DNA from: Kribbella monticola | Lineage (GTDB): Bacteria; Actinomycetota; Actinomycetes; Propionibacteriales; Kribbellaceae | DNA length: 64,000 bases | Direction of reading: 5' to 3' | Assembly: GCF_003261635.1 (NCBI RefSeq) | Contig: NZ_QFXK01000027.1 | Span: forward strand, 310,001 to 374,000 | Part shown: piece by piece, positions 1 to 64,000 of the stretch | Position numbering within the stretch: the stretch's first letter is position 1 | How the letters are laid out: each line of letters starts with the position of its first letter | The notes under the pieces: generated by a model | Seen by the model: the letters and a program-made list of their open reading frames with translations, nothing else | What the model was told of the DNA's origin: nothing | The model's database searches: none | Translations under genes and position numbers: made by a program

Positions 1-2222
1 CAGAGTTCGCTGAAGCAGTCATCGACAACGGCAGCTTCGGCACCCGTACCATCCGCTTCGAGACGGGCCGTTTGGCCCAGCAGGCCGCCGGCTCCGCCGC
101 CGCCTACCTCGACGGCGACACGATGGTGCTGTCGGCCACCACGGCCAGCAAGAAGCCCAAGGACCAGTTCGACTTCTTCCCGTTGACGGTGGACGTCGAG
201 GAGCGGATGTACGCCGCCGGCCGGATCCCGGGTTCGTTCTTCCGCCGGGAGGGCCGCCCTTCCGAGGAGGCCATCCTGACCTGCCGGCTGATCGACCGCC
301 CGCTGCGGCCGTCGTTCGTGTCCGGCCTGCGCAACGAGATCCAGGTCGTCATCACGGTCCTGGCCCTCAACCCGGACAAGCTGTACGACGTGCTGGCGAT
401 CAACGCCGCGTCGATGTCCACCCAGATCGCGGGCCTGCCGTTCTCCGGCCCGATCGGCGCCACCCGCGTCGCCCTGATCGACCAGCAGTGGGTTGCGTTC
501 CCGACCCACACCGAGCTCGAGGACGCCGTCTTCGACATGGTGGTCGCCGGCCGGGTCACCGACACCGGTGACGTCGCGATCATGATGGTCGAGGCCGAGT
601 CCACCCCGGGCACCTTCGACGCCGTTGCCGCCGGCAAGCAGGCGCCGACCGAGGAGATCGTGGCCCAGGGCCTCGAGGCTTCCAAGGCGTTCATCAAGAC
701 GCTGGTCGAGGCGCAGTCCGAGCTGGCCGCGAAGGCTTCCAAGCCGACCGGTGAGTTCCCGCTGTTCCCGGACTACCAGGACGACGCGTTCGCCGCTGTC
801 GAGGCCGCTGCCACCGAGGAGCTGTCGCAGGCCCTCACCATCGCCGGCAAGCACGACCGCGAAGAGGCCACCGACGCCGTCAAGGCCGCCGTCATCGACA
901 AGCTGGCCGCCGACTTCGAGGGTCGTGAGAAGGAGCTGTCCGCAGCCTTCCGCTCGCTGACCAAGAAGCTGGTCCGCAAGCGCGTCCTGACCGACAAGGT
1001 CCGCATCGACGGTCGCGGCCTGGCCGACATCCGGCCGCTCAAGGCACAGGTCAAGGTGCTCCCGCGGGTGCACGGTTCCGCGTTGTTCGAGCGCGGCGAG
1101 ACCCAGATCATGGGTGTCACCACGCTGAACATGCTCCGGATGGAGCAGCAGCTGGACACGCTGTCGCCGGAGACGCGCAAGCGCTACATGCACAACTACA
1201 ACTTCCCGCCGTACTCGACCGGTGAGACCGGCCGGGTCGGTTCGCCGAAGCGCCGCGAGATCGGTCACGGCGCGCTGGCCGAGCGGGCCCTGGTGCCCGT
1301 GCTGCCGTCGCGGGAGGACTTCCCGTACGCACTGCGTCAGGTGTCCGAGGCGCTCGGCTCCAACGGCTCCACGTCGATGGGTTCGGTCTGCGCTTCGACG
1401 CTGTCGCTGCTGTCGGCCGGTGTGCCGCTGAAGGCGCCGGTGGCCGGGATCGCGATGGGCCTCATCTCCGGTGAGGTCGACGGCGAGACGCAGTACGTCG
1501 CGCTGACCGACATCCTCGGCGCGGAGGACGCGTTCGGCGACATGGACTTCAAGGTCGCCGGTACGAAGGACTTCGTGACCGCCCTGCAGCTGGACACCAA
1601 GCTGGACGGCATCCCGGCGCACGTGCTGGCCGGCGCGCTGACCCAGGCCAAGGAAGCCCGTCTGACCATCCTGGACGTGATGGCCAAGGCCATCGACGCC
1701 CCGGGTGAGATGAGCGAGTTCGCGCCGCGGGTCATCTCGGTGAAGGTCCCGGTCGACAAGATCGGCGAGGTCATCGGCCCCAAGGGCAAGATGATCAACC
1801 AGATCACCGACGAGACCGGTGCCGACATCTCCATCGAGGACGACGGCACGGTGTACATCGGTGCGACGGACGGCCCCTCGGCCGACGCGGCGCGCGCGAT
1901 GATCAACGCGATCGCCAACCCGACCATGCCGGAGAAGGGCGAGCGCTACCTGGGCACGGTCGTGAAGACGACCAACTTCGGTGCGTTCATCTCCCTGCTC
2001 CCGGGCAAGGACGGTCTGCTGCACATCTCGAAGCTGCGCGGCCTGGCCGGTGGCAAGCGGGTGGAGGCCGTCGAGGACATCCTGTCCGTCGGCCAGAAGC
2101 TCCAGGTCGAGATCGCCGAGATCGACGACCGCGGCAAGCTGTCGCTGATCCCGGTGCTGGAAGAGGACGCGGCCAAGGCCGACGCCAAGGGTGACGACGC
2201 AGAGGTCGCTCCCGCCGAGTGA
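1..2222 (+). CDS. pnp: Polyribonucleotide nucleotidyltransferase (PNPase), 5' end cut by window
   Basis: PNPase is a phosphorolytic 3'-to-5' exoribonuclease and polymerase that acts in mRNA decay. The reading frame is already open at the left edge (first whole codon at base 3, reading [10 protein letters not shown]), so the start lies outside the window. About 739 residues are visible. Two RNase PH-type domains are separated by a helical linker. They are followed by a KH domain with its GPKG loop (about visible residue 590) and an S1 domain beginning near residue 645 ([13 protein letters not shown]). The acidic Ala/Lys-rich tail is typical of actinobacterial GpsI. The stop overlaps the next gene's GTG by 3 bp of a GTGA, so the two are translationally coupled. 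Confidence 0.97.
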
Positions 2223-3532
2223 CACGTGCCATCACCAGCACGCTGCTGAGCTCGGAGGCAGGCGGTCCGGTCAAACGGACCGTCCTGCCCTCCGGGCTCC
2301 GCGTGCTATCCCAGTCCGTACCGGGCTTCCGCTCGGTCACCTTCGGCCTGTGGGTCGGCGTCGGTTCGCGGGACGAGCCGATCCAGCTGTCCGGTGCGAC
2401 GCACTTCCTCGAACACCTGCTGTTCAAGGGCACCGAGCGCCGCGACGCGCTCGAGATCTCTGCCGAGATCGACGCGGTCGGCGGCGAGATGAACGCGTTC
2501 ACCGGCAAGGAGTACACCTGCTACTACGCGCGGGTGCTCGACTCCGATCTGCCGCTCGCGGTCGACGTCATCTGCGACATGATCACCTCGGCGACGCTGA
2601 CCGCCGACGACGTCGAGAGTGAGCGCGACGTCATCGACGAAGAGATCGCGATGCACGCCGACGAGACGTCGGACCACATCCACGACCTGTTCGCCGAGCA
2701 GCTCTGGGGCCCGTCACCGCTCGGCCGCTCGATCACCGGTACGCCGGAGTCGGTGGCAGCGCTGACCCGTCGCCAGGTGGCGGGCTGGTACCGCCGCCGC
2801 TACCGCCCGGAGAACATCGTCGTCTCCGTCGCCGGCAACGTGGAGCACTCCGACGTCGTCAAACTGGTCCGCAAGGCGTTCGAGCGGCACTGGGCGACCG
2901 GCGATGCCGAGCCGACGCCGGTACGACGGGGGTCGGCGCGCCGCGTTCCGACGTACGGGGGTGTGCAGGTGCACCACCGTGACGTGGAGCAGGCGCATCT
3001 CGTGCTGGGGATGCCCGGTCTCGTGCGGAATGACGAGCGGCGGTTCGTCGCCGGAGTACTGCACGGGATCGTCGGCGGCGGGATGTCGTCGCGGTTGTTC
3101 CAGGAAGTCCGGGAAAAGCGCGGATTGGCGTACTCGGTCTTCACCTTCGGTTCGGCGTACGCGGACACCGGCATGGTCGGTGTGTACGCGGGCTGCCTGC
3201 CGAAGAAGGCTCCGGAGGTGCTCGACGTGATCCGGGCCGAGCTGGCCACGATCGCCAAGGGCGGCATCACGGCCGACGAACTGCTCCGCGGCAAGGGCCA
3301 GATGCGCGGCTCGGTCGTGATGGGCCTGGAGGACACCGGCGCCAAGATGACCCGGATCGCCAAGGCCGAACTCGTGTACGGCGAACTGCCGACCGTCGAC
3401 GAGATCCTGCGCCGCATCGATGCGGTCACGCTCGACGACGTCTGCGCCCTGGCCGCAGACCTGTACGCCGGGGACCCGGCCCTGACGGTGATGGGCCCCT
3501 TCGACGAGGACACCACCGCCTTCACTCTGTAG
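2219..3532 (+). CDS. pepR: M16 family zinc metallopeptidase (PepR/YmxG-like)
   Basis: A 437-residue processing-type peptidase of family M16 (pitrilysin/insulinase). The inverted zinc motif HxxEH is seen as HFLEH at residues 62-66. The conserved acidic stretch VIDEEIAM near residue 140 supplies the third ligand region. The C-terminal non-catalytic M16 half follows. It starts at GTG within the pnp stop (GTGA overlap). The pnp-M16 pair is a long-known actinobacterial gene order (gpsI-pepR in Mycobacterium), which supports the call. The physiological substrate is not evident. A strong terminator follows 15 bases after the stop. Confidence 0.93.
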
Positions 3533-3547
3533 TCGCCTGCTGACCAG

Positions 3548-3589
3548 GACGGACCGTTCGCACTCCGTGTGCGGACGGTCCGTCTTTTT
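3548..3589 (+). terminator. Intrinsic terminator of the pnp-pepR operon
   Basis: A 16-bp stem (3548-3563 with 3569-3584, one G-U pair) closes a 5-nt loop and is followed at once by five T. This is an unusually canonical rho-independent terminator for such GC-rich DNA. It lies 15 bases after the peptidase stop codon. Confidence 0.93.
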
Positions 3590-3719
3590 GCATCTCCCGC
3601 CTTTGACATCTGATGACTTGGGATGAAGTCGGCGTTGTCGCGACCGAACACCCCGTTGTGGGTTCAGGTGCTCTGAGGTCTCGGAACGATAACGCGCCCG
3701 TGGTTTGTCCCTGACAACG

Positions 3720-3741
3720 TTGACATGGTTCCCGGGAACCA
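3720..3741 (+). promoter_or_regulatory. TTGACA-like element followed by a perfect 16-bp palindrome (candidate operator of the peptide ABC operon)
   Basis: TTGACA at 3720-3725 is followed directly by the perfect 16-bp palindrome TGGTTCCCGGGAACCA at 3726-3741, 57 bases before the chosen start of the lipoprotein gene. A second TTGACA lies at 3603-3608. A dyad immediately downstream of a -35-like element, ahead of a transporter operon, looks like a repressor site. No cognate regulator gene is adjacent. The -10 box is not clear. Confidence 0.5.
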
Positions 3742-3798
3742 GCCAACATGGCGGCTATTCCGCCTACCGGCCCTCCCGCCGAGGAAGTTGGTTCGACC

Positions 3799-5409
3799 GT
3801 GCGACGTGCGACTGGTGTTCTGGGGGTGGCGCTCGGGCTCGCCCTGGTGCTCACCTCTTGTGGAGACGGCAAGGGCTCCGGCGGCGGCGCCGGTGGCGGT
3901 GCCAAGAGCGAGGTCATCGCGATCGCGGCGGACCCGCTGGACTACATCAACCCGCTGAACGAGAACGGCAGCCCGGGCATCCAGGTCGCCCAGGCGGTGT
4001 TCGCGCCGCTGGTGGCCACCGACCCGAACACCGGCAAGACGGTGAACGTGATGGCCGACTCCGTGACGCCGGACAAGACCAGCCAGACCTGGACGATCAA
4101 GCTGAAGCCAGGCAACACCTTCCAGAACGGCCAGGCGCTCACGGCCAAGGACTACGTCGACAGCTGGAACCTGACCGCGCAGGGCTCGACCGCATGGAAG
4201 AACAACGGCTTCTTCTCCAAGGTCGAGGGCTACGACGCGATGAACCCGCCGACGCCGGACGGCGCTACTCCGAAGCCGACCTCGGTGAAGACGCTGAGCG
4301 GCCTGAAGCAGCTCGACGACCTGACCTTCTCGGTGAAGCTCAAGGTGCCGTTCTCCCAGTTCGGGCTGACCCTGCAGTACCTCGGCCTGGCCCCGCTGCC
4401 GGAGGAGGTCCGGAAGAACCCGGACGCCTACAAGCGCAAGCCGATCGGCAACGGCGCGTTCAAGCTGGACGGCGCCTGGAACCCCGGTGACGACATCAAG
4501 CTGGTCAAGTGGGACGGCTACAAGGGCCCGAACGCGCCCGAGGCGGACGCCATCACGTTCCGGTTCATCCCGAACGCGGACACGGCGTACAACGAGTTCC
4601 TGGCCGGCAACGTGGACTTCGTGGACGTGCCACCGACCAAGATCAAGACCTTCAAGACCGATGCTCCCGACGGCTGGGTGACCGCGACGAGCTCCGGCGC
4701 CAACTACCTGACGATGCCGGCCTGGGACCCGCGGTACAAGAACCCCAAGCTGCGGCACGCGTTCTCGATGGCGATCGACCGGAAGGCGTTCGCGGACCTG
4801 GTCGGCCTGGCCACGCCGTCCAACGGGCTGGTCTCGCCGGACATGGACGGGTACCGGCCGGACGCCTGCAAGTACTGCAACTTCGACCCGACCGCCGCGA
4901 AGCAACTGCTGGCCGAGGCGGGTGGCTTCTCCGGCGCGGTGAACATCAACTACAACACCACCTCGGCGACCGGCCAGATCTTCGCCGAGGCGATCGGCAA
5001 CATGCTCCGGCAGAACCTCGGGCTGACCGTCAAGTACACCGGTAAGCAGGGTTCGGAGATCACCCAGCTGGCCGACACCCGCAAGCTCGACGGCCTGCGG
5101 TTCAGCGGCTGGGGCCACGACTACCCGTCGATCGAGGACTACCTGACCCCGATGTTCAAGTCCAACGGTGACGCGAACTTCTCCGGCTACAACAGCCCCG
5201 AGCTGGACAAGGTGCTGGCCCAGGGCGACGCCGAACCGAACCCGGAGAAGGCGATCAAGCTCTACCAGCACGCCGAGGACATCGCGCTCGAGGACATGCC
5301 GCTGATTCCGCTGTACGCCAAGCAGAACGCGTACCTGCACTCGGCGAAGATCATGCCGCGGGTCTCGAAGTACACCGGCGTCCAGGCGCTCTACTCCACG
5401 TTCAAGTGA
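3799..5409 (+). CDS. Peptide ABC transporter substrate-binding lipoprotein (SBP family 5)
   Basis: Extracytoplasmic solute-binding protein of the DppA/OppA family (SBP_bac_5), 536 residues. A GTG start at 3799 is preferred over the upstream in-frame ATG at 3748. It has a GAGGAAG Shine-Dalgarno at 3781-3787, and the protein then begins with a proper lipoprotein signal: basic VRRATG, a hydrophobic core and lipobox LTSC at about residues 20-23. Mature-domain landmarks include the N-terminal IAADPLDYINPLN and the C-terminal LPLIPLYA typical of the family. It is first in a tightly overlapping five-gene importer operon. The substrate is presumably di- or oligopeptides, but the family also binds nickel, sugars and others. 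Confidence 0.9.
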   Translation: MRRATGVLGVALGLALVLTSCGDGKGSGGGAGGGAKSEVIAIAADPLDYINPLNENGSPGIQVAQAVFAPLVATDPNTGKTVNVMADSVTPDKTSQTWTIKLKPGNTFQNGQALTAKDYVDSWNLTAQGSTAWKNNGFFSKVEGYDAMNPPTPDGATPKPTSVKTLSGLKQLDDLTFSVKLKVPFSQFGLTLQYLGLAPLPEEVRKNPDAYKRKPIGNGAFKLDGAWNPGDDIKLVKWDGYKGPNAPEADAITFRFIPNADTAYNEFLAGNVDFVDVPPTKIKTFKTDAPDGWVTATSSGANYLTMPAWDPRYKNPKLRHAFSMAIDRKAFADLVGLATPSNGLVSPDMDGYRPDACKYCNFDPTAAKQLLAEAGGFSGAVNINYNTTSATGQIFAEAIGNMLRQNLGLTVKYTGKQGSEITQLADTRKLDGLRFSGWGHDYPSIEDYLTPMFKSNGDANFSGYNSPELDKVLAQGDAEPNPEKAIKLYQHAEDIALEDMPLIPLYAKQNAYLHSAKIMPRVSKYTGVQALYSTFK

Positions 5410-6332
5410 CCCGGTTCGTCCTCCGCCGGATCCTGGCGGCCATCCCGATCGGCCTGATCGTCACGCTGGGGGTCTTCGCGCTCGTGTTCGCGATGCCCGG
5501 AGACCCCTTGCGCGAACTGGCCGGTGACAAGCCGATCCCGGCAGCGGTACTCGCGGCCAAGCGGGCGCAGTTCCACCTCGACGATCCCTTCATCGTGCAG
5601 TACCTGCTGTCGATGAAGGACATGTTCACCGGCCATTTCGGTACGACGTTCGCCGGTGCCGACATCGCCTCCCAACTCCGGTTGCGGATCCCCGTGACGC
5701 TGAAGCTGGCGACGCTGAGCCTTGCGCTGCAGTGGATCGCGGGACTGTTGTTCGGCCTGTACGCCGGGTTCCGGCGCAACGGGGTCGTCGACCGGATGCT
5801 GTTGCTGTCGACCCTCGTGGTGCTCGCCGTCCCAGGGCTGGTCCTGTACTTCGCGGGCCAGTTCCTGTTCGGCGTACAGCTCAAGTGGCTGCCGGTTTCG
5901 GGGATTACCGAGGGCTATCCGCTGGCGTACTTGTTGCCTGCGACATGTATCGCGATCACCGGCTTCGCCGGGATGGCGCGGTTGACTCGGACCTCGATCG
6001 TGGACACGGCGAACGCCGACTTCGTCAAGACGGCCCGGGCCAAAGGGCTGGGGGAGCAGCGCATCCTCTGGCGACACGTGCTGCCGAACGCGTTGCTGCC
6101 GGTGGTCACGTTGATGGGCATCGACTTCGCCGGCATCTTCGCCGGCGCGGTCCTTGCCGAGAGCATCTTCAACCTGCCGGGGCTGGGACAGTTCCTGTTC
6201 CAGTCGATCAGGTTCCACGAGGGCGGGGTGGTGGTGCTGTTGTCGACCCTCGCGTTCGTGATGTTCATCGCGATCAACCTCGTCGTCGACATCGTCTACG
6301 GCTTCATCGATCCGAGGGTGCGCAATGTCTGA
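5406..6332 (+). CDS. Peptide ABC transporter permease, DppB/OppB type
   Basis: A 308-residue inner-membrane permease with six predicted membrane segments. It has the family N-terminus (FVLRRILAAIPIGLIVTLGV) and the cytoplasmic EAA-type loop around ADFVKTARAKGLGEQRILWRHVLPNAL, shown here as the motif RAKGL at about residue 210. The GTG start overlaps the lipoprotein stop (GTGA). The DppC-type partner overlaps its 3' end by 8 bp, so the two halves of the channel are co-translated. Confidence 0.94.
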   Translation: MTRFVLRRILAAIPIGLIVTLGVFALVFAMPGDPLRELAGDKPIPAAVLAAKRAQFHLDDPFIVQYLLSMKDMFTGHFGTTFAGADIASQLRLRIPVTLKLATLSLALQWIAGLLFGLYAGFRRNGVVDRMLLLSTLVVLAVPGLVLYFAGQFLFGVQLKWLPVSGITEGYPLAYLLPATCIAITGFAGMARLTRTSIVDTANADFVKTARAKGLGEQRILWRHVLPNALLPVVTLMGIDFAGIFAGAVLAESIFNLPGLGQFLFQSIRFHEGGVVVLLSTLAFVMFIAINLVVDIVYGFIDPRVRNV

Positions 6333-7218
6333 GGCACAACAGGTCTTCGAGTCGGAGACGCAGGACCTCGAAGGCCGGACGCTGTCCAATCGCGAACTGC
6401 TGCGGGCGCTGCTGAAGAAGCCACAGTTCGTGATCTGTGTCCTGCTGGTGGTGGCCGTCTTCCTGATGGCCGCTTTCCCGCGGCTGTTCACCTCGGTCGA
6501 TCCGCGTTTCTGTGAGCTGGGGAAGAGCCAACGCGGTCGCGAGCCCGGGCACCCGTTCGGTTTCGACATCCAGGGCTGCGACTACTTCGCGAACGTGATC
6601 TACGGTGCCCGGCCGTCCGTGCTGGTCAGTCTGGTGGCCGGGTTCGGCGGGTTCGCGGTGGCCGGCATCCTCGGTCTGCTCGCCGGCTACTTCCCGGGCG
6701 CGGTCGACACGATCATCTCGCGGGTCGCCGACGTACTGTTCGCGCTGCCGGGCCTGATCGCGCTGATCGTGATCCTGAACTCGGTGCCGAACCGGAGCAT
6801 CTGGATCATCGTCGGCATCATCCTGGTCACCGGCTGGCCGCAGGGCATGCGGGTGATGCGGTCGACCGTCTTCTCGGTGCGGAACCGCGAGTACGTGCTG
6901 GCGGCGCGCTCCATCGGCGTACCGCCGCTGCGGATCCTGCGCAAACACGTGTTCCCGAACGCGATGGCTCCGCTGCTGGCGATGACGACGCTGGGGATCG
7001 GTGGGCTGATCGGGCTGGAGGCCGTGCTCACCTTCCTCGGGGTCGGGCTGCAACCGCCGTCGATCTCCTGGGGATCGCAGTTCGGCGTCGCGGCGTCGTA
7101 CCGCGACAGCCCGCACCTGTTCATCTGGCCCGCGATCTTCATCTCGACCACCACGATCTCGTTCATGATCATCGGCGACTCGATCCGGGACGCCCTCGAC
7201 CCGAAGTTGATCCGATGA
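6325..7218 (+). CDS. Peptide ABC transporter permease, DppC/OppC type
   Basis: A 297-residue second permease subunit. An N-terminal cytoplasmic stretch is followed by a membrane segment (FVICVLLVVAVFLMAAF). A periplasmic loop with two cysteines comes next, then the BPD_transp_1 domain with EAA-loop residues AARSIGVPPLRILRKHV at about residues 193-209. ATG start, 8-bp overlap with the preceding permease and 4-bp overlap (ATGA) with the following ATPase gene. The CEL...GC pair in the external loop is a feature of this DppC subgroup, but its meaning is unknown. Confidence 0.93.
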   Translation: MSEAQQVFESETQDLEGRTLSNRELLRALLKKPQFVICVLLVVAVFLMAAFPRLFTSVDPRFCELGKSQRGREPGHPFGFDIQGCDYFANVIYGARPSVLVSLVAGFGGFAVAGILGLLAGYFPGAVDTIISRVADVLFALPGLIALIVILNSVPNRSIWIIVGIILVTGWPQGMRVMRSTVFSVRNREYVLAARSIGVPPLRILRKHVFPNAMAPLLAMTTLGIGGLIGLEAVLTFLGVGLQPPSISWGSQFGVAASYRDSPHLFIWPAIFISTTTISFMIIGDSIRDALDPKLIR

Positions 7219-8213
7219 CGACTGGCGAAGTACTCCTCGAGGTTGACGATCTGACCGTCGAGTTCGACACCCCGCACGGCCGGGTGCGGGCCGTGGACGG
7301 CGTGTCCTGGCAGGTGCGCGCGGGGGAGACGCTGGCGATCCTGGGCGAGTCCGGCTCCGGCAAGAGCGTCTCGACGCAGGCGCTGACCGGCATCCTGGAG
7401 ATGCCGCCGGGACGGATCGTGTCCGGCACCGCGCAGTACCGAGGCCAGGACCTGATCGCGATGACGACCCGCGAGCGGCGCAAGATCGTCGGCGATCGGA
7501 TCACGATGGTCTTCCAGGACTCGCTGTCCGCGCTGAACCCGGTGCAGTCCGTCGGCAAGCAGATCGCCGAGTGCTACCGGGTGCATCGCGGTCTGTCGAA
7601 GGGCGACGCGATGAAGCGGGCCGCCGAGATGCTCGACCAGGTGCGGATCCCGGCCGCGGCGAAGCGGGTGAACGACTACCCGCACGAGTTCTCCGGCGGG
7701 ATGCGGCAGCGGGTGATGCTGGCGATGGCGCTCGCGCTCGACCCCGACGTACTGATCGCGGACGAGCCGACGACGGCACTGGACGTGACCGTGCAGGCGC
7801 AGATCCTCGAACTGATCGCCGACCTGCAGGCCGAGCGCGACATGGGCGTCGTGCTGATCACCCACGACCTGGGTGTGGTCGCCGACGTCGCCGACAACGT
7901 CGTGGTGATGTATGCCGGTCACGTGGTCGAGCGGGCCGCTACCTCGGCGGCGTTGGAGCACCCCGTTCATCCTTATACAGAAGGGCTTCTGCTCTCGATG
8001 CCCTCGGCGGAGCTGAAGGGGCAGGAGCTGCCGACCATCCCCGGTACGCCGCCGTCGCTGCGCGCGATCCCGTCCGGCTGCGCGTTCCGGACCCGCTGCC
8101 CGATCGCAGTACCGGAGTGCGCCCTGGAGGTGCCGCCGTTGCTGACGGTGGCGCCGGGGCGGGACGCGGCCTGCATCCGGCGTACCTCGATCTCCGCGAA
8201 GGAGGCAGTCTGA
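7215..8213 (+). CDS. Peptide ABC transporter ATPase, DppD/OppD type
   Basis: A 332-residue nucleotide-binding subunit. Walker A is GESGSGKS (about residues 45-52), the signature is FSGGMRQR, and Walker B is [11 protein letters not shown] followed by the H-loop ITHDLG. The C-terminal oligopeptide-transporter extension carries the Cys-rich [14 protein letters not shown], which in this family can hold an iron-sulfur cluster. The ATG sits in the stop of the permease (ATGA). The next ATPase starts at the last base of its stop (TGATG). Confidence 0.95.
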
Positions 8214-9217
8214 TGTCGTCAGAGTTGCTGGTGGCAACTGATTTGGTGAAGCACTACGACATCAGCCCGGCCTTCTCGTTCGGGCAGAAGACTCTGGTCC
8301 GCGCCGTCGACGGTGTCGATCTCGTACTGCGTAAGGGCGAGTCGCTCGGCATCGTCGGTGAGTCCGGCTGCGGGAAGTCCACGCTGGTCCGGCTGCTCGC
8401 CGCTCTGGAGAAGCCGACGTCGGGCTCGCTGTTCTACGACGGCGTCGATGTGAGCAAGCTGCGGGCGAAGGAATTGCGCAAGTGGCGGCGGAACGTCCAG
8501 GTGGTTTTCCAGGATCCCTATTCGAGTCTGAACCCGCGGCTGCGCGTCGGCGAGATCGTCGCCGAGCCGCTGGAGGTCCATCCTGATGTCTCGAAGGGGA
8601 TGGACATCCGGAATCGGGTGCGTGAGTTGCTCGAACTGGTCGGGTTGCGTCCTGAGGACGAGACGAAGTTCCCGCATCAGTTCTCCGGCGGTCAGCGCCA
8701 GCGGATCGGCATCGCGCGAGCGATCGCACTGAACCCGGACGTGCTGCTGTGCGACGAGCCGGTGTCGGCGCTCGACCTGTCGGTCCAGGCGCAGGTGGTG
8801 AACCTGCTGATGCGCCTCCAGCGCGAACTCGGCCTCAGCATCATCTTCGTCGCCCACGACCTCTCGGTGGTCCGGCACGTCTCGGACCGCGTAGCCGTGA
8901 TGTACCTGGGCCGCGTCGCCGAACTCGGTGAGCACCACCAGGTGTACGACGTACCGGCCCACCCGTATACCCAGGCGCTCCTCTCCGCCGAGCCCGGCCT
9001 CGCCCGCAAGGGCCGCCAACGCATCATCCTCGCCGGCGACCCACCCTCACCCGTCCACCCACCCACTGGCTGCCGCTTCCACACCCGCTGCCTCCAAGCC
9101 GAACCCCGCTGCTCCACCGACATCCCCGAACTCCGCACCATCCCCACCGGCCAACAGGTCTCCTGCCACTTCGCCGAACAATCCCAATCCACCTACACAG
9201 CAACCCTCACCAACTGA
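8213..9217 (+). CDS. Peptide ABC transporter ATPase, DppF/OppF type
   Basis: Second ATPase of the importer, 334 residues from ATG 8213 with a GAAGGAGG Shine-Dalgarno at 8198-8205. The frame stays open far upstream, but only this start gives a normal OppF N-terminus ([18 protein letters not shown]). Walker A is GESGCGKS, signature [15 protein letters not shown], Walker [12 protein letters not shown]. The C-terminal Cys motif is [14 protein letters not shown]. It completes the operon, and no obvious terminator follows. Codon choice in the last 150 bases is strongly C-rich. Confidence 0.95.
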
Positions 9218-9295
9218 TCCCACGCCAGGCCCGTCGCCCGCTCCTCCGCCCCGCGCACGTCGAGGGGCATAGGCTTTCGGTCCGGAGGCGTGTGG

Positions 9296-10318
9296 TTGAT
9301 TGGAGACGACAGGTGTGCGAACTCTTGTGGGGAACGTGTCTGTCGGTGGCTCGGCGTGGATGACGAAGCGGCTGTTGCTGCTGTTCTTGTTGCTACGCAG
9401 CTCAAGCGATTCAGGGAGGTCTGTGAGGTAGACGGGCCGATCGAGCCGCGGTTCGATGGTGCGACGAAGCATGTGCTGCTCGCGGATGATCGCGCATTTC
9501 TGTTTCCTCGCAATCACACGATTGTCGGGCAGCTCGAGCGCGAGTGTGAGGTTTACGCGACGGTTGACCACCCGCTCGTGCCGAAACTCCTCGGGCGGTG
9601 GGACGACCCGGCGATCTCGCCGTACCCGTTCTTCGCCGTGACATTGATCCGAGGCTCCACGCGCGGCGACATTTCGCCCGAGCAACTGCAAACGCTGGCA
9701 GAGCAGCTCGGCGTAGTACTAGCGGCCTGCCACGACATCAGTCTCGAGCGCGTCCCTCGGCGCCTCTGGGCCAACGCCTGGTCCGAACCGCCGACTACGC
9801 CCCCAACCGCAACCGACTGCTACTCGCCCCTCCGCGAGCTGGGCGGCGCTGACCACCTCGCCGAATTGGTCGCACCTGTTGTCGGCCCGGCGGCGCGTAC
9901 GACGTTGCTCGAAGCCCTTAAAGCTGTCGACGCGATGGACCCGGTCCTTGCCCACGGCGACCTCTACGAGGAGCACCTGCTGCTCGACGACTCCGGCGCG
10001 CTGGCCGGGATTCTCGACTGGGGATTCGGTGGCGTACTGTCTCCGCTGGTCGACTTCACCTGCAGCCAGTGGGCCAGCGCAAGTTGGGCCGCCGAACGTT
10101 CGTACGGCGACCTCCGCCGGCACCTCTGGACGGCGTACGCCGAACATCGCTCGGCGCCACTCCCGAGCTGGGACCAAGTCCACCTCGCCCTCACCACGTT
10201 CGACATCGCCGCGCTGGCACCCGAGTCGAAGACCCACTATTACTGGCAGAAAAGCCCCGAATGGCAAGCCGACCGCCGAGCTGCGGCCTACAACTGCCTG
10301 AAGGCATTGCTTCAGTAG
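9296..10318 (+). CDS. Aminoglycoside phosphotransferase (APH)-family kinase
   Basis: About 340 residues of the APH/choline-kinase-like fold. The Brenner catalytic motif is HGDLYEEHLLL, and DWGFGG supplies the metal-binding Asp. The substrate cannot be predicted, and resistance should not be assumed since this family includes kinases of sugars, amines and antibiotics. TTG 9296 is chosen because GGAGG at 9284-9288 is 7 nt upstream; GTG 9290 and GTG 9356 are alternatives in frame. TAGGCT at 9270-9275 may be a -10 box. It stands alone between the ABC operon and a TetR gene that converges on it. Confidence 0.75.
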   Translation: MIGDDRCANSCGERVCRWLGVDDEAAVAAVLVATQLKRFREVCEVDGPIEPRFDGATKHVLLADDRAFLFPRNHTIVGQLERECEVYATVDHPLVPKLLGRWDDPAISPYPFFAVTLIRGSTRGDISPEQLQTLAEQLGVVLAACHDISLERVPRRLWANAWSEPPTTPPTATDCYSPLRELGGADHLAELVAPVVGPAARTTLLEALKAVDAMDPVLAHGDLYEEHLLLDDSGALAGILDWGFGGVLSPLVDFTCSQWASASWAAERSYGDLRRHLWTAYAEHRSAPLPSWDQVHLALTTFDIAALAPESKTHYYWQKSPEWQADRRAAAYNCLKALLQ

Positions 10319-10344
10319 GAGCCGCTGCAGCGATCCTTCAGGCC

Positions 10345-10923
10345 CTACGACGAAGCGGGAATGGCGTTGTCGATGAGCACCTTGGCGATGGCTGCGGCCG
10401 TTGGGAAGGACTCGCTGTTGAGGACTCGCGTGCGGGCCGAGGCGCCGTCGATGAGCAGTGCCAGTTGTTCGCCGAGCTGTTCGGGGTTGGTGGCGCCGGC
10501 TTCGCGCGCGGTTTCGGTAAGCCGGGCAGCGATCGCGGTCTTGTAATCGCGTGCGTACTGCGATGCGGGGTGCTCCGGATCGTGCAGTTCCACAGCCGCT
10601 CCGATGTAGGGGCACAGCGGCATGGACGCCGGAATGTCGAAGGCGGCGAGTAGTCGTTCGCGCGGAGTGAGGTCGGTGCGGTCGAACACCCCGGGCATGA
10701 TCTCAGGATCGAAGCGGCGCAGGTACTCGGCGACCAGTTCGTCCTTGCTGGGGAAGTGCTGGTACGCCGTCCGCTTGGACACCTGGGCGACCGCGCAGAG
10801 CTGGTCCATGCCGGTGCGGTTGATGCCCTGATCGCGGAACAGTTGCTGTGACGCGCTGAGGATGCGCTCGCGTGCCCCCCTGCCCTTGCGCCGGCCCAGC
10901 GGGCCCTTCTCCAACTCCGTCAT
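10345..10923 (-). CDS. TetR family transcriptional regulator
   Basis: A 192-residue repressor-type protein. The N-terminal helix-turn-helix comprises residues about 13-60 (ARERILSASQQLFRDQG then QVSKRTAYQHFPSKDEL), followed by a ligand-binding helical domain. The ATG at 10923 is chosen over an upstream in-frame start at 10971 because the conserved TetR spacing before the HTH then fits. Divergently transcribed from an SDR and an NADPH/F420-reductase-like gene, which it probably controls. The intergenic region holds an inverted repeat (10955-11002). TetR proteins with this layout usually sense a small molecule handled by the neighbouring enzymes. Confidence 0.9.
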   Translation of the reverse strand: MTELEKGPLGRRKGRGARERILSASQQLFRDQGINRTGMDQLCAVAQVSKRTAYQHFPSKDELVAEYLRRFDPEIMPGVFDRTDLTPRERLLAAFDIPASMPLCPYIGAAVELHDPEHPASQYARDYKTAIAARLTETAREAGATNPEQLGEQLALLIDGASARTRVLNSESFPTAAAIAKVLIDNAIPASS

Positions 10924-10954
10924 ATCGCCAGCATAGCGCGCGCGGTACTGATCG

Positions 10955-11002
10955 GTGTACTTAGCTTGCACTCCGGGCGAAGGCCGGATACGTTAAGTAC
11001 AC
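10955..11002. promoter_or_regulatory. Inverted repeat between divergent tetR and SDR genes (candidate operator)
   Basis: GTGTACTTA at 10955-10963 and its exact complement TAAGTACAC at 10994-11002 are separated by 30 bases. The right arm runs into the AT-rich stretch 11005-11018 (contains TTATATAAG), a likely -10 region for the SDR gene. AT-rich sequence is scarce in this window, so promoter function is plausible. The arm spacing is wider than a single TetR dimer normally spans; two dimers or a loop are possible. Confidence 0.5.
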
Positions 11003-11063
11003 AGTTTGGTTTATATAAGCACCGAGCTGGTCCGGATACCCCCTCAAAATCAACGGAGTGATC

Positions 11064-11798
11064 GTGGGAAAGCTCGATGGCAAGGTCGCGGTGATCACCG
11101 GCGGATCCACCGGCATGGCACTGGCCGGCGCCCAACTGTTCGTCGAGGAAGGAGCGCATGTCTTCATCCAGGCCAGGCGGCAGGATGCACTGGACGACGC
11201 CGTGAAGCTGATCGGCCGCAACGTCACCGGCGTTCAGGGTGACGCGGCCGACCTGAACGACCTGGACCGCCTGTACGACACCGTCAAACGCGAGAAGGGC
11301 TCGATCGACGTCCTGTGGGCCAGCGCCGGAATGGGCGAACCCGGCGTACTAGGCGAGATCACCGAGGAACAGTTCGAACGCGCCTTCTCGCTCAATGTCC
11401 GCGGCACCCTGTTCACCGTGCAGAAGGCCCTGCCGCTGATCAACGACAACGGCTCGATCCTCATGACCGGGTCCAACGCCTCCCTCGGCGCCTTCCCTGG
11501 CTGGAGTCTCTACGCGGGAAGCAAGGCCGTCCAGCAAGCGTGGGCTCGCGTCTGGCTCAACGAACTGCGCGACCGGAAGATCCGGGTCAACGTCCTGACT
11601 CCTGGCCAGGTCGCCACCGCCAAACAGGAAGAACTGTTCGACGAGGCGACCAGGACGGCCTTCGAGTCGCTGATTCCCCGCGGACAGATGGGCCGCCCCG
11701 AAGAAATCGCCACCATCGCGCTGTTCCTCGCCTCCGACGATTCCAGCTACGTCAACGGCCTGGAACTGGTCGCCGACGGCGGTACCACGGCCATCTGA
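11064..11798 (+). CDS. Short-chain dehydrogenase/reductase (SDR)
   Basis: Classical NAD(P)-dependent SDR, 244 residues. The cofactor motif is TGGSTGMA (TGxxxGx-like, about residues 13-20), with SAG (in ASAGMGE) in the NNAG position. The catalytic pair is Y-x-x-x-K in SLYAGSKAVQQ, and a normal C-terminus VNGLELVADGG follows. GTG 11064 has GGAG at 11055-11058; GTG 11058 is the alternative. The substrate is unknown. The tetR gene is divergent, and a reductase-like gene follows 31 bp downstream in the same direction, suggesting one TetR-controlled redox operon. Confidence 0.92.
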   Translation: MGKLDGKVAVITGGSTGMALAGAQLFVEEGAHVFIQARRQDALDDAVKLIGRNVTGVQGDAADLNDLDRLYDTVKREKGSIDVLWASAGMGEPGVLGEITEEQFERAFSLNVRGTLFTVQKALPLINDNGSILMTGSNASLGAFPGWSLYAGSKAVQQAWARVWLNELRDRKIRVNVLTPGQVATAKQEELFDEATRTAFESLIPRGQMGRPEEIATIALFLASDDSSYVNGLELVADGGTTAI

Positions 11799-11829
11799 CC
11801 CATCCCCTCGACAAGAAGAGAGCACACGC

Positions 11830-12453
11830 ATGAGCAGCATCACCCTCATCGGTACGGGGAACATGGCCCGCACCATCGGCACGCTCGCAGTGGCAGGCGG
11901 CAACACCGTCGAGGTCATGGGACGCGATCAATCCAAGGCCGACAACCTGGCCAAGCTCCTGGGCGGCGACGCGACTGCCGGCAAGTGGGGCGCGATCCCG
12001 ACCGGGGACATCGTCATCACGGCGATCTTGTACGACGGTGTCGTTCCAGCCATCGCGGAGTACGGAAACGCACTTGCGGACAAGGTCATCGTCGACATCA
12101 GCAACCCCTTCAACGCCACATTCGACGGACTGGCCCACAGCGAGGAAACCTCGATCGCCCAGGAAGCCGCCAAGATCGCCCCACCCGGCGCCACCGTGGT
12201 GAAGGCCTTCAACACCATCTTCCGCAACGTCCTGGAAAACGGCCGCCCCCACGTCTTCATGGCCGGCGACAACGCGCAATCCAAAGCGGCTGTGGCCACC
12301 TTCATCAGAACCCTAGGCCTACGCCCCCTGGACGCCGGCCCCCTCAAGATGGCCCACTGGCTAGAAGGAATGGGCCTCCTCACCGTCTCCCTGGCCGCCA
12401 ACGGACTAGCCCACTGGGACTTCGCCCTAGGCGTAGACGGATTCACCGCCTGA
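11830..12453 (+). CDS. NADPH-dependent F420 reductase-like / NAD-binding oxidoreductase
   Basis: A 207-residue single Rossmann-domain protein with a glycine-rich dinucleotide loop at the very start (TLIGTGNMARTIG, residues 4-16). It is followed by a 'DIVITAILYD' strand and DISNPF. This arrangement fits the F420_oxidored (PF03807) group, whose members move hydride between NADPH and coenzyme F420 or act on other carbonyl substrates. It lies 31 bp behind the SDR and is likely co-transcribed. Whether it really uses F420 cannot be told from sequence alone. It converges on the nucleotidyltransferase gene with 12 bp between stops. Confidence 0.82.
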   Translation: MSSITLIGTGNMARTIGTLAVAGGNTVEVMGRDQSKADNLAKLLGGDATAGKWGAIPTGDIVITAILYDGVVPAIAEYGNALADKVIVDISNPFNATFDGLAHSEETSIAQEAAKIAPPGATVVKAFNTIFRNVLENGRPHVFMAGDNAQSKAAVATFIRTLGLRPLDAGPLKMAHWLEGMGLLTVSLAANGLAHWDFALGVDGFTA

Positions 12454-12465
12454 GCTGGCCGGAAG

Positions 12466-12894
12466 TCACAGTTGGCCGAGGGCGTGGCTGAACAGATTTT
12501 CCGGGTCGTACAGGACACGGCAACCGTCGCGTAGTACCTTCGCCGTTCCTGCGTCCAGTGGAGTCGAAAGCCATTCCCCAGTGACGATTCCCAGCTCCAC
12601 GACCAGCCCGCTACTGAGGCGAGCCCTCCGCTCCGTGAGAGGTCCCCACTCCTGACAGCGAATCAGTCGAGGTCGGCGGTCGACGACATCTGCCCAGTCC
12701 ATGCCGGTGATGTGCCGTTCCTTGTCCACGGTGACGAGGACCAGGTCCACGTCGCTAGCCATCCGCGGCCGACCGTAGGCGAACGAGCCAACCAAGGCGA
12801 GCCCTCGTACGTCGGCCTGGGAGCGGGCCCAAGCCGTGATGCCGTCGATCGCCGCGTCCGCCCGACGGCGCCTGCCTTTCAACCGCGCACTCAT
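12466..12894 (-). CDS. Nucleotidyltransferase-domain protein (MNT/kanamycin-type fold)
   Basis: A 142-residue stand-alone nucleotidyltransferase. The hallmark GSFAYGRPRMASDVDLVL (residues about 36-53) contains the GS and the D-x-D metal ligands of the polymerase-beta superfamily, with a third acidic residue likely in VVELGIV. No HEPN partner gene is adjacent, so a HEPN/MNT toxin-antitoxin pair is not supported. The size fits small uncharacterised actinobacterial NTases. Confidence 0.8.
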   Translation of the reverse strand: MSARLKGRRRRADAAIDGITAWARSQADVRGLALVGSFAYGRPRMASDVDLVLVTVDKERHITGMDWADVVDRRPRLIRCQEWGPLTERRARLSSGLVVELGIVTGEWLSTPLDAGTAKVLRDGCRVLYDPENLFSHALGQL

Positions 12895-13070
12895 GTGGCC
12901 AGCGTCGCAGACCTTGTCGCGAGCCGACCGCGTTCTCGCCGCAGCGACGTGTTTCTGTCTGCCGTTTCTGCGTGGGTGGGAGCTCGGCTGCGGGTGGGCG
13001 ACGCGGGGGCGGGCGTGGTGCCGGCGTGGGGGAGCCTGTGCGGGAGTGAGAAACTTGGGCGGACAGCTGA

Positions 13071-13829
<759 letters not shown>

Positions 13830-13848
13830 TGACGACCAGAGGACGCGC

Positions 13849-14289
13849 GTGACAGCCAAGCGGGCCGTGGTGGTGATCGCGGTCGTCTTCATCGCGTACG
13901 CCGTACTGCTCGGCTGGCGCGGTGTCTTGCTGATCGGCACCGGCGACCCGGTCGCGATCGGGCTCGGGATCGCTGTGCTGGTGATCCCGCTGCTCGGCCT
14001 GTATCTGGTCTGGCGCGAGATCCAGTTCGGCCGCCGGACCGAGGCGCTCGCGCACGAACTGGATCGGGAAGGCGGCCTCCCCGTGGACGACCTGCCCCGG
14101 CGCCCGTCGGGCCGGATCGAGCGGGTCGCGGCCGACGCCGCTTTCACGCAGTACAAGGAGGAGGCCGAAGCGGCGCCGGAGGACTGGCGGGTCTGGTTCC
14201 GGTTGTCGACGGCGTACGACGCGGCCGGTGATCGCAAGCGGGCCCGGTCGTCGATGCGCACGGCGATCCAGTACCACGATCAGACCTGA
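13849..14289 (+). CDS. Small membrane protein with TPR-like tail
   Basis: A 146-residue protein. Two N-terminal membrane helices (about residues 5-24 and 35-56) precede a soluble tail whose last 40 residues (WRVWFRLSTAYDAAGDRKRARSSMR region) resemble one tetratricopeptide unit. Function unknown. Placed 19 bp after dapB, it is probably co-transcribed with it, an arrangement I associate with actinobacterial dapB loci. GTG start at 13849. Confidence 0.8.
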   Translation: MTAKRAVVVIAVVFIAYAVLLGWRGVLLIGTGDPVAIGLGIAVLVIPLLGLYLVWREIQFGRRTEALAHELDREGGLPVDDLPRRPSGRIERVAADAAFTQYKEEAEAAPEDWRVWFRLSTAYDAAGDRKRARSSMRTAIQYHDQT

Positions 14290-14334
14290 ATCCGGGGAGT
14301 TTCCTGTGAGTTGGCTGGGAACGACCGGTTCAGC

Positions 14335-14364
14335 CTGACAACCCGGGCGGGATCGGGATACCTT
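14335..14364 (+). promoter_or_regulatory. Candidate promoter of the HTH-STAND-TPR regulator gene
   Basis: CTGACA at 14335-14340 is followed after 18 bases by TACCTT at 14359-14364, a reasonable actinobacterial -35/-10 pair. It lies 45 bases before the preferred GTG start, which has GGAG at 14401-14404. Confidence 0.4.
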
Positions 14365-14409
14365 CAGGGTGAGCGTGGCGACCGCCACGGTCGACAGGTC
14401 GGAGACTGG

Positions 14410-16917
14410 GTGGGCCGTCCTTTGCCATCAGACGGGTCTCGCCGCGGCTCGGACGACGCGCAGGGCACTGGCTTCGGTGACTTGCTCCGACGGCACCGGC
14501 GAGACGCCGGACTGTCGCAGGAGAAGCTGGCGGAGCTGGCCGGTCTCAGCGTCGACGCGATCGCGGCGTTGGAGCGGGGACGCCGTCGTGCGCCCAGACC
14601 GCACACGTTGCGGTTGCTGGGCGACGCTCTGCGGCTCGGGGCGCCTGATCGCGCCCAGTTGACCGCTGCCGCCCGCCGCGACGCCGACACCACCCGCTCT
14701 GTACTACGTCTGCCGCCGGTCGCTCCGAACGAGTTGATCGGCCGGTCGCGAGAGGTCGAAGAAGCTTCCCGCCTGATTGGCGAGCGCGCCACCCGGCTGC
14801 TCACGATGAGCGGTCCTGCAGGAGTGGGCAAGACCCGGCTCGCGCTGGCGGTGGCGTCGCAGGTCGCGCACCGGTTCGAGGACGGCGTCTGCTGGGTACC
14901 TCTCGCGCCCGTGCTGGAACCGGCCGCGGTGACACCCGCGATCGCCGCCGCGATCGGGCTACATCCCGTGGATGGCGGACGGCTCACCGAGGAGATCGCC
15001 GAGCAGATCGGCCGCCGGAGCCTGCTGCTGGTGCTCGACAATTGCGTGCACGTCCTCGCCGGCGCGACCGGGGTCGTCTCGACGCTGCTGGAGTGTTGCC
15101 CGAATCTGACGGTGCTCGCCACCAGTCGCGAGCTGATGCGAGTGCCGGGCGAGCGTGTGTACGTCGTACCGCCGCTGACGTTGCCCAGCGACGACGAGGA
15201 CTCGGCCGGCTCGCCTGCCGTGCGGCTGTTCGTGGATCGCGCGACCGCGCGGGGATTTCCGCCGACCGGGCAGCTCGACCAGGTCGCCCGCGTGGTCAGC
15301 CGGCTCGAAGGGATTCCGCTCGCCATCGAGCTCGCCGCCGCCCGGACGAACGTGCTGACTGTCGAAGAACTCGCCGCCGAACTGGACTCTTCCTTCGCGA
15401 TCCTGGCCGGCGGTTCCAGCGCGGCGGGTTCGCGGCAGGAGTCGTTGTTCGGAGCGATCGGCTGGAGCCACGCTCTGCTGACGCCGTCCGAGCGGGACCT
15501 GTTCGCGAGGCTGTCGATCTTCGCGGGTGGGTGGAGTTTGAACGCGGCCGCGGCAGTGCTCTCCGGCCGGCTCGTGCCGGGGCCGCTGGAGCGTGCCACG
15601 GCGCTCGATCTGACCAGCAGGCTGGTCGACAAGTCGCTGATCCGGGTGTCGCGCGATCGGGGCATCGCGCGGTACGACATGCTCGCCGTGATCCGGGAGT
15701 TCGCGGCGGGACAGCTCGCCCTGGCCGGTTCGGACGAGGAAACCGCGCGGAACCACGCCGGCTTCTACATTGCGCTGGCCGAAGAGGCCGAATCCCATCT
15801 CCGTGGGCCGAATCAGGGCGACTGGCTCGATCGCCTCGACGGCGAGCTCGACAACTTGCGAGCGGCGATGGCGTGGGCGTTTCGCGCCGAGGCGGTGACC
15901 GAGGCCGTCCGGCTCGCGGGTGGACTGTGGTTGTTCTGCTATCTCCGCGGTCACTACGCCGAAGGCAGTGAGTGGCTCGAACGTGCGCTGAAGCTGGCCG
16001 ACACGGGCGGCCCCGAACTCGCGCCGTACAAGGCGAAAGCTTGTCTCGGCGCGGGGATGCTGGCGTTCCTGCAGTGCGAGTACGACGTGGCGACCGCGCG
16101 ACTCGAGTCGGCACTCACGCAGTACAAGGCGTTGAACGACACAGCCGGTACTGCGCTGGTCATGCAGCGACTCGGGGGAGTGGCCCGCGAGCGCGGCGAC
16201 TATGTGACCGCGGAGAACCTGCACTGCCAGAGCTACGACCTGTTCGAGAGTCTCGGCGACCGGTCGGGGATGTCGTGGGCGCACAACCAGCTCGGGTTCG
16301 TCGCGTGGTTGCGCGGTGACCTGGAGATCGCGGCGCGGCGCTGCAAGCGAGCGCGGGACAGCTTCCGCGTGCTCGGTGACGGCGAAGGGCTCGCGTGGTC
16401 CTTGATCAGCCTGGGCACCATCGCGCAGTACGGCGGTGAGCTGGCTGAGGCCGAAGAGTTGCTGCAGGAGAGTCTGGCGTTGTCGCAGCGGCTCGGGTAT
16501 CGCGAAGGTGTTGCCTGGTCGCTGAACCAGTTAGGTATCGTCGAGCGGCGCCGCGGGCTGACCGAGCGAGCCGTGCACTTCCTCGACGAGAGCCTTGCCG
16601 AGCATCGCGATCTGGGGGACCGGTGGCGATCGGCGAGTGTGCTGGAAGAGCTCGCGACGGTCGCCCAGCAACGGAACCGGACGGAGTACGCGGCCTTCCT
16701 CCTCGGCGCGGCCGACGGTATCCGCGAGGTGATCGGGGCGCCGGTGCCGGAGATCGAGAAGGCCGATCTGCAGAGCACCAAACAAGCCATAGAAGAAGCT
16801 CTCGACCGGCGCGCGTTTCGGGCCGCCTGGTCAGCAGGACGCGCGGCCCCGCTCGCCGCCGTAGCCGACGGCTACCCAGGCCCGTCCGCCGACGCAGACC
16901 GCTCCACCCGCCTCTGA
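14410..16917 (+). CDS. XRE HTH - STAND ATPase - TPR transcriptional regulator
   Basis: A large regulator (835 residues). Its N-terminal Cro/CI-type HTH (residues about 16-72, LLRRHRRDAGLSQEKLAEL...ALERGRR) is followed by an NB-ARC/STAND ATPase domain beginning at LIGRSREVEE, with P-loop GPAGVGKT near residue 135 and Walker-B-like LLLVLDNC. Winged-helix and TPR repeats form the C-terminal half. Such proteins are signal-integrating switches that bind ATP and oligomerise when a ligand meets the TPR part. GTG 14410 is preferred; an open frame extends to TTG 14311 but lacks a ribosome site. It stands beside a secreted peptidase-like gene (convergent). Target unknown. Confidence 0.86.
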   Translation: MGRPLPSDGSRRGSDDAQGTGFGDLLRRHRRDAGLSQEKLAELAGLSVDAIAALERGRRRAPRPHTLRLLGDALRLGAPDRAQLTAAARRDADTTRSVLRLPPVAPNELIGRSREVEEASRLIGERATRLLTMSGPAGVGKTRLALAVASQVAHRFEDGVCWVPLAPVLEPAAVTPAIAAAIGLHPVDGGRLTEEIAEQIGRRSLLLVLDNCVHVLAGATGVVSTLLECCPNLTVLATSRELMRVPGERVYVVPPLTLPSDDEDSAGSPAVRLFVDRATARGFPPTGQLDQVARVVSRLEGIPLAIELAAARTNVLTVEELAAELDSSFAILAGGSSAAGSRQESLFGAIGWSHALLTPSERDLFARLSIFAGGWSLNAAAAVLSGRLVPGPLERATALDLTSRLVDKSLIRVSRDRGIARYDMLAVIREFAAGQLALAGSDEETARNHAGFYIALAEEAESHLRGPNQGDWLDRLDGELDNLRAAMAWAFRAEAVTEAVRLAGGLWLFCYLRGHYAEGSEWLERALKLADTGGPELAPYKAKACLGAGMLAFLQCEYDVATARLESALTQYKALNDTAGTALVMQRLGGVARERGDYVTAENLHCQSYDLFESLGDRSGMSWAHNQLGFVAWLRGDLEIAARRCKRARDSFRVLGDGEGLAWSLISLGTIAQYGGELAEAEELLQESLALSQRLGYREGVAWSLNQLGIVERRRGLTERAVHFLDESLAEHRDLGDRWRSASVLEELATVAQQRNRTEYAAFLLGAADGIREVIGAPVPEIEKADLQSTKQAIEEALDRRAFRAAWSAGRAAPLAAVADGYPGPSADADRSTRL

Positions 16918-17427
16918 CCAGCTCCGCCGAACTGGCTTCTGAACAGCACCGCCTCTGGACAACTCGGGCGGAGTCCGGCGATCCGTCTCCGAGCACCTGG
17001 GCCGGGGACAAATGGAGCCTCGCGAGGCACCACGACCTGGGGGATCGAAGGTACCCCGCGAGGGATCTGCGGCCGGGAGGCCCATGCGGCCTTACGGGAC
17101 CCGGCCGGCTGTGTCTCTGTCTGACCCCCCAGGCAGTCCCCCCACCCCACAGCCGGCCGAAGCCACGTCGGCGATGTTCCCCGTCCCACCGAGCCCTCCC
17201 GGTCGGCGTTCCGGTTCTCCCGCGCTGACTCAAGATTGGCTTGGTCACACTCTGTCGCACAGGGACGCAACCCTGACATCGCCCTGACAACAGGGTGGTG
17301 ACAACGAACGCCCTCTCGCGATCTCGCCGAATGTGATGACGCGTTCTCGCTCCGTGCGGGAATTAGGCGGCAATTGGCACCGAATCATCGCGGCAATAGC
17401 GCGCTGCGTAGTCGGAGGTCGATCAGA
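16918..17427. other. 510-bp non-coding interval between convergent genes, with a long inverted repeat
   Basis: No credible gene is seen here. Open frames on either strand have the composition of shadows and no domain. It contains a perfect 12-bp inverted repeat (arms 17102-17113 and 17148-17159, sequence CGGCCGGCTGTG and complement) with a C-rich 34-nt loop, and an AT-richer stretch at 17320-17430. The first bases after the regulator's stop carry a weak duplication (CCGCCTCTG twice, near 16909 and 16962). Confidence 0.5.
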
Positions 17428-19161
17428 TCAGCGCAGATATCCGGAAACCGCTTTCGTGAATCCGGCAATGCGGGCCAGCGGTGCGCGGGCGTTCACGGCG
17501 TCGTCGTCGTTCGGATCCATCCCGCCCGACGACGGCGCGGGGATCCCCTCGCCGGCGCAGGTGGTGTCCTTGGCGGGCGCCTTGCCGGTGGTGAGGAAGG
17601 TGTTCACGATCTTGTCGGCGCACTTGTTCACGCCGCCGTAGATGCCGTGGTCGCCCTCGCCGGTGATGGTGACCAGCCGCGAACCGGCGTACCGGCTGTG
17701 GGCCGCTGCTGCCAGCGAGAAGTTGGTCGCCGGGTCGTGTACCGACTGCACCATCAGCGTTGTCGGCAAGCCTTCGCCGGTAGGGATGGGAAGCTCGAGG
17801 TTGGGGCGGTCCCAGAACGCGCAGGGGTTCTCGCTCATCGACCAACCGAGCAGCGGGTACCGCGGGCCGAGGCGGGCCGACAGCGCCTCGCCGTACTCGC
17901 GGCCCTGCGGCCATTCGGTGTCGTTGCACGTGACGGCGGTAAAGGTCGCGTTCTCCGCGTCGTCGGCGAAGGGCCGGCCGAGCGGCGTGATGCCGACCGT
18001 ACGCCGGGTCGCTCGCTGGACGAGTTCTTGCTGGCGCGCCAACGGGAGTTCGTCGACCTTTCGCTGGGCCGCCCGGGCGCCGCTTTTGCTCTGCGCCTCG
18101 GAAAGGCCGCGCAGGAATGCCAGATCAATCGCCAGCGAATGGAAATCCACCTTTGTATACAGGTCGCCGGTGACGATATTGTCCAGCGTGTTCTGGTCGT
18201 AGCTGATCTTCACCGACCCGTCCAGGAACTCCTCGACCGCGGGCTCCTTCTTCAGCGCGGCCCGCAGTCGCTCGTACGTCCTGATCACCAAGCGTGGCGA
18301 GGCGCCGAGTTTCAGTTGAGCGTCGTACTTCGCGGCCCAGGGCGCGAAGTCTTCGCGGAACCTGCGCTCGAACGCCTGCGGCTGGGCGATGAACGTGTTC
18401 AGCCACGGCCCGGTGAAGTCGGTGTTCGAGTCGAGCACGAAGCGGCCGACGTGGGCCGGGTAATAGGTCTGGTAGTACGCGCCCAGCCAGGTGCCGGCGG
18501 AGTACCCGACGTAGTCGATCTTGTCGTAGCCGAGCACTTGCCGGATCAGGTCCATGTCCTGCACGGTCTGAACCGTGTTCACGAACGGGAGCAGTCCACG
18601 TGACTGGCCGTCGCAGTACGGGAGCGTCAGTTCCGACGCCTCTGCGATGAGGTCGAGGTTCCACGGGTCGCGGTCACGGGCGTCCATCGTGAAGCCGGGC
18701 GCGCCCTGGCAGGTGACGTTCGCGCTGTCGCCGGTGCCGCGCGGGTCGAAGCCGATGGCGAGGTGGTCCTTGGAGAGTGCCTTCTGACTGGCCAGGTACG
18801 GCGCCATGCCGAGTCCCGCGCCACCCGGGCCACCGGGATTGCCGAACACGACGCGACTCGCTCTGCCCTTCGCCGGGCCGCCCGCCTTGCTGATCGCGAG
18901 CTGGATGTCGACGTGCCGCGCCTGGTCCGACCAGTCGCGCGGGACGGTGATCTTGGCGCAGGACGTCTTCAGTTCCGGATCACCGCACACTCGCCAGGCC
19001 GGTTTCTGGTCCAGATACCGCTTGGCGATCCGGTTCGGCCCGGTCTGTACGGCGGCCGCCTGCTGCTGCGATGCCGTCGCGCTCGATCCGGGGACCACCA
19101 GCAAGGCGGTCGCGGAGAGGGCGGAGATACCGAGGCCGGCGGCCAGGGTACGGAACTTCAT
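17428..19161 (-). CDS. Secreted alpha/beta-hydrolase, tripeptidyl-aminopeptidase-like (S33)
   Basis: A 577-residue exported hydrolase. A Sec signal peptide (MKFRTLAAGLGISALSATALL then alanine-rich cleavage region, about residues 1-35) precedes an alpha/beta-hydrolase fold. The nucleophile elbow is VGYSAGTW, the oxyanion region VVFGNPGGPGG, the acid lies near VHDPAT, and the His is in GEGDHGIYGG. This is the layout of Streptomyces-type secreted tripeptidyl aminopeptidases (TAP-like C-terminal domain), which release tripeptides from protein N-termini. Start at 19161 is fixed by GGAGG 4 nt upstream; a further in-frame start is 7 codons up. A TetR gene lies just upstream on the same strand. Confidence 0.88.
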   Translation of the reverse strand: MKFRTLAAGLGISALSATALLVVPGSSATASQQQAAAVQTGPNRIAKRYLDQKPAWRVCGDPELKTSCAKITVPRDWSDQARHVDIQLAISKAGGPAKGRASRVVFGNPGGPGGAGLGMAPYLASQKALSKDHLAIGFDPRGTGDSANVTCQGAPGFTMDARDRDPWNLDLIAEASELTLPYCDGQSRGLLPFVNTVQTVQDMDLIRQVLGYDKIDYVGYSAGTWLGAYYQTYYPAHVGRFVLDSNTDFTGPWLNTFIAQPQAFERRFREDFAPWAAKYDAQLKLGASPRLVIRTYERLRAALKKEPAVEEFLDGSVKISYDQNTLDNIVTGDLYTKVDFHSLAIDLAFLRGLSEAQSKSGARAAQRKVDELPLARQQELVQRATRRTVGITPLGRPFADDAENATFTAVTCNDTEWPQGREYGEALSARLGPRYPLLGWSMSENPCAFWDRPNLELPIPTGEGLPTTLMVQSVHDPATNFSLAAAAHSRYAGSRLVTITGEGDHGIYGGVNKCADKIVNTFLTTGKAPAKDTTCAGEGIPAPSSGGMDPNDDDAVNARAPLARIAGFTKAVSGYLR

Positions 19162-19254
19162 ACATCCTCCAGGGATGGCCAAGCGTGTTCGGACCGTCGC
19201 AATCTGTCATGCCCGCTGCGCGTGGTCGAGCACCACCCCCGGCCCGGCGTCAGA

Positions 19255-19932
19255 TCATCCGCCTGCTAAGGGACTGCCGGTTCGAGGTGCGCAGAGCTGG
19301 GCGTGCAGGGTCTCGTAGGTCCAGGCCTGCCATCGCTTCGGCGTCCAGCCGCGCTCGCTGACGAAGAGCAGATACACCTCAGGGCTCAACAGGCCGAACA
19401 GGACGTCGGCGGCCTGCTCGACAGAGATGCCGGGATTGGCTCCGGGCTTGGCCAGCAGGCTCTCGGCTGCGGCTGTTTGCACTGTGAGCCGGGGGTTTTC
19501 TTCTTCAGGCCAGAGCTTCGCGATCGCGGGGTCGACCGCTGCGGCCGCCTCGACCATCTTCAGGATCGGTGCGACGCGGTCCAGTACTGCGCGAGTGCCT
19601 TCGAGGTGCGCCTCGAGATGCTCGGCGGCGGACGCGGTGGCGAGTGCCTGCTGGAACCAGGGCCGGTCAAGTGTCGCCACCGGTTCGTCGTCGCCCGCGA
19701 TCGTCCGGTCGACGACTTCCTTCAGCACGGACTGCTTGTTGCCGAAGCTGTAGTAGATGGTCTGCACGGCGACCTCGGCCTGATCGGCGATGTCCTGCAA
19801 CGAGGTCGCGCCGTACCCGTTCCGGACGAACAACTCACCGGCCGCGTCGAGGATCCGGGCGCGGGTCAGCTTGGCCTTCGCTGCTCGGCCGTCCGGCTTT
19901 TTTGTCTCGGGAAACTTCTTGACCGGGTTCAT
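19255..19932 (-). CDS. TetR family transcriptional regulator
   Basis: A 225-residue TetR protein. HTH at about residues 20-65 (ARILDAAGELFVRNGYGATSLQDIADQAEVAVQTIYYSFGNK region), then a helical sensor domain. The start at ATG 19932 is preferred; an open frame runs 9 codons further up across the palindromic operator, which is unlikely to be coding. It is divergent from a small monooxygenase-like gene and lies 93 bp upstream of the secreted hydrolase on the same strand. It may control itself and the monooxygenase through the repeat at 19944-19966. Confidence 0.9.
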   Translation of the reverse strand: MNPVKKFPETKKPDGRAAKAKLTRARILDAAGELFVRNGYGATSLQDIADQAEVAVQTIYYSFGNKQSVLKEVVDRTIAGDDEPVATLDRPWFQQALATASAAEHLEAHLEGTRAVLDRVAPILKMVEAAAAVDPAIAKLWPEEENPRLTVQTAAAESLLAKPGANPGISVEQAADVLFGLLSPEVYLLFVSERGWTPKRWQAWTYETLHAQLCAPRTGSPLAGG

Positions 19933-19943
19933 GTTTGTAGTAT

Positions 19944-19966
19944 CTCTAGAGTTAATCACTAGAGTT
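19944..19966. promoter_or_regulatory. Palindromic site in the tetR/monooxygenase intergenic region (candidate TetR operator)
   Basis: CTCTAG (19944-19949) and its complement CTAGAG (19959-19964) flank a 9-bp AT-rich centre AGTTAATCA. The 8-mer CTAGAGTT also occurs as a direct repeat at 19946 and 19959. The whole element sits in the 53-bp gap between divergent starts, where it would cover both promoters. Its AT content contrasts sharply with its surroundings. Confidence 0.6.
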
Positions 19967-19985
19967 CAACTACAAGGAGTTTGTG

Positions 19986-20276
19986 ATGACGATTCTGCGA
20001 TTGACCCGGTTCGGCTTGGATGCGGGACGGGTGGACGAGATGCTCGCCACCCGCGCCGTGTTGATCGACGCGGTGCGCGCGAAGGTGCCCGGGTTGACCG
20101 AGACCCGGCTGGCGCGGGTGGACGATGAGACCTGGCTTGATCTGTGGACGTGGGAGTCGGCAGAGGCATTGGCAGCTGCCGTCGCCGTCGCCCCGACGAT
20201 GCCCGAAGCGGGCGCAGCCTTCGCGCTGATCCGCGACGCGACAGAAGAGCGCCTGGACCTCGTAGACCAACGCTGA
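19986..20276 (+). CDS. Antibiotic-biosynthesis-monooxygenase-like small protein
   Basis: A 96-residue protein resembling the dimeric alpha+beta barrel (ABM/EthD-like) fold. It begins with strand MMTILRLTRF, then the helix GRVDEMLATRAVLIDAVR, and the strand WLDLWTWES. Members cover monooxygenases, heme-degrading enzymes and small polyketide-modifying proteins; no catalytic residue can be assigned. ATG 19986 has AAGGAG at 19974-19979 with ideal spacing. It is divergent from a TetR gene and probably regulated by it. A short duplicated motif follows the stop. Confidence 0.65.
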   Translation: MTILRLTRFGLDAGRVDEMLATRAVLIDAVRAKVPGLTETRLARVDDETWLDLWTWESAEALAAAVAVAPTMPEAGAAFALIRDATEERLDLVDQR

Positions 20277-20303
20277 CCCGACCGGACCTGACCTGACCCG
20301 ACC
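20273..20303 (+). repeat. Weak stop-associated direct repeat after the monooxygenase-like gene
   Basis: CTGACCCGACC occurs at 20273-20283 (containing the gene's TGA) and again at 20293-20303. Only two short copies, but at the same position relative to the stop as the longer arrays elsewhere in the window. Confidence 0.5.
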
Positions 20304-20382
20304 TGGTCTGCCGCCGCCGGGGCGATGCCACCGGCGGCGGTGGACGGTTGTCAGGCCTTGCGATGCGCGCCGATCCGCGAGT

Positions 20383-20420
20383 GGTCTAGGCCGGTGTGGT
20401 TTAGTAGCCGCCGATGGGGG
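20383..20420 (+). repeat. 38-bp upstream element, copy 1 of 2
   Basis: The 38 bases beginning GGTCTAGGCCGGTGTGGTTT are identical to 21153-21190. Each copy lies just upstream (24-25 bp) of a paralogous membrane-protein gene and is followed by the same GGAGAGG ribosome site. It is likely a promoter or 5'-leader element duplicated with the gene. Its perfect identity, while the coding parts have diverged, suggests constraint or recent conversion. Confidence 0.85.
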
Positions 20421-20444
20421 CTGAGTTCGGCGGAGAGGTGCAGC

Positions 20445-21119
20445 ATGTCGTACCCGGGCAACAACCAGCCCCCACCGAACGGCGAACCCGCGCAGGGTGG
20501 GCCGCCGTCGTACGGGCAGCCGGCGGAGGGTGGGTCGCCGGTCTACTCGTCGCGCCCGGGGATGCCGCAGTTTGGGCCGGGGCGGCTGCGTGAGAGGCGG
20601 GCGGTCGTTCTGGTGTTGGTGGGAGTGGTCGTGGCGCTTGGGCTGGTGGCGTTCGTCGTGTTGAGCCGGGCCGGTGTCATCGACAGTGGGCCGTTCGCGC
20701 GGAAGGTGCCGTCCGTGATGCCGCCGAGCATCATGCCGGCGCAGGCAGGTGGGCTGTATCGGTTGGATGACGACGCGGCGACGTACAAGCCGGACGGTGC
20801 GAAGTTCGACTGGGCCGTTGCCTGGTACTACTCGCCGAAGCCGCCGGGGGAGCGCGCTTTCGACACGCCGGTCTACGTCGTCACGATCTACGGCCCGTTG
20901 AAGAAGGCGAAGGACGCGATCCCGACCCGCAAGAACATCGTCCCGGTCGGCGCCGGTGTGTGCGCAGATGGAGACATGGCGGGACCGATCCGCGAGTGCG
21001 CCGTCCAGCGCGGCAGCATCGTCGCCACCGTGGTGGAGTACATCGGACCGGCCGGGCGTGTTTCCACCGACAGTGGACTGGTCGGCTACGCGACAGCCTT
21101 CGCCGACACGCTCTCTTGA
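20445..21119 (+). CDS. Proline-rich single-pass membrane protein, paralogue 1
   Basis: A 224-residue hypothetical protein. A Pro/Gly/Gln-rich cytoplasmic tail (about residues 1-45, opening [11 protein letters not shown]) leads to one transmembrane helix (about 52-75, VVLVLVGVVVALGLVAFVV). An extracellular domain of about 140 residues follows, containing two cysteines (GVCADGD and RECAVQRGS) shared with the downstream paralogue, a likely disulfide. Topology is inferred from the positive RLRERR before the helix. ATG 20445 is fixed by GGAGAGG at 20432-20438; upstream codons lie in the repeated leader. Function unknown. Confidence 0.8.
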   Translation: MSYPGNNQPPPNGEPAQGGPPSYGQPAEGGSPVYSSRPGMPQFGPGRLRERRAVVLVLVGVVVALGLVAFVVLSRAGVIDSGPFARKVPSVMPPSIMPAQAGGLYRLDDDAATYKPDGAKFDWAVAWYYSPKPPGERAFDTPVYVVTIYGPLKKAKDAIPTRKNIVPVGAGVCADGDMAGPIRECAVQRGSIVATVVEYIGPAGRVSTDSGLVGYATAFADTLS

Positions 21120-21152
21120 GCTGAGGCACGCTGTCCGGGAGGTAGGTGTGGC

Positions 21153-21190
21153 GGTCTAGGCCGGTGTGGTTTAGTAGCCGCCGATGGGGG
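21153..21190 (+). repeat. 38-bp upstream element, copy 2 of 2
   Basis: Identical to 20383-20420, placed in the 96-bp gap between the two tandem paralogues. It therefore gives the second gene its own copy of whatever signal the first has, arguing for independent transcription or leader control rather than simple read-through. Confidence 0.85.
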
Positions 21191-21215
21191 AGTCGAGCCG
21201 TCGGAGAGGTGCAGC

Positions 21216-22148
21216 ATGTCTTACCCGGGCAACAACCAGCCGCCGCCGTACGGCCCACCCCCGCAGGGCTACCCACCACAACAGGGCTACCCACCCCAGC
21301 AGGGATTCCCTCCACAGCAAGCAGTCCCCACACAGCACGGAGTCCCCACACAGCAAGGGATGCCGCAGCAGGGGGTGCCGCGGGAAGGGGTGCCGCAGCA
21401 AGGGGTGCCGCAGGGAGTCCCGCCGCAGCAAGGGGTGCCGCAGCAGGGAGTCCCGCCGCAGCAAGGGGTGCTGCAGCAGGGGCTTCCGCCTCAGCAAGGG
21501 GTTCCGTCGTACGGGGGTGGGGCTGGACAACCGCCGTACGGCGGGGCGCAGTACGGGGTGGGGCCTCAGGGGCCGCAGTTCGGCGGGCCGCAGTACGGCG
21601 TGGCGCCGCGGAAGGGGAAGAGCGGCGGGGTGGTGCTGGCCTTGGTCGGGGTCGCCGTCGTGGTCGTGCTGGTGGCTGTTGTGGTGCTGAGTCGGGTCGG
21701 TGTGATCGACGGGGGGCCGTTTGCGAAGGGGGTGCCGTCGGTTCCGCCGCCGAGTGAGTTCCCGGCGACGAGTGCCGGGCTGTATCGCTTGGACAATGGG
21801 GATCCGGCGACGTTCAAGGTCGGCGGCGCGAAGTACGACTGGGTGGTGGCGAAGTACTACGCGACCAAGCCGCTGGAGCAGCTCGACAACAAGACGCCGG
21901 TGTACGTCGCGACCGTGTACGGCCCGCTGGCCAAGGCGAAGGACGCGATCACCACCCGCAACAACCTCACCAAGGTCGGCAGCGGCTGGTGCGGCGACGG
22001 CAGCCCGAGTGCTCCGGTGCGCGTCTGCGCTGTCCAGCGCGGCAGCATTGTCGTCACCTTCACCGAAAGCATCAAACCCACCGGCCGCACCGCCACCGAC
22101 GAGGACCTGATCGTCTACGCAACCGGCCTAGCCGTCGATCTGTCCTGA
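21216..22148 (+). CDS. Proline/glutamine-repeat single-pass membrane protein, paralogue 2
   Basis: A 310-residue paralogue of the preceding gene. The N-terminal tail is expanded to about 130 residues by degenerate [12 protein letters not shown] repeats (roughly residues 15-100), a coding minisatellite. The transmembrane helix ([21 protein letters not shown]) and the ectodomain are colinear with paralogue 1, including GWCGDGS...RVCAVQRGS and the C-terminal DLS. Same ribosome site and first residues ([13 protein letters not shown]). Such tails in actinobacteria often form flexible cytoplasmic or envelope linkers; function unknown. Copy number of the PQQG repeats probably varies between strains. 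Confidence 0.8.
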
Positions 22149-22197
22149 CGGTGGAAAGGGTCACCGATCGGCTTTAAGGTCGGATCAGCTGAGACGG

Positions 22198-22647
22198 GTG
22201 GACCCGATGGCTGAACTGTCCGCGTTGTGGCGATGTCCGCGCTGTGCCCGGACGTTCGCGAATCGCAACCAGTCCCACGCCTGCCGCCCGCTGGGTGATC
22301 TCGACGCGCACTTCGACGGCAAGGACCCGGCTGTGCGCGAGACGTTCGACCGGATCGTCGGCATCGTGCGTGAGCTGGGTCCGGTGGACGTCCTCGCCGA
22401 GAAGACCCGTATCGCACTGCACGCCCGGATGAGTTTCGCCGCCTTCACCCCGCGGATCCACTGGCTCGACGGTCACGTTGTTCTGGCCGAGAGGCTCACC
22501 AGCGATCGGTTCACCAAGATCGAGGTGTACTCACCGCGCAATATCCTGCACGCCTTCCGCTTCCATGATCCAACGGACGTAGACGCCGAGGTGACCGACT
22601 GGCTCACCCGCGCCTACGCCGTAGGCCACCAACTCCATCACCGCTGA
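22198..22647 (+). CDS. DUF5655-domain protein with CxxC...HxxxC zinc-finger-like start
   Basis: A 149-residue protein. The opening WRCPRCARTFANRNQSHAC resembles a C2HC-type zinc-binding finger. It is followed by a domain I associate with DUF5655 (helical, ending ATHAR/ALHARMSFAAF-like core, then VVLAERLTS). No enzymatic residues recognised. GTG 22198 or the ATG three codons later could be the start. Its last codon and stop form the first unit of a duplicated 24-bp segment. Confidence 0.65.
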   Translation: MDPMAELSALWRCPRCARTFANRNQSHACRPLGDLDAHFDGKDPAVRETFDRIVGIVRELGPVDVLAEKTRIALHARMSFAAFTPRIHWLDGHVVLAERLTSDRFTKIEVYSPRNILHAFRFHDPTDVDAEVTDWLTRAYAVGHQLHHR

Positions 22648-22689
22648 CTTCGACGATCGTGAAGCCCTTGATTTCAACGATCGTCAAAG
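22641..22689 (+). repeat. Stop-anchored tandem repeat A (2 units of about 24 bp)
   Basis: Unit 1 (22641-22664) holds the last Arg codon and TGA of the DUF5655 gene. Unit 2 (22665-22689) repeats it with about 19 of 24 positions kept, including TGA and the core ACGATCGT. Both units contain the self-complementary ACGATCGT. Confidence 0.65.
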
Positions 22690-22750
22690 CGTTTGCGGGA
22701 AGAGCATCGTGGTTGTTGGCTGGGCGCAGGCCAATGAGGGGAATCGGTAG

Positions 22751-23428
22751 TTGAAGATCACGTTGACGGCCGGTGAGTTCCAGTACGTCGAATACGGCGA
22801 GGCATCGGCGCCGCCGATGGTGTTGGTCCACGGGTCGCACACGGATGGGTCGACGTGGGCCGCCGTCGCTCCGGAGCTGGCTCGGTCGAGGCGGGTGATC
22901 GCGCTCGATCAACGCGGTCATGGCGGGAGCGTGCGCACGTCGTCGTACTCGTTCGAGCTGATGCGTGCGGATCTGCTCGAGTTCGTGGACGGGCTCGGGC
23001 TGGAGAAGTTCCTGCTCTGTGGGCATTCGATGGGCGGCACCGTCGCGGCGCTTTTCGCCGAGCGGTACGCCGAGCGCCTGTCCGGGTTGATCCTCATCGA
23101 CAGCCCGCCGCCCGATGGGCACGGAGACTGGACCGTGCCGTCGAAGCCGGAGGAACAGCTCGGCTTCGACTGGGAGGTGGTGGTCGCGATCTTCGCCCAG
23201 CTGGCCGATCCGGACCCCGCCTGGTGGGCGGACCTTCCCGCGATCACCGTGCCTACCCTCGTTGTCGGCGGTGGTTCCACCAGCCCGGTTCCGCAGGAGT
23301 TGCTGGCGAAGGTCGTGGAGCTCGTCCCCGATGCGAAGCTGATCACGATCGAGGGTGCCGGCCACGCCGTTCAGCGCACGCGGCCGGCTGAGTTGCTCCA
23401 CGCCATCCACGCCCGCTTCGGCACTTGA
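22751..23428 (+). CDS. Alpha/beta-fold hydrolase
   Basis: A 225-residue alpha/beta hydrolase. Oxyanion region VLVHGSHTDG, nucleophile elbow CGHSMGG (about residues 93-99), catalytic His in GAGHAVQ near the C-terminus. The short cap region between suggests an esterase/lactonase or epoxide-hydrolase-like enzyme; substrate unknown. A TTG start is inferred from GAGGGG at 22736-22741 with 9-nt spacing. The TGA lies in the first unit of a seven-copy 19-bp repeat array. Confidence 0.88.
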   Translation: MKITLTAGEFQYVEYGEASAPPMVLVHGSHTDGSTWAAVAPELARSRRVIALDQRGHGGSVRTSSYSFELMRADLLEFVDGLGLEKFLLCGHSMGGTVAALFAERYAERLSGLILIDSPPPDGHGDWTVPSKPEEQLGFDWEVVVAIFAQLADPDPAWWADLPAITVPTLVVGGGSTSPVPQELLAKVVELVPDAKLITIEGAGHAVQRTRPAELLHAIHARFGT

Positions 23429-23561
23429 CGGTCCCGGCGGCACCTGACGGTCCCGGCGGCAGCTGACGGTCCCCGCGGCAGCTGACGGTTCCGGCGGCAG
23501 CTGACGATCCCCGTCGAAGCTCACGATTCCCGGCGGCAGCTGACGATTGCCGGTCCGGCTG
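23419..23561 (+). repeat. Stop-anchored tandem repeat B (7 units of 19-20 bp)
   Basis: Units start at 23419, 23438, 23457, 23476, 23495, 23514 and 23534, consensus CGGCAGCTGACGGTCCCGG. The first unit contains the last Thr codon and TGA of the hydrolase. With a 19-bp period, successive TGA triplets fall in all three frames. Units 2-5 differ by only one to three bases from each other. There are no unique spacers, so this is not CRISPR. Confidence 0.92.
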
Positions 23562-23597
23562 TCGCGACCGGGGACCGGCGGTTCGCAGTACGGGAGG

Positions 23598-23987
23598 TCA
23601 GTCGATCGGGATGCCGGTGTGGGTCTGGATGTGGTCGGGGAGGGGGTCGTGGGTGTCGCCGGTGGTGGGGGTGCCGGCTGGGTCGATGACGACGATGTCG
23701 GCGCCGGCTTCGGAGAACGGGCGGTGGTAGACGCCGCGAGGTACGACGAAGACTGTGCCAGGCGTGAGGGAGACGACGCGTTCGTCGGGGTCGCGGAGGG
23801 CGATGCTGAGTTCGCCGTCCAGGACGAGGAAGAACTCGTCGGTGGTTTCGTGCACGTGCCAGATGTACGAGCCGGCCACGTGGGTGACGCGGACGTCGTA
23901 GTCGTTGATCCGCGCGGCGATCCGCGGGCTCCACAGCTCGTCGAAGGTCTTCAGTACTGCGCGCAGGTCGATCGGTTCGTTGGTCAC
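23598..23987 (-). CDS. Cupin-domain protein
   Basis: A 129-residue single cupin. Motif 1 is WHVHETTDEFFLVLDGEL (about residues 43-60: metal ligands H-x-H, E and the G of the barrel). Motif 2 is PRGVYHRPFS. The sequence resembles small actinobacterial cupins of unknown substrate. Its GTG start is divergent from an AraC-type regulator with 52 bp between them, so the regulator probably controls it. No clear Shine-Dalgarno with normal spacing. Confidence 0.85.
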   Translation of the reverse strand: MTNEPIDLRAVLKTFDELWSPRIAARINDYDVRVTHVAGSYIWHVHETTDEFFLVLDGELSIALRDPDERVVSLTPGTVFVVPRGVYHRPFSEAGADIVVIDPAGTPTTGDTHDPLPDHIQTHTGIPID

Positions 23988-24027
23988 CTCTCCATCGTCG
24001 CGGCATGCGTCAGCAGAGCGTGAGTGC

Positions 24028-24033
24028 TAGGAA
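24028..24033 (+). promoter_or_regulatory. Candidate -10 box giving a leaderless AraC-family mRNA
   Basis: TAGGAA(T) ends 6 bases before the ATG at 24040 and no Shine-Dalgarno is present. Transcription would start at or next to the start codon, as is common in actinobacteria. Confidence 0.4.
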
Positions 24034-24039
24034 TAGCGC

Positions 24040-25017
24040 ATGCCGCAACAATCCTCGCAGCACAAGGTCGTCGCGATCGTCGACGAGGGATCGAACCCGT
24101 TCGAGCTCGGCGTGGCGACCGAACTCTTCGGCCTGCGCCGCCCCGAACTCGATCGCCCCTGGTACGACTTCGCCCTCTGTACGCCGGGCGGCGCGACCCG
24201 GATGCACTCGGGCTTCTTCACGCTCACCGACGTCGCCGGCATCGACGCGGTCGACGACGCCGACACGGTGATCGTGCCGAACCGTCCCGATCCCGAGGTG
24301 CTCCCGACCGATGAGGTTCTGGCCGCCGTACGCCGGGCTGCCGCGCGCGGGGCTCGGCTGGTGAGCTTCTGCACGGGTGCTTTCAGCTTGGCGGCGGCTG
24401 GTGTTCTCGATGGGCGGCGAGCGACGACGCACTGGCGGTGGGCCGGGTTGTTCGAGCGGATGTTCCCTGCGGTGAAGCTCGAGCCCGACGTCCTGTTCGT
24501 TGATGACGGCAACGTTCTGACCGCGGCGGGAAGCGCGGCCGCGCTGGATCTCGGGCTGCACCTGATCCGCCGCGACCACGGTGCCGAGGTGGCGAACGTG
24601 GTCAGCCGCCGGCTCGTCTACACCGCTCATCGCGACGGCGGTCAGCGGCAGTTCATCGACCGGCCAGTGCCGGTGGTCGCCGACACGTCGCTAGCGCCGC
24701 TGCTCGCGTGGATTCGCAGTGAACTGGCGACTCCGCTCACCGTCGGCGATATCGCCGAGCATGCGGCGATGAGTCAGGCGACCTTGCATCGCCGCTTCCA
24801 GGCGGAGCTCGGGACGACGCCGCTGGCGTGGCTGACAAGCGAACGGGTCGCGCTCGCCTGCCGGCTGCTGGAAGCAGGCGAGGTCCGCCTCGACGCGGTC
24901 GCCCGCCAAACCGGCCTGGGCACGGCGACAAACCTCCGCACTCAACTCCGCCGCCGAACCGGCCTCCCACCCAGCGAATACCGCCGCCGCTTCGCCCTCA
25001 CCTCTCCGCGCGCCTGA
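24040..25017 (+). CDS. GlxA/FtrA-type transcriptional regulator (DJ-1/PfpI domain + AraC HTH)
   Basis: A 325-residue regulator. The N-terminal DJ-1/PfpI (class I glutamine-amidotransferase-like) sensor, residues about 10-175, has SFCTGAFSLAAAG with the nucleophile-elbow Cys. The C-terminal AraC double HTH (about 225-320) ends GLPPSEYRRRF. Family members act as activators of catabolic or detoxification genes. Divergent from the cupin gene. The 3' end converges on an FMN reductase gene across an inverted-repeat element. Confidence 0.92.
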   Translation: MPQQSSQHKVVAIVDEGSNPFELGVATELFGLRRPELDRPWYDFALCTPGGATRMHSGFFTLTDVAGIDAVDDADTVIVPNRPDPEVLPTDEVLAAVRRAAARGARLVSFCTGAFSLAAAGVLDGRRATTHWRWAGLFERMFPAVKLEPDVLFVDDGNVLTAAGSAAALDLGLHLIRRDHGAEVANVVSRRLVYTAHRDGGQRQFIDRPVPVVADTSLAPLLAWIRSELATPLTVGDIAEHAAMSQATLHRRFQAELGTTPLAWLTSERVALACRLLEAGEVRLDAVARQTGLGTATNLRTQLRRRTGLPPSEYRRRFALTSPRA

Positions 25018-25030
25018 CCAGCCGAGGCGA

Positions 25031-25127
25031 TCCGACGGACAGGAGGTGTTGGTTGCCGACTAGTGCACTTGAGCGCACTCCGGCGCCCACGTACGGCGTA
25101 CGCGTTGTGCACTACCTGTCCGTCGGA
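25031..25127. promoter_or_regulatory. Nested inverted repeats between convergent genes
   Basis: The outer arms TCCGACGGACAGG (25031-25043) and CCTGTCCGTCGGA (25115-25127) are perfect complements. The inner arms TAGTGCAC (25061-25068) and GTGCACTA (25107-25114) are too. On the right the arms are contiguous; on the left a 17-nt segment is bulged out. A CGTAC-GGC-GTACG dyad sits in the loop. As RNA this folds from either strand. It could be a bidirectional terminator lacking a U-tract or a structured element of unknown role. Confidence 0.6.
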
Positions 25128-25152
25128 ACGCCCACCCCAAGAGGTGAGCAGC

Positions 25153-25683
25153 TCAGGCGACCGAGCTTGCCAGGGTGGCGAGGGTGTGACGGATGCCGGT
25201 GACGATGGCGGGTGCCGAGACCAGGCCGTCGGCGTCGACCGACTGGCGGGTCATCGGAAGGCGGGCGCAGGCGTCCTCGACGACAGTGGCGTTGAGATAG
25301 CCGAGGACTTTGCGGAGGGAGTCGTGGGCGTCTGCTCCACCTGTCGGGGCGGCTACCGACGACACGTTGATCCAGGCAACGGGCTTGCGGTCCATGCCGG
25401 TGCCGCCGACGGTCCAGTCGAGGAGATTCCTGAAACTCCCGGGCAGTGCGCCGGCGTACTCGGGAGTGCAGAACAGGATCGCGTCGGCCGCCTCGACCTG
25501 TTCCCGGAGCCGGGTCACCGCCGGGTGCAAGGGTTCCCGATCGTCGTCGGGGTTGAATGCCGGCAGTGCCGACAGTTCGCCGTACAAGGTGGTTTCGATG
25601 GTGGTGAGTTGCTGCGCCGTTCGCAGTACGGCGGTGTTGGTCGAGGCGGCTCGGGTGCTGCCCGAGATCAGGAGCAGGTGCAT
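25153..25683 (-). CDS. NADPH-dependent FMN reductase family flavoprotein
   Basis: A 176-residue flavodoxin-like protein. The FMN phosphate loop is SGSTRAASTNTAVL (residues 7-20) and the isoalloxazine-binding motif PEYAGALPGSFRNLLDW (about 75-91) is intact. Members reduce FMN, quinones, azo dyes or chromate with NAD(P)H. Substrate unknown. It follows the GNAT gene on the same strand after 21 bp, so the two may be co-transcribed. Confidence 0.92.
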   Translation of the reverse strand: MHLLLISGSTRAASTNTAVLRTAQQLTTIETTLYGELSALPAFNPDDDREPLHPAVTRLREQVEAADAILFCTPEYAGALPGSFRNLLDWTVGGTGMDRKPVAWINVSSVAAPTGGADAHDSLRKVLGYLNATVVEDACARLPMTRQSVDADGLVSAPAIVTGIRHTLATLASSVA

Positions 25684-25704
25684 CCCGGGACCGTAAGCCT
25701 TCCC

Positions 25705-26334
25705 CTAGGGGGCAAGGTCAAGCTCGGTGCGCTCGGTTGGGTCGGTGTGGAGGCGGACCTGTTTGACGCGGGTGCTGCCGTCGCCGTACAGGTCGAGTTC
25801 GCGGCTGGCGCCGTCGGGGGCCCAGCCGGCGTCGGTGTAGAAGGCGCGGAGGACGTCGTCGGTGGAGTTGACCCAGACGGTGACGCGGCTGAACCCGTCG
25901 GCGCGGATCGTGTCGACGACCGCGTTCAGCAGGCGGGAGCCGTGACCGGCGCGGGTTGCTTCGGGGTCGACCGCGAGTTCGGCGACGAGGGCGTCGTTGC
26001 GTGGGTCGGCGTCGGGGTCGTCGGAGGCGGTGATCGCGGCGAAGCCGACCAAGGTACGACCTGCCAGCGCCACCATCACGCGGTTGCGCGCTTCGCCTGG
26101 CATGAGCAGCGCGGCTCGCCACTGAGCGGCGAACTGGGCGGGGTCGAGGTCTGCGAGTACGTCGGCCGGCAGCAGATCCTCGTACGCCCGGCGCCAGGCG
26201 GCGACCTGGATCTGCCCGATCGCGTCCGCCTCGGCCGGCAGCGCCAACCGCACACTCGACTCGGCGATCGGGTCTTCGGTGCCACCCATCGAAGACAGAT
26301 GCTCGGGTTCCGGTACGCCGAAGTCGTCGCTCAT
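25705..26334 (-). CDS. GNAT family N-acetyltransferase
   Basis: A 209-residue acetyltransferase. Conserved motif A is LVAELAVDPEATRAGHGSRLL (about residues 117-136), with an acetyl-CoA pyrophosphate loop of the R/Q-x-x-G-x-G/A type seen as RAGHGS, and motif B around VWVNSTDDVLRAFYTDAGW. Start at ATG 26334 is chosen; three more in-frame starts exist up to 26370, within a hairpin that terminates the upstream gene. Acceptor substrate unknown. Confidence 0.88.
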   Translation of the reverse strand: MSDDFGVPEPEHLSSMGGTEDPIAESSVRLALPAEADAIGQIQVAAWRRAYEDLLPADVLADLDPAQFAAQWRAALLMPGEARNRVMVALAGRTLVGFAAITASDDPDADPRNDALVAELAVDPEATRAGHGSRLLNAVVDTIRADGFSRVTVWVNSTDDVLRAFYTDAGWAPDGASRELDLYGDGSTRVKQVRLHTDPTERTELDLAP

Positions 26335-26356
26335 GCCGCCCATCCTTTCAAATGCC

Positions 26357-26395
26357 GCTCGGCAGGACACCCGTCGGGGAGGTGTCCTGCCGAGC
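26357..26395 (-). terminator. Perfect 15-bp hairpin, terminator of the DUF418 gene
   Basis: GCTCGGCAGGACACC (26357-26371) pairs perfectly with 26381-26395 around a 9-nt loop. On the minus strand it begins 27 bases after the DUF418 stop and is followed by GGCATTTG. This is the GC-hairpin type without a strong U-run that is usual in actinobacteria. Confidence 0.75.
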
Positions 26396-26422
26396 AGCGG
26401 CTCTAGAAGTCAGCCGGCGGGA

Positions 26423-27634
26423 TCAGTAGGTCAGTCGCCGTAGCAAGGTCTCGGCGGGGCCCCGGTAGTTGTGCTTCTTCATTTGGTAGGCGGCGATGAC
26501 GGAGATCGTCCAGACCGCGATCGCTGCGCCCGCCGCGGTGTAGGCGGTGTTGCCGAGGCGGTCGCCGAGGTTGAGGGTGAACGGTGCCAGCAGCACCATC
26601 CAGGACACCGACTGGAACAGGTAGCCGCTCATCGACCGCTGCCCGAGGGCGGAGATCGCGACGACCGGCTTGCTCAACGGCTGCCGACGCGTCATCAGCT
26701 TGCCGACCAGCAGCGCCCACAGTGCGACGTACCCAGGTCCGCCGAACTGACCGCTGATGTTGTGCAGGAAGTTCATCGACCTCAGCGCGGCGTCGTCCAC
26801 CTTCAGCCAGCCGGCGGCCACCAGAGCGAGCGGCAGCGCACCGAGTACGACGATGCTCATGCAGACCGCGGCGACGCGGGCCAGCAGTGCCCGGTGTGCC
26901 TGTGGGTTCTCTAGCAACTGCTTGCGGGCGGCCCACATGCCGAGCCAGACGATCACGACGAAGCCGAGCACGTACGCCGTGTGCGCGGGCCACTCGTGCA
27001 GCCGGTCGATCATGCTGGCGAAGTAGCTGGTCGCGCCCAGCGACGGGTTCGGGGCGTTCGTCATGCCGTGCGTAGGACCGGATGAGCCAACGACGGCCAG
27101 TGCGGTCGTAGCGGCTACGACGATCGTGTAGACGACCTGAGCGCCCCAGATCCACAGCACGATCTTGTGGAACTTGTCGCCCCGGTTGAGGAGTAGCAGC
27201 GTGCAGAGCACTCCGACGATGCCGTAGGCGCCGAGGAAGTCACCGAAGTACAGCAGTGTCGCGTGGACGAGGCCGAAGGCGACCAGCCAGCTGTTGCGCT
27301 TCAGCAGGATCTTCCGTACTGCGGAGGGGGTCGCGCCCGAGTTCCGCTGGCGCCGGGCCAGCTGGACCAGGCCGTAGCCGAACATCACCGCGAACACCGG
27401 GTAGGCCCGGGCGTCGACGAGGGTGATCTTGACGAAGTTGAGGATCCGCTCGAGGCCGTGCGGATTGCCGTTCAGGCCGGGGCTGCCGGCGAAGGCGAAG
27501 TTGGCGGCGTTGGCGAGCCCGATCATCAGCAGCATCGCGCCGCGGATCAGGTCGGGCGCCAGCGCCCGCTCGGCGCCGCGGACCGGACCACGATGGTCGG
27601 CCGCGACCGGGGCTGGGGTGGCGAGCTGCGTCAC
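26423..27634 (-). CDS. DUF418-domain multi-pass membrane protein
   Basis: A 403-residue polytopic membrane protein with about 9-10 hydrophobic helices. The N-terminal LIRGAMLLMIGLANA and the conserved C-terminal DUF418 region (QRSMSGYLFQSVSWMVLL...) match the YeiB-like family, sometimes grouped with acyltransferase-like membrane proteins. Function unknown. GTG 27634 is chosen because GGAAGGA lies just upstream on the minus strand; the open frame upstream (to 27808) runs through palindromic DNA. Divergent from paaA. Confidence 0.85.
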   Translation of the reverse strand: MTQLATPAPVAADHRGPVRGAERALAPDLIRGAMLLMIGLANAANFAFAGSPGLNGNPHGLERILNFVKITLVDARAYPVFAVMFGYGLVQLARRQRNSGATPSAVRKILLKRNSWLVAFGLVHATLLYFGDFLGAYGIVGVLCTLLLLNRGDKFHKIVLWIWGAQVVYTIVVAATTALAVVGSSGPTHGMTNAPNPSLGATSYFASMIDRLHEWPAHTAYVLGFVVIVWLGMWAARKQLLENPQAHRALLARVAAVCMSIVVLGALPLALVAAGWLKVDDAALRSMNFLHNISGQFGGPGYVALWALLVGKLMTRRQPLSKPVVAISALGQRSMSGYLFQSVSWMVLLAPFTLNLGDRLGNTAYTAAGAAIAVWTISVIAAYQMKKHNYRGPAETLLRRLTY

Positions 27635-27725
27635 GGGAGTTCCTTCCGGGAAACTGTGTCGGGATTGAGCTGTTACCGAAGATCCTGCCGGTGCCCGCGG
27701 CCCGCCCCCAGCGGTCTGACCCCAC

Positions 27726-27755
27726 ACTCGCGGTGGTGCTAGCACCACCGCGAGT
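27726..27755. promoter_or_regulatory. Perfect 30-bp palindrome between DUF418 and paaA
   Basis: Positions 27726-27740 (ACTCGCGGTGGTGCT) are the exact reverse complement of 27741-27755, with no spacer. It lies 92 bp upstream of the DUF418 start and 163 bp upstream of paaA, between divergent genes. A terminator is unlikely because nothing is transcribed into it from a nearby gene end. A long dyad operator or a cruciform-prone site are the main readings. Confidence 0.8.
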
Positions 27756-27857
27756 CCCGTTCGACGAGGTACTGGAAGCCTCCAGCTCACCGCTACTCCA
27801 GTGGTCACAAAGGTCCGGCCGAGGCCGACAAACCCACCAAAGAGCCGCCTGTCCGCT

Positions 27858-27910
27858 GTTGTGACACTTCTCGTCGATTTGCAGACGAAGTGTCACAACT
27901 GGGCTATGCT
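27858..27910 (+). promoter_or_regulatory. paa operon control region: 13-bp inverted repeat and leaderless-type -10 box
   Basis: GTTGTGACACTTC (27858-27870) and GAAGTGTCACAAC (27887-27899) are perfect complements with a 16-bp spacer, so arm centres are 29 bp apart, nearly three helical turns on one face. TATGCT at 27905-27910 is a good -10 and ends 7 bases before the paaA ATG, predicting a leaderless transcript. The right arm would cover the -35 region, consistent with repression relieved by phenylacetyl-CoA. No paa regulator gene is in the window. Confidence 0.7.
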
Positions 27911-27917
27911 GGCGCTC

Positions 27918-28844
27918 ATGGACAGCTTCCAGGCGACGATCGACGCCGACGGCCGGATCGAGCCGCGCGACGCGATGCCCGAGGGGTACCGCAAGACCTT
28001 GATCCGGCAGATCGCGCAGCACGCCCACTCCGAGATCATCGGCATGCAGCCCGAGGGCAACTGGATCAGCCGCACGCCGTCACTGCGCCGGAAGGCGATC
28101 CTGATGGCCAAGGTGCAGGACGAGGCCGGTCACGGGCTGTACCTGTACGCCGCGGCCGAGACGCTCGGCGTCGACCGGGCCGAGCTGCTCGATCTGCTGC
28201 ACGCCGGCAAGCAGAAGTACTCGAGCATCTTCAACTACCCGACGCTGACCTGGGCCGACATCGGCGCGATCGGCTGGCTGGTCGACGGCGCCGCGATCGT
28301 CAACCAGGTCCCGCTCTGCCGCTGTTCGTACGGGCCGTATGCGCGGGCGATGGTGCGGGTCTGCAAGGAGGAGTCGTTCCACCAGCGGCAGGGGTTCGAG
28401 ATCCTGCACACGCTGTGCAACGGCACCGAGGCGCAAAAGGCGATGGCGCAGGACGCGCTGGACCGCTGGTGGTGGCCGAGTCTGATGATGTTCGGCCCGC
28501 CGGACGCGAGCTCCACCCACTCCGAGCAGTCGATGGCGTGGGGGATCAAGCGGCACAGCAACGACGAGCTCCGGCAGCGGTTCGTGGACATGACCGTCCC
28601 GCAGGCGGACGTGCTCGGCATCCGGGTGCCCGACGACGGGCTGCGGTACGACGAGGAGACCGGGCACTACTCCTTCACCCAGCCGGACTTCACCGAGCTC
28701 TATGAAGTTGTCAAGGGCAACGGCCCGTGCAACGAGCAGCGCCTCGCCCATCGGGTGAAGGCCCACGAGGACGGCGCCTGGGTCCGCGAGGCTGCCGCGG
28801 CGTACGCCGGGAAACAAGCACAGAAGAAGGCGAGTGCCGCATGA
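27918..28844 (+). CDS. paaA: 1,2-phenylacetyl-CoA epoxidase, catalytic subunit PaaA
   Basis: Catalytic diiron subunit that epoxidises the ring of phenylacetyl-CoA (aerobic phenylacetate pathway), 308 residues. Ferritin-like carboxylate/histidine ligand motifs are visible as QDEAGHGLY (E-x-x-H, about residues 70-78) and [12 protein letters not shown] (about 152-163). ATG 27918 gives the standard N-terminus; the in-frame start at 27801 would lie upstream of the operator. It overlaps paaB by 4 bp (ATGA). First gene of paaABCDE. Confidence 0.97.
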
Positions 28845-29137
28845 GTGGGTCGGGCAGTTTGATCGAGCCGCTGTGGGAGGTCTTCGTCCGGTCCCGCCGG
28901 GGTCTGTCGCACGTGCATGTCGGCAGCCTCCATGCGCCGGACGCGACGATGGCGCTCCGCAATGCCCGCGACGTCTACACCCGCCGCCAGGAAGGGGTGT
29001 CGATCTGGGTCGTGCCCGCGGCCGACATCACCGCCTCCAGCCCGGACGAGAAGGACGAGTTCTTCGATCCGGCCGGCGACAAGGTCTACCGGCACCCGAC
29101 CTTCTACCAGGTGCCAGAGGGCGTGGACCATCTGTGA
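28841..29137 (+). CDS. paaB: 1,2-phenylacetyl-CoA epoxidase subunit PaaB
   Basis: A 98-residue small subunit needed for assembly of the PaaABCE multicomponent oxygenase. Diagnostic sequence: [20 protein letters not shown] near residue 12 and [13 protein letters not shown] near 37, normal PaaB length. Overlaps paaA (ATGA) and paaC (GTGA) by 4 bp each, so stoichiometric coupled translation is expected. Confidence 0.96.
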
Positions 29138-29874
29138 ACGACCTCTTCACTTACACGCTCCGGTTGGGTGACGATGCGCTGATCGCCGCCCAACGCACCG
29201 CCGAGTGGATCGCCGCCGCGCCGCAGCTCGAGGAAGACGTTGCCCTGGGCAACATCGGACTCGACCAGCTCGGTCAGGCCCGCTCCCTGCTCCAGTACGC
29301 CGGACAGCTCGAAGGCGCGGGCCGGTCGGAGGACGACCTGGCCTACTTCCGCGACGAGCGCGAGTTCACCAACGTGCAGCTGGTCGAGCTGCCCAACGGC
29401 GACTTCGCGGCGACGATGGCCCGCCTGCTGTACTTCGCGACGTACCAGCATCTTCTCTACGAAGAGCTGCGTGGTTGTGCCGACGAGACGCTGGCGGGGG
29501 TGGCGGGCAAGGCCGTCAAGGAGGTTGCGTACCACGTCGATCACGCGACCCAGTGGGTGCTGCGGCTCGGCGACGGTACCGAAGAGAGCCATCGGCGGAT
29601 GCAGGCCGGGCTCGACGCGATGTGGCCCTACACGGCTGAGCTGTTCGCCTCCGATGACCTGGTGCGACGCCTGGACGTGGCGGTCGATCCGTCGACGCTC
29701 GAAGAGGAATGGCTTCGCCGGGTGACGCAGGTGATCGAGGAATCCACCTGCAGCATGCCGACCTCGTCGTACCAGCACTCCGGCGGTCGCCAAGGCCGGC
29801 ATTCGGAGCACCTCGGCTACCTGCTTGCCGAGCTTCAGCACATCGCGCGCTCGCACCCGGGCGCGCAGTGGTGA
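29134..29874 (+). CDS. paaC: 1,2-phenylacetyl-CoA epoxidase, structural subunit PaaC
   Basis: A 246-residue ferritin-like partner that forms the heterodimer core with PaaA but lacks the complete diiron site. Family signatures: LGDDALIAAQRTAEW, EDVALGNIGLDQLGQAR, and KEVAYHVDHATQWVLRLGDG. GTG start inside the paaB stop (GTGA). Its 3' end overlaps paaD by 4 bp. The frame is open far upstream inside paaA, but only this start gives a PaaC N-terminus ([13 protein letters not shown]). Confidence 0.96.
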   Translation: MNDLFTYTLRLGDDALIAAQRTAEWIAAAPQLEEDVALGNIGLDQLGQARSLLQYAGQLEGAGRSEDDLAYFRDEREFTNVQLVELPNGDFAATMARLLYFATYQHLLYEELRGCADETLAGVAGKAVKEVAYHVDHATQWVLRLGDGTEESHRRMQAGLDAMWPYTAELFASDDLVRRLDVAVDPSTLEEEWLRRVTQVIEESTCSMPTSSYQHSGGRQGRHSEHLGYLLAELQHIARSHPGAQW

Positions 29875-30359
29875 CCACGATGCTGACCGACCAAGCGATC
29901 TGGGATGCGGTGGGGGAGGTCGCCGATCCGGAGGTGCCGGTGCTGACGATCGCCGACCTCGGCGTACTGCGTGGCGTCCGTCGCGAGGGCGATCAAGTGG
30001 TCGTGACGATCACCCCGACGTACTCCGGTTGCCCGGCGATGGACCTGATCCGGCACGAGGTCGAGCTCACTCTTCAGGCCCTGCACGTCGACGGCCGGGT
30101 CGAGACGGTGCTGTCGCCGGCCTGGACCACGGACTGGATGAGCGAAGAGGGCAAGGCGAAACTGACGGAGTACGGCATCGCGCCGCCGACCGGAACGCGT
30201 GCTGTCGGTGGGCCGGTGTCGGTCAGCCTGACCATCCGTTGCCCGCTGTGTGGCTCGCCGGACACGACCGAGCTGAGCCGGTTCGGATCCACCTCCTGCA
30301 AGTCACTTTGGCGCTGCAACTCCTGCCGCGAGCCCTTCGATCACTTCAAAGACCTTTGA
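29871..30359 (+). CDS. paaD: 1,2-phenylacetyl-CoA epoxidase maturation protein PaaD
   Basis: A 162-residue DUF59/MIP18-type protein, thought to help deliver iron or iron-sulfur centres to the epoxidase. The N-terminal DUF59 domain (VADPEVPVLTIADLGVLRGV, then TPTYSGCPAMDLI with the conserved Cys) is followed by a C-terminal zinc ribbon: CPLCGSPDT and CNSCREPF. GTG 29871 overlaps the paaC stop; another GTG is one codon earlier. 25 bp separate it from paaE. Confidence 0.95.
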   Translation: MTTMLTDQAIWDAVGEVADPEVPVLTIADLGVLRGVRREGDQVVVTITPTYSGCPAMDLIRHEVELTLQALHVDGRVETVLSPAWTTDWMSEEGKAKLTEYGIAPPTGTRAVGGPVSVSLTIRCPLCGSPDTTELSRFGSTSCKSLWRCNSCREPFDHFKDL

Positions 30360-30384
30360 GAAGCCAACAGAGCAAGGCGATCTG

Positions 30385-31467
30385 ATGACGACGATGACCC
30401 GCCGCCGGGCGACCTTCCATCCGTTGAAGGTCAAGGCGATCGACGCGATCACCGACGAGTCGGTCGCGATCACCTTCGAGGTGCCGGACGACCTCGCCGC
30501 GGAGTACGAGTTCAGTGCGGGGCAGCACCTCACGGTCCGTCGTGCCGGTGACGAAGTACGCCGCAGCTACTCGATCTGCTCGCCCGCGGGATCCGGCGTA
30601 CTGCGGATCGCCGTGAAGCGCATCCCGGGTGGCGAGTTCTCCTCGTACGCCGCGAACGAGCTCAAGCCGGGTGACACCATCGAGGTGATGACGCCGCTCG
30701 GCCGCTTCGGGACGGAGCTCGATCCGGCGAACGCGAAGCACTATGCGTTCATCGCCGCAGGCAGCGGGATCACTCCGGTGCTGTCGCTGGTCGCCACCAC
30801 CCTCGCGGTCGAGCCGGAGAGCCGGGTCACCTTGCTCTACGGGAACCGTACGGCGGGCTCGGTGATGTTCGCGGACGAGTTGGCCGACCTCAAGGACGTG
30901 TACGCCGAACGCCTGCACCTGGTGCACGTGTTGTCGCGCGAGTCGACCGAGGTCGAGCTGTTCAGCGGCCGGATCGATCGCGAGCGGCTGGGCCGGATGA
31001 TCGACGTCTTGCTGCCGGTGAAGTCGGTCGACGAATGGTTCCTCTGCGGTCCGTACGCGATGGTGGTCGGCGCGCAGGAACTCCTGCTGGAGCAGGGCGT
31101 TCCGCGCGAGACGGTGCACGCGGAGTTGTTCCACGTCGGCGACGAGGCACCCACAGCGCGCGTCGAGGAGACCACGATCGACGAGGACGCCGCCGAGGTG
31201 ACGGTCATCCTCGACGGGCGGCGGTCGACCTTCCCGCTCGGCGAGCACGCGAAGGCGGTGCTGGACGCGACGCTCGCCGTACGGTCTGATGCTCCGTTTG
31301 CCTGCAAGGGCGGCGTGTGCGGCACCTGCCGCGCGAAGGTGGTCGAAGGCTCGGTCCGGATGGACACCAACTGGGCGCTCGAGCCGGATGAGATCCGGGC
31401 CGGCTACGTCCTCACCTGCCAGTCCCACCCGACCAGCGAGAAGGTCACCCTCGACTTCGACGCCTGA
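30385..31467 (+). CDS. paaE: 1,2-phenylacetyl-CoA epoxidase, reductase subunit PaaE
   Basis: The 360-residue NADPH-dependent electron donor of the epoxidase. FAD-binding barrel with RRSYSICS (about residues 53-60), NAD-binding domain beginning FIAAGSGITPVLS (about 122-134), and a C-terminal plant-type [2Fe-2S] ferredoxin domain with CKGGVCGTCRAKV and a later Cys in LTCQSHP. Normal length. Last gene of the operon in this window; no ring-opening or beta-oxidation genes (paaG, Z, H, J, K) are nearby. Its last three codons are the first unit of a short repeat array that merges into the terminator. Confidence 0.97.
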   Translation: MTTMTRRRATFHPLKVKAIDAITDESVAITFEVPDDLAAEYEFSAGQHLTVRRAGDEVRRSYSICSPAGSGVLRIAVKRIPGGEFSSYAANELKPGDTIEVMTPLGRFGTELDPANAKHYAFIAAGSGITPVLSLVATTLAVEPESRVTLLYGNRTAGSVMFADELADLKDVYAERLHLVHVLSRESTEVELFSGRIDRERLGRMIDVLLPVKSVDEWFLCGPYAMVVGAQELLLEQGVPRETVHAELFHVGDEAPTARVEETTIDEDAAEVTVILDGRRSTFPLGEHAKAVLDATLAVRSDAPFACKGGVCGTCRAKVVEGSVRMDTNWALEPDEIRAGYVLTCQSHPTSEKVTLDFDA

Positions 31468-31514
31468 CGTACTTCGGCGCCTGAAGTATTTCGCGAGGCC
31501 TGACGTCCTTCGGG
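31456..31514 (+). repeat. Stop-anchored tandem repeat C (3.4 units of 17-19 bp)
   Basis: Units TTCGACGCCTGACGTAC (31456), TTCGGCGCCTGAAGTAT (31473) and a 19-bp version (31490), then a partial TTCGGG at 31509 that forms the base of the terminator. The first unit is the paaE C-terminal Phe-Asp-Ala-stop. Each full unit retains CCTGA. Confidence 0.75.
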
Positions 31515-31550
31515 CCCGGATCCCCGCGGTGGTGGGGATCCAGGCCCGAA
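31509..31550. terminator. Bidirectional hairpin between convergent paaE and metalloprotease genes
   Basis: Arms 31509-31525 and 31534-31550 pair over 17 positions with one mismatch (TTCGGGCC-C-GGATCCCC against its complement) around an 8-nt loop. It lies 41 bp after the paaE stop and 4 bp after the metalloprotease stop on the other strand, so it can terminate both. Confidence 0.85.
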
Positions 31551-31554
31551 GCGA

Positions 31555-32709
31555 TCAGGCAACGATGACGGGCAGCTCGGCCTCGAAGAGGTTCGCGAAG
31601 GTGAGGCTGGGCAGGATGTGGCCCTGGTCGGGTGAGTTCTGCACGACGCTGTAGCCCCAGTCGGCCGCCCTGAGGCGCTGGGCGTGCGTGCCGTGGTGGC
31701 TCGGGTTGGTGAAGCCGCAGTCGCCGAGCTGGAAGAAGACCTGGTCGAACTGCTGGATCCGCTTGTACTGCAGCGCATCCCCACGAGCATGGGTGAGGAA
31801 GTAGGCCGCGAACGAGTCGGCCATCAGCTCGGTCCGCCGGCTCGCCTCCGGCCCGGTCAGGTCGCTCTGGAAGAGATTGCGCTGGAACTGCACGTGGTGT
31901 CCGTACTCGTGCGCCAGGATCGCCTGAGCGGTGACGTCGGAGTACCCGATCGCCTTGAAGGCCTCCAGGACGCCGTCGCCCATCACGATCATCTTCGGGA
32001 TGACGAAGCCGGGAATGACCGTGCCCGGGTAGGCGAACGCGTTGAAGCTGAAGTACGGGTGGTTGCCGTGGTCGAACTTCTCCTGGTTCATCGCGGTGAC
32101 CACCTCGGTCGCCAGGGCCGTCGCGGTGGCCGCGGGGAAACCGTAGGCGACGTTGAAGAGCCGGAACATCCGGGCCTGGTCGGTCAGCATGGTGCCCTTC
32201 ATCGGCTCCAGCCGGATGCCGGCCGGGTCGATGTCCCAGAACCGGCCGAGGTCGCGGAACGTGTGGTTGACGTCGGTGTTGAACTCACCGCTGAGGCCGA
32301 AGTTTGAGCCCGCGTCCTGCGGCCACAGCAGTACGTCGAGCAGCAGCGGCTGGAAGCTGTTGATGGCGTCGGCGAGTTGCAGGTCGGCAGCGGTCCAGTC
32401 GGACCGCTGTGCCGCAGCCCAGTCCCGGACCGGGGTGGAGGGGTTGCACGCGGTAGGAATGACGGCCGCACTGAGGTCGTCGTCGATCGCGACCTGGGCC
32501 TGGACCTTGGCGGCCAGAGTCGACCCGTCTGTCGGCCGTAGTGCGTTGAGCTTCGCGGCAAGTGCGCTGGTCTGCTCGGGCGACAGAGTCTGTACGGCGG
32601 CCGGCGCCGCGGCGACGGAACTGACCGAGGCCTGGGCCGCGGTGACCGCGGGACCGCCGGCCAGCACGAGGGTGAGCAGGATCGCCGACCCTGCAAGGGA
32701 CTTCTTCAT
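31555..32709 (-). CDS. Secreted HExxH zinc metalloprotease-like protein
   Basis: A 384-residue exported protein. The signal peptide is MKKSLAGSAILLTLVLAGG with an alanine-rich cleavage zone near residues 24-30. The zinc motif HEYGHHVQF lies near residue 266 and the downstream ELMADSFAAYF (about 296) gives the glutamate/aspartate ligand, an arrangement like neutral zinc metallopeptidases of the YpfJ type. Two cysteines (TACNPS and GDCGF) may form a disulfide. Substrate unknown. Divergent from a YdjM-like gene across 248 bp that hold no obvious palindrome. Confidence 0.8.
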   Translation of the reverse strand: MKKSLAGSAILLTLVLAGGPAVTAAQASVSSVAAAPAAVQTLSPEQTSALAAKLNALRPTDGSTLAAKVQAQVAIDDDLSAAVIPTACNPSTPVRDWAAAQRSDWTAADLQLADAINSFQPLLLDVLLWPQDAGSNFGLSGEFNTDVNHTFRDLGRFWDIDPAGIRLEPMKGTMLTDQARMFRLFNVAYGFPAATATALATEVVTAMNQEKFDHGNHPYFSFNAFAYPGTVIPGFVIPKMIVMGDGVLEAFKAIGYSDVTAQAILAHEYGHHVQFQRNLFQSDLTGPEASRRTELMADSFAAYFLTHARGDALQYKRIQQFDQVFFQLGDCGFTNPSHHGTHAQRLRAADWGYSVVQNSPDQGHILPSLTFANLFEAELPVIVA

Positions 32710-32957
32710 AGCTCTCCTAAGACTTCGCCGGGACGGCGGTGGAGTGGATTGCCCTCAGTATTGGCCGCGGTGACGCGGGTAGTACCGGATCGAACCTGTC
32801 GGAATCCGGCATGGCGGAAAGCTGACGCCCCGGCCCGTACCGCGAGCTTCGGTGCAGGTCGTCGAGGTCAGGACGCCCGCTCCGTGTGGCTTCCCGGAAC
32901 TGTCGGTGATCGCTGGAAGAATCGGCGGCTCACGAGTGATGGGGGTGGGGCGCCGTG

Positions 32958-33791
32958 ATGGGGCGTTCGCATGCGTTGTCCGGTTGGTGTGCGGGACTGG
33001 CGGTGGCGCCGCTGGTCGGCCTGACCTCGGTGGCCGAGGTGGTGCCGTTCGCCGCCGCGACGGCCGGCTATGCGTTGTTGCCCGACCTCGACCACCCGGG
33101 CGCGAAGGCTTCGCGGTTGCTCGGGCCGATCACGCGCATCGTCTCCGGGGCTTTGCGGACCTTCTCCGGGATTCTCTACAACGTCACGAAGGGACCGCGC
33201 GACGAGGAGGGCACCGGCAAGCACCGGCACGCCACCCACACCGTTGCGGCTGCGCTGTTGCTCGGCTTCCTCGCCGCGGGCGCGGGGGAGCGGGGTGGGA
33301 AGTGGGCGGTGCTCGCCATTGCCGTGACCGGTCTCGTGCTGGCTGCTGATGTGCTCGGCGACTGGATCGTGCTCGCCGCTCTCGGCGCGGCCGGTTGGTC
33401 AGTGGTCAACGCTGTCCTGCCGGATGCCGCGGCCGAAGCACTACCCGGTACTACGGCGGCCGAAGCTTTGCAGGCCGGGCTCGCCGGGATCGGCAGCTGG
33501 ATCGGCGTCGCCGTCGCGCTCGGTATGTTCGTGCACTGCCTCGGCGACAGCCTCACCCGCTCGGGCTGCCCGTGGCTGTGGCCTGTCCCCATCCGCGGCG
33601 AGACCTGGTACGAGATACGTCTCCCACGTCATCTCCGCTTCCGCACCGGCGGCTGGGTGGAGAACCTGCTGATCGCCCCGGCTCTCGTCATCGGCGGCGT
33701 CCTGCTCCTCCCCGGCGCCTGGGCGACCCTGACCAACCTCGCCGCCGCGATCTGGTCCACCACGTCGATCTGGATCGCCGGCGGGGCGTAG
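32958..33791 (+). CDS. YdjM/LexA-binding-type metal-dependent membrane hydrolase
   Basis: A 277-residue member of the DUF457/YdjM family (PF04307). It opens with the characteristic MGRSHALSGWCAG (metal-binding HALSG). DLDHPGAKAS (about residues 42-51), HRHATHT (about 94) and the HCLGDSLTRSGCPW motif (about 192-205) supply His/Asp residues. Four to five membrane segments. The biochemical role of the family is poorly known. ATG 32958 is one codon after an alternative GTG. Convergent with the next gene, only 6 bp apart. Confidence 0.82.
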   Translation: MGRSHALSGWCAGLAVAPLVGLTSVAEVVPFAAATAGYALLPDLDHPGAKASRLLGPITRIVSGALRTFSGILYNVTKGPRDEEGTGKHRHATHTVAAALLLGFLAAGAGERGGKWAVLAIAVTGLVLAADVLGDWIVLAALGAAGWSVVNAVLPDAAAEALPGTTAAEALQAGLAGIGSWIGVAVALGMFVHCLGDSLTRSGCPWLWPVPIRGETWYEIRLPRHLRFRTGGWVENLLIAPALVIGGVLLLPGAWATLTNLAAAIWSTTSIWIAGGA

Positions 33792-33797
33792 TACAGG

Positions 33798-34307
33798 TCA
33801 GTAATCCTGCGGGCGGCCGAGCAGGTACGACGGGTGGCCGGCCGATTCGAGCGCGGCGGCGAAGCGTTGCTGGTTGCGGCGGCTCGGCCACACCTCCCAT
33901 GCGACCAGTGGCAACGCCAGGACTGCGCCGATGAGGACGATCCAATAGCTGTCGACGACGAAGGCGATCGCGATCGAGACCAGGAAGACCGCCTCGCACA
34001 GCGCGAACCGGACGAAGGTCGACGAGGTGAACTTCTGCCACGACTCCCTCTCGATCTCGGCCGGTTGCCCACCAGGTGGCAACGCGAGCGCGCGGAAGCC
34101 GGCGAGTTCGCAGAAGCTGTAAGCGGCCACGGCGAGGGCGACGACGACGAGCGGCGCCCAGCCGCCCGGGAAATCTCCGATGCCGTCGCCGGCGAGCACG
34201 AACCACATCACCAGCGTGATCATCGGGATCGCCGCGATCATCGCGGCGACGACCATCGTCAGGCCGGCAGCGGCCGCGGGTTTGGGGGCAGTCATCGGTG
34301 TGGACAC
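33798..34307 (-). CDS. Four-helix membrane protein, unknown function
   Basis: A 169-residue protein with four predicted membrane helices: two N-terminal (about residues 15-40 and 50-75) and two central (about 100-118 and 122-142). It ends with a polar tail RRNQQRFAAALESAGHPSYLLGRPQDY. No recognisable domain. Composition and spacing resemble small actinobacterial integral membrane proteins. It may share the regulatory region with dapA, from which it is divergent (233 bp). Confidence 0.72.
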   Translation of the reverse strand: MSTPMTAPKPAAAAGLTMVVAAMIAAIPMITLVMWFVLAGDGIGDFPGGWAPLVVVALAVAAYSFCELAGFRALALPPGGQPAEIERESWQKFTSSTFVRFALCEAVFLVSIAIAFVVDSYWIVLIGAVLALPLVAWEVWPSRRNQQRFAAALESAGHPSYLLGRPQDY

Positions 34308-34456
34308 GGCCGAACGCTAGCCGTTCGCGGTGCCATCGCTCACCAGAATCAACACAAAGTAGCCAGATCGCGACCGAAGGTGATTACAGAAAGTTTTTCT
34401 GACTTTTTTGGTGGAAGCTGTAACGACTCCTGGGGCCGCCACGATAGGACGAGTGA

Positions 34457-34498
34457 GCCTGGTAGCTGCCCGGACCCCCGAGCGGACAGCTACCAGGC
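34457..34498. promoter_or_regulatory. Perfect 12-bp inverted repeat upstream of dapA
   Basis: GCCTGGTAGCTG (34457-34468) pairs perfectly with CAGCTACCAGGC (34487-34498), loop 18 nt, C-rich. It lies 42-84 bp before the dapA start and just upstream of the predicted -10 box, so it is more likely an operator or activator site than a leader attenuator. A weak CAGAAA/TTTCTG hairpin with a T6 run is at 34387-34408. Confidence 0.55.
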
Positions 34499-34527
34499 CT
34501 ACTCATTTCTCGAAGCGTGTGGAGCGG

Positions 34528-34533
34528 TAATCT
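34528..34533 (+). promoter_or_regulatory. Candidate -10 box for a leaderless dapA mRNA
   Basis: TAATCT at 34528-34533 ends 7 bases before the ATG of dapA and the intervening bases contain no ribosome site. Start of transcription would coincide with the start codon. The -35 region is not convincing. Confidence 0.45.
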
Positions 34534-34540
34534 GAGCCCC

Positions 34541-35451
34541 ATGTCTTCAAGCGCATCCTCCGCCTCGCAGGCGCTGCCTTTCGGCCGGTTGACCACGGCG
34601 ATGATCACCCCGTTCAGCCCCGACGGCTCGCTCGATCTGGAGGCAGCGCAGAAGGTCGCGACCCAGCTGGTCGACCAGGGCAACGACGCGCTGATCATCA
34701 ACGGGACCACCGGCGAGGCGCCGACCACGACCGACGCCGAGAAGGTCGAGCTGGTCAAGGTGGTGCTGGCGGCGATCGGTGACCGCGCCAAGGTCGTCGC
34801 CGGGGTCGGCTCCAACAACACCGCGCACAGTGTCGAGTCGGCGAAGGCTGCCGAGGCCGCCGGTGCGCACGGGTTGCTCGTCGTCACGCCGTACTACAAC
34901 AAGCCGCCGCAGGAAGGCATCAAGGCTCACTTCACGCAGGTCGCCGACGCGACCGGGCTGCCCGTGCTGGTGTACGACATTCCCGGCCGGGCCGGCGTGC
35001 CGATCCAGACCGAGACGCTGCTCGCGCTCGCCGAGCACCCGCGGATCGTCGCGGTGAAGGACGCCAAGGGCGATGTCGCCGCGACCACCAAGGTGCTGGC
35101 CAACTCCGACCTCTTCTACTACTGCGGAGCCGACGAGCTGAATCTCGCCTGGCTCGCGATGGGTGCGGTCGGGATCGCGAGCGTGGTCGCCCACGTCGCC
35201 TCCGAGCCGTACCGCGAACTGATCGACGCGGTCGTGCGCGGCGACCTGACCACCGCGCGAACCATCGATCGACGGCTGGTGCCCGCCGTCGAGGCGATCA
35301 TGACCAGGACCCAGGGCGCCATCATGGTGAAGGCCGCGCTCAAGCTGGCCGGTGTCATCGAGCACGCGACCGTCCGGTCGCCGCTGGTCGAGGCGACGGC
35401 CGGGCAGGTCGACGCCCTCACCACCGACCTCAAGACGGCAGGACTGATTGC

Positions 35452-35455
<4 letters not shown>
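34541..35455 (+). CDS. dapA: 4-hydroxy-tetrahydrodipicolinate synthase (DapA)
   Basis: Condenses pyruvate and aspartate semialdehyde, the committed step to diaminopimelate and lysine. 304 residues, TIM barrel. Signatures: LIINGTTGEAPTTT (GTTGE, residues about 46-50), TPYYNKPPQEG with the proton-relay Tyr, YDIPGRAG, and the Schiff-base Lys in IVAVKDAKGD. ATG 34541. Overlaps rnj (ATGA) by 4 bp; the dapA-rnj pair is a common actinobacterial arrangement. Confidence 0.97.
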
Positions 35456-37146
<1,691 letters not shown>

Positions 37147-37159
37147 GGAGACAGTGGGC

Positions 37160-38191
37160 ATGAGCGTTACTGGTGTCAATGGCACGGGGCAGCGCCGGCC
37201 CACCATGAAAGAGGTCGCGGCCCGGGCGGGCGTGGCGCTCAAGACCGTCTCCCGGGTGGTCAACGAGGAGCCGAACGTCAGCCCGGAGCTGACCGCCAAG
37301 GTCCAGGCCGCGATCAAGGAACTGAACTACACGCCGAACGAGAGCGCCCGGATGCTGCGGCGCGGCAAGACCGGCACGATCGCGGTCGTGATCCGCGACA
37401 TCGGCGACCCGTTCTTCGCCTCGCTCGGCCGCGCGGTCGAATTGTGGGCGCGCTCCAGCGGCTCGGTCGTGATGATCGGTCTGACCGACGAGGACCCCGA
37501 GCGCGAGCGCGACGTCTGCCTCGAGTTCGTTGCCCGCCGCCCCGATGCGCTCATCATGGCGCCGATCGGCGAGACCCAGGAATACCTGGCGCCGCACGTC
37601 GACGCCGGGATGGCCGTCGTCACGATCGACCGGCCGGCGCACGGGATCGAGGCCGACGCGGTACTCGCCGACAACGCGGGCGGTATCGACCAGGCGATCG
37701 ATCACCTGATCCGGCAGGGGCACCGCCGGATCGCTTATCTCGGTGACGACGAGCGGATCTTCACCGCCCGCGAGCGCGTGGTCGCCTACCGGGCCGCGAT
37801 GGCCCGGCACCGGATCGACGTCGACGAGGATCTGGTCCACCTGTCGGAGCCGACCACCGAGGGCATCGGGATCACCCTGTCCGCAGTACTGGATCGGCCC
37901 GAGCCGGCGACCGCGATCCTGTCGGCGAACAACATGACCACGGCCGAGGTACTACGCGGCATGGCCGGCCGGCGGGACCGGGTCGCGCTGGTCTCCTTCG
38001 ACGACCTCGCGCTCGGCGATCTGCTCAGCCCCGGCCTGACCGCGGTGGCCCAGTCGGCCGACGTGATGGCCCGGACCGCGATCCAGCTGATGACCGAGCG
38101 GCTCCCCGAACCGCACCGGCCCGGGCGGACGGTGCGGGTGCCGGTCAAACTGACGATCCGCGGCTCAGGCGAGATCCCGCCGTCCAGCTAG
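37160..38191 (+). CDS. LacI family transcriptional regulator
   Basis: A 343-residue LacI/GalR repressor. The N-terminal HTH is TMKEVAARAGVALKTVSRVV (residues about 15-34) with hinge helix region ESARMLRRGKTG, followed by a periplasmic-binding-protein-like sensor. ATG 37160 has AAGGAG at 37145-37150; the GTG two codons upstream is too close. It lies 13 bp after rnj and no sugar genes are adjacent, so its regulon lies elsewhere. Its last 47 bp overlap the 3' end of the opposing MFS gene. Confidence 0.93.
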   Translation: MSVTGVNGTGQRRPTMKEVAARAGVALKTVSRVVNEEPNVSPELTAKVQAAIKELNYTPNESARMLRRGKTGTIAVVIRDIGDPFFASLGRAVELWARSSGSVVMIGLTDEDPERERDVCLEFVARRPDALIMAPIGETQEYLAPHVDAGMAVVTIDRPAHGIEADAVLADNAGGIDQAIDHLIRQGHRRIAYLGDDERIFTARERVVAYRAAMARHRIDVDEDLVHLSEPTTEGIGITLSAVLDRPEPATAILSANNMTTAEVLRGMAGRRDRVALVSFDDLALGDLLSPGLTAVAQSADVMARTAIQLMTERLPEPHRPGRTVRVPVKLTIRGSGEIPPSS

Positions 38192-39263
38192 CGGCAACCA
38201 CCGCTCCGGCCGCGCAGAGCGCCGCGGTCCAGCCGAGCGCAGCACCCGCTCCGAGCTGGTCCGCGAGAAATCCCGCGGGCCAGGGACCGACGGTCTGACC
38301 GGCCGCGAACCACACGGTCAGCGTGCCGATCACCGCGGTCCACTCGGGTTGCGGGACAGTACGCCGTACCAGCGCGGCGACCGAGGCGGGAACGTTGAGG
38401 AACGTCACGCCGACGATCCCCGCCGAAACCAGCACCGTCGTCCGGCTGATCAAGGGCAGCAAGGCGGCGACCACTTGGAGCGCGAGCAGCGCGGCCATGG
38501 GCCGGGCGTTGTGCCACGTCGCCAGCGGACGGTTCCACAGCGGCGGCGCGACCATCGCGGCGACGCCCATCAAGGTCCAGGTGATGGCGACCTGGCGTGC
38601 GGTGCTGTGCTCGGCCCTGAGATAGGCCGTGAGGAACGTGAGATAGACGATGTAGCCGGCGCCGAAGAGAACGTAGGCGAACCCCACCGGCCAGAGACGT
38701 CCCAGCCTTGCCTTGACATCCGGAGTCGGCGGGACAGCGCTGACCGCCGACCAGGAGACGACGGTGGCGATCAAGGAACCGGTTGCCAGCAGCAACCACG
38801 CGACAGGCCACCGGCCGGAGTTGCCGTCGAGCAAGAGGGGCAGGACGAAGCCGCTGAGCGCGACACCCAGCCCGGCGCCGCCGAAGTACACGATGAGCGC
38901 CGAGCGATCCTCGTGCCGCGCGGCGACGACGGTGCCGGCGACGAAGACCAGCGCGCCGGCCCACCCAGCCGTTGCTCTCAGCAACAACTGGAGGAGCTGC
39001 GAAGAAGTGGCCGCGGTGGCTGCCAGGGCGAGGGTGCTGATGACCATGCCGAACTGGAACGTCCGGGCGGTGCCGAGTTTGCGGACCACCGTCGCGACGA
39101 CGATCGCGCCGACCAGGTAGCCGACGCCGTTCGAGGTGGTCTGCAGTCCAACGTCCGCGAGTGACCAACCCAGCTGCTCGCGCATCGCCGGGACCACGAG
39201 GCCGTAGGCGAAGCGCGCGAAGCCGAGGGCGACCGCGGAGCCGAGCGCGAGCCGGTACTTCAC
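38145..39263 (-). CDS. MFS transporter (YbfB/CynX-like)
   Basis: A 372-residue major facilitator with about 12 hydrophobic helices, beginning KYRLALGSAVALGFARFAYGLVVPAM, typical of the YbfB-like group. The repeated Gly-rich helices (NGVGYLVGAIVVA) fit the MFS fold. Substrate unknown. Start at GTG 39263 overlaps the stop of the upstream hydrolase (GTGA), so the two form a translationally coupled pair, presumably under the divergent TetR. The C-terminal 47 bp overlap the LacI gene on the other strand. Confidence 0.88.
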   Translation of the reverse strand: MKYRLALGSAVALGFARFAYGLVVPAMREQLGWSLADVGLQTTSNGVGYLVGAIVVATVVRKLGTARTFQFGMVISTLALAATAATSSQLLQLLLRATAGWAGALVFVAGTVVAARHEDRSALIVYFGGAGLGVALSGFVLPLLLDGNSGRWPVAWLLLATGSLIATVVSWSAVSAVPPTPDVKARLGRLWPVGFAYVLFGAGYIVYLTFLTAYLRAEHSTARQVAITWTLMGVAAMVAPPLWNRPLATWHNARPMAALLALQVVAALLPLISRTTVLVSAGIVGVTFLNVPASVAALVRRTVPQPEWTAVIGTLTVWFAAGQTVGPWPAGFLADQLGAGAALGWTAALCAAGAVVAASWTAGSRLSRGSSV

Positions 39264-40003
39264 AGCTGCCGCTGCAGGAAGTCGAGGACCGTCGCAGCGA
39301 GCTCTTCGCGATGATCGGACAGCGCATGATCGGTGGGGAAGAGGTGGTGCTCGGCTCCGGAATAGGCCTCGACCAGCGGGAGATGATGCTGCTCGTACGG
39401 CGCGGCCTGGTCGCGGCCGGCTCCGATCAACAGCACGGGCCGGCCGCCAAGAGCGGGGGCGAGGCCGGCCAACCGCCATTCGGGGCCATGAGCAACCATC
39501 TCGTCGACGAGCGCGCGGCCGCTGGTGCCGCGCAGGGGGAGAAGTTCGCCGTCCCACGGTTCGACGTACTGGTCCGGATCGGTGGCGGTGCCGGCCGCGC
39601 CGAGATCGAAGCAGGTGATCGAGGCGACGGCCGAGATCGCGGGGTCGGCGGCGGCGGTGTGCAGGGCGGCGAACCCGCCGAGGCTGTGGCCGACGATGGC
39701 GAACCTGTCCGGGTCGAGGCCGGGTGCCCTGCGCAGCGTTGCGACGGCGGCCCGGGCGTCTTCGAGCACATTGCTCCAGGACCAGGCGCCGGCCGCGCCC
39801 CAGCTGCCCCGATAGTGGAAGACGAGGGTGGCGAAACCGGCGCGTCGCAGTACCTGGGCGAGGTCGAAGTTGCGCTCGTTGCCGGGGAAGCCGTGCAGCA
39901 GGAGCACCGTGGGATGAGGTCCGGCGCCGGCCGGCAGATGCAGGACTCCGGGCAGGTCGAAACCCGCGCTGGGGACAGGGAAGGCAGGTGTGCTGGCGTA
40001 CAT
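39260..40003 (-). CDS. Alpha/beta-hydrolase (dienelactone-hydrolase/peptidase-like)
   Basis: A 247-residue serine hydrolase. Oxyanion segment LLLHGFPGNERN (about residues 34-45), nucleophile elbow VGHSLGG (about 103-109), catalytic Asp in LIGAGRDQAAP and His in TDHALSDHR. Substrate unknown; its coupling to an MFS transporter hints at uptake and hydrolysis or export of a small ester or amide. Ribosome site GAGAGG precedes the ATG. Divergent from a TetR gene with two operator-like repeats between. Confidence 0.88.
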   Translation of the reverse strand: MYASTPAFPVPSAGFDLPGVLHLPAGAGPHPTVLLLHGFPGNERNFDLAQVLRRAGFATLVFHYRGSWGAAGAWSWSNVLEDARAAVATLRRAPGLDPDRFAIVGHSLGGFAALHTAAADPAISAVASITCFDLGAAGTATDPDQYVEPWDGELLPLRGTSGRALVDEMVAHGPEWRLAGLAPALGGRPVLLIGAGRDQAAPYEQHHLPLVEAYSGAEHHLFPTDHALSDHREELAATVLDFLQRQL

Positions 40004-40026
40004 GGCGGGCCTCTCGTCTTCATCGA

Positions 40027-40076
40027 ACCGATCGGTACGATGATGAACGCTAGCAAGAGATCGATCCGGTCGGTAC
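40027..40076. promoter_or_regulatory. Two operator-like repeats in the hydrolase/tetR intergenic region
   Basis: CCGATCGGTAC (40028-40038; within the palindrome ACCGATCGGT at 40027-40036) and CCGGTCGGTAC (40066-40076) differ at one base and are 38 bp apart. The first is placed over the hydrolase promoter region, the second overlaps the predicted tetR -10 TACCAT (40074-40079, 7 bases before its ATG). One site per divergent promoter fits TetR autoregulation. Confidence 0.65.
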
Positions 40077-40086
40077 CATCTGTCTC

Positions 40087-40665
40087 ATGCCGGTCGCCAA
40101 GGGAAGTTCGCTGGATCCGGCGCGGACCCGCGCGGAGATGTTGCGGGCCGCGAGCCTGGTCTTCTACCAGCGTGGTCTGGACGGTGTCGGGATCGCCGAG
40201 CTGTGCGCGTCGGTCGGTGCGTCCAAGGAGACGCTCTACCGGCACTTCGGTTCCAAGGACGGCCTGATCGAAGCCGTCCTGCAGGCTCGCAGCGACCGCG
40301 TCAACGCGTGGATCCGCGCGGCTGCCGAGGCTGCCGGCGACGACGCCGTGGCCCGGCTCACGGCCGTCTTCGGCGTACTGGGCCAGTGGTACTCCGAACC
40401 GGACTTCCGCGGTTGCGCGATCGTGAACGCGGCCACCCAGCGGCACGTCGAGCCGGCCCGGACCATCGTGGCCCGCCACCTCGATCGCTATCTGGAGTTG
40501 TTCACCGAGATCGCGACGACAGCCGGCGTGGCAGACCCCGCGCGGGTCGGCCGGCAGCTCCTGATGCTGCTGGAGGGTGCGACCGTGCTCGCCGACCATC
40601 ACGGACTGGGACAAGCCGCGGCCGAGGATGCTCTGGCCGCGGGCCTGCTACTCCTGAAGGGCTAG
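40087..40665 (+). CDS. TetR family transcriptional regulator
   Basis: A 192-residue TetR protein. HTH at about residues 12-58 (RAEMLRAASLVFYQRGLDGVGIAELCASVGASKETLYRHFGSKDGL), then a sensor domain close to the TetR_C group of YcdC/LmrA-like regulators. Probably leaderless. Divergent from the hydrolase-MFS pair, its likely target. Its stop overlaps the desaturase stop by 4 bp (convergent). Confidence 0.93.
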   Translation: MPVAKGSSLDPARTRAEMLRAASLVFYQRGLDGVGIAELCASVGASKETLYRHFGSKDGLIEAVLQARSDRVNAWIRAAAEAAGDDAVARLTAVFGVLGQWYSEPDFRGCAIVNAATQRHVEPARTIVARHLDRYLELFTEIATTAGVADPARVGRQLLMLLEGATVLADHHGLGQAAAEDALAAGLLLLKG

Positions 40666-41741
40666 TCCCGCAGTTGGGCGGACAGCGGGCACTGGAACGG
40701 GTCGCGAGCGCGCAGGCCGACGTTGTTGAGGTAGTCGATGACGATCTTGTACGACTCGAACAGCCCGACCTCGGTGTACTTCACGCCGTGCAGTTCGCAG
40801 TACTCGCGGACGATCGGGCGGACCGTCTTCAGGGTCGGCCTCGGCATGCTCGGGAACAGGTGGTGCTCGATCTGGTAGTTGAGCCCACCCATCGCGAAGT
40901 CGGTCAGTACGCCGCCGCGAATGTTGCGCGACATCAGCACCTGGCGGCGCAGGAAGTCCAGCTTCATCGTCTTCGGCACCAGCGGCATGCCCTTGTGATT
41001 CGGCGCGAACGACGCGCCGAGGCCGACCCCGAAGACGGCCAGCTGGAGACCCAGGAACGCGCCGGCCTTGCCGATCGGCAGCAGGATCAGCAGCGCTGCG
41101 ACGTACGCGCCGAGGCGGGACAGCACGATCGCGGCTTCGATCCGCTCGACCTTGGTGGCGTTGCGGCGCAGTAGGTGCTGCAGGCTAGCGACGTGCAGGC
41201 TGAGTCCTTCGAGGGTCAGCAACGGGAAGAAGAGCCAGCCCTGGCGATCACCGAGCCACTTCACCAACCCGGTGCGACGGGCGACGTGGTCGGGGGTGAA
41301 CGCCACGACGCCGATGTCGATGTCGGGGTCCTTGCCCAGTTGGTTCGGGGCGTTGTGGTGCTTGCTGTGTTTGTTACGCCACCAGGTGATGCTCATCCCG
41401 GCCAAACCACCTGCGAGCACCCGCGCGGTCCAGTCGTTCCAAGCGGCCGAGTTGAAGATCTGGCGGTGGGCGCTGTCGTGGCTGAGGAAGGCGACCTGCA
41501 CCAGGACCAGCGCGAGGGCGCCGGCCATCAACAGCTGGAACCAGGAGTCGCCCAGCAGGATGAATCCGGTCACGACGCCGCCCAGCGCGGCGAGCACCAG
41601 CCCGATCCGGGTCCAGTAGTAGCCGTGGCGGCGCTTGAGCAGCCCCAGCTCACGCACGGTGTTCAGAAGGTCGCTGTAAAGACTCGCGTGCCGCTGTTGC
41701 GGACTTTGCGGAGGTCTACCGCCTGCAATGAGCTGTGACAT
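40662..41741 (-). CDS. Membrane fatty acid desaturase
   Basis: About 359 residues, integral-membrane diiron desaturase. The three histidine boxes are intact: HDSAH (about residue 87), HSKHH (about 124) and QIEHH (about 289, in NYQIEHHLFP). Hydrophobic helices flank them. It introduces a double bond in acyl chains using ferredoxin or cytochrome b5-like donors, so it affects membrane fluidity; the Q-x-x-H-H third box is typical of front-end or acyl-lipid types. ATG 41741 is preferred; the frame is open to GTG 41834, only 19 bp after the upstream GAF-ANTAR gene. Confidence 0.9.
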   Translation of the reverse strand: MSQLIAGGRPPQSPQQRHASLYSDLLNTVRELGLLKRRHGYYWTRIGLVLAALGGVVTGFILLGDSWFQLLMAGALALVLVQVAFLSHDSAHRQIFNSAAWNDWTARVLAGGLAGMSITWWRNKHSKHHNAPNQLGKDPDIDIGVVAFTPDHVARRTGLVKWLGDRQGWLFFPLLTLEGLSLHVASLQHLLRRNATKVERIEAAIVLSRLGAYVAALLILLPIGKAGAFLGLQLAVFGVGLGASFAPNHKGMPLVPKTMKLDFLRRQVLMSRNIRGGVLTDFAMGGLNYQIEHHLFPSMPRPTLKTVRPIVREYCELHGVKYTEVGLFESYKIVIDYLNNVGLRARDPFQCPLSAQLRD

Positions 41742-41853
41742 GAAGAACGCCCCATCCGGAGTGCATCGGTCGAGATGCGCCACCGGGTCCAGGGCAGCGC
41801 CACGAGAAAGTGGCTGATACTCCAACGGAACCACGGCTGACTGCCAGACGCAA

Positions 41854-42564
41854 CTAACGCGTCAGCAGTGCATCACTTTGCAACGATCCGTCGAGGACGT
41901 TCTGGGCGACCGAGGTCAGGCCGCAGCCGTTGCCCCGCGCGTACGAACGCATCGCACTGAAGGCCTCGCTCACACTCAGTCCGGCCCGTTCGGCGAGCAT
42001 GCCCTTGGCCTGCTCGATCACGACCCGGCTGTCCAGAGCGTGCTGGAGCTGGCTCGACAGCTCTCGGTGGCCCTCCACCTCGCGCTGATGAAGCAGCCCG
42101 ATCGTGGCCATGTCGGCCAGTGCCTGGGCCAGGGCGATGTCTTCGGTCGACAACGGCGCCGCGTCGGAGCGGAACAGGTTCATCGCACCGATGACCTGGC
42201 CGCGTAGCCGCAACGGCACGGCGTGGGCGGAGACGTAACCGCCGGCCGCTGCCGCCGCCGCGAAATCCGGCCAGCTGCGCAGGTCGACGTTCACCACCGG
42301 CTGACCGGACCGGAAGCAGGCCGGGCAGGGGCCTTCGTCCTGCTGCAGCTCGAACAGCTCCAGCAGCTCCGCCTGGTCGTCGGACGAGGCCATCACGTGC
42401 AGGATGCCGTGGTCGTCGGCGAGCATCAGCCCGGCCGCGTCGGCCTCGATCAGCTCGACGGTCGCCTCGGCGAGCCGGCCGAGGAAGTCGACCAGGTCGA
42501 ACTCGGCGACGAGCGTGTCGGCCAGCTCGATGAACACCTGCGTCAGGCGATGTTCTCGTGTCAT
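41854..42564 (-). CDS. GAF-ANTAR RNA-binding antiterminator
   Basis: A 236-residue sensor-regulator. The GAF domain (residues about 5-160, LMLADDHGILHVMASSDDQAELLELFELQ) is followed by an ANTAR domain (about 168-228: LQHALDSRVVIEQAKGMLAERAGLSVSEAFSAMR). ANTAR proteins bind dual-hairpin RNAs to prevent termination. Immediately upstream of the desaturase on the same strand, an arrangement that could place the desaturase under membrane- or redox-signal control. Divergent from phoD. Confidence 0.92.
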   Translation of the reverse strand: MTREHRLTQVFIELADTLVAEFDLVDFLGRLAEATVELIEADAAGLMLADDHGILHVMASSDDQAELLELFELQQDEGPCPACFRSGQPVVNVDLRSWPDFAAAAAAGGYVSAHAVPLRLRGQVIGAMNLFRSDAAPLSTEDIALAQALADMATIGLLHQREVEGHRELSSQLQHALDSRVVIEQAKGMLAERAGLSVSEAFSAMRSYARGNGCGLTSVAQNVLDGSLQSDALLTR

Positions 42565-42637
42565 TCCCAGCGTTCCCTCTCGACCCGGAGTCTTCCCATC
42601 ATCTGTCCCCGGACAAGGCCGCGACCACCCAGGCTGA

Positions 42638-42681
42638 GTTGTCAGGTAGTTCGCTCAGCTGTCACCGGGCGGTCATCCGGG
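42638..42681 (+). promoter_or_regulatory. Candidate PHO box (four 11-bp direct repeats) upstream of phoD
   Basis: Consecutive 11-mers GTTGTCAGGTA, GTTCGCTCAGC, TGTCACCGGGC and GGTCATCCGGG (starts 42638, 42649, 42660, 42671) follow the period and core (GTTCACC-like) of actinobacterial PhoP direct-repeat units; units 3 and 4 fit best. They end 18 bp before the phoD start, where a phosphate-starvation activator would act. Confidence 0.55.
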
Positions 42682-42699
42682 TGGAGCACCTTCGGCAGC

Positions 42700-44247
42700 A
42701 TGAACCTGAGCCGCCGCCAGTTGCTGGCCGCCACCACTGCCGCGGGCGCGACACTGGCCCTTCCCGCCACCCTCTCTGCCGCCGCCGCGCCGAGCGTCGT
42801 ACGCCGGGGCAGGCCGGCCCTGACGTCAGGGATCGCCAGCGGCGATGTCACCTCGAACTCCGCGGTCGTCTGGTCCCGGGCGGATCGCCCGGGCCGGCTC
42901 GTCGTCGACCTGACCAGCCACGGCCGCTTCGACCGGGCGATCCGGCTTCGTGGTCCGGTCACCTCGGCCGACGACGACTTCACCGCCCAACTTCCGTTGC
43001 GCGGACTCCGGCCGGGTCAGCGCTACGACTACCGGATCGGCTTCGAGGACGCCTCCGGCCGCCTCGGCGAGACCGCGCTGGGGTCCTTCAGTACGCCGGG
43101 CCGCCGCCGCCCGGTCAGCTTCGTCTTCACCGGTGACACGGCCGGCCAGGGGTACGGGATCAACCCGGACCTCGGCGGCATGATCGCCTACCGGGCCATG
43201 CACCGCACCCGGCCGGACTTCTTCCTGCACTCCGGCGACAACATCTACGCCGACGGACCGATCCAGCCGACCGTGAATGTTGCCGACGGCACCATTTGGA
43301 AGAACGTGGTGACCGAGGAGGTCTCGAAGGTTGCGGAGACGCTGGCGGAGTACCGGGGCCGGTACAAGTACAACCTGCTCGACGAGAACGTCCGCGACTT
43401 GTACGCCGACGTGCCGATCATCAGCCAGTGGGACGACCACGAGACGCTGAACAACTGGTATCCCGGCGAGATCCTGACCGACGACCGCTACACCGAGAAG
43501 CGGGTGAACGTGCTCGCAGCCCGCGCCCGCAAGGCGTTCCTCGAGTACCTGCCGATGGTGCACACTGCCGGGCGCGACCGGATCTATCGCAAGGTGAGCT
43601 ACGGCCCGCTGCTCGACGTGTTCTGCCTCGACATGCGGACGTATCGCGGCGCCAACCCCGCTCCCGGTGGGGCCGGCCCGGTCGCGATGCTCGGTGCGGA
43701 GCAGGCCGCCTGGCTGGTGCGCGAGGTGGCTGCGTCCAAGGCCACCTGGAAGGTGATCGCTTCGGACATGCCGCTGGGTCTCCTGGTTCCGGACGGCACC
43801 GAGATCGAGGCGGTCGCCAACGGCCTGGCCGGAGCTCCGGGTGGACGTGAGCACGAGATCGCGTGGGTCCTCTCGCAGTTCAAGCGGCGGAAGGTGCGCA
43901 ACACGGTCTGGCTGACCGCGGACGTGCACTACTGCGCCGCCCACCACTACGACCCGGCGCGGGCGGCGTACACGGACTTCGATCCGTTCTGGGAGATCGT
44001 TGCCGGGCCGGTGAACGCGGGCACGTTCGGACCGAACGCGCTCGACCCGACCTTCGGTCCCAAGGTCGAGTTCCAGAAGGCGGCGGACTTCCCCAGCCAG
44101 CCGCCCAGCGGCGGCAACCAGTTCTTCGGTCATGCCGAGATCGACCCGCACAGCGGCGTTCTCACCGTCTCGCTCCGCGACCTCTACAACACCGTGCTGT
44201 GGCGCAAGGACCTGTCACCGGCAGGAAGGGGAAATCCTTCGAGCTGA
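42700..44247 (+). CDS. phoD: Alkaline phosphatase D (PhoD family), Tat-exported
   Basis: A 515-residue secreted phosphodiesterase/phosphomonoesterase that scavenges phosphate. The twin-arginine signal SRRQLLAATTAAGATLALP spans residues 4-22. An N-terminal Ig-like domain (SGIASGDVTSNSAVVWSRA) leads to the metallophosphatase core: FTGDTAGQ, HSGDNIYADG, SQWDDHE (about residues 245-251) and TADVHYC. ATG 42700 is selected because it begins the Tat signal; the frame is open upstream. Stands alone after a candidate PHO box, 27 bp before the next gene. Confidence 0.95.
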   Translation: MNLSRRQLLAATTAAGATLALPATLSAAAAPSVVRRGRPALTSGIASGDVTSNSAVVWSRADRPGRLVVDLTSHGRFDRAIRLRGPVTSADDDFTAQLPLRGLRPGQRYDYRIGFEDASGRLGETALGSFSTPGRRRPVSFVFTGDTAGQGYGINPDLGGMIAYRAMHRTRPDFFLHSGDNIYADGPIQPTVNVADGTIWKNVVTEEVSKVAETLAEYRGRYKYNLLDENVRDLYADVPIISQWDDHETLNNWYPGEILTDDRYTEKRVNVLAARARKAFLEYLPMVHTAGRDRIYRKVSYGPLLDVFCLDMRTYRGANPAPGGAGPVAMLGAEQAAWLVREVAASKATWKVIASDMPLGLLVPDGTEIEAVANGLAGAPGGREHEIAWVLSQFKRRKVRNTVWLTADVHYCAAHHYDPARAAYTDFDPFWEIVAGPVNAGTFGPNALDPTFGPKVEFQKAADFPSQPPSGGNQFFGHAEIDPHSGVLTVSLRDLYNTVLWRKDLSPAGRGNPSS

Positions 44248-44262
44248 GCGGATTCGGCGTAC

Positions 44263-44268
44263 TAGGTT
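44263..44268 (+). promoter_or_regulatory. Candidate -10 box for a leaderless prolyl-oligopeptidase mRNA
   Basis: TAGGTT ends 6 bases before the ATG at 44275; there is no Shine-Dalgarno between. It lies in the 27-bp gap after phoD, so the peptidase would have its own promoter. Confidence 0.4.
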
Positions 44269-44274
44269 GGCGGT

Positions 44275-46344
44275 ATGACTGCCGACTATCCCGAGAGCCG
44301 TCGCGACGAGAGTGTCGTCGAAACGCTGCACGGCCATCAGATCGCCGATCCCTATCGCTGGCTCGAGGACGCCGATGCCGCTGAGACCAAGGACTGGGTC
44401 AGCCGGCAGAACGCCTGCACCGAAAGCGTGCTCACGCAGTACGCCGAACGGGACTGGTTCCAGCAGACGATGACCGCGATCCTTCGCCGGCCGCGTGCCG
44501 GGGTGCCCGTGCAGTCCTCGGGGTGGTTCTTCGTCGGCCGCAACGACGGGACGAAGGCGCAGGACGTCGTGTACGTCGCCGACTCGCTGGCCGCGTTGCT
44601 CGAAGGCGGCCGGGTGCTGATCGATCCGAACACGCTGTCCGAAGGCGGTACGGATTCGCTCGGCACCTTCACGGTCAGCCCGGACGGCCGCTATTTCGCG
44701 TACGGGATCAACGAGAGCGGCAGCGACTGGACCACGTTCCGGCTGCTCGAGGTCGCCACCGGTGCCGAGGTGGACGACGTGGTCACCGAAGCCAAGTTCT
44801 CCGAGGCGGTCTGGCTGCCCGACTCCTCGGCGTACCTCTACTCGCACTATCCCGCGAGCGGACGCAGCGAGGGGACCGAGACGAAGATGCTCGGCGGCGG
44901 TCAGCTCAAGCTACACAAGCTCGGTACGCCGCAGGCCGAGGACCAGTTGGTGTTGAGCTTCCCGGACCAGCCGCGACTCTTCGTGACACCAGTCGTTTCC
45001 GAGGACGACCGGTACGTCGTCATGCACCTGCACGAAGGCACCGACGCCGCCACCCGGTTGTGGCTCTACCCGATCACCACCGATGGCTTGGGCGATCCGA
45101 TCAAGGTGGTCGACGAGTTCGCCGACGAGCTCGATTTCGTCCGGATGGCGGGGGACCGGCTGATCCTGCGGACGGACCGGGACGCGCCGCGCGGCCGGGT
45201 GGTCAGCAGTGATCTCGAAGGCAACTTCACCGACGTGATCCCCGAGGGCGAGCACGCGCTACGGTCGGCGTACGCGACCTCGGGCGGGCTGGCGACGATC
45301 TACCTGGTCGACGCCCAGCCGGAGCTGAGGTTGCACGACCTCGACGGCGGCAATACGCGGTCGGTGCAACTGGCGAGTGGTGGGCTGGTCGATGTCACCG
45401 CCGGCGCGAAGTACGACGAGCTGTTCATCGGGTTGTCGTCCCCGACGGCGCCGACGCTCTCGTACGTCGTGTCTGCCGCCTCCGGCGATCTCCGGCCACT
45501 TCCTTCGCTGGCGCCTGCCGGTGAAGCCTTCGTGGCGCCGGAGATCACCGTGCGACGTGTCGTCGAGCCCGGCCGCGAGGTGCCGTACTTCGTGATCAGC
45601 CGGGCCGACCTCGATCTCTCGGAGCCTCGGCCCACGGTCCTGTACGGGTACGGCGGTTTCCGCGTGCCGATCTTCACCGACTACCGGCCCGGGTGGCCGG
45701 CTTGGCTCGCGGCCGGCGGCGTCCTGGTGATCGCCAACCTGCGCGGCGGTGGTGAGTACGGCACCGCGTGGTACGAGGAAGGACGGCTGAAGAACAAGCA
45801 GAACGTGTTCGACGACTTCATCGCGGTGGCCGAGCACCTGCAGAAGACGCGCGTGACCACGGCCGCGCAGCTCGCGATCCACGGCCGCAGCAACGGCGGG
45901 TTGCTGGTCGGCGCTGTCATGACGCAGCGGCCGGACCTCTTCGCCGTCGCACTGCCCGGTGTTGGCGTGATGGACATGCTGCGCTTCCACCTCTTCACCG
46001 TCGGCGCCGCCTGGGCCTCGGACTTCGGCCTGCCGGACGACCCGGAGCAGTTCGAGGACCTGCTCGCCTACTCGCCACTGCACAACCTGCGCGACGGTAC
46101 GGCGTACCCGGCAACGCTGGTCGTCACCGGCGACCACGACGACCGGGTGGTACCACTGCACAGTCACAAGTTCATCGCCGCCTTGCAGCACGCCCAGTCC
46201 GGCTCGGCGCCCGTCCTGACCCGCATCGAGGTCGACACCGGCCACGGCTTCGGCAAACCCGCCGCGATGGTCGCCTCCGAATGGGCCGACCTACTGGCGT
46301 TCGCAGCCCACCACACCGGTCTGGAACCGCCTTCTGTGCAGTAG
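44275..46344 (+). CDS. Prolyl oligopeptidase (S9A family serine peptidase)
   Basis: A 689-residue cytosolic endopeptidase cutting after proline in short peptides. N-terminal signature DPYRWLED (residues 24-31), beta-propeller middle, then the alpha/beta-hydrolase catalytic domain. Nucleophile Ser in GRSNGGLLVG (about 541-550), Asp in VTGDHDDRVVP and His in DTGHGFGKP. Full normal length, no signal peptide. A long hairpin follows its stop. Confidence 0.95.
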   Translation: MTADYPESRRDESVVETLHGHQIADPYRWLEDADAAETKDWVSRQNACTESVLTQYAERDWFQQTMTAILRRPRAGVPVQSSGWFFVGRNDGTKAQDVVYVADSLAALLEGGRVLIDPNTLSEGGTDSLGTFTVSPDGRYFAYGINESGSDWTTFRLLEVATGAEVDDVVTEAKFSEAVWLPDSSAYLYSHYPASGRSEGTETKMLGGGQLKLHKLGTPQAEDQLVLSFPDQPRLFVTPVVSEDDRYVVMHLHEGTDAATRLWLYPITTDGLGDPIKVVDEFADELDFVRMAGDRLILRTDRDAPRGRVVSSDLEGNFTDVIPEGEHALRSAYATSGGLATIYLVDAQPELRLHDLDGGNTRSVQLASGGLVDVTAGAKYDELFIGLSSPTAPTLSYVVSAASGDLRPLPSLAPAGEAFVAPEITVRRVVEPGREVPYFVISRADLDLSEPRPTVLYGYGGFRVPIFTDYRPGWPAWLAAGGVLVIANLRGGGEYGTAWYEEGRLKNKQNVFDDFIAVAEHLQKTRVTTAAQLAIHGRSNGGLLVGAVMTQRPDLFAVALPGVGVMDMLRFHLFTVGAAWASDFGLPDDPEQFEDLLAYSPLHNLRDGTAYPATLVVTGDHDDRVVPLHSHKFIAALQHAQSGSAPVLTRIEVDTGHGFGKPAAMVASEWADLLAFAAHHTGLEPPSVQ

Positions 46345-46366
46345 GAGGTCGGTATTTTGACGGATG

Positions 46367-46421
46367 CCTGCTCACGGTGGGCGGTGATGGACTCGGGTCA
46401 CCAGTCCCACCCGTGAGCAGG
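46367..46421 (+). terminator. Long hairpin after the prolyl oligopeptidase gene
   Basis: CCTGCTCACGGTGGG (46367-46381) pairs with 46406-46421 with a single bulged C, and an inner GGTGA/TCACC pair (46383-46387 with 46398-46402) extends it. It begins 22 bp after the peptidase stop and ends just before GGGAG and an ATG, so it may terminate or control the remnant gene that follows. Confidence 0.6.
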
Positions 46422-46431
46422 GAGAAATGCC

Positions 46432-46526
46432 ATGAGTGCATCGTTCGACATCCCCGACGCAGGTTCCGATCCGCGGATCGAACGGCGAGTGCGGGAGTTC
46501 CTCACCGAGCTGAACAAGAACCCTGA
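46432..46526 (+). pseudogene. 5' remnant of an unidentified gene (about 31 codons), fused to a LuxR fragment
   Basis: From ATG 46432, with good ribosome site GGGAGAAA, about 31 codons read MSASFDIPDAGSDPRIERRV... and FLTELNKNP. After that the frame collapses into Arg-rich sequence and stops at 46605. At the same point the downstream frame becomes that of a LuxR-family regulator. The N-terminus reminds me of alpha/beta-hydrolases, but 31 residues are too few to be sure. The junction (about 46524-46530) looks like a deletion that removed the rest of this gene and the first half of the next. Confidence 0.55.
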
Positions 46527-47711
46527 TATGCGCAGGCGCGGCCGGAGCTCGCGAACCTGCGAGCGGCGATGGACTTCAGCTTCGGTACGGCGGGGGAGGA
46601 GCTGACCGGTCTGCGGATGGTGATTGCCCTGCACTTCTTGTGGTTGTTCTGCGGGCACGCCGCCGAGGGGCGGGTCTGGCTCGAGCGGGCGCTGGAGCTG
46701 AACCCGGAGCCGACCAGGGAGCGTGCCGAAGCGCTGGGCATCATCGCGTACGCGTTGAGCCTGACCGGTCACGCGCCGATGATCTACTCCTACGCCAGGG
46801 AGGCCGAAGCAGTTGCCCATAGCAACGAGGACGAGGATCTACTGGCGCACACGGTGTTCCTGCTCGGCGCCTACTAGTTCATGACCGGCGACATCGAGAA
46901 GTCGCTGCCGCTCTTCCGCGACGCGCTGGCGCGGCTCGAAGCGCTCAATGGAGCAGGCAGCTTCGTACTGCAGCTCTACTCCGCCATTGCTCAGGCAGAG
47001 ATCTGGCAGGGACAGCTGCGCGAGGGGTTGGCGACTGCGAGCCGTGGTCTGGAGCTCTGTGAGGAGACTGGCGAGCAGTATGCGCGCAGTGCGTTGTTGT
47101 TCGCCTGCTCGCTCAGCCGCTGGATGCTGGGGGAGTACAGCGAGGCCGCCGCCGGGTTGACCGAGGCCGTCCGGCTGGCGCGGAGCTTCAACGACGTACT
47201 GGGCGCGGCGACGTGGCTGGAGTTGCTGTGCTGGACGACCGCGGCAATGGGCCGGTTCGAGCGCGCCGCCGTACTGCTTGGAGTCGGGAGCAAGCTCTGG
47301 CAGCTGGGTGGCGGACAGCCGATGCTGGGCTCGCTGTTGATGATCGACGCCCACGAGACCTGCGAACGCAACACCTTGGAGGCGCTCGGCCCTGAGCGCT
47401 ACCAGGCCGCCTTCGACCGCGGTGCGGCTGCCGCCGTCGAGTTCGACCACGCGATCTCGTACGCCGTTGGCAGCGACGCCGGGGTCGCCGAACCGCGTCC
47501 CGCCGCCGCACGACCTGGGTCGCTGAGTGAACGCGAGTACCAGGTCGCCGAACTGGTTGCCCAAGGCCTGACCAACAAGGAGATCGCGCTGCGGCTGGTG
47601 ATCAGCCGGCGGACCGCCGAATCGCATGTCGTCCACATCCTCGACAAGCTCGGCTTCAGCTCCCGCAGTCAGATCGCCACCTGGCTGACAGCTCGTTCTC
47701 AGCGACCGTAG
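46527..47711 (+). pseudogene. Truncated LuxR-type (ATPase/TPR-LuxR) regulator with an in-frame stop
   Basis: One continuous frame encodes the C-terminal half of a large LuxR-family regulator: PELANLRAAMDFSFGTAGEE and TPR-like repeats, then the C-terminal HTH LSEREYQVAELVAQGLTNKE...RTAESHVVHIL. It lacks the N-terminal ATPase and is broken by TAG at 46875-46877 between LLGAY and MTGDIEKS in the same frame. An ATG at 46881 could restart translation of a 276-residue TPR-HTH protein, but no ribosome site is seen. Either a pseudogene or a remnant that still makes a DNA-binding fragment. Confidence 0.8.
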
Positions 47712-47759
47712 CGGTGAGGCGACTTGCTGAGCGCTGACGAGCGGGACGGCTGAGGCGCG

Positions 47760-49124
47760 TCACCAGATGCGGGGGGCCTCGAGGTCGCGGGGGTCGTCGG
47801 CGGGCTGGCAGCCGTGGGTGGATTCTTCGTAGCGGCGGCTCAGACCGTTGGTGGCCAGGGTGCGGACGGCGTTGACGAGGCGATCGACGTGCTCGCGGGT
47901 CGTGGCGAGACCCAGGCTCGCGCGCACCGCAGTACCGTGCTCCGGGGAGTCGGCGAGTAGGTGGCCGACCAGCGGGTGTGCGCAGAACTTGCCGTCGCGT
48001 ACGCCGATGCCGTACTCGGCGGCGAGCGCAGCGGACACCAGCGTCGAGCTGATGCCGTCGACGGTGAAGCAGACCGTGCCGACCCGGTCGGCCTCAACAC
48101 CGAAGATCGAGTACGTCGTTACGCCGGGCAGCTGCGCCAGACCGGTCCGGAGGCGCGCCAGCAGGCTGCGCTCGTGTTGCTCGATCGCCTCGCGGTGCTT
48201 GGTGATCGCCGCACATGCTGCTGCCAGGGCGATCGCACCGATGACGTTGGGAGAGCCGCCCTCGTGCCTTGCGGGGCCTTGGTTCCACACCGTGTCGTTG
48301 CCGTTGACGGCTGCAGTCGCGCCACCGCCGTACAGGTAGGGGTCTGCGGCGTCGAGCCAGTCGGTGCGGCCGATCAACGCGCCCGCGCCGTACGGGGCGT
48401 ACAGCTTGTGGCCGGACAGGGCGACCCAGTCGACGTCGAGCTCTTCGATGTTCACCACGCGGTGCGGCGCCAACTGGGCTGCGTCGAGGCAGGTCCGGGC
48501 ACCATGGGCCCTGGCGACAGCGGCGATCTCTGCGATCGGGAAGATTTCGCCGGTGACGTTGGACGCCCCGGTGACGACGACCAGCCGCGGTCCTTCGGGC
48601 GCGGTGCGCAGTGCGTCGGCGACGGCAGTTACGGCCTGGGTTGTCGAGCTGGGCGCCGCTAGACGAACTGTGCGGTCGGCCGGCCAGGGGAGCAGCGCTG
48701 CGTGGTGCTCCGACTCGAAGACGATCACCGTCGCGTCGGCCGGTACTGCGCGGGCCAGGAGGTTGAGGGCGTCGGTGGTCTGCCGCGTGAAGATGACCTG
48801 ATCGTCCTCGCGGGCGCCGACGAAGCCGTGCACCTCGGCGCGGGCCCGCTCGTACCACTGGGTGGTGATCCGGGACGCGTAGCCGTTGCCGCGATGCACG
48901 GACGCGTACGACGGGAGGGCGGCCTCTACCGCGGCTCGCACCGACTCCAGACAGGGTGCGCTCGCGCCGTGGTCGAAGTTGGCGTAGTCGGTGACGCGGC
49001 CGTCCGCCAGCGGCACCAGCAGATCGGAGCCGACGGTGGCGGGGATGCTGCCGTTGGTCAGCCGCACACTGGCCGGCCGCGCGGCGGTGGCGTTGGCAGG
49101 CTCGAGGATGGAGAGGATCGACAT
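47760..49124 (-). CDS. Class-V aminotransferase (cysteine desulfurase-like), SAM-riboswitch controlled
   Basis: A 454-residue PLP enzyme of the NifS/CsdA fold-type I group. N-terminal DYANFDHGASAPCLESVR, cofactor residues ESEHHAALLPW, DAAQLAPH, and the Schiff-base Lys in VALSGHKLYAPYGAGAL (about residue 225). Related enzymes are cysteine desulfurases, selenocysteine lyases or isopenicillin-epimerase-like. The start at 49124 follows a GGGAG site that comes straight after a SAM-IV riboswitch, so the enzyme is tied to methionine/SAM supply, probably in sulfur transfer. The frame is open upstream through the riboswitch but that is non-coding. Confidence 0.88.
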   Translation of the reverse strand: MSILSILEPANATAARPASVRLTNGSIPATVGSDLLVPLADGRVTDYANFDHGASAPCLESVRAAVEAALPSYASVHRGNGYASRITTQWYERARAEVHGFVGAREDDQVIFTRQTTDALNLLARAVPADATVIVFESEHHAALLPWPADRTVRLAAPSSTTQAVTAVADALRTAPEGPRLVVVTGASNVTGEIFPIAEIAAVARAHGARTCLDAAQLAPHRVVNIEELDVDWVALSGHKLYAPYGAGALIGRTDWLDAADPYLYGGGATAAVNGNDTVWNQGPARHEGGSPNVIGAIALAAACAAITKHREAIEQHERSLLARLRTGLAQLPGVTTYSIFGVEADRVGTVCFTVDGISSTLVSAALAAEYGIGVRDGKFCAHPLVGHLLADSPEHGTAVRASLGLATTREHVDRLVNAVRTLATNGLSRRYEESTHGCQPADDPRDLEAPRIW

Positions 49125-49139
49125 GTTTCTGCTCCCGGT

Positions 49140-49253
49140 GGTCCGCACTTGCCGATCGGGGCATCCGAACGGCCGGGTCCTCACCCGGGGCACCCCACCG
49201 CGGAGGAGGGTTGCCGGCCAGCGAGCCGGGGCTTGACGCTGACACTCATGACC
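49140..49253 (-). promoter_or_regulatory. SAM-IV riboswitch
   Basis: Read on the minus strand, the 114 nt carry the conserved SAM-IV series in order: GGTCATGAGTGTCAGCGTC, AAGCCCCGGC, GCTGGCCGGCAACCCTCC, CGCGGTGGGGTGCCCCGGGTG, GGCAAGTGCGGACC. This matches my memory of the Streptomyces and Mycobacterium examples, including the 3' pseudoknot partner. It ends 15 nt before the start codon, with the Shine-Dalgarno GGGAG directly after, which suggests control of translation (or termination) by S-adenosylmethionine. Confidence 0.93.
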
Positions 49254-49383
49254 TGGCCAAGACCGTAACCAACGAACCATTGCCTGCGCCAGCACCAATC
49301 TCATCTTCTGGGATAGCTGGACACATGTTGAGACGCAACCTGACGGGGCCGTTCTGCGTCCGACCAGCCGGAGGTGGCTCACG

Positions 49384-50097
49384 ATGTGGTGGAACAAGCA
49401 GCCGAAGTGCCCGGTACGCACCGAGGAACAGCTCTGGATCGAGGAATCGCTGGACTTGTTCGCCGACGAGTTCGGCACCGAGATCCTGCGGCGCCCGGTC
49501 GTTGTCCCCGAGGCTTCGTTCTTCCCGGCCGGCTACCGCGGCACCGAGGACGACGTACGGGCTGTCTTCGCCAAGATCTGCGGGTTGGTCGCCGTCGAGC
49601 CGGAGCGGGTGAAGCTGGAGATCGAACCCCAAGAGGCCACGGAGCTGCTCTCGGTGCTGCCGGTGAACTATCAGAGCGAGGATGCTGCCGGCCATTGGCA
49701 GCGACGCGATGGAGCCACCGTCATCACGGTGCAGTCGGCCAAGGCGCGCGAGCCGCTGGCGCTGGTCGCGACCATCGCGCACGAACTCGGCCACGAACGA
49801 TTGCTGGGCGAGTCGCGAATCTCACGATCCCGGCGGGACGGAGAGCCGCTCACGGACCTGTTCACCGTCTTCTTCGGCTTCGGCATCTTCTCGGCCAACG
49901 CGGCGTTCGAGTTCCGCAACTCGCGGGGAAGCTACCGGACCAGCCGGCTCGGCTACCTGACCGAGGCGATGTACGGCTACGCGCTGGCGAGATATGCCTG
50001 GCTCCGCGGCGAGCCCGCGCCGGACTGGGCAAACCACCTCGACACGAACCCGCGGGTCTATCTACGCGACGGCCTGCGGTTCCTCGCGGCGGGATGA
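49384..50097 (+). CDS. Uncharacterised HELGH protein (gluzincin-like)
   Basis: A 237-residue cytosolic protein. The zinc-binding sequence IAHELGHERLLGE (about residues 131-143) is followed 25 residues later by EPLTDLFTVFFGFGIFSANAAFEF, which could give a third ligand. The N-terminal part (TEEQLWIEESLDLFADEFG) is conserved-looking but unknown. No signal peptide, no known peptidase family recognised. Divergent from the SAM-regulated enzyme. Its last seven codons and stop are unit 1 of a 25-26-bp repeat array. Confidence 0.72.
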   Translation: MWWNKQPKCPVRTEEQLWIEESLDLFADEFGTEILRRPVVVPEASFFPAGYRGTEDDVRAVFAKICGLVAVEPERVKLEIEPQEATELLSVLPVNYQSEDAAGHWQRRDGATVITVQSAKAREPLALVATIAHELGHERLLGESRISRSRRDGEPLTDLFTVFFGFGIFSANAAFEFRNSRGSYRTSRLGYLTEAMYGYALARYAWLRGEPAPDWANHLDTNPRVYLRDGLRFLAAG

Positions 50098-50224
50098 AGC
50101 TCCGGGTTCTCGCGGGGGATGAAGCTCCGGTTCCTCGCGCCGGGATGAAGCTCCGGTTCCTCGCGGGGGATGAAGCTCCGGTTCCTCGCGGCGGGATGAA
50201 CAGGCTCGTCGCCGCGGGATAAGG
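50077..50224 (+). repeat. Stop-anchored tandem repeat D (5.8 units of 25-26 bp)
   Basis: Units start at 50077, 50103, 50128, 50154, 50179 and a partial at 50205. Consensus core is GGTTCCTCGCGGCGGGATGA followed by AGCTCC. Unit 1 is the gene's own Arg-Phe-Leu-Ala-Ala-Gly-stop. Units 3 to 5 are almost identical to unit 1. Alternating 25/26 bp lengths come from a single G/C change. Confidence 0.93.
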
Positions 50225-50262
50225 ATTGGTACTGCGTGGTGCCGGCGGGGGAGGATGCGCGG

Positions 50263-50781
50263 ATGACCTGGATCGCACCCGAAGTCACCCGGCCCGAGGG
50301 CTCGCTGGTGGCGCCCGAGCGAGAGTTGCTCGCCGGCTACCTGGACTTCTACCGGACCACCCTGCTGTACAAGTGCGCCGGCCTGACCGCCGAGCAGTTG
50401 GCCGAGCGTCCCGCGCCGCCGTCGAACCTGTCGCTGCTCGGGCTGATCCGACACCTCACCAAGGTGGAGCGGATCTGGTTCCGAATCCACTTCGCCGACG
50501 GTGCACCGGCTGAACCCGTCTTCGCCCCCGAGCTCGGCAAGGACGCGGACTTCGAGCTGATCGACGCGAGTCGCGCCCAAGCGGAGTACGAAGGTCTGAT
50601 CGAGGAGTGGGAGCTGTCGGACAAGGCGGCGGCGGGGCGATCGCTCGACGAGCGGTTCACGTTCCGTGACGAGGTGTCGTCGCTGCGGATGATCTACATC
50701 CACCTGATCGGCGAATACGCGCGGCACTGTGGGCACGCGGACTTCCTGCGCGAACAGCTCGACGGCGTCACCGGCGCCTGA
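50263..50781 (+). CDS. DinB-family (DUF664) protein, possible thiol S-transferase
   Basis: A 172-residue four-helix-bundle protein of the DinB/DUF664 superfamily, to which mycothiol-dependent S-transferases belong. Metal-site histidines are suggested by LIRHLTKVERIWF (about residues 63-75) and IGEYARHCGHADFLREQLDG (about 148-167). ATG 50263 is fixed by GGGGGAGGA at 50247-50255. It stands alone; a GC-rich hairpin follows. Confidence 0.88.
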   Translation: MTWIAPEVTRPEGSLVAPERELLAGYLDFYRTTLLYKCAGLTAEQLAERPAPPSNLSLLGLIRHLTKVERIWFRIHFADGAPAEPVFAPELGKDADFELIDASRAQAEYEGLIEEWELSDKAAAGRSLDERFTFRDEVSSLRMIYIHLIGEYARHCGHADFLREQLDGVTGA

Positions 50782-50841
50782 CCCGGCCTCAGGTGTCGAC
50801 GGAACGCTCCTGCATCTCGACAGCTGGCCCGTGGGCAGCTC

Positions 50842-50876
50842 GGGCACCGCGACCGGCCGGCGCGGTCGCGGTGCCC
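50842..50876 (+). terminator. Perfect 13-bp GC-rich hairpin after the DinB gene
   Basis: GGGCACCGCGACC (50842-50854) pairs perfectly with 50864-50876 around a 9-nt loop, 61 bp after the stop and 120 bp before ftsK. No T-run follows, as usual for such hairpins in high-GC actinobacteria. Confidence 0.7.
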
Positions 50877-50995
50877 CCACATGGTGTCCGGCGGCGGCGC
50901 CGCGCCGGTGTCTGCGCCGTGACGCTACGGATGGGGCAGCGTGATCGGCGTGTGACACGTGGGACTCGAGAGGTTGTCGGGGTAGCCTGCTAGAT

Positions 50996-53617
<2,622 letters not shown>

Positions 53618-53620
53618 CCC

Positions 53621-54187
53621 GTGACCGCCTCTTCCACGATGCCCCACGCCCACCCGGTGGACGCGGACGCCGTGAGCCAGGAGTTCACGATCCGCGGTTC
53701 GCAGCAGGTCCACGGCGCGCTCGCGGCCGGCGCGGCACTGGTCGCGATCGGCTTCGCCGCGTCCGCGTCGACCAGCGCCACCGGCGTACTGCGCTGGATC
53801 GCGGCCGCCGCTTTCGCTGCGCTGGCCGTGGTGTGCGCCCGGGGCCTCACGACCGGGGACATGTTCGTTGCCGACAAGGTCGGGATCCGGCTGCGGATCC
53901 GCGACGAGTGGATCGGCGCCCGCTGGGAAGAGATCGAAGAAGTCACCGTACTGCGACGCCGGCACCTGCTCGACGACGGCCGGATCGCGGTCCACCTGCT
54001 CGACCCCGGACCAGTCGTGGCCGCGATGCCCGAGACGACTCGCAAGGTCACCGATGCCAACCGTCGGCTGACCGGGACGTCTCTCGCGGTACCGTTCGGG
54101 TTGACGGCGCGGCCGTCGAACGGGGAAGTGCTGCAAGCGCTGCACATGCTGGCCGATGCCAGGTGTCCGGTCAGGGAACAACTCTGA
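53621..54187 (+). CDS. Membrane protein with PH-like domain, unknown function
   Basis: A 188-residue protein. Two closely spaced hydrophobic segments (about residues 28-50 and 54-72) precede a soluble domain (FVADKVGIRLRIRDEWIGARWEEIEEV) that resembles bacterial PH-like modules. No enzymatic motif. GTG 53621 lies 3 bp after ftsK; a frame-shifted overlapping open frame starting at 53614 lacks any recognisable feature. Location between ftsK and the rodZ-like gene suggests a cell-envelope role, which is inference. Confidence 0.75.
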   Translation: MTASSTMPHAHPVDADAVSQEFTIRGSQQVHGALAAGAALVAIGFAASASTSATGVLRWIAAAAFAALAVVCARGLTTGDMFVADKVGIRLRIRDEWIGARWEEIEEVTVLRRRHLLDDGRIAVHLLDPGPVVAAMPETTRKVTDANRRLTGTSLAVPFGLTARPSNGEVLQALHMLADARCPVREQL

Positions 54188-54275
54188 CCCGTCCGTGACC
54201 CCGTCGGCCCGCGACCGTTGACTAGTGGAGTCGACGGGACCGAACAATCAGGCACGGTGGAGAGGCGGTGATGGC

Positions 54276-55028
54276 GTGAGCATCGGCAGCGAGCTCACAG
54301 CAGCCCGCGAACGGGCGGGCCTGACGATTGACCAGCTGAGCGCCGCGACCCGGATCAGAACCGGCCTGCTCACGGCGATGGAAGCCGACGACTTCTCCCG
54401 TTGCGGCGGCAACTTCTACGCCCGCGGCCACATCCGGGCGATCGCGCGAGTCGTGAAGGCGGATCCAGCCGTCCTGCTGGCGAAGTACGACGAGTCGCAC
54501 CCGACAGAGGACGCAGATCGCACTCGTCGCGAGGAACGCCTGACCGCGAAGGGACCGTCGCTGCACCCGGCCCGGCCGCGCTGGACGCTCGTCGTCGGCG
54601 CCATCCTGGTCTGCCTGATGGGCTGGGGGATGATCCGTCTCTTCACGCTCCCGAGCGACATCGAGGCGAACGCCTCCCGCACCACCCCGACGATCGCCGT
54701 GACGACCCCGTCGCCGAAGCCGACTCCCACCAAGACGTCGACGAAACCGCCGGTGACACCGGTGAAGCCGGCCGCCAAGAAGGTCAAGCTGACCCTCACG
54801 GCCACCAAGGACGGCTCGTACGTCACCTTGCGGAACTACCACGGCCTCAAACTCTTCCAGGGCCTGCTAGGCCCCGGCTCGTCCCAGACAGTCGTCTACC
54901 CAGGCTCCATCCGCGTCAGCCTCGGCTCGCTGGCGAACATCACCATCCGCATCAACGACAAACCAGCAGCCCCCAAATCCAAACGCTTCATCATCACCCC
55001 CACCGGCACAATCCAAAAAGAAAAGTAG
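54276..55028 (+). CDS. RodZ-like HTH membrane protein
   Basis: A 250-residue protein: N-terminal HTH_25 domain (SIGSELTAARERAGLTIDQLSAATRIRTGLLTAMEADDF, residues about 2-65), a basic stretch, and one membrane helix (WTLVVGAILVCLMGWGMI, about 105-122). A Pro/Thr/Lys-rich linker follows and ends in a DUF4115-like extracytoplasmic domain. This is the RodZ plan, a cell-shape and division factor that binds MreB in other bacteria. GTG 54276 has GGAGAGG at 54259-54265. Candidate -35 TTGACT at 54218. Its last Lys and stop are unit 1 of a 12-copy repeat array. Confidence 0.88.
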   Translation: MSIGSELTAARERAGLTIDQLSAATRIRTGLLTAMEADDFSRCGGNFYARGHIRAIARVVKADPAVLLAKYDESHPTEDADRTRREERLTAKGPSLHPARPRWTLVVGAILVCLMGWGMIRLFTLPSDIEANASRTTPTIAVTTPSPKPTPTKTSTKPPVTPVKPAAKKVKLTLTATKDGSYVTLRNYHGLKLFQGLLGPGSSQTVVYPGSIRVSLGSLANITIRINDKPAAPKSKRFIITPTGTIQKEK

Positions 55029-55278
55029 GCCCCCTCGCCGGCCAAGCAGGCCCACTCACCGGCCAAGTAGGCCCACTCAAGGGCAACTAGGCCCGCTCGC
55101 CGGCCAAGTACGCCCGTTCGCGCCGGACAAGTAGGCCACTCACCGGACAAGTAGGCTCACTCACCGGCCAACTGGGCCACCTCGGCCGGGAAGTAGGTCC
55201 GTTCGCGCTGGACCGGTAGGCCCGTTGGCTCCGGCAAGCAGGCCCGTTCGCTCCGACAAGTAAGCCCGGCTCGCGGCC
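55023..55278 (+). repeat. Stop-anchored tandem repeat E (12 units of 20-23 bp)
   Basis: Twelve degenerate copies of AAGTAGGCCCACTCACCGG-CC begin at 55023. The first is the Lys-stop (AAGTAG) of the rodZ-like gene plus following bases. Most units keep AAGTAG or AAGCAG; with 21-bp units the TAG recurs in the original frame. Units 5-12 differ more, so the array has aged from its 3' side. About 260 bp of unrelated GC-rich DNA follow before rimO with no gene seen. Confidence 0.92.
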
Positions 55279-55536
55279 CAGCCTGCTCTTTCCGCGCCGG
55301 GGGCCGCCGGCTTGCGTCCTCGGCGGGCGGGTGCGGCGGCTGCGTGCGCCACCGTCAGCGTGCTGCCACCTATCCCACCCCCGCGTGCACATTCGCTCCA
55401 CCCCCTGCGTATACGTTCGCGTACTTGGCCGAGGGACTCGCCCGTCTGCTCGGCGGCACCGATCGCATGCCTCTGGGGGAGTGGTGCTGATGGGCTGGTT
55501 TCTGTGGGGTGGGCGGAGCAGTCATACTCGTGGGTG

Positions 55537-57321
55537 ATGACTAAGACACCCACCACCGTCGCCCTGGTCACGCTGGGCTGTGCTCGTAACGACGTCGACT
55601 CCGAGGAGTTGGCCGGCCGATTGGAAGCCGGCGGATTCCGCCTCGTCGACGATGCCGCCGAGGCCGACACCGTGGTGGTCAACACCTGTGGTTTTGTCGA
55701 GGCCGCGAAGAAGGACTCGGTCGACACCTTGCTGGCCGCCTCGGACTACAAGGACTCCGGCCGCACGCAGGCTGTCGTGGCTGTCGGCTGCCTCGCCGAG
55801 CGGTACGGCGAGCAACTGGCCGAGGCGCTCCCCGAGACAGACGCCGTGCTCGGCTTCGACGACTACGCCGACATCTCCGAGCGCCTCCGGTCGATCCTCG
55901 CCGGCAACAAGCACCAGTCGCACGTCCCCCGCGACCGTCGCAAGCTGCTCCCACTCGCCCCGGCCGACCGCGCCAACGCCCCCGGCGTCGCAGTCCCCGG
56001 CCACGGCAACCCCAACGCACCGTCGCCAAGCAGCATGCAAGCCGCTCCCGGCGACCCCTCCGCATCGTCAGCAAGTGACCCGCGTGCAGACGGCAGCGGC
56101 GATCCCTCCGCGCAAGCGGCAACCAACTCGCAGGCTGAGGTTGGTCGTTCGTTGACGCCGGTGAGTGCCGAGTTCAGCGTGCTCGACGGCCAGGCTTTGA
56201 CGGACGACGAGCTTGAGAAGGCGGGCGTCACTCGCGCCGACCTCACCGGCGGCTCGACCGATCGTGAACTCAAGGGCAGGACGGTCAAGGCCTCCGACCG
56301 CGAGCTGACCATCGATGCGCCTGATCTGCAGTCCGCACCGGCCAGTGGCCCTCGCGTGATGCGCCGTCGTCTCGACGGCGGCCCGATGGCGCCGCTCAAG
56401 CTCGCCTCCGGCTGTGACCGCCGTTGCGCGTTCTGCGCGATCCCTGCCTTCCGTGGTGCCTTCGTCTCGCGCCGGCCGACCGAGGTGCTCGGCGAAGCCC
56501 ACTGGCTGGCCGAGAACGGGGTCCGCGAGGTCTTCCTGGTCTCCGAGAACTCCACCTCGTACGGCAAGGATCTGGGCGACATCCGTTTGCTGGAGACGCT
56601 CGTCGGCGAGATCGCGGCCGTTCCGGGTCTGACCCGGGTGCGCGTCTCGTACCTGCAGCCGGCCGAGATGCGCCCGACGCTCATCACAGCGATGGCGTCG
56701 ACTCCGGGCGTCGTCCCGTACTTCGATCTCTCCTTCCAGCATGCTTCCGGCCCGCTGCTGCGGCGGATGCGCCGGTTCGGCGACGCGGAGCGCTTCCTCG
56801 ACCTGATCGAGCTGGTCCGCGCGCAGGCGCCGACCGCGGGTATCCGGAGCAACGTGATCGTCGGCTTCCCGGGGGAGACCGAGGAGGACGTGGACATTCT
56901 CTGCGACTTCCTTTCCCGCGCCGGTCTGGACGCGATCGGGGTGTTCGGTTACTCCGACGAGGACGGCACCGAGGCGGAGACGTACGACGGCAAGCTGGAT
57001 GAGGACACCATCGCGGCTCGCCTCGACCGGGTGACCCGACTGGCCGAGGACCTGACCTCGGCCCGCGCGGAGGCCCGGATCGGCGAGACGGTGGAGATCC
57101 TCATCGAGTCGATCGAGGACGGCACCGCCGAGGGCCGCGCCGCACACCAGGGCCCCGAGGTGGACGGTTCGACGACGCTGACCGGCCTTCCGGACGGCCT
57201 GGCCGTCGGCGACCTGGTGTCCGCCGAGGTGGTCGGGAGCGATGGCGTCGACCTGATCGCGGAATACGCCGCGCACGTGGCCACCCGGGAAGGCGTCCCG
57301 GCAGCTAACCTGACCGCGTGA
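55537..57321 (+). CDS. rimO: Ribosomal protein S12 methylthiotransferase RimO, with an extra linker
   Basis: A radical-SAM enzyme that methylthiolates Asp in ribosomal protein S12. 594 residues against about 440-490 usually. UPF0004 cluster cysteines are C15 (LGCARND), C51 (NTCGFVE) and C85 (VGCLAER). Radical-SAM cysteines are C293, C297 and C300 ([11 protein letters not shown]). The C-terminal TRAM domain covers about 525-594. Between the two cluster domains lies a Ser/Pro/Gly/Asp-rich insert of roughly 110-150 residues (about 128-280). ATG 55537, possibly leaderless (CATACT at 55523-55528). pgsA overlaps its stop (GTGA). Confidence 0.95.
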
Positions 57322-57941
57322 CGATCCCGCCGACGAACCCGGTGCCGCGCGCGGCAGCCGGCCCGCTCAGCGCGCCGAGTGCCTGGAATGTGGCCAACGC
57401 GCTGACCGTGCTGCGGCTCGTACTCGTGCCGTTGTTCGTCTGGCTGCTGCTCCGCGACGGCGGCGACGCCGAAGGTGCCCGGCTGCTCGCGACGGCCGCC
57501 TTCGTGGTGGCCATCGTCACCGATCGGTTCGACGGGGACATCGCCCGGCGCTGGAACCTGGTGACGAACTTCGGCAAGATCGCCGACCCGATCGCCGACA
57601 AGGCGCTGACCGGGGCCGCGTTCATCGGGTTGTCGATCCTTGGTGACCTGCCTTGGTGGGTGACCATCGTCGTGATGGTGCGCGAATGGGGTGTGACAGC
57701 GCTCCGCTTCTGGGTGATCCGGCACGGCGTGATGCCGGCCAGCCGTGGCGGCAAACTGAAGACCGTCCTGCAGGCGTTCGCATTGGGTCTCTACCTCCTT
57801 CCATGGCAGTCCGTTGCTGTCCTGCACTGGACCGCCATCGTCTTCATGGGCGCAGCCGTGATCGTCACGATCGTCACGGGTCTGGACTACGTGGGCCGCG
57901 CACTCCGCCTCCGGGCCGCCGCCAAGAGGCCGCTGCCATGA
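57318..57941 (+). CDS. pgsA: CDP-diacylglycerol-glycerol-3-phosphate 3-phosphatidyltransferase
   Basis: A 207-residue integral membrane enzyme making phosphatidylglycerol phosphate. The CDP-alcohol phosphotransferase signature is complete: D-x2-D-G-x2-A-R-x8-G-x3-D-x3-D in [20 protein letters not shown] then KIADPIADK (about residues 72-97). About 5-6 membrane helices. GTG start in the rimO stop; overlaps cinA by 4 bp (ATGA). The order ftsK...pgsA-clgR is conserved in mycobacteria (pgsA3). Confidence 0.95.
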
Positions 57942-58432
57942 CCCACGACGAGTCACAGGCGGCGATGCACAAGCTGATCGAGCTCGTGCGGGAGCGCGAA
58001 GCCACGCTGGCCACCGCCGAGTCGCTGACCGGCGGCATGGTGGGTGCAGCGCTGACCGAAGTCGCCGGAATCTCGGCGATCTACCGAGGTGGCGTGATCG
58101 TCTACGCCACGGACCTGAAGGCGACGCTCGCAGGCGTCCCCGCGGATCTGCTGGCCGATGTTGGACCGGTCCATCCAGACACGGCTGCAGCCCTTGCCTC
58201 CGGCGTACGGGAGCGGCTTGGGGCCACCTACGGGCTGGCGACCACCGGTGTGGCCGGACCCGACCCGCAGGCTGGGGTCGAGCCGGGGACGGTCTATGTC
58301 GGCGTGGCCGGCCCAACCGGCGTACGGGTTCGTCGGCTGTCGTTGAGTGGTGACCGGGAAGCTGTCCGGAGGGGCAGTGTGCAGGGCGTCTTCGAGCTGG
58401 CGGTCGAGCTGGTCGCGGAAGAACCAGGCTGA
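57938..58432 (+). CDS. cinA: CinA-family nicotinamide-nucleotide amidase (single domain)
   Basis: A 164-residue protein consisting only of the CinA C-terminal amidase domain, which deamidates nicotinamide mononucleotide. Motif [18 protein letters not shown] (residues about 24-41) includes the nucleophile Ser; [12 protein letters not shown] and [21 protein letters not shown] follow. The MoCF-like N-terminal domain of full CinA is absent, as in PncC. ATG in the pgsA stop. Co-transcribed with rimO and pgsA. Confidence 0.93.
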
Positions 58433-58560
58433 TCGGAGTGTTGGGACCAGCATGGGAACAGGTAGGGCAGACTGGCACGGCGCACCGAAGCCGGACATTG
58501 CGAGGAGTAGTGACCCGGCAACGGGTACCGTTGGTCCTCACGGCCGAGCTACCGTGCGAG

Positions 58561-58566
58561 TAGATT
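58561..58566 (+). promoter_or_regulatory. Candidate -10 box of clgR
   Basis: TAGATT lies 29 bp before the clgR ATG, leaving a short leader with GGAAGGGAGAAA as ribosome site. The 163-bp gap after cinA is enough for a separate promoter; ClgR genes are usually stress-induced and autoregulated. A convincing -35 or ClgR box was not found by eye. Confidence 0.4.
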
Positions 58567-58595
58567 CGGTCCGACAGGCGGAAGGGAGAAACCTC

Positions 58596-58877
58596 ATGGT
58601 GCTGGTTCGTGGCCTCCTGGGCGACGTCCTGCGGCGCAAGCGGCTGCGCCAAGGGCGCACACTGCGCGAGGTGTCTGCCGATGCCCGAGTCAGTCTCGGG
58701 TATCTGTCCGAGGTCGAGCGCGGCCAGAAGGAAGCCTCGAGCGAGTTGCTCGCGGCAATCTGCACGGCGCTGGACGTCCCGCTGTCGACGATCTTCGCCG
58801 AAGTGAGCGAAGACCTGGCGCGCGAAGAAGCTCTGGTACTGGCCCACGAGCCCGCGGTTGTTGCCTCTGCGGCCTGA
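58596..58877 (+). CDS. clgR: ClgR-type XRE transcriptional activator of Clp protease genes
   Basis: A 93-residue Cro/CI-type regulator. The HTH spans about residues 8-65 ([45 protein letters not shown]), which is near-invariant in actinobacterial ClgR. ClgR activates clpP1P2, clpC and other stress genes and is itself a Clp substrate; the C-terminal Ala-Ala here (ending VVASAA) fits a degron, as described for the family. Its place after pgsA/cinA is the conserved location. The stop is inside a tandem repeat. Confidence 0.95.
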
Positions 58878-58970
58878 CCGCCGCCCCAAGCCGTTGCTTG
58901 TGTGGACTGACTGCCGCCCCAACCCGTTGCTTGTGCGGCTGGACCGCCGCGCAGTCCGTTGCCCGGGCGC
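58854..58970 (+). repeat. Stop-anchored tandem repeat F (3.4 units of 33-36 bp)
   Basis: Unit 1 (58854-58889) is the clgR 3' end plus 12 bases: GCGGTTGTTGCCTCTGCGGC, then CTGACCGCCGCCCCAA. Unit 2 (58890-58922) and unit 3 (58923-58955) repeat the pattern CCGTTGCTTGTG, then CTGACTGCCGCCCCAA or a variant. A partial CCGTTGCCCGGG follows at 58956. The first unit is 3 bp longer, so it is slightly diverged from the copies. Confidence 0.85.
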
Positions 58971-58991
58971 CGCTTCCGGCGTCTGGCGAGC

Positions 58992-59023
58992 CTCAGCCGA
59001 GCCGGTGCCCTTGCCCGGCTGAG
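58992..59023. terminator. Possible bidirectional terminator between clgR and the DUF4262 gene
   Basis: CTCAGCCG (58992-58999) pairs with CGGCTGAG (59016-59023), loop 16 nt. Short but perfect, placed between convergent genes 7 bp from the DUF4262 stop. Confidence 0.4.
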
Positions 59024-59029
59024 AGGCCC

Positions 59030-59485
59030 TCACCGGGCGTCCCCGTCCTGGCTCGGGAACTCGAGCAGTTCGGCCATTGGCCGTAGCCGAGTCGGCCACA
59101 CCAGTTGGAGCGCGGCGATCGGCGGTTGCCCGGGCCGGCGGAAGAGGTCGTTGGCCAGGAACAGATGGGTCGTCGAGTCCGGCACTCGGAGCAACTCCGG
59201 GCGACCGGCGTACAGATCGCTGACGTCGTCGCCCTCGTCGAAGCGGCGACCGGCGAGCACGGCCAGCGCCAGCGGCTCCAAGGCTCTGTAGGCGGGGTAG
59301 GGGGCGCAGCCGAAGGTGATCAGCTCCGGATGTCCGCGCAGGCTCAGGCCGAGTGTGTAGGCGAAGGACGGATTGCGACTGCCGTCGGCTTCCACATGCT
59401 GCACGGTCCACCCGTAGGCGTTGATGTTCTGCTCGATCAGCCGTGCGTACTGGTCATCGGTCATTCCGTCGCACTTGAAGCACAT
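59030..59485 (-). CDS. DUF4262-domain protein
   Basis: A 151-residue protein of the DUF4262 family, function unknown. It opens with MCFKCDG (CxxC), then the conserved YTLGLSLRGHPELITFG (about residues 43-59), FLANDLFRRPG and LQLVWPT. No catalytic assignment is possible. Start ATG 59485. It lies downstream of nei on the same strand (88 bp gap). Confidence 0.82.
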   Translation of the reverse strand: MCFKCDGMTDDQYARLIEQNINAYGWTVQHVEADGSRNPSFAYTLGLSLRGHPELITFGCAPYPAYRALEPLALAVLAGRRFDEGDDVSDLYAGRPELLRVPDSTTHLFLANDLFRRPGQPPIAALQLVWPTRLRPMAELLEFPSQDGDAR

Positions 59486-59573
59486 GGTCTTCCCCTCTCG
59501 GACTCGAACAAGTGTTCGATGTGTCAGAGAAGGTATCCGGATTCGGAGGGGTGTGGCGGGTTGTCCACAGGGT

Positions 59574-60359
59574 TCAGAGAGCGGGCTGGCAGTTCGGGCA
59601 CCAGAAGCTGACCCGGTCGCGCGGCGGCTCGCCGATCGGCGCCGTCAGAATCGTGGTGCCACACCGCCGGCACGGCTTCCCGGCGCGCTCAAAGACCCAA
59701 CTGCGCTGACCCGGCCGGTCCACGCCCGTGCTGACCTGGGTGCCGTTGCGCAGATTGGCCTTCATCAGCCGCCGACTGAGATCGACGGCCGCGCCGAGGT
59801 CCACTGAGGAGACCGGCCGCCACGGATGCAACCCGAGCAGGAAGCAGACTTCGACACGGTAGAAGTTGCCGATGCCGGCCAGGTTGCGCTGGTCGAGCAG
59901 CGCCTCGCTGATGGTCCGTGACGGCTCGGCGGCGAGATTCGCGATCGCGGTCGCGCGGTCGAACTCCGGCGAGAGCAGGTCAGGCCCGAGATGCCCGACC
60001 GCTTCGTTCTCGGCGTCGGTGGCAACAACCTCGAGCACCGGCAGCCGGTAGCCGACGGCCACCCACTTCTCGGTCTCGAGCACGGCTCTCACCTGATGAT
60101 CCGGACCACCCTTCCATCGCTCGCCGGGCCGATACAGATGCCAACTGCCCTCCATCCGGAAATGGGTATGGATCGTCAGCCCGCCGGAGAGCCGCATCAG
60201 CAAATGCTTGCCGCGAGCAACAACTTCGAGCACGGTCCGGCCACTGAGGTCGGTCGTTGCCAGCGTCGGCACGCGGAAGTCGGTCCGGGTCAGCTCGAGT
60301 CCGGCCAGCGCTTGGTCCAGTCGCTTCGTCGCTCGCCAAACGGTGTCACCCTCAGGCAT
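59574..60359 (-). CDS. nei: Fpg/Nei-family DNA glycosylase/AP lyase (Nei2/Nei8-like)
   Basis: A 261-residue base-excision-repair enzyme removing oxidised bases. The N-terminal catalytic PEGDTVW (Pro2 and Glu3 after Met removal) is the Nei2/endonuclease VIII-like type. The helix-two-turn-helix region has LLDQRNLAGIGNFYRVEV (about residues 152-169). The C-terminal zinc finger is intact: CRRCG...CPNCQ. ATG 60359 begins 3 bp after the lhr stop; nei downstream of lhr is also the mycobacterial arrangement (Rv3297-Rv3296), suggesting a shared role in DNA repair. Confidence 0.95.
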   Translation of the reverse strand: MPEGDTVWRATKRLDQALAGLELTRTDFRVPTLATTDLSGRTVLEVVARGKHLLMRLSGGLTIHTHFRMEGSWHLYRPGERWKGGPDHQVRAVLETEKWVAVGYRLPVLEVVATDAENEAVGHLGPDLLSPEFDRATAIANLAAEPSRTISEALLDQRNLAGIGNFYRVEVCFLLGLHPWRPVSSVDLGAAVDLSRRLMKANLRNGTQVSTGVDRPGQRSWVFERAGKPCRRCGTTILTAPIGEPPRDRVSFWCPNCQPAL

Positions 60360-60362
60360 GGA

Positions 60363-63300
60363 TCACGCCCGCAGCCGCAGGCCCCGCGGCGTCGCATGGA
60401 AACCGGCCTTCGCCAGCGCATCCCCGAACGCCGTATGCCTGACCTGTTCGCCGTCGGCGGTCTCGACACTGAGCTTGCCCAGATGCCCGTCCCTGATCGC
60501 GAGCGCCAACGCATCGACCGCGGGTTGCAGCAACTCGGGATCCTCGGTGAAGCTCAGTACCGTCCGTCCGCCACGCTCCACGTAGACGATCAGCCGCCCG
60601 TCCACCAGCATCACGAGTGCCCCCGCCTTTCGCCCTGGCCGGTGCCCGTCACGCTCCGGCCATGGCAACGCCGCACCATATGGGTTCGCTGGATCCGAAG
60701 CAGCCAGTACTACGGCCCGCGCGGCCACCTCCTCCTTGCCAGGGCGATTTGCAGCACTGCGAGGGGGTGGTGAGCCGGCCGTCCCAGGCAGCTCAGCCAT
60801 CGCCCGTAGCCGGTCGACCGCCCCAGGCAGAGCGAACTGGGCAGCCCCGAGCCCAGCCACGAAGTACCCGCGTCGGCAGCGACCCGACTCCTCGAACGCG
60901 CTCAGCACCTTGTAAACCGCGGCAAAGCCGCCTGGCGTGCGCTCGGTGATCACCGAGCCTCGTGTGACGATCCCGTACCGGTCGAGCAGGGTCTCGGCTG
61001 CCGCGTGGGCCCTCCGAGTCGCATCTGGATTGCGCTCGGGCAGCAATGACCACCGGCCGCCTGCAGTCGGAGGACCGCTGCGCGACGGCATCGCCGGTCG
61101 CCCGGGTCGCATCGCCCGGCCGGGGCGCGCGCGAGGCGTAGTACGGCGTGTTCGGTGGCTGCCCCGGCCTGCACCGACGAGCGCGCGTACCGGTGCCAGC
61201 GTGTCGTTGGTGAGCTGGCCCGCCCAGACGAGATCCCACAGCACGCCCACCAGCGTCTCGTCGTCGACGACACCGGCGGTCGAGCCGACGACATCGCTGA
61301 GTTGCCGGAAGAAGAACGCGCCCCCGCCGGCGAGCGCGTCGAGCACCGCTTGGTGGGTCTCACCCAGTTCGAAGGTCGCATCCGGGTCGGGCAGGGTCAG
61401 ATCGCAATTGTCCGCAAGATGCAGGGAAATCCAGCCGTCGGTGCCCGGCAGCGAACCCGAGCCTGCCCACACCACCTCACCAGTCGCGGTCAGCTCGTCC
61501 AACATGGATGGCTGGTACCCCGGCACGCGCGACGGCAACACGATCGATTCGAGCGCCGACGCCGGCACCGCACATCCCGCGAGTTGCTCTACGGCAGCCA
61601 GCAGTACGTCGTACCCACGCCCGCGGCTGCTCGTGATGCCCTGCCATGCGGGCAAGAAACGAGCCAGCACCGCTGGATCGACCGGCTCGACCTCCTTGCG
61701 CAGCGCCGCGAGGGACCGGCGCCGTAGTAGTCGCAGCACCTCGCTGTCACACCACTCCATGGCGATGCCGCCGGGGAGGAACTCGCCTTCCACTACGCGC
61801 CCGGCAGCACCCAACCGGCGAAGGGTGTCCGTCACGACGGCGACACCGGTGCCGAGATGCGTGGCGAGATCGACGGCTCGGAACGGACCATGCGTCCGCG
61901 CATAACGTGAGACGAGGTCGCCGAGGGGATCCGCCACCGGCTCGGCGTGAGCCTCGGCCACACCAGGTGGTAGGGGCACGCCCAGTGCGTCGCGCAGGCG
62001 TGCGACATCTTCGACGACGGCCCACCGATGCTCGCCGGCGATCCGCACCCTGACGACCCGGCGAGCGGCGGCCAACTCGGTCAACCAGGTCTCTGCGTCG
62101 GCCCCTTCGACACAACGCTGCGCGGCTTCGGAGATCGACAGCGGCCCGACCATCCGTAGTACGTCGAAAAGCCCCTCGGCATCACGGGCGCGGCGGTCCT
62201 CGGCCAGCCTCTGCAGCTCGGCCTCTGTGCGCAGTACGACCTCTGCGTCGAGCAGTTCGCGAAGCTCGGTCCTGCCCAGCAATTCGGCGAGCAGGCCTTG
62301 GTCGAGGGACAGCGCAGCGGCACGCTTCTCGGCCAGGGGAGTGTCGCCCTCGTACATGAATGCGCCCACATAGCCGAACAGCAACGACTTCGCGAACGGC
62401 GACGCTTCCGCAGTCTCCACCTCGACCACGGACACGCGGCGCTCGCCGATCCCGGTCAGCAGATCCTTCAGGGCATCGATGTCGTAGACGTCCTGCAGAA
62501 CCTCGCGCAGCGTCTCCAGCACGATCGGGAACGAGCCGTACTTGCTTGCCACACTCAACAATTGCGCCGAACGCTGCCGTTGCTGCCACAGCGGCGACCG
62601 CTTACCCGGGTTTCGCCTCGGCAACAACAGTGCACGCGCGGCGCACTCGCGGAAACGTGCCGCAAACAAGGCCGAACCGCCGACCTCGGTGGTGATGATG
62701 TCCTCGATCTCCGCCGGATCGAACAGCACCAACTCGGCCCCGGGCGGCGCTTCGTCCGTCTCCGGCAGCCGCAGCACGATGCCGTCGTCGCCCGAGACCG
62801 ACTGCGCATCCATCCCGTACCGCTCGCGGAGACGGGCCGCGATCGCCAGCGCCCACGGCCCGTGCACCTGACCGCCGTACGGAGAATGGATGCACACCCG
62901 CCAGTCGCCCAGCTCATCGCGGAACCGCTCGACCACGATGGTGATGTCGTCGGGGACCCGGCTGGTTGCCTGCTTCTGCTCGGCCAGATACGCGACCAGG
63001 TTGTTGGCCGCGAACTCGTCCAGCCCAGCCTCGCGAGCACGTTTGACCGCCTTGGTCGCAGGCAGGGCAGCCATCGTCCGCACGAATGCCCCGGTCGCTG
63101 CGCCGAGCTCCGCAGGACGGCCCACCGCGTCGCCCTTCCAGAAGGGGAGCCGCCCCGGTTGACCAGGCGCGGGGGAGACCAGCACCCGATCGTGGGTGAT
63201 GTCCTCGATCCGCCAACTCGACGCACCCAGCGTGAACACGTCGCCGACCCGCGACTCGTAGACCATCTCCTCGTCGAGCTCGCCGACCCGGTGGTTCGTG

Positions 63301-64000
63301 GACTCGCCGACCAGGAACACACCGAACAGCCCGCGGTCCGGGATCGTGCCGCCACTGGTGACCGCGAGCCGTTGAGCGCCCGGCCGCCCGGAGATCTGGC
63401 CACTGACCCGGTCGAAGACGATCCGCGGCCGCAGCTCGGCGAACTCGTCCGAGGGGTAACGCCCGGAGAGCATGTCGAGCACACCGTCGTACGCCGAACG
63501 CGGCAGCGTCGCGAACGCGGCGCACCGGCGTACCAGGGTGAAGAGCTCCTCGACGTCGACGGTGTCGAGGGCAACGATCGAGACGATCTGCTGGGCGAGC
63601 ACGTCGAGCGGATTGGCCGGGATGTGCAGGCTCTCGATCATCCCATCGCGCATCCGCTGGACCACGACGGCCGTGTCGACCAGGTCGCCGCGGAACTTCG
63701 GGAAGAGCACCCCACGCGAAACGGCACCGACCTGGTGCCCGGCCCGGCCGACCCGCTGCAGACCGCTCGCGACCGAAGGCGGCGCCTCGACCTGGATGAC
63801 CAGATCGACCGCGCCCATGTCGATGCCGAGCTCCAGGCTGCTGGTCGCAACGACGCAGGGCAGCCGACCGGACTTCAGATCGGCCTCGATCAGGGCACGC
63901 TGCTCTTTGCTCACCGATCCGTGATGGGCCCGCGCGATCAGCGGCGGCGCAGCGAGCGAGGCACCCGATTGCGCCATCAGCTGGGCCGGCGAGCCCGCTT
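60363..64000 (-). CDS. lhr: Lhr-family ATP-dependent helicase, 5' end cut by window
   Basis: The C-terminal 1,212 or so codons of Lhr (about 1,500 in full), a large superfamily-2 DNA helicase induced in DNA repair. The frame is still open at the right edge, so motifs I-III lie outside the window. Visible: helicase motif IV-VI region near the edge (TSSLELGIDMGAVDLVIQ and QRVGRAGHQVG), then the winged-helix and Lhr-core domains. The long Lhr C-terminal domain follows, ending GFHATPRGLRLRA. Transcribed with nei. No internal disruption. Confidence 0.96.
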   Translation of the reverse strand, partial: AGSPAQLMAQSGASLAAPPLIARAHHGSVSKEQRALIEADLKSGRLPCVVATSSLELGIDMGAVDLVIQVEAPPSVASGLQRVGRAGHQVGAVSRGVLFPKFRGDLVDTAVVVQRMRDGMIESLHIPANPLDVLAQQIVSIVALDTVDVEELFTLVRRCAAFATLPRSAYDGVLDMLSGRYPSDEFAELRPRIVFDRVSGQISGRPGAQRLAVTSGGTIPDRGLFGVFLVGESTNHRVGELDEEMVYESRVGDVFTLGASSWRIEDITHDRVLVSPAPGQPGRLPFWKGDAVGRPAELGAATGAFVRTMAALPATKAVKRAREAGLDEFAANNLVAYLAEQKQATSRVPDDITIVVERFRDELGDWRVCIHSPYGGQVHGPWALAIAARLRERYGMDAQSVSGDDGIVLRLPETDEAPPGAELVLFDPAEIEDIITTEVGGSALFAARFRECAARALLLPRRNPGKRSPLWQQRQRSAQLLSVASKYGSFPIVLETLREVLQDVYDIDALKDLLTGIGERRVSVVEVETAEASPFAKSLLFGYVGAFMYEGDTPLAEKRAAALSLDQGLLAELLGRTELRELLDAEVVLRTEAELQRLAEDRRARDAEGLFDVLRMVGPLSISEAAQRCVEGADAETWLTELAAARRVVRVRIAGEHRWAVVEDVARLRDALGVPLPPGVAEAHAEPVADPLGDLVSRYARTHGPFRAVDLATHLGTGVAVVTDTLRRLGAAGRVVEGEFLPGGIAMEWCDSEVLRLLRRRSLAALRKEVEPVDPAVLARFLPAWQGITSSRGRGYDVLLAAVEQLAGCAVPASALESIVLPSRVPGYQPSMLDELTATGEVVWAGSGSLPGTDGWISLHLADNCDLTLPDPDATFELGETHQAVLDALAGGGAFFFRQLSDVVGSTAGVVDDETLVGVLWDLVWAGQLTNDTLAPVRALVGAGRGSHRTRRTTPRARPGRAMRPGRPAMPSRSGPPTAGGRWSLLPERNPDATRRAHAAAETLLDRYGIVTRGSVITERTPGGFAAVYKVLSAFEESGRCRRGYFVAGLGAAQFALPGAVDRLRAMAELPGTAGSPPPRSAANRPGKEEVAARAVVLAASDPANPYGAALPWPERDGHRPGRKAGALVMLVDGRLIVYVERGGRTVLSFTEDPELLQPAVDALALAIRDGHLGKLSVETADGEQVRHTAFGDALAKAGFHATPRGLRLRA

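Follow-up and report, generated by a model that had tools for sequence, protein, structure and literature searches.

A conserved, widely spaced repeat at the paaABCDE promoter of Kribbella and an unlinked PaaX-family gene as its probable regulator

Results

An inverted repeat at the paaA promoter

The window, meaning the whole 64,000-nucleotide stretch of Kribbella monticola DNA analysed here, encodes the 1,2-phenylacetyl-CoA epoxidase operon paaABCDE, and all five genes score above their NCBIfam equivalog cut-offs. A divergent DUF418 gene lies upstream of the predicted paaA operator. The features of the locus, in window coordinates, are as follows.

27858..27870, + strand: left arm of the predicted operator, GTTGTGACACTTC; core TGTGACAC at 27860-27867
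27871..27886, + strand: spacer of the predicted operator, 16 nt between the arms
27887..27899, + strand: right arm of the predicted operator, GAAGTGTCACAAC; core GTGTCACA at 27890-27897
27905..27910, + strand: -10-like box TATGCT
27918..28844, + strand: paaA, 1,2-phenylacetyl-CoA epoxidase subunit A (TIGR02156, 507 bits, cut-off 280; start by alignment with relatives)
28841..29137, + strand: paaB (TIGR02157, 146 bits, cut-off 85; start inferred from overlap)
29134..29874, + strand: paaC (TIGR02158, 296 bits, cut-off 133; start inferred from overlap)
29871..30359, + strand: paaD (TIGR02159, 187 bits, cut-off 108; start inferred from overlap)
30385..31467, + strand: paaE, reductase subunit (TIGR02160, 472 bits, cut-off 421)

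The two arms are complementary at 13 of 13 positions across the spacer, which bears out the 13-bp inverted repeat described in a first-pass annotation of this DNA, and their centres are 29 bp or about 2.8 helical turns apart, close to the three turns given there. The stretch described there ends at 27910, the last base of TATGCT, and the ATG of paaA follows at 27918. Four perfect 13-bp inverted repeats with gaps of at most 30 occur in the window, against a mean of 0.083 in 60 dinucleotide shuffles. A chance origin of the paaA repeat is unlikely, and three other such repeats share the window with it; the strong evidence for this repeat is its conservation.

Exact copies of the half-site TTGTGACACTTC are found in the 8.0-Mb genome only at the paaA repeat, once per strand, and allowing one mismatch adds five further single places. 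The backward control pattern gives more matches (13) than the half-site pattern itself (seven), and single half-sites therefore mean nothing. The strict pair TGTGACAC-N20-26-GTGTCACA gave one match per genome in 14 of 16 genus genomes, always at the paaA coordinates, and none with its control; the remaining two (G002 and G011) have one altered base in the right arm. The loose pattern GTGAC-N22-32-GTCAC, with at least 180 matches in the K. monticola genome and 53 for its control, is of no use for a regulon search. A sigma-70-type promoter scan of 27640-27960 found nothing, so the -35 element of the paaA promoter is not defined; the region where it would be expected is the spacer, and the scan finds none there. 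In relatives of family f23 such as G308, TGGACA precedes the -10-like box by 17 nt, and the right arm falls between the two.

A separate element, the perfect 30-bp palindrome ACTCGCGGTGGTGCTAGCACCACCGCGAGT, is located at 27726-27755, about 100 bp upstream of the operator. Within 320 nt before paaA the best match to its 18-bp core reaches at least 13 of 18 in 32 of the 38 genus genomes, a count for which no null was run, and these matches fall mostly 70-110 bp before paaA. The exact core occurs, among 25 genomes, only here and before paaA of G008, and with two mismatches a control pattern matches more often than the core. Further perfect 13-bp inverted repeats are present at 26357-26395 and 50842-50876, with gaps of 13 and 9 nt.

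Conservation of the repeat within Kribbella

The paaA gene was found in 32 of 39 relatives and, at the level of the order, in 83 of 147 genomes (38 of the genus and 45 others), and the region upstream of paaA was read for all 83. All 38 Kribbella genomes have the repeat upstream of paaA, with 16 of 16 core positions in 36 and 15 of 16 in two, and the proposal of an operator-like element on the paaABCDE promoter is thus upheld across the genus rather than undone by loss of the repeat in relatives. The left core TGTGACAC is identical in all 38 and the right core GTGTCACA in 36, with one change in the other two, and the gap between the cores is 22 in 26 genomes and 23 in 12. The -10-like box reads TATGCT in 35 genomes and TATGGT in three. 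According to a pattern script, the paaA start codon lies 6 nt (21 genomes) or 7 nt (17 genomes) after this box, in agreement with the leaderless-type promoter that had been suggested. The right-arm word TGTCACA ends 7 nt before the box in 23 genomes and touches it in 15, so the operator keeps its place at the promoter even where its register to the -10 has shifted. Judged by this conservation, the repeat is almost certainly an operator.

An unlinked PaaX-family gene

The earlier remark that no regulator gene is present nearby holds to the extent that no PaaX- or PaaR-like gene was seen beside paaA. A PaaX-family gene is encoded elsewhere in the genome, at G000:C77:440722-441519 (L048:6723-7520), with paaABCDE on C73, and where both lie on one long contig they are megabases apart (0.47 Mb versus 5.93 Mb in G024). 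A PF07848 search of the 39 relatives returned at least one match of at least 65 bits in each of 25 genus genomes. Three f4/g7 genomes, all of them bearing the site, yielded one such match each; among the remaining 11, matches were weaker (up to 46.8 bits) or lacking. With the K. monticola PaaX as query, matches of at least 470 bits were obtained in 13 further genus genomes, and the gene was not found in 20 genomes of the order that lack paaA. The match in G050 (L122; G050:C1:9030997-9031830) is split by additional bases into two parts (query 2-200 and query 201-263), both of which fall within open frames of 364 aa.

The unlinked gene is found in 38 of 38 genus genomes, and it has a PaaG-like neighbour. 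In the 24 loci that were fetched, an enoyl-CoA hydratase gene always adjoins paaX: in 23 it follows paaX immediately on the same strand, and in L114 the two genes converge; the best model for this neighbour is PaaG (TIGR02280), at 216.9 bits below a cut-off of 345.15. By its sequence the K. monticola protein is a member of the PaaX family not filed as an equivalog of the E. coli protein. It exceeds the Pfam cut-offs for PF07848 (65.1 versus 24.8 bits) and for PaaX_C, PF08223 (91.8 versus 22), falls just below that for the middle domain PaaX_M (22.2 versus 24) and scores 158.1 bits on the NCBIfam equivalog TIGR02277, below the cut-off of 264.55. Among solved structures, the chain closest in sequence is that of E. 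coli PaaX (8a39, E 3.7e-22).

Co-occurrence of site and PaaX outside the genus

Outside the genus, PaaX was scored as present at 200 bits or more in the order and at E<=1e-40 in the class. Of the 296 genomes in the class-level survey, 57 have PaaX and 135 have paaA. Among the 118 genomes outside the order with paaA, upstream regions were read for 60 copies in 59 genomes, namely 34 of 36 PaaX genomes and 25 of 82 that lack PaaX, the latter picked before their upstream regions were seen. G181 and G195 were left out because their paaA is only partial; a second paaA copy in G154, which has no site, was dropped from the count of 104 genomes given below, and G178, G258 and, among genomes without PaaX, some others with a second copy are represented by one copy each.

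In the order outside the genus, PaaX reaches at least 200 bits in 13 of 45 paaA genomes, and the site scores at least 13 of 16 in ten of these 13 versus none of the other 32. Over all 104 non-genus genomes, a site of at least 13 of 16 accompanies PaaX in 36 of 47 and is found in none of the 57 genomes without it; at a threshold of 12 the figures are 40 of 47 and three of 57. When PaaX labels were shuffled within families, the observed value was reached in 0 of 100,000 trials. The three genomes with a site of at least 12 and no PaaX are G145 and G058, which have PaaR-type palindromes, and G277, an 86%-complete genome of family f17, in which the five other PaaX genomes read have both site and PaaX. 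Both can also be missing together: Actinopolymorpha alba (G043) has neither site nor PaaX, and five other g7 genomes have both.

PaaX genomes without a site number 11 of 47 at a threshold of 13 and seven at 12. In G153, G157, G211 and G287 PaaX is present and there is no site, and 16 of the 52 class genomes outside the order with PaaX have no paaA match, so that PaaX must there serve something else. Three f3 genomes from the group lacking the site (G133, G086 and G139; loci L093, L083 and L074) have a PaaX gene and a PaaR-type palindrome at paaA, and these may possibly be snapshots of a regulator swap. Fifteen of 80 named paaA loci score at least 13, a count that concerns the site only. They include two Kribbella loci (which belong to G003 and G015), a Propionibacteriales MAG, Nocardioides speluncae and Actinokineospora terrae, together with loci in Micromonospora, Dactylosporangium, Planosporangium, Hamadaea (MAG) and Catellatospora.

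A second paa promoter and further profile matches

A sequence-only model, R1, was built from 79 aligned sites (38 from the genus, ten from the order and 31 from the class including G277) and run over 31 Kribbella genomes, with 150 of about 1,500-1,900 first-look candidates scored per genome, so that other sites may be missed. The paaA site is the top match in 31 of 31 by construction, since these sites are in the model, and the real test is the next match. The best non-paaA match was fetched for 29 of the 31, and only a lower match for G002 and G022. Thirteen of these 29 lie at the promoter between paaN and paaI-paaJ-paaK, 13 between eamA and a 2-oxoacid dehydrogenase E1 gene, two upstream of an M4 peptidase gene and one elsewhere. 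In L194 and L224, two of the 13 paaN promoters, there is no paaI match and paaJ comes next. The paaN promoter site is a lower R1 match in six more genomes (G011, G013, G016, G018, G022 and G048). The second-site locus of the K. monticola genome comprises:

L189:9933-9974: second site copy, E 0.006 for the genome, between divergent paaN and paaI
paaN: 839 bits, NCBIfam cut-off 579
paaI: 150 bits, NCBIfam cut-off 119
3-oxoadipyl-CoA thiolase gene, here called paaJ: 664 bits, NCBIfam cut-off 597
paaK: 690 bits, NCBIfam cut-off 646

The dehydrogenase E1-alpha encoded at the eamA promoter is classed by its score as pyruvate dehydrogenase (434 bits against a cut-off of 411), and within a few kb of the dehydrogenase operon there is a HisC-like aminotransferase gene. 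Copies of this site (L192 about 5985-6024, with equivalents in L193, L195-L199, L203-L207, L225 and L226) are found in part of the genus, and L196 has another R1 match (about 6256-6296) just before the HisC-like aminotransferase gene. With default filters R1 found no site in the 24 paaX loci, and autoregulation of paaX through the operator motif is thus not indicated.

A site-like pair occurs upstream of a thermolysin-family (M4) peptidase gene and downstream of a DUF255 gene (L209 about 5996-6040 in the K. monticola genome; L211-L213 and L228). Its distance to paaX is about 105-120 kb, both here and in four other genomes, and in the K. monticola genome it is below the R1 cut-off. R1 reports none of the five one-mismatch single half-sites of this genome, one of which, at C77:547500, is part of this weak pair upstream of the M4 peptidase gene. 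The M4 peptidase gene, with its conserved R1 matches, is no obvious phenylacetate target. The third-ranked R1 match in K. monticola (L210:6073-6109, genome-wide E 1.03) is probably a chance hit. The best non-paaA match in G012 (L227 about 6059-6105) has a longer spacer and lies at the 3′ end of an ORF resembling, by eye, a MeaB-type GTPase; R1 matches of the same 47-nt length are found in four other genus genomes.

Discussion

Proposed mechanism

The repeat is very probably an operator relieved by phenylacetyl-CoA and read by a PaaX-family repressor whose gene is unlinked to it. We infer strongly that PaaX is the reader of the site, whose sequence, conservation, place at the promoter, recurrence at another paa promoter and co-occurrence with PaaX are matters of direct observation; the next matches of R1, the PaaG-like neighbour of paaX, the layout of the E. 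coli site and the precedent of Rhodococcus opacus point the same way. Direct binding by PaaX is predicted, and repression rather than activation is expected from the PaaX family, with phenylacetyl-CoA as the inducer by analogy with E. coli PaaX. A PaaX dimer would hold two TGTGACAC half-sites about three turns apart. Since the right arm ends shortly before the -10-like box or abuts it, bound PaaX would keep RNA polymerase off the paaA promoter. Breakdown of phenylacetate or phenylalanine would yield phenylacetyl-CoA, which would bind PaaX and release it from DNA, and paaABCDE would then be turned on together with the unlinked paaN and paaI-paaJ-paaK promoter through the second copy of the site.

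Several observations speak against PaaX: its scores for TIGR02277 and PaaX_M are below cut-off, there are PaaX genomes without the site and PaaX genes without paaA, the letters and spacing of the half-sites are unlike those of E. coli, the paaX loci have no site, and R1 matches occur at an M4 peptidase gene. The label of an orphan regulator used in the first-pass annotation is not supported. An unlinked PaaX-family gene fits: it has a PaaG-like gene as its neighbour, and from family to family its presence follows that of the site.

Alternative readers of the site

That the site is instead read by the TetR-family protein encoded beside paaK (L189:13177-13794), perhaps with one dimer per arm, is conceivable in that TGTGACA is itself an odd palindrome, and by gene context TetR-type PaaR is the dominant local regulator in Actinomycetes in the portion of the survey available (PMC13186573). 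The TetR gene is present in six of eight paaN/paaK loci (L200 is without it, and the contig of L202 ends just after paaK), and a homologue occurs in 35 of 35 Kribbella genomes asked. In 23 of these 35, however, the match is only 54-59% identical, and the two-arm site spans 34-36 bp against the compact palindromes described for PaaR. A homologue (E<=1e-15) was found in 0 of 40 site-bearing non-genus genomes, all chosen from PaaX-bearing genomes, and the paaK-side protein is therefore improbable as the general reader; we consider this explanation very unlikely overall.

An equally slight probability attaches to another regulator, CRP-like or encoded near paaA, that reads the site and merely shares its distribution with PaaX. 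The words TGTGA...TCACA resemble CRP half-sites, conserved R1 matches exist outside the paa pathway, and the window contains AraC-, LacI- and three TetR-type genes, the nearest to paaA being an FtrA-like AraC gene at 24040-25017. CRP sites have 6 bp between TGTGA and TCACA, whereas the gap at the paaA site is about 28. A tblastn search (E<=1e-5) of the 19 kb around paaA in seven site-bearing relatives found none of the five window regulators. A regulator of broad use would also not be expected to vanish together with PaaX within f3, f4 and f23; for f17 this depends on the score cut-off.

Action of the repeat as RNA, in the form of a hairpin, attenuator or terminator, is scarcely credible. Its perfect arms could form a stem, but RNAalifold predicts 0 pairs on the 79 aligned sites, as expected of a DNA site, since the arms have diverged into pairs that are no longer complementary, such as TGTTACAC/GTGTCACA. 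No terminator-like site was found, and the RNA hairpin or terminator was rejected on these two grounds. In 38 of 38 genus genomes, moreover, the repeat precedes the -10-like box, and transcripts from the paaA promoter would not include it.

Comparison with known PaaX and PaaR systems

In the accessible text of PMC9493321, the E. coli PaaX site is TGATTC-N27-GAATCA, a widely spaced inverted repeat, and E. coli paaX is autoregulated. In E. coli K-12 we find TGATTC-N27-GAATCG before paaA and TGATTC-AT-AAATCA before paaX; the wide layout is thus not universal, since at the paaX promoter TGATTC has a near partner 2 nt away. The Kribbella system resembles that of E. coli in a PaaX-family protein, in half-sites about three turns apart at the paaA promoter, in TGTGA within the half-site, and in having a widely spaced inverted repeat at paa promoters. 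It departs from the E. coli consensus: the half-site is TGTGACAC rather than TGATTC, the inner letters differ, and the span from TGA to TCA is 34-36 bp over all lineages here against 39 in E. coli. The claim that the half-site is unlike PaaX sites accordingly holds for its letters and not for its layout or for TGTGA, which both carry. The regulator gene is beside a PaaG-like gene and unlinked to the paa operon, whereas E. coli paaXY follows paaK, and no site was found at the promoter of Kribbella paaX, in contrast to the autoregulated E. coli gene. Kribbella PaaX likely works as E. coli PaaX does, while lying outside the same NCBIfam ortholog group.

PaaR proteins of Burkholderia, Thermus and Corynebacterium, which belong to the TetR family, are described in the same accessible text as binding compact palindromes, and phenylacetyl-CoA releases PaaR from DNA in Burkholderia and Thermus (PMC9493321). 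PaaR shares with the system proposed here the regulation of paa genes and differs by a compact palindrome such as ACCGACCGGTCGGTT. Among non-genus genomes, a loose PaaR-like word precedes paaA in 46 of the 68 that lack the PaaX site and in four of the 36 that have it; in the genus the count is 0 of 38. By this word, compact palindromes of the ACCGACCGGTCGGT kind are absent from 38 of 38 genus paaA promoters; they are seen in f3 relatives such as L067-L072.

Another PaaX-family regulator of a paa cluster in an actinomycete is that of Rhodococcus opacus (K2Z90_RS32760), reported in the available part of PMC11186279 as a negative regulator; its gene lies a few kb from the paa cluster, whereas Kribbella paaX is unlinked, and no operator is given there. 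Our literature search, with subscription papers mostly outside its reach, found no PaaX operator of this sequence in actinomycetes. Work by Zhao in 2015, cited in PMC7089894, reportedly dealt with paa regulation in S. pristinaespiralis.

Implications

A trans-acting PaaX regulon may be old and widespread in actinomycetes and, in part of Kribbella, may also have taken in the 2-oxoacid dehydrogenase operon near the HisC-like aminotransferase gene, in which case PaaX would govern the formation of phenylacetyl-CoA, its own inducer, from phenylalanine. We put this forward tentatively, with somewhat more doubt than confidence. If the trans-acting regulon is real, a survey confined to gene neighbourhoods would find PaaR there, or no regulator at all. 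A 2026 survey, in the portion available, assigned PaaX and PaaR from their genomic context, limited to 20 flanking genes, and found PaaR dominant in Actinomycetes (PMC13186573); an unlinked PaaX would escape a survey limited in this way. The joint absence of site and PaaX, and the PaaR-type palindromes in sister lineages, suggest swapping of regulators on one pathway. In sum, the site is a conserved, predicted DNA switch ahead of genes for phenylacetate breakdown, present in Kribbella as well as in some related actinomycetes of the soil, and the analysis names a candidate regulator and operator for this pathway in lineages where no regulator adjoins the operon.

Follow-up and report, generated by a model that had tools for sequence, protein, structure and literature searches.

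Why should a SAM-sensing RNA stand in front of a lone gene for an enzyme that resembles a cysteine desulfurase? The question is raised by a locus of the soil bacterium Kribbella on the reverse strand of a 64-kb stretch of DNA, the whole of which was analysed and is referred to here as the window. The answer proposed, to which a probability of roughly 0.55 is given, is that a SAM-IV riboswitch represses a dedicated class-II (SufS/CsdA-like) desulfurase, which would pass the sulfur of cysteine, or possibly of cysteine sulfinate, to homocysteine by direct sulfhydrylation.

The riboswitch and its leader

When the whole window was searched against all of Rfam with cmscan a single match was returned, a SAM-IV riboswitch (RF00634) at 49140..49253 on the reverse strand, with an E value of 1.3e-19. 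An earlier reading made from the letters of the window (the sequence-only reading) had described a full-length SAM-IV aptamer and had proposed a search with the RF00634 covariance model as the check; the match covers positions 1-116 of the 116 in the model and scores 110.9 bits against a gathering cut-off of 38, so that the description is borne out. The genome of 8.0 Mb holds this one SAM-IV riboswitch and also one SAM-I riboswitch.

The RNA is more than a mere sequence match. The pseudoknot PK-2, in which the P3 loop pairs with the 3' tail, is an element of the cryo-EM structure of SAM-IV (PMC6890682) and is present in the window as CCGCG in the loop and UGCGG in the tail, the tail strand lying at 49140..49147 (-). 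Twelve aptamers of related genomes were aligned and scored for the Rfam helices and PK-2: P1, P2, P3, P5 and PK-2 covary, standard pairing being found in 93.6% of cells as opposed to 79.1% when shuffled and at most 47% when slid, and both-sided changes occur in 18 pairs, which include four of the five PK-2 pairs. Single-strand folding without pseudoknots finds the isolated leader no better than its shuffles (z 0.57), which is uninformative because the RNA is pseudoknotted, as expected. One family of relatives (L067, L068, L069 and L071-L074) has the SAM-IV 5' strand GGTCAyGAGyGCCAGC some 60 nt farther upstream than the Rfam alignment places it; in this family P2 apparently contains about 60 inserted nucleotides, and an insertion there would account for the low aptamer scores of 62-68 bits.

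Between the aptamer and the start codon is a spacer of 15 nt (49125..49139, -) with the Shine-Dalgarno sequence GGGAG at 49136-49132, the arrangement that the sequence-only reading had noticed. The spacer is about as short in 21 Kribbella loci, with a GGGAG-type Shine-Dalgarno sequence directly 3' of the PK-2 strand; at 15 nt it is too short to hold a terminator, and a scan of the leader for promoter and terminator consensus sequences found no terminator-like sites. As PK-2 lies only a few nucleotides 5' of the Shine-Dalgarno sequence in Kribbella, the likely mode of switching there is a block of ribosome binding. The spacers of other genera are longer and many include a stem like GGGUCC...GGACCC beside the Shine-Dalgarno sequence; the stem recurs in sequence yet beats shuffles in few loci only. 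That part of this stem could compete with P1 (GGUC/GACC) is offered purely as a suggestion.

The promoter was missed by a sigma-70 consensus scan, and its elements were read from alignments. Just 5' of P1 the Kribbella leaders have a TACsGT -10 element and a CTGGCG -35-like element, which in the window form a probable promoter, CTGGCG-18 nt-TACGGT, at approximately 49262..49292 (-), and most other genera have a TATAxT-like -10 element at an equal distance from P1. Since the placement of the -10 element is shared by Kribbella and most other genera, the transcript probably starts at the aptamer or a few nucleotides before it.

A variant of the palindrome ATCTCA-N5-TGAGAT is found just 5' of the -35 element in the Kribbella leaders examined. 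The copy in the window, at 49298..49314, has one mismatch and, judged by conservation in Kribbella, is a probable operator. With at most one mismatch the palindrome occurs in 17 of 21 Kribbella loci, and outside the Kribbella loci none was found among 1.5 Mb of sampled loci. There are 18 exact copies in 38 Kribbella genomes, 15 of them at the promoter of the enzyme gene and the other three in the interval from ilvD to ilvB, two genes identified by their translations, with the reversed pattern, used as a control, giving 0 copies in the same genomes. It is probable that the palindrome is the operator of a regulator common to the enzyme promoter and the ilvB region, and the two sites imply that this would be a regulator of amino-acid metabolism. 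NdgR was considered for this role and rejected, its published motif GTCCAC..GGAC being different from ATCTCA-N5-TGAGAT.

The enzyme and its pairing with the riboswitch

The gene downstream of the riboswitch (47760..49124, -) runs from an ATG at 49124 to a stop codon at 47762-47760 and encodes a cysteine-desulfurase-like class-V PLP enzyme of 454 aa, which matches PF00266 with 265 bits and has the Schiff-base Lys (K240), stacking His and catalytic Cys (C381) of the superfamily. Its 3' neighbour is a convergent LuxR-type gene that ends at 47711 (+), thus the gene is monocistronic, and, this SAM-IV being the only one in the genome, it is the stand-alone, sole target that the sequence-only reading took it to be. 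H140, H141, D214, Q217, H239, K240, R376, C381 and R401 are invariant in 103 homologues, as is the motif around the cysteine, which is RxGxFCAHP in this branch and HHCA(R/Q)P in SufS. The AlphaFold model (pLDDT 88.6) has a SufS-like fold, with a TMt of 0.84 and 31% identity to SufS.

The enzyme fails to reach the curated cut-off with any of the NCBIfam desulfurase models. With the SufS model TIGR01979 it reaches 267.8 bits against 475.1, and with NF041166, for the cargo desulfurase of family 2A encapsulins, 214 bits against 800 over profile positions 276-623 only; the model for EgtE, the ergothioneine C-S lyase (TIGR04343), gives 44 bits against 400. A separate gene of the same genome scores 507 bits as SufS, although only a partial sequence was scored, and so the identity of the enzyme with the housekeeping SufS was rejected; a further separate gene is of the IscS/NifS type. 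Judged by its residues, the enzyme is a distinct actinobacterial branch that keeps all of the desulfurase catalytic residues, and because these are invariant it is still expected to act as a C-S (or C-Se, or C-sulfinate) lyase. The sequence-only reading had suggested an unassigned step in sulfur or methionine recycling, of which the first part stands, the reaction being unassigned with 268 bits and another gene as the true SufS, whilst recycling is supported by no neighbouring gene. A homologue with 38% identity is carried in a heavy-metal resistance region of pMaqPC1, an alphaproteobacterial plasmid of Methylobacterium aquaticum (L225).

The pairing of riboswitch and gene is widely kept. In a GTDB sample of 80 homologous loci, which includes Kribbella, Actinomadura, Nonomuraea, Streptosporangium and Flexivirga, the covariance model places SAM-IV just 5' of the enzyme gene in 79, and at the remaining locus the available sequence stops 38 bases short of the match. 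All 37 Kribbella genomes in a sample of relatives have the enzyme with an adjoining SAM-IV, and the named relatives whose proteins are 85-88% identical are Kribbella. The record Streptomyces sp. SID13031 (L104) has a Kribbella-type locus, with 88% identity and the same neighbours, and is probably mislabelled. Across a sample of 296 genomes of the class the enzyme is found in 113, of which 105 have SAM-IV and eight have none detected, and the two adjoin in 78 of 80 pairs whose positions were checked. Clustering of gene neighbours gave no universal partner gene, and most loci are without a functional partner. The family of L182 and L183, which is without SAM-IV, has the enzyme gene after one that looks like a LuxAB-like monooxygenase.

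SAM-IV has also been recorded before genes named as cysteine desulfurases or class-V PLP enzymes in S. lividans (SLIV_26975, PMC8079986) and in S. clavuligerus (CRV15_21540, PMC8269248). The pair is real, conserved and of a kind previously recorded in Streptomyces, and the view that the target is an unusual one, which the sequence-only reading had taken, does not survive the 79 loci and these annotated pairings.

A proposed sulfur supply for homocysteine synthesis

If the proposed reading is right, abundant SAM would let the riboswitch repress the enzyme, and when SAM is scarce the enzyme would be made and would take sulfur from cysteine, possibly from cysteine sulfinate, with the freed sulfur going to homocysteine by direct sulfhydrylation. 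In Kribbella the acceptor route may be MetM-MetO, which starts from O-phosphohomoserine and is under SAM-I control, and/or MetY. The SAM-I riboswitch of the Kribbella genome is followed by genes for a ThrC-like protein and a MoaD/ThiS-like sulfur carrier, a layout of the MetM-MetO type, and SAM-I precedes a metM-metO-type pair in four more Kribbella loci; homocysteine synthesis by MetM-MetO was reported by Hasebe et al. 2024, as the account in PMC12172450 cites it. The MetO-like carrier of the window genome (L085:4736-5011) ends in GGC and not GG, so that a trimming step may have to precede its thiocarboxylation. Where relatives possess the enzyme but no MetM, SAM-IV lies ahead of MetY, MetZ or MetX, as curated models show in eight genomes of four families.

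Of the 113 genomes that encode the enzyme 94 also have MetM, compared with 99 of the 183 that do not encode it; this co-occurrence provides no independent test because the genomes are related and their relatedness is uncorrected. A strict coupling of the enzyme to MetM was rejected, as MetM is missing from 19 of the 113 enzyme genomes, in six families, and these, together with the 99 MetM genomes that have no enzyme, indicate that the enzyme is not obligate for MetO.

The contexts taken together, with SAM-I before metM-metO, SAM-IV before MetY, MetZ or MetX, and the dioxygenase-rhodanese and SsuD-like neighbours described below, argue for a SAM-repressed sulfur supply to direct sulfhydrylation, and this comparative evidence points to supply for homocysteine synthesis over recycling. 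Cysteine is most likely the substrate, cysteine sulfinate being the main alternative. It is a good deal more tentative that the SAM-repressed donor loads MetO or otherwise feeds sulfhydrylation so that cystathionine is by-passed, and that Kribbella adds a second, DNA-binding control shared with the ilvB operon. Were the enzyme the donor for MetM-MetO or MetY, it would fill a gap in the flow of sulfur from cysteine to methionine and SAM in many actinobacteria, antibiotic producers among them, and would explain why a SAM-sensing RNA is found on a desulfurase apart from the Fe-S cluster machinery.

The alternative that survives best, although it is an unlikely one, is that the enzyme is a cysteine sulfinate desulfinase which, with cysteine dioxygenase, converts cysteine to sulfite and alanine, the sulfite returning to assimilation. 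Several relatives at the level of the order, all in one family, have the order SAM-IV, enzyme, cysteine dioxygenase (PF05995), rhodanese, and the relative G037 has a separate SAM-IV before cysteine dioxygenase and rhodanese as well as an SsuD-like monooxygenase gene that adjoins the enzyme upstream. We know of no cysteine dioxygenase and rhodanese genes, such as those of G037 L082 and L066-L074, among the listed targets of SAM-IV. In another family a LuxAB-like monooxygenase, known by its N-terminal sequence only, is beside the enzyme, and the PDB names CsdA-type enzymes of the same fold as desulfinases. The dioxygenase-rhodanese operon suits cysteine sulfinate equally well as cysteine; however, the Kribbella homologue of the dioxygenase is unlinked and has no riboswitch, and in most genera the enzyme gene stands by itself.

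Somewhat less probable again is a general extra cysteine desulfurase for tRNA, Moco or thiamin thiolation or for Fe-S repair, with the control by SAM incidental. The SufS-like fold of the predicted model speaks for such a role, and the annotation of S. lividans places the SAM-IV-linked gene in 'thiamine metabolism' (PMC8079986), but the sampled loci have no recurrent neighbouring gene for thiolation or Fe-S functions, the Fe-S supply is covered because separate housekeeping SufS and IscS/NifS-type genes are already in the genome, and the control by SAM is left hard to explain. Some other C-S or C-Se chemistry, that of a selenocysteine lyase or of a lyase for another sulfur amino acid, is improbable, for although the missed NCBIfam cut-offs and the change of motif from HHCA(R/Q)P to FCAHP would allow it, the active-site Cys and Arg are retained in 103 of 103 homologues and the selenocysteine lyase model gives 139 bits against a cut-off of 525.

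Comparison with known systems

As a member of SAM-IV (RF00634) the aptamer is typical in being full length, in its covarying helices and PK-2, and in preceding a sulfur gene, but it differs from those of other genera, which have longer leaders, in the gap of only 15 nt to the start codon in Kribbella. SLIV_26975 and CRV15_21540 offer the closest likeness, SAM-IV before a gene named as a desulfurase or class-V PLP enzyme, the comparison being one of annotation and not of protein sequence; in S. clavuligerus a premature transcript end is found 5' of CRV15_21540 (PMC8269248), whereas Kribbella has no space for a terminator. With the class-II enzymes SufS and CsdA the enzyme shares the fold, the PLP Lys, the His, Asp and Gln, and the active-site Cys and Arg, and it differs from them in an identity of about 31%, in its score of 268 against 475 with the SufS model and in the motif RxGxFCAHP. 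In comparison with the MetM-MetO system, the enzyme is at a separate locus and its role as a donor is conjectural here, yet the Kribbella genome that encodes the enzyme also has a ThrC-like gene paired with a sulfur carrier under a SAM riboswitch.
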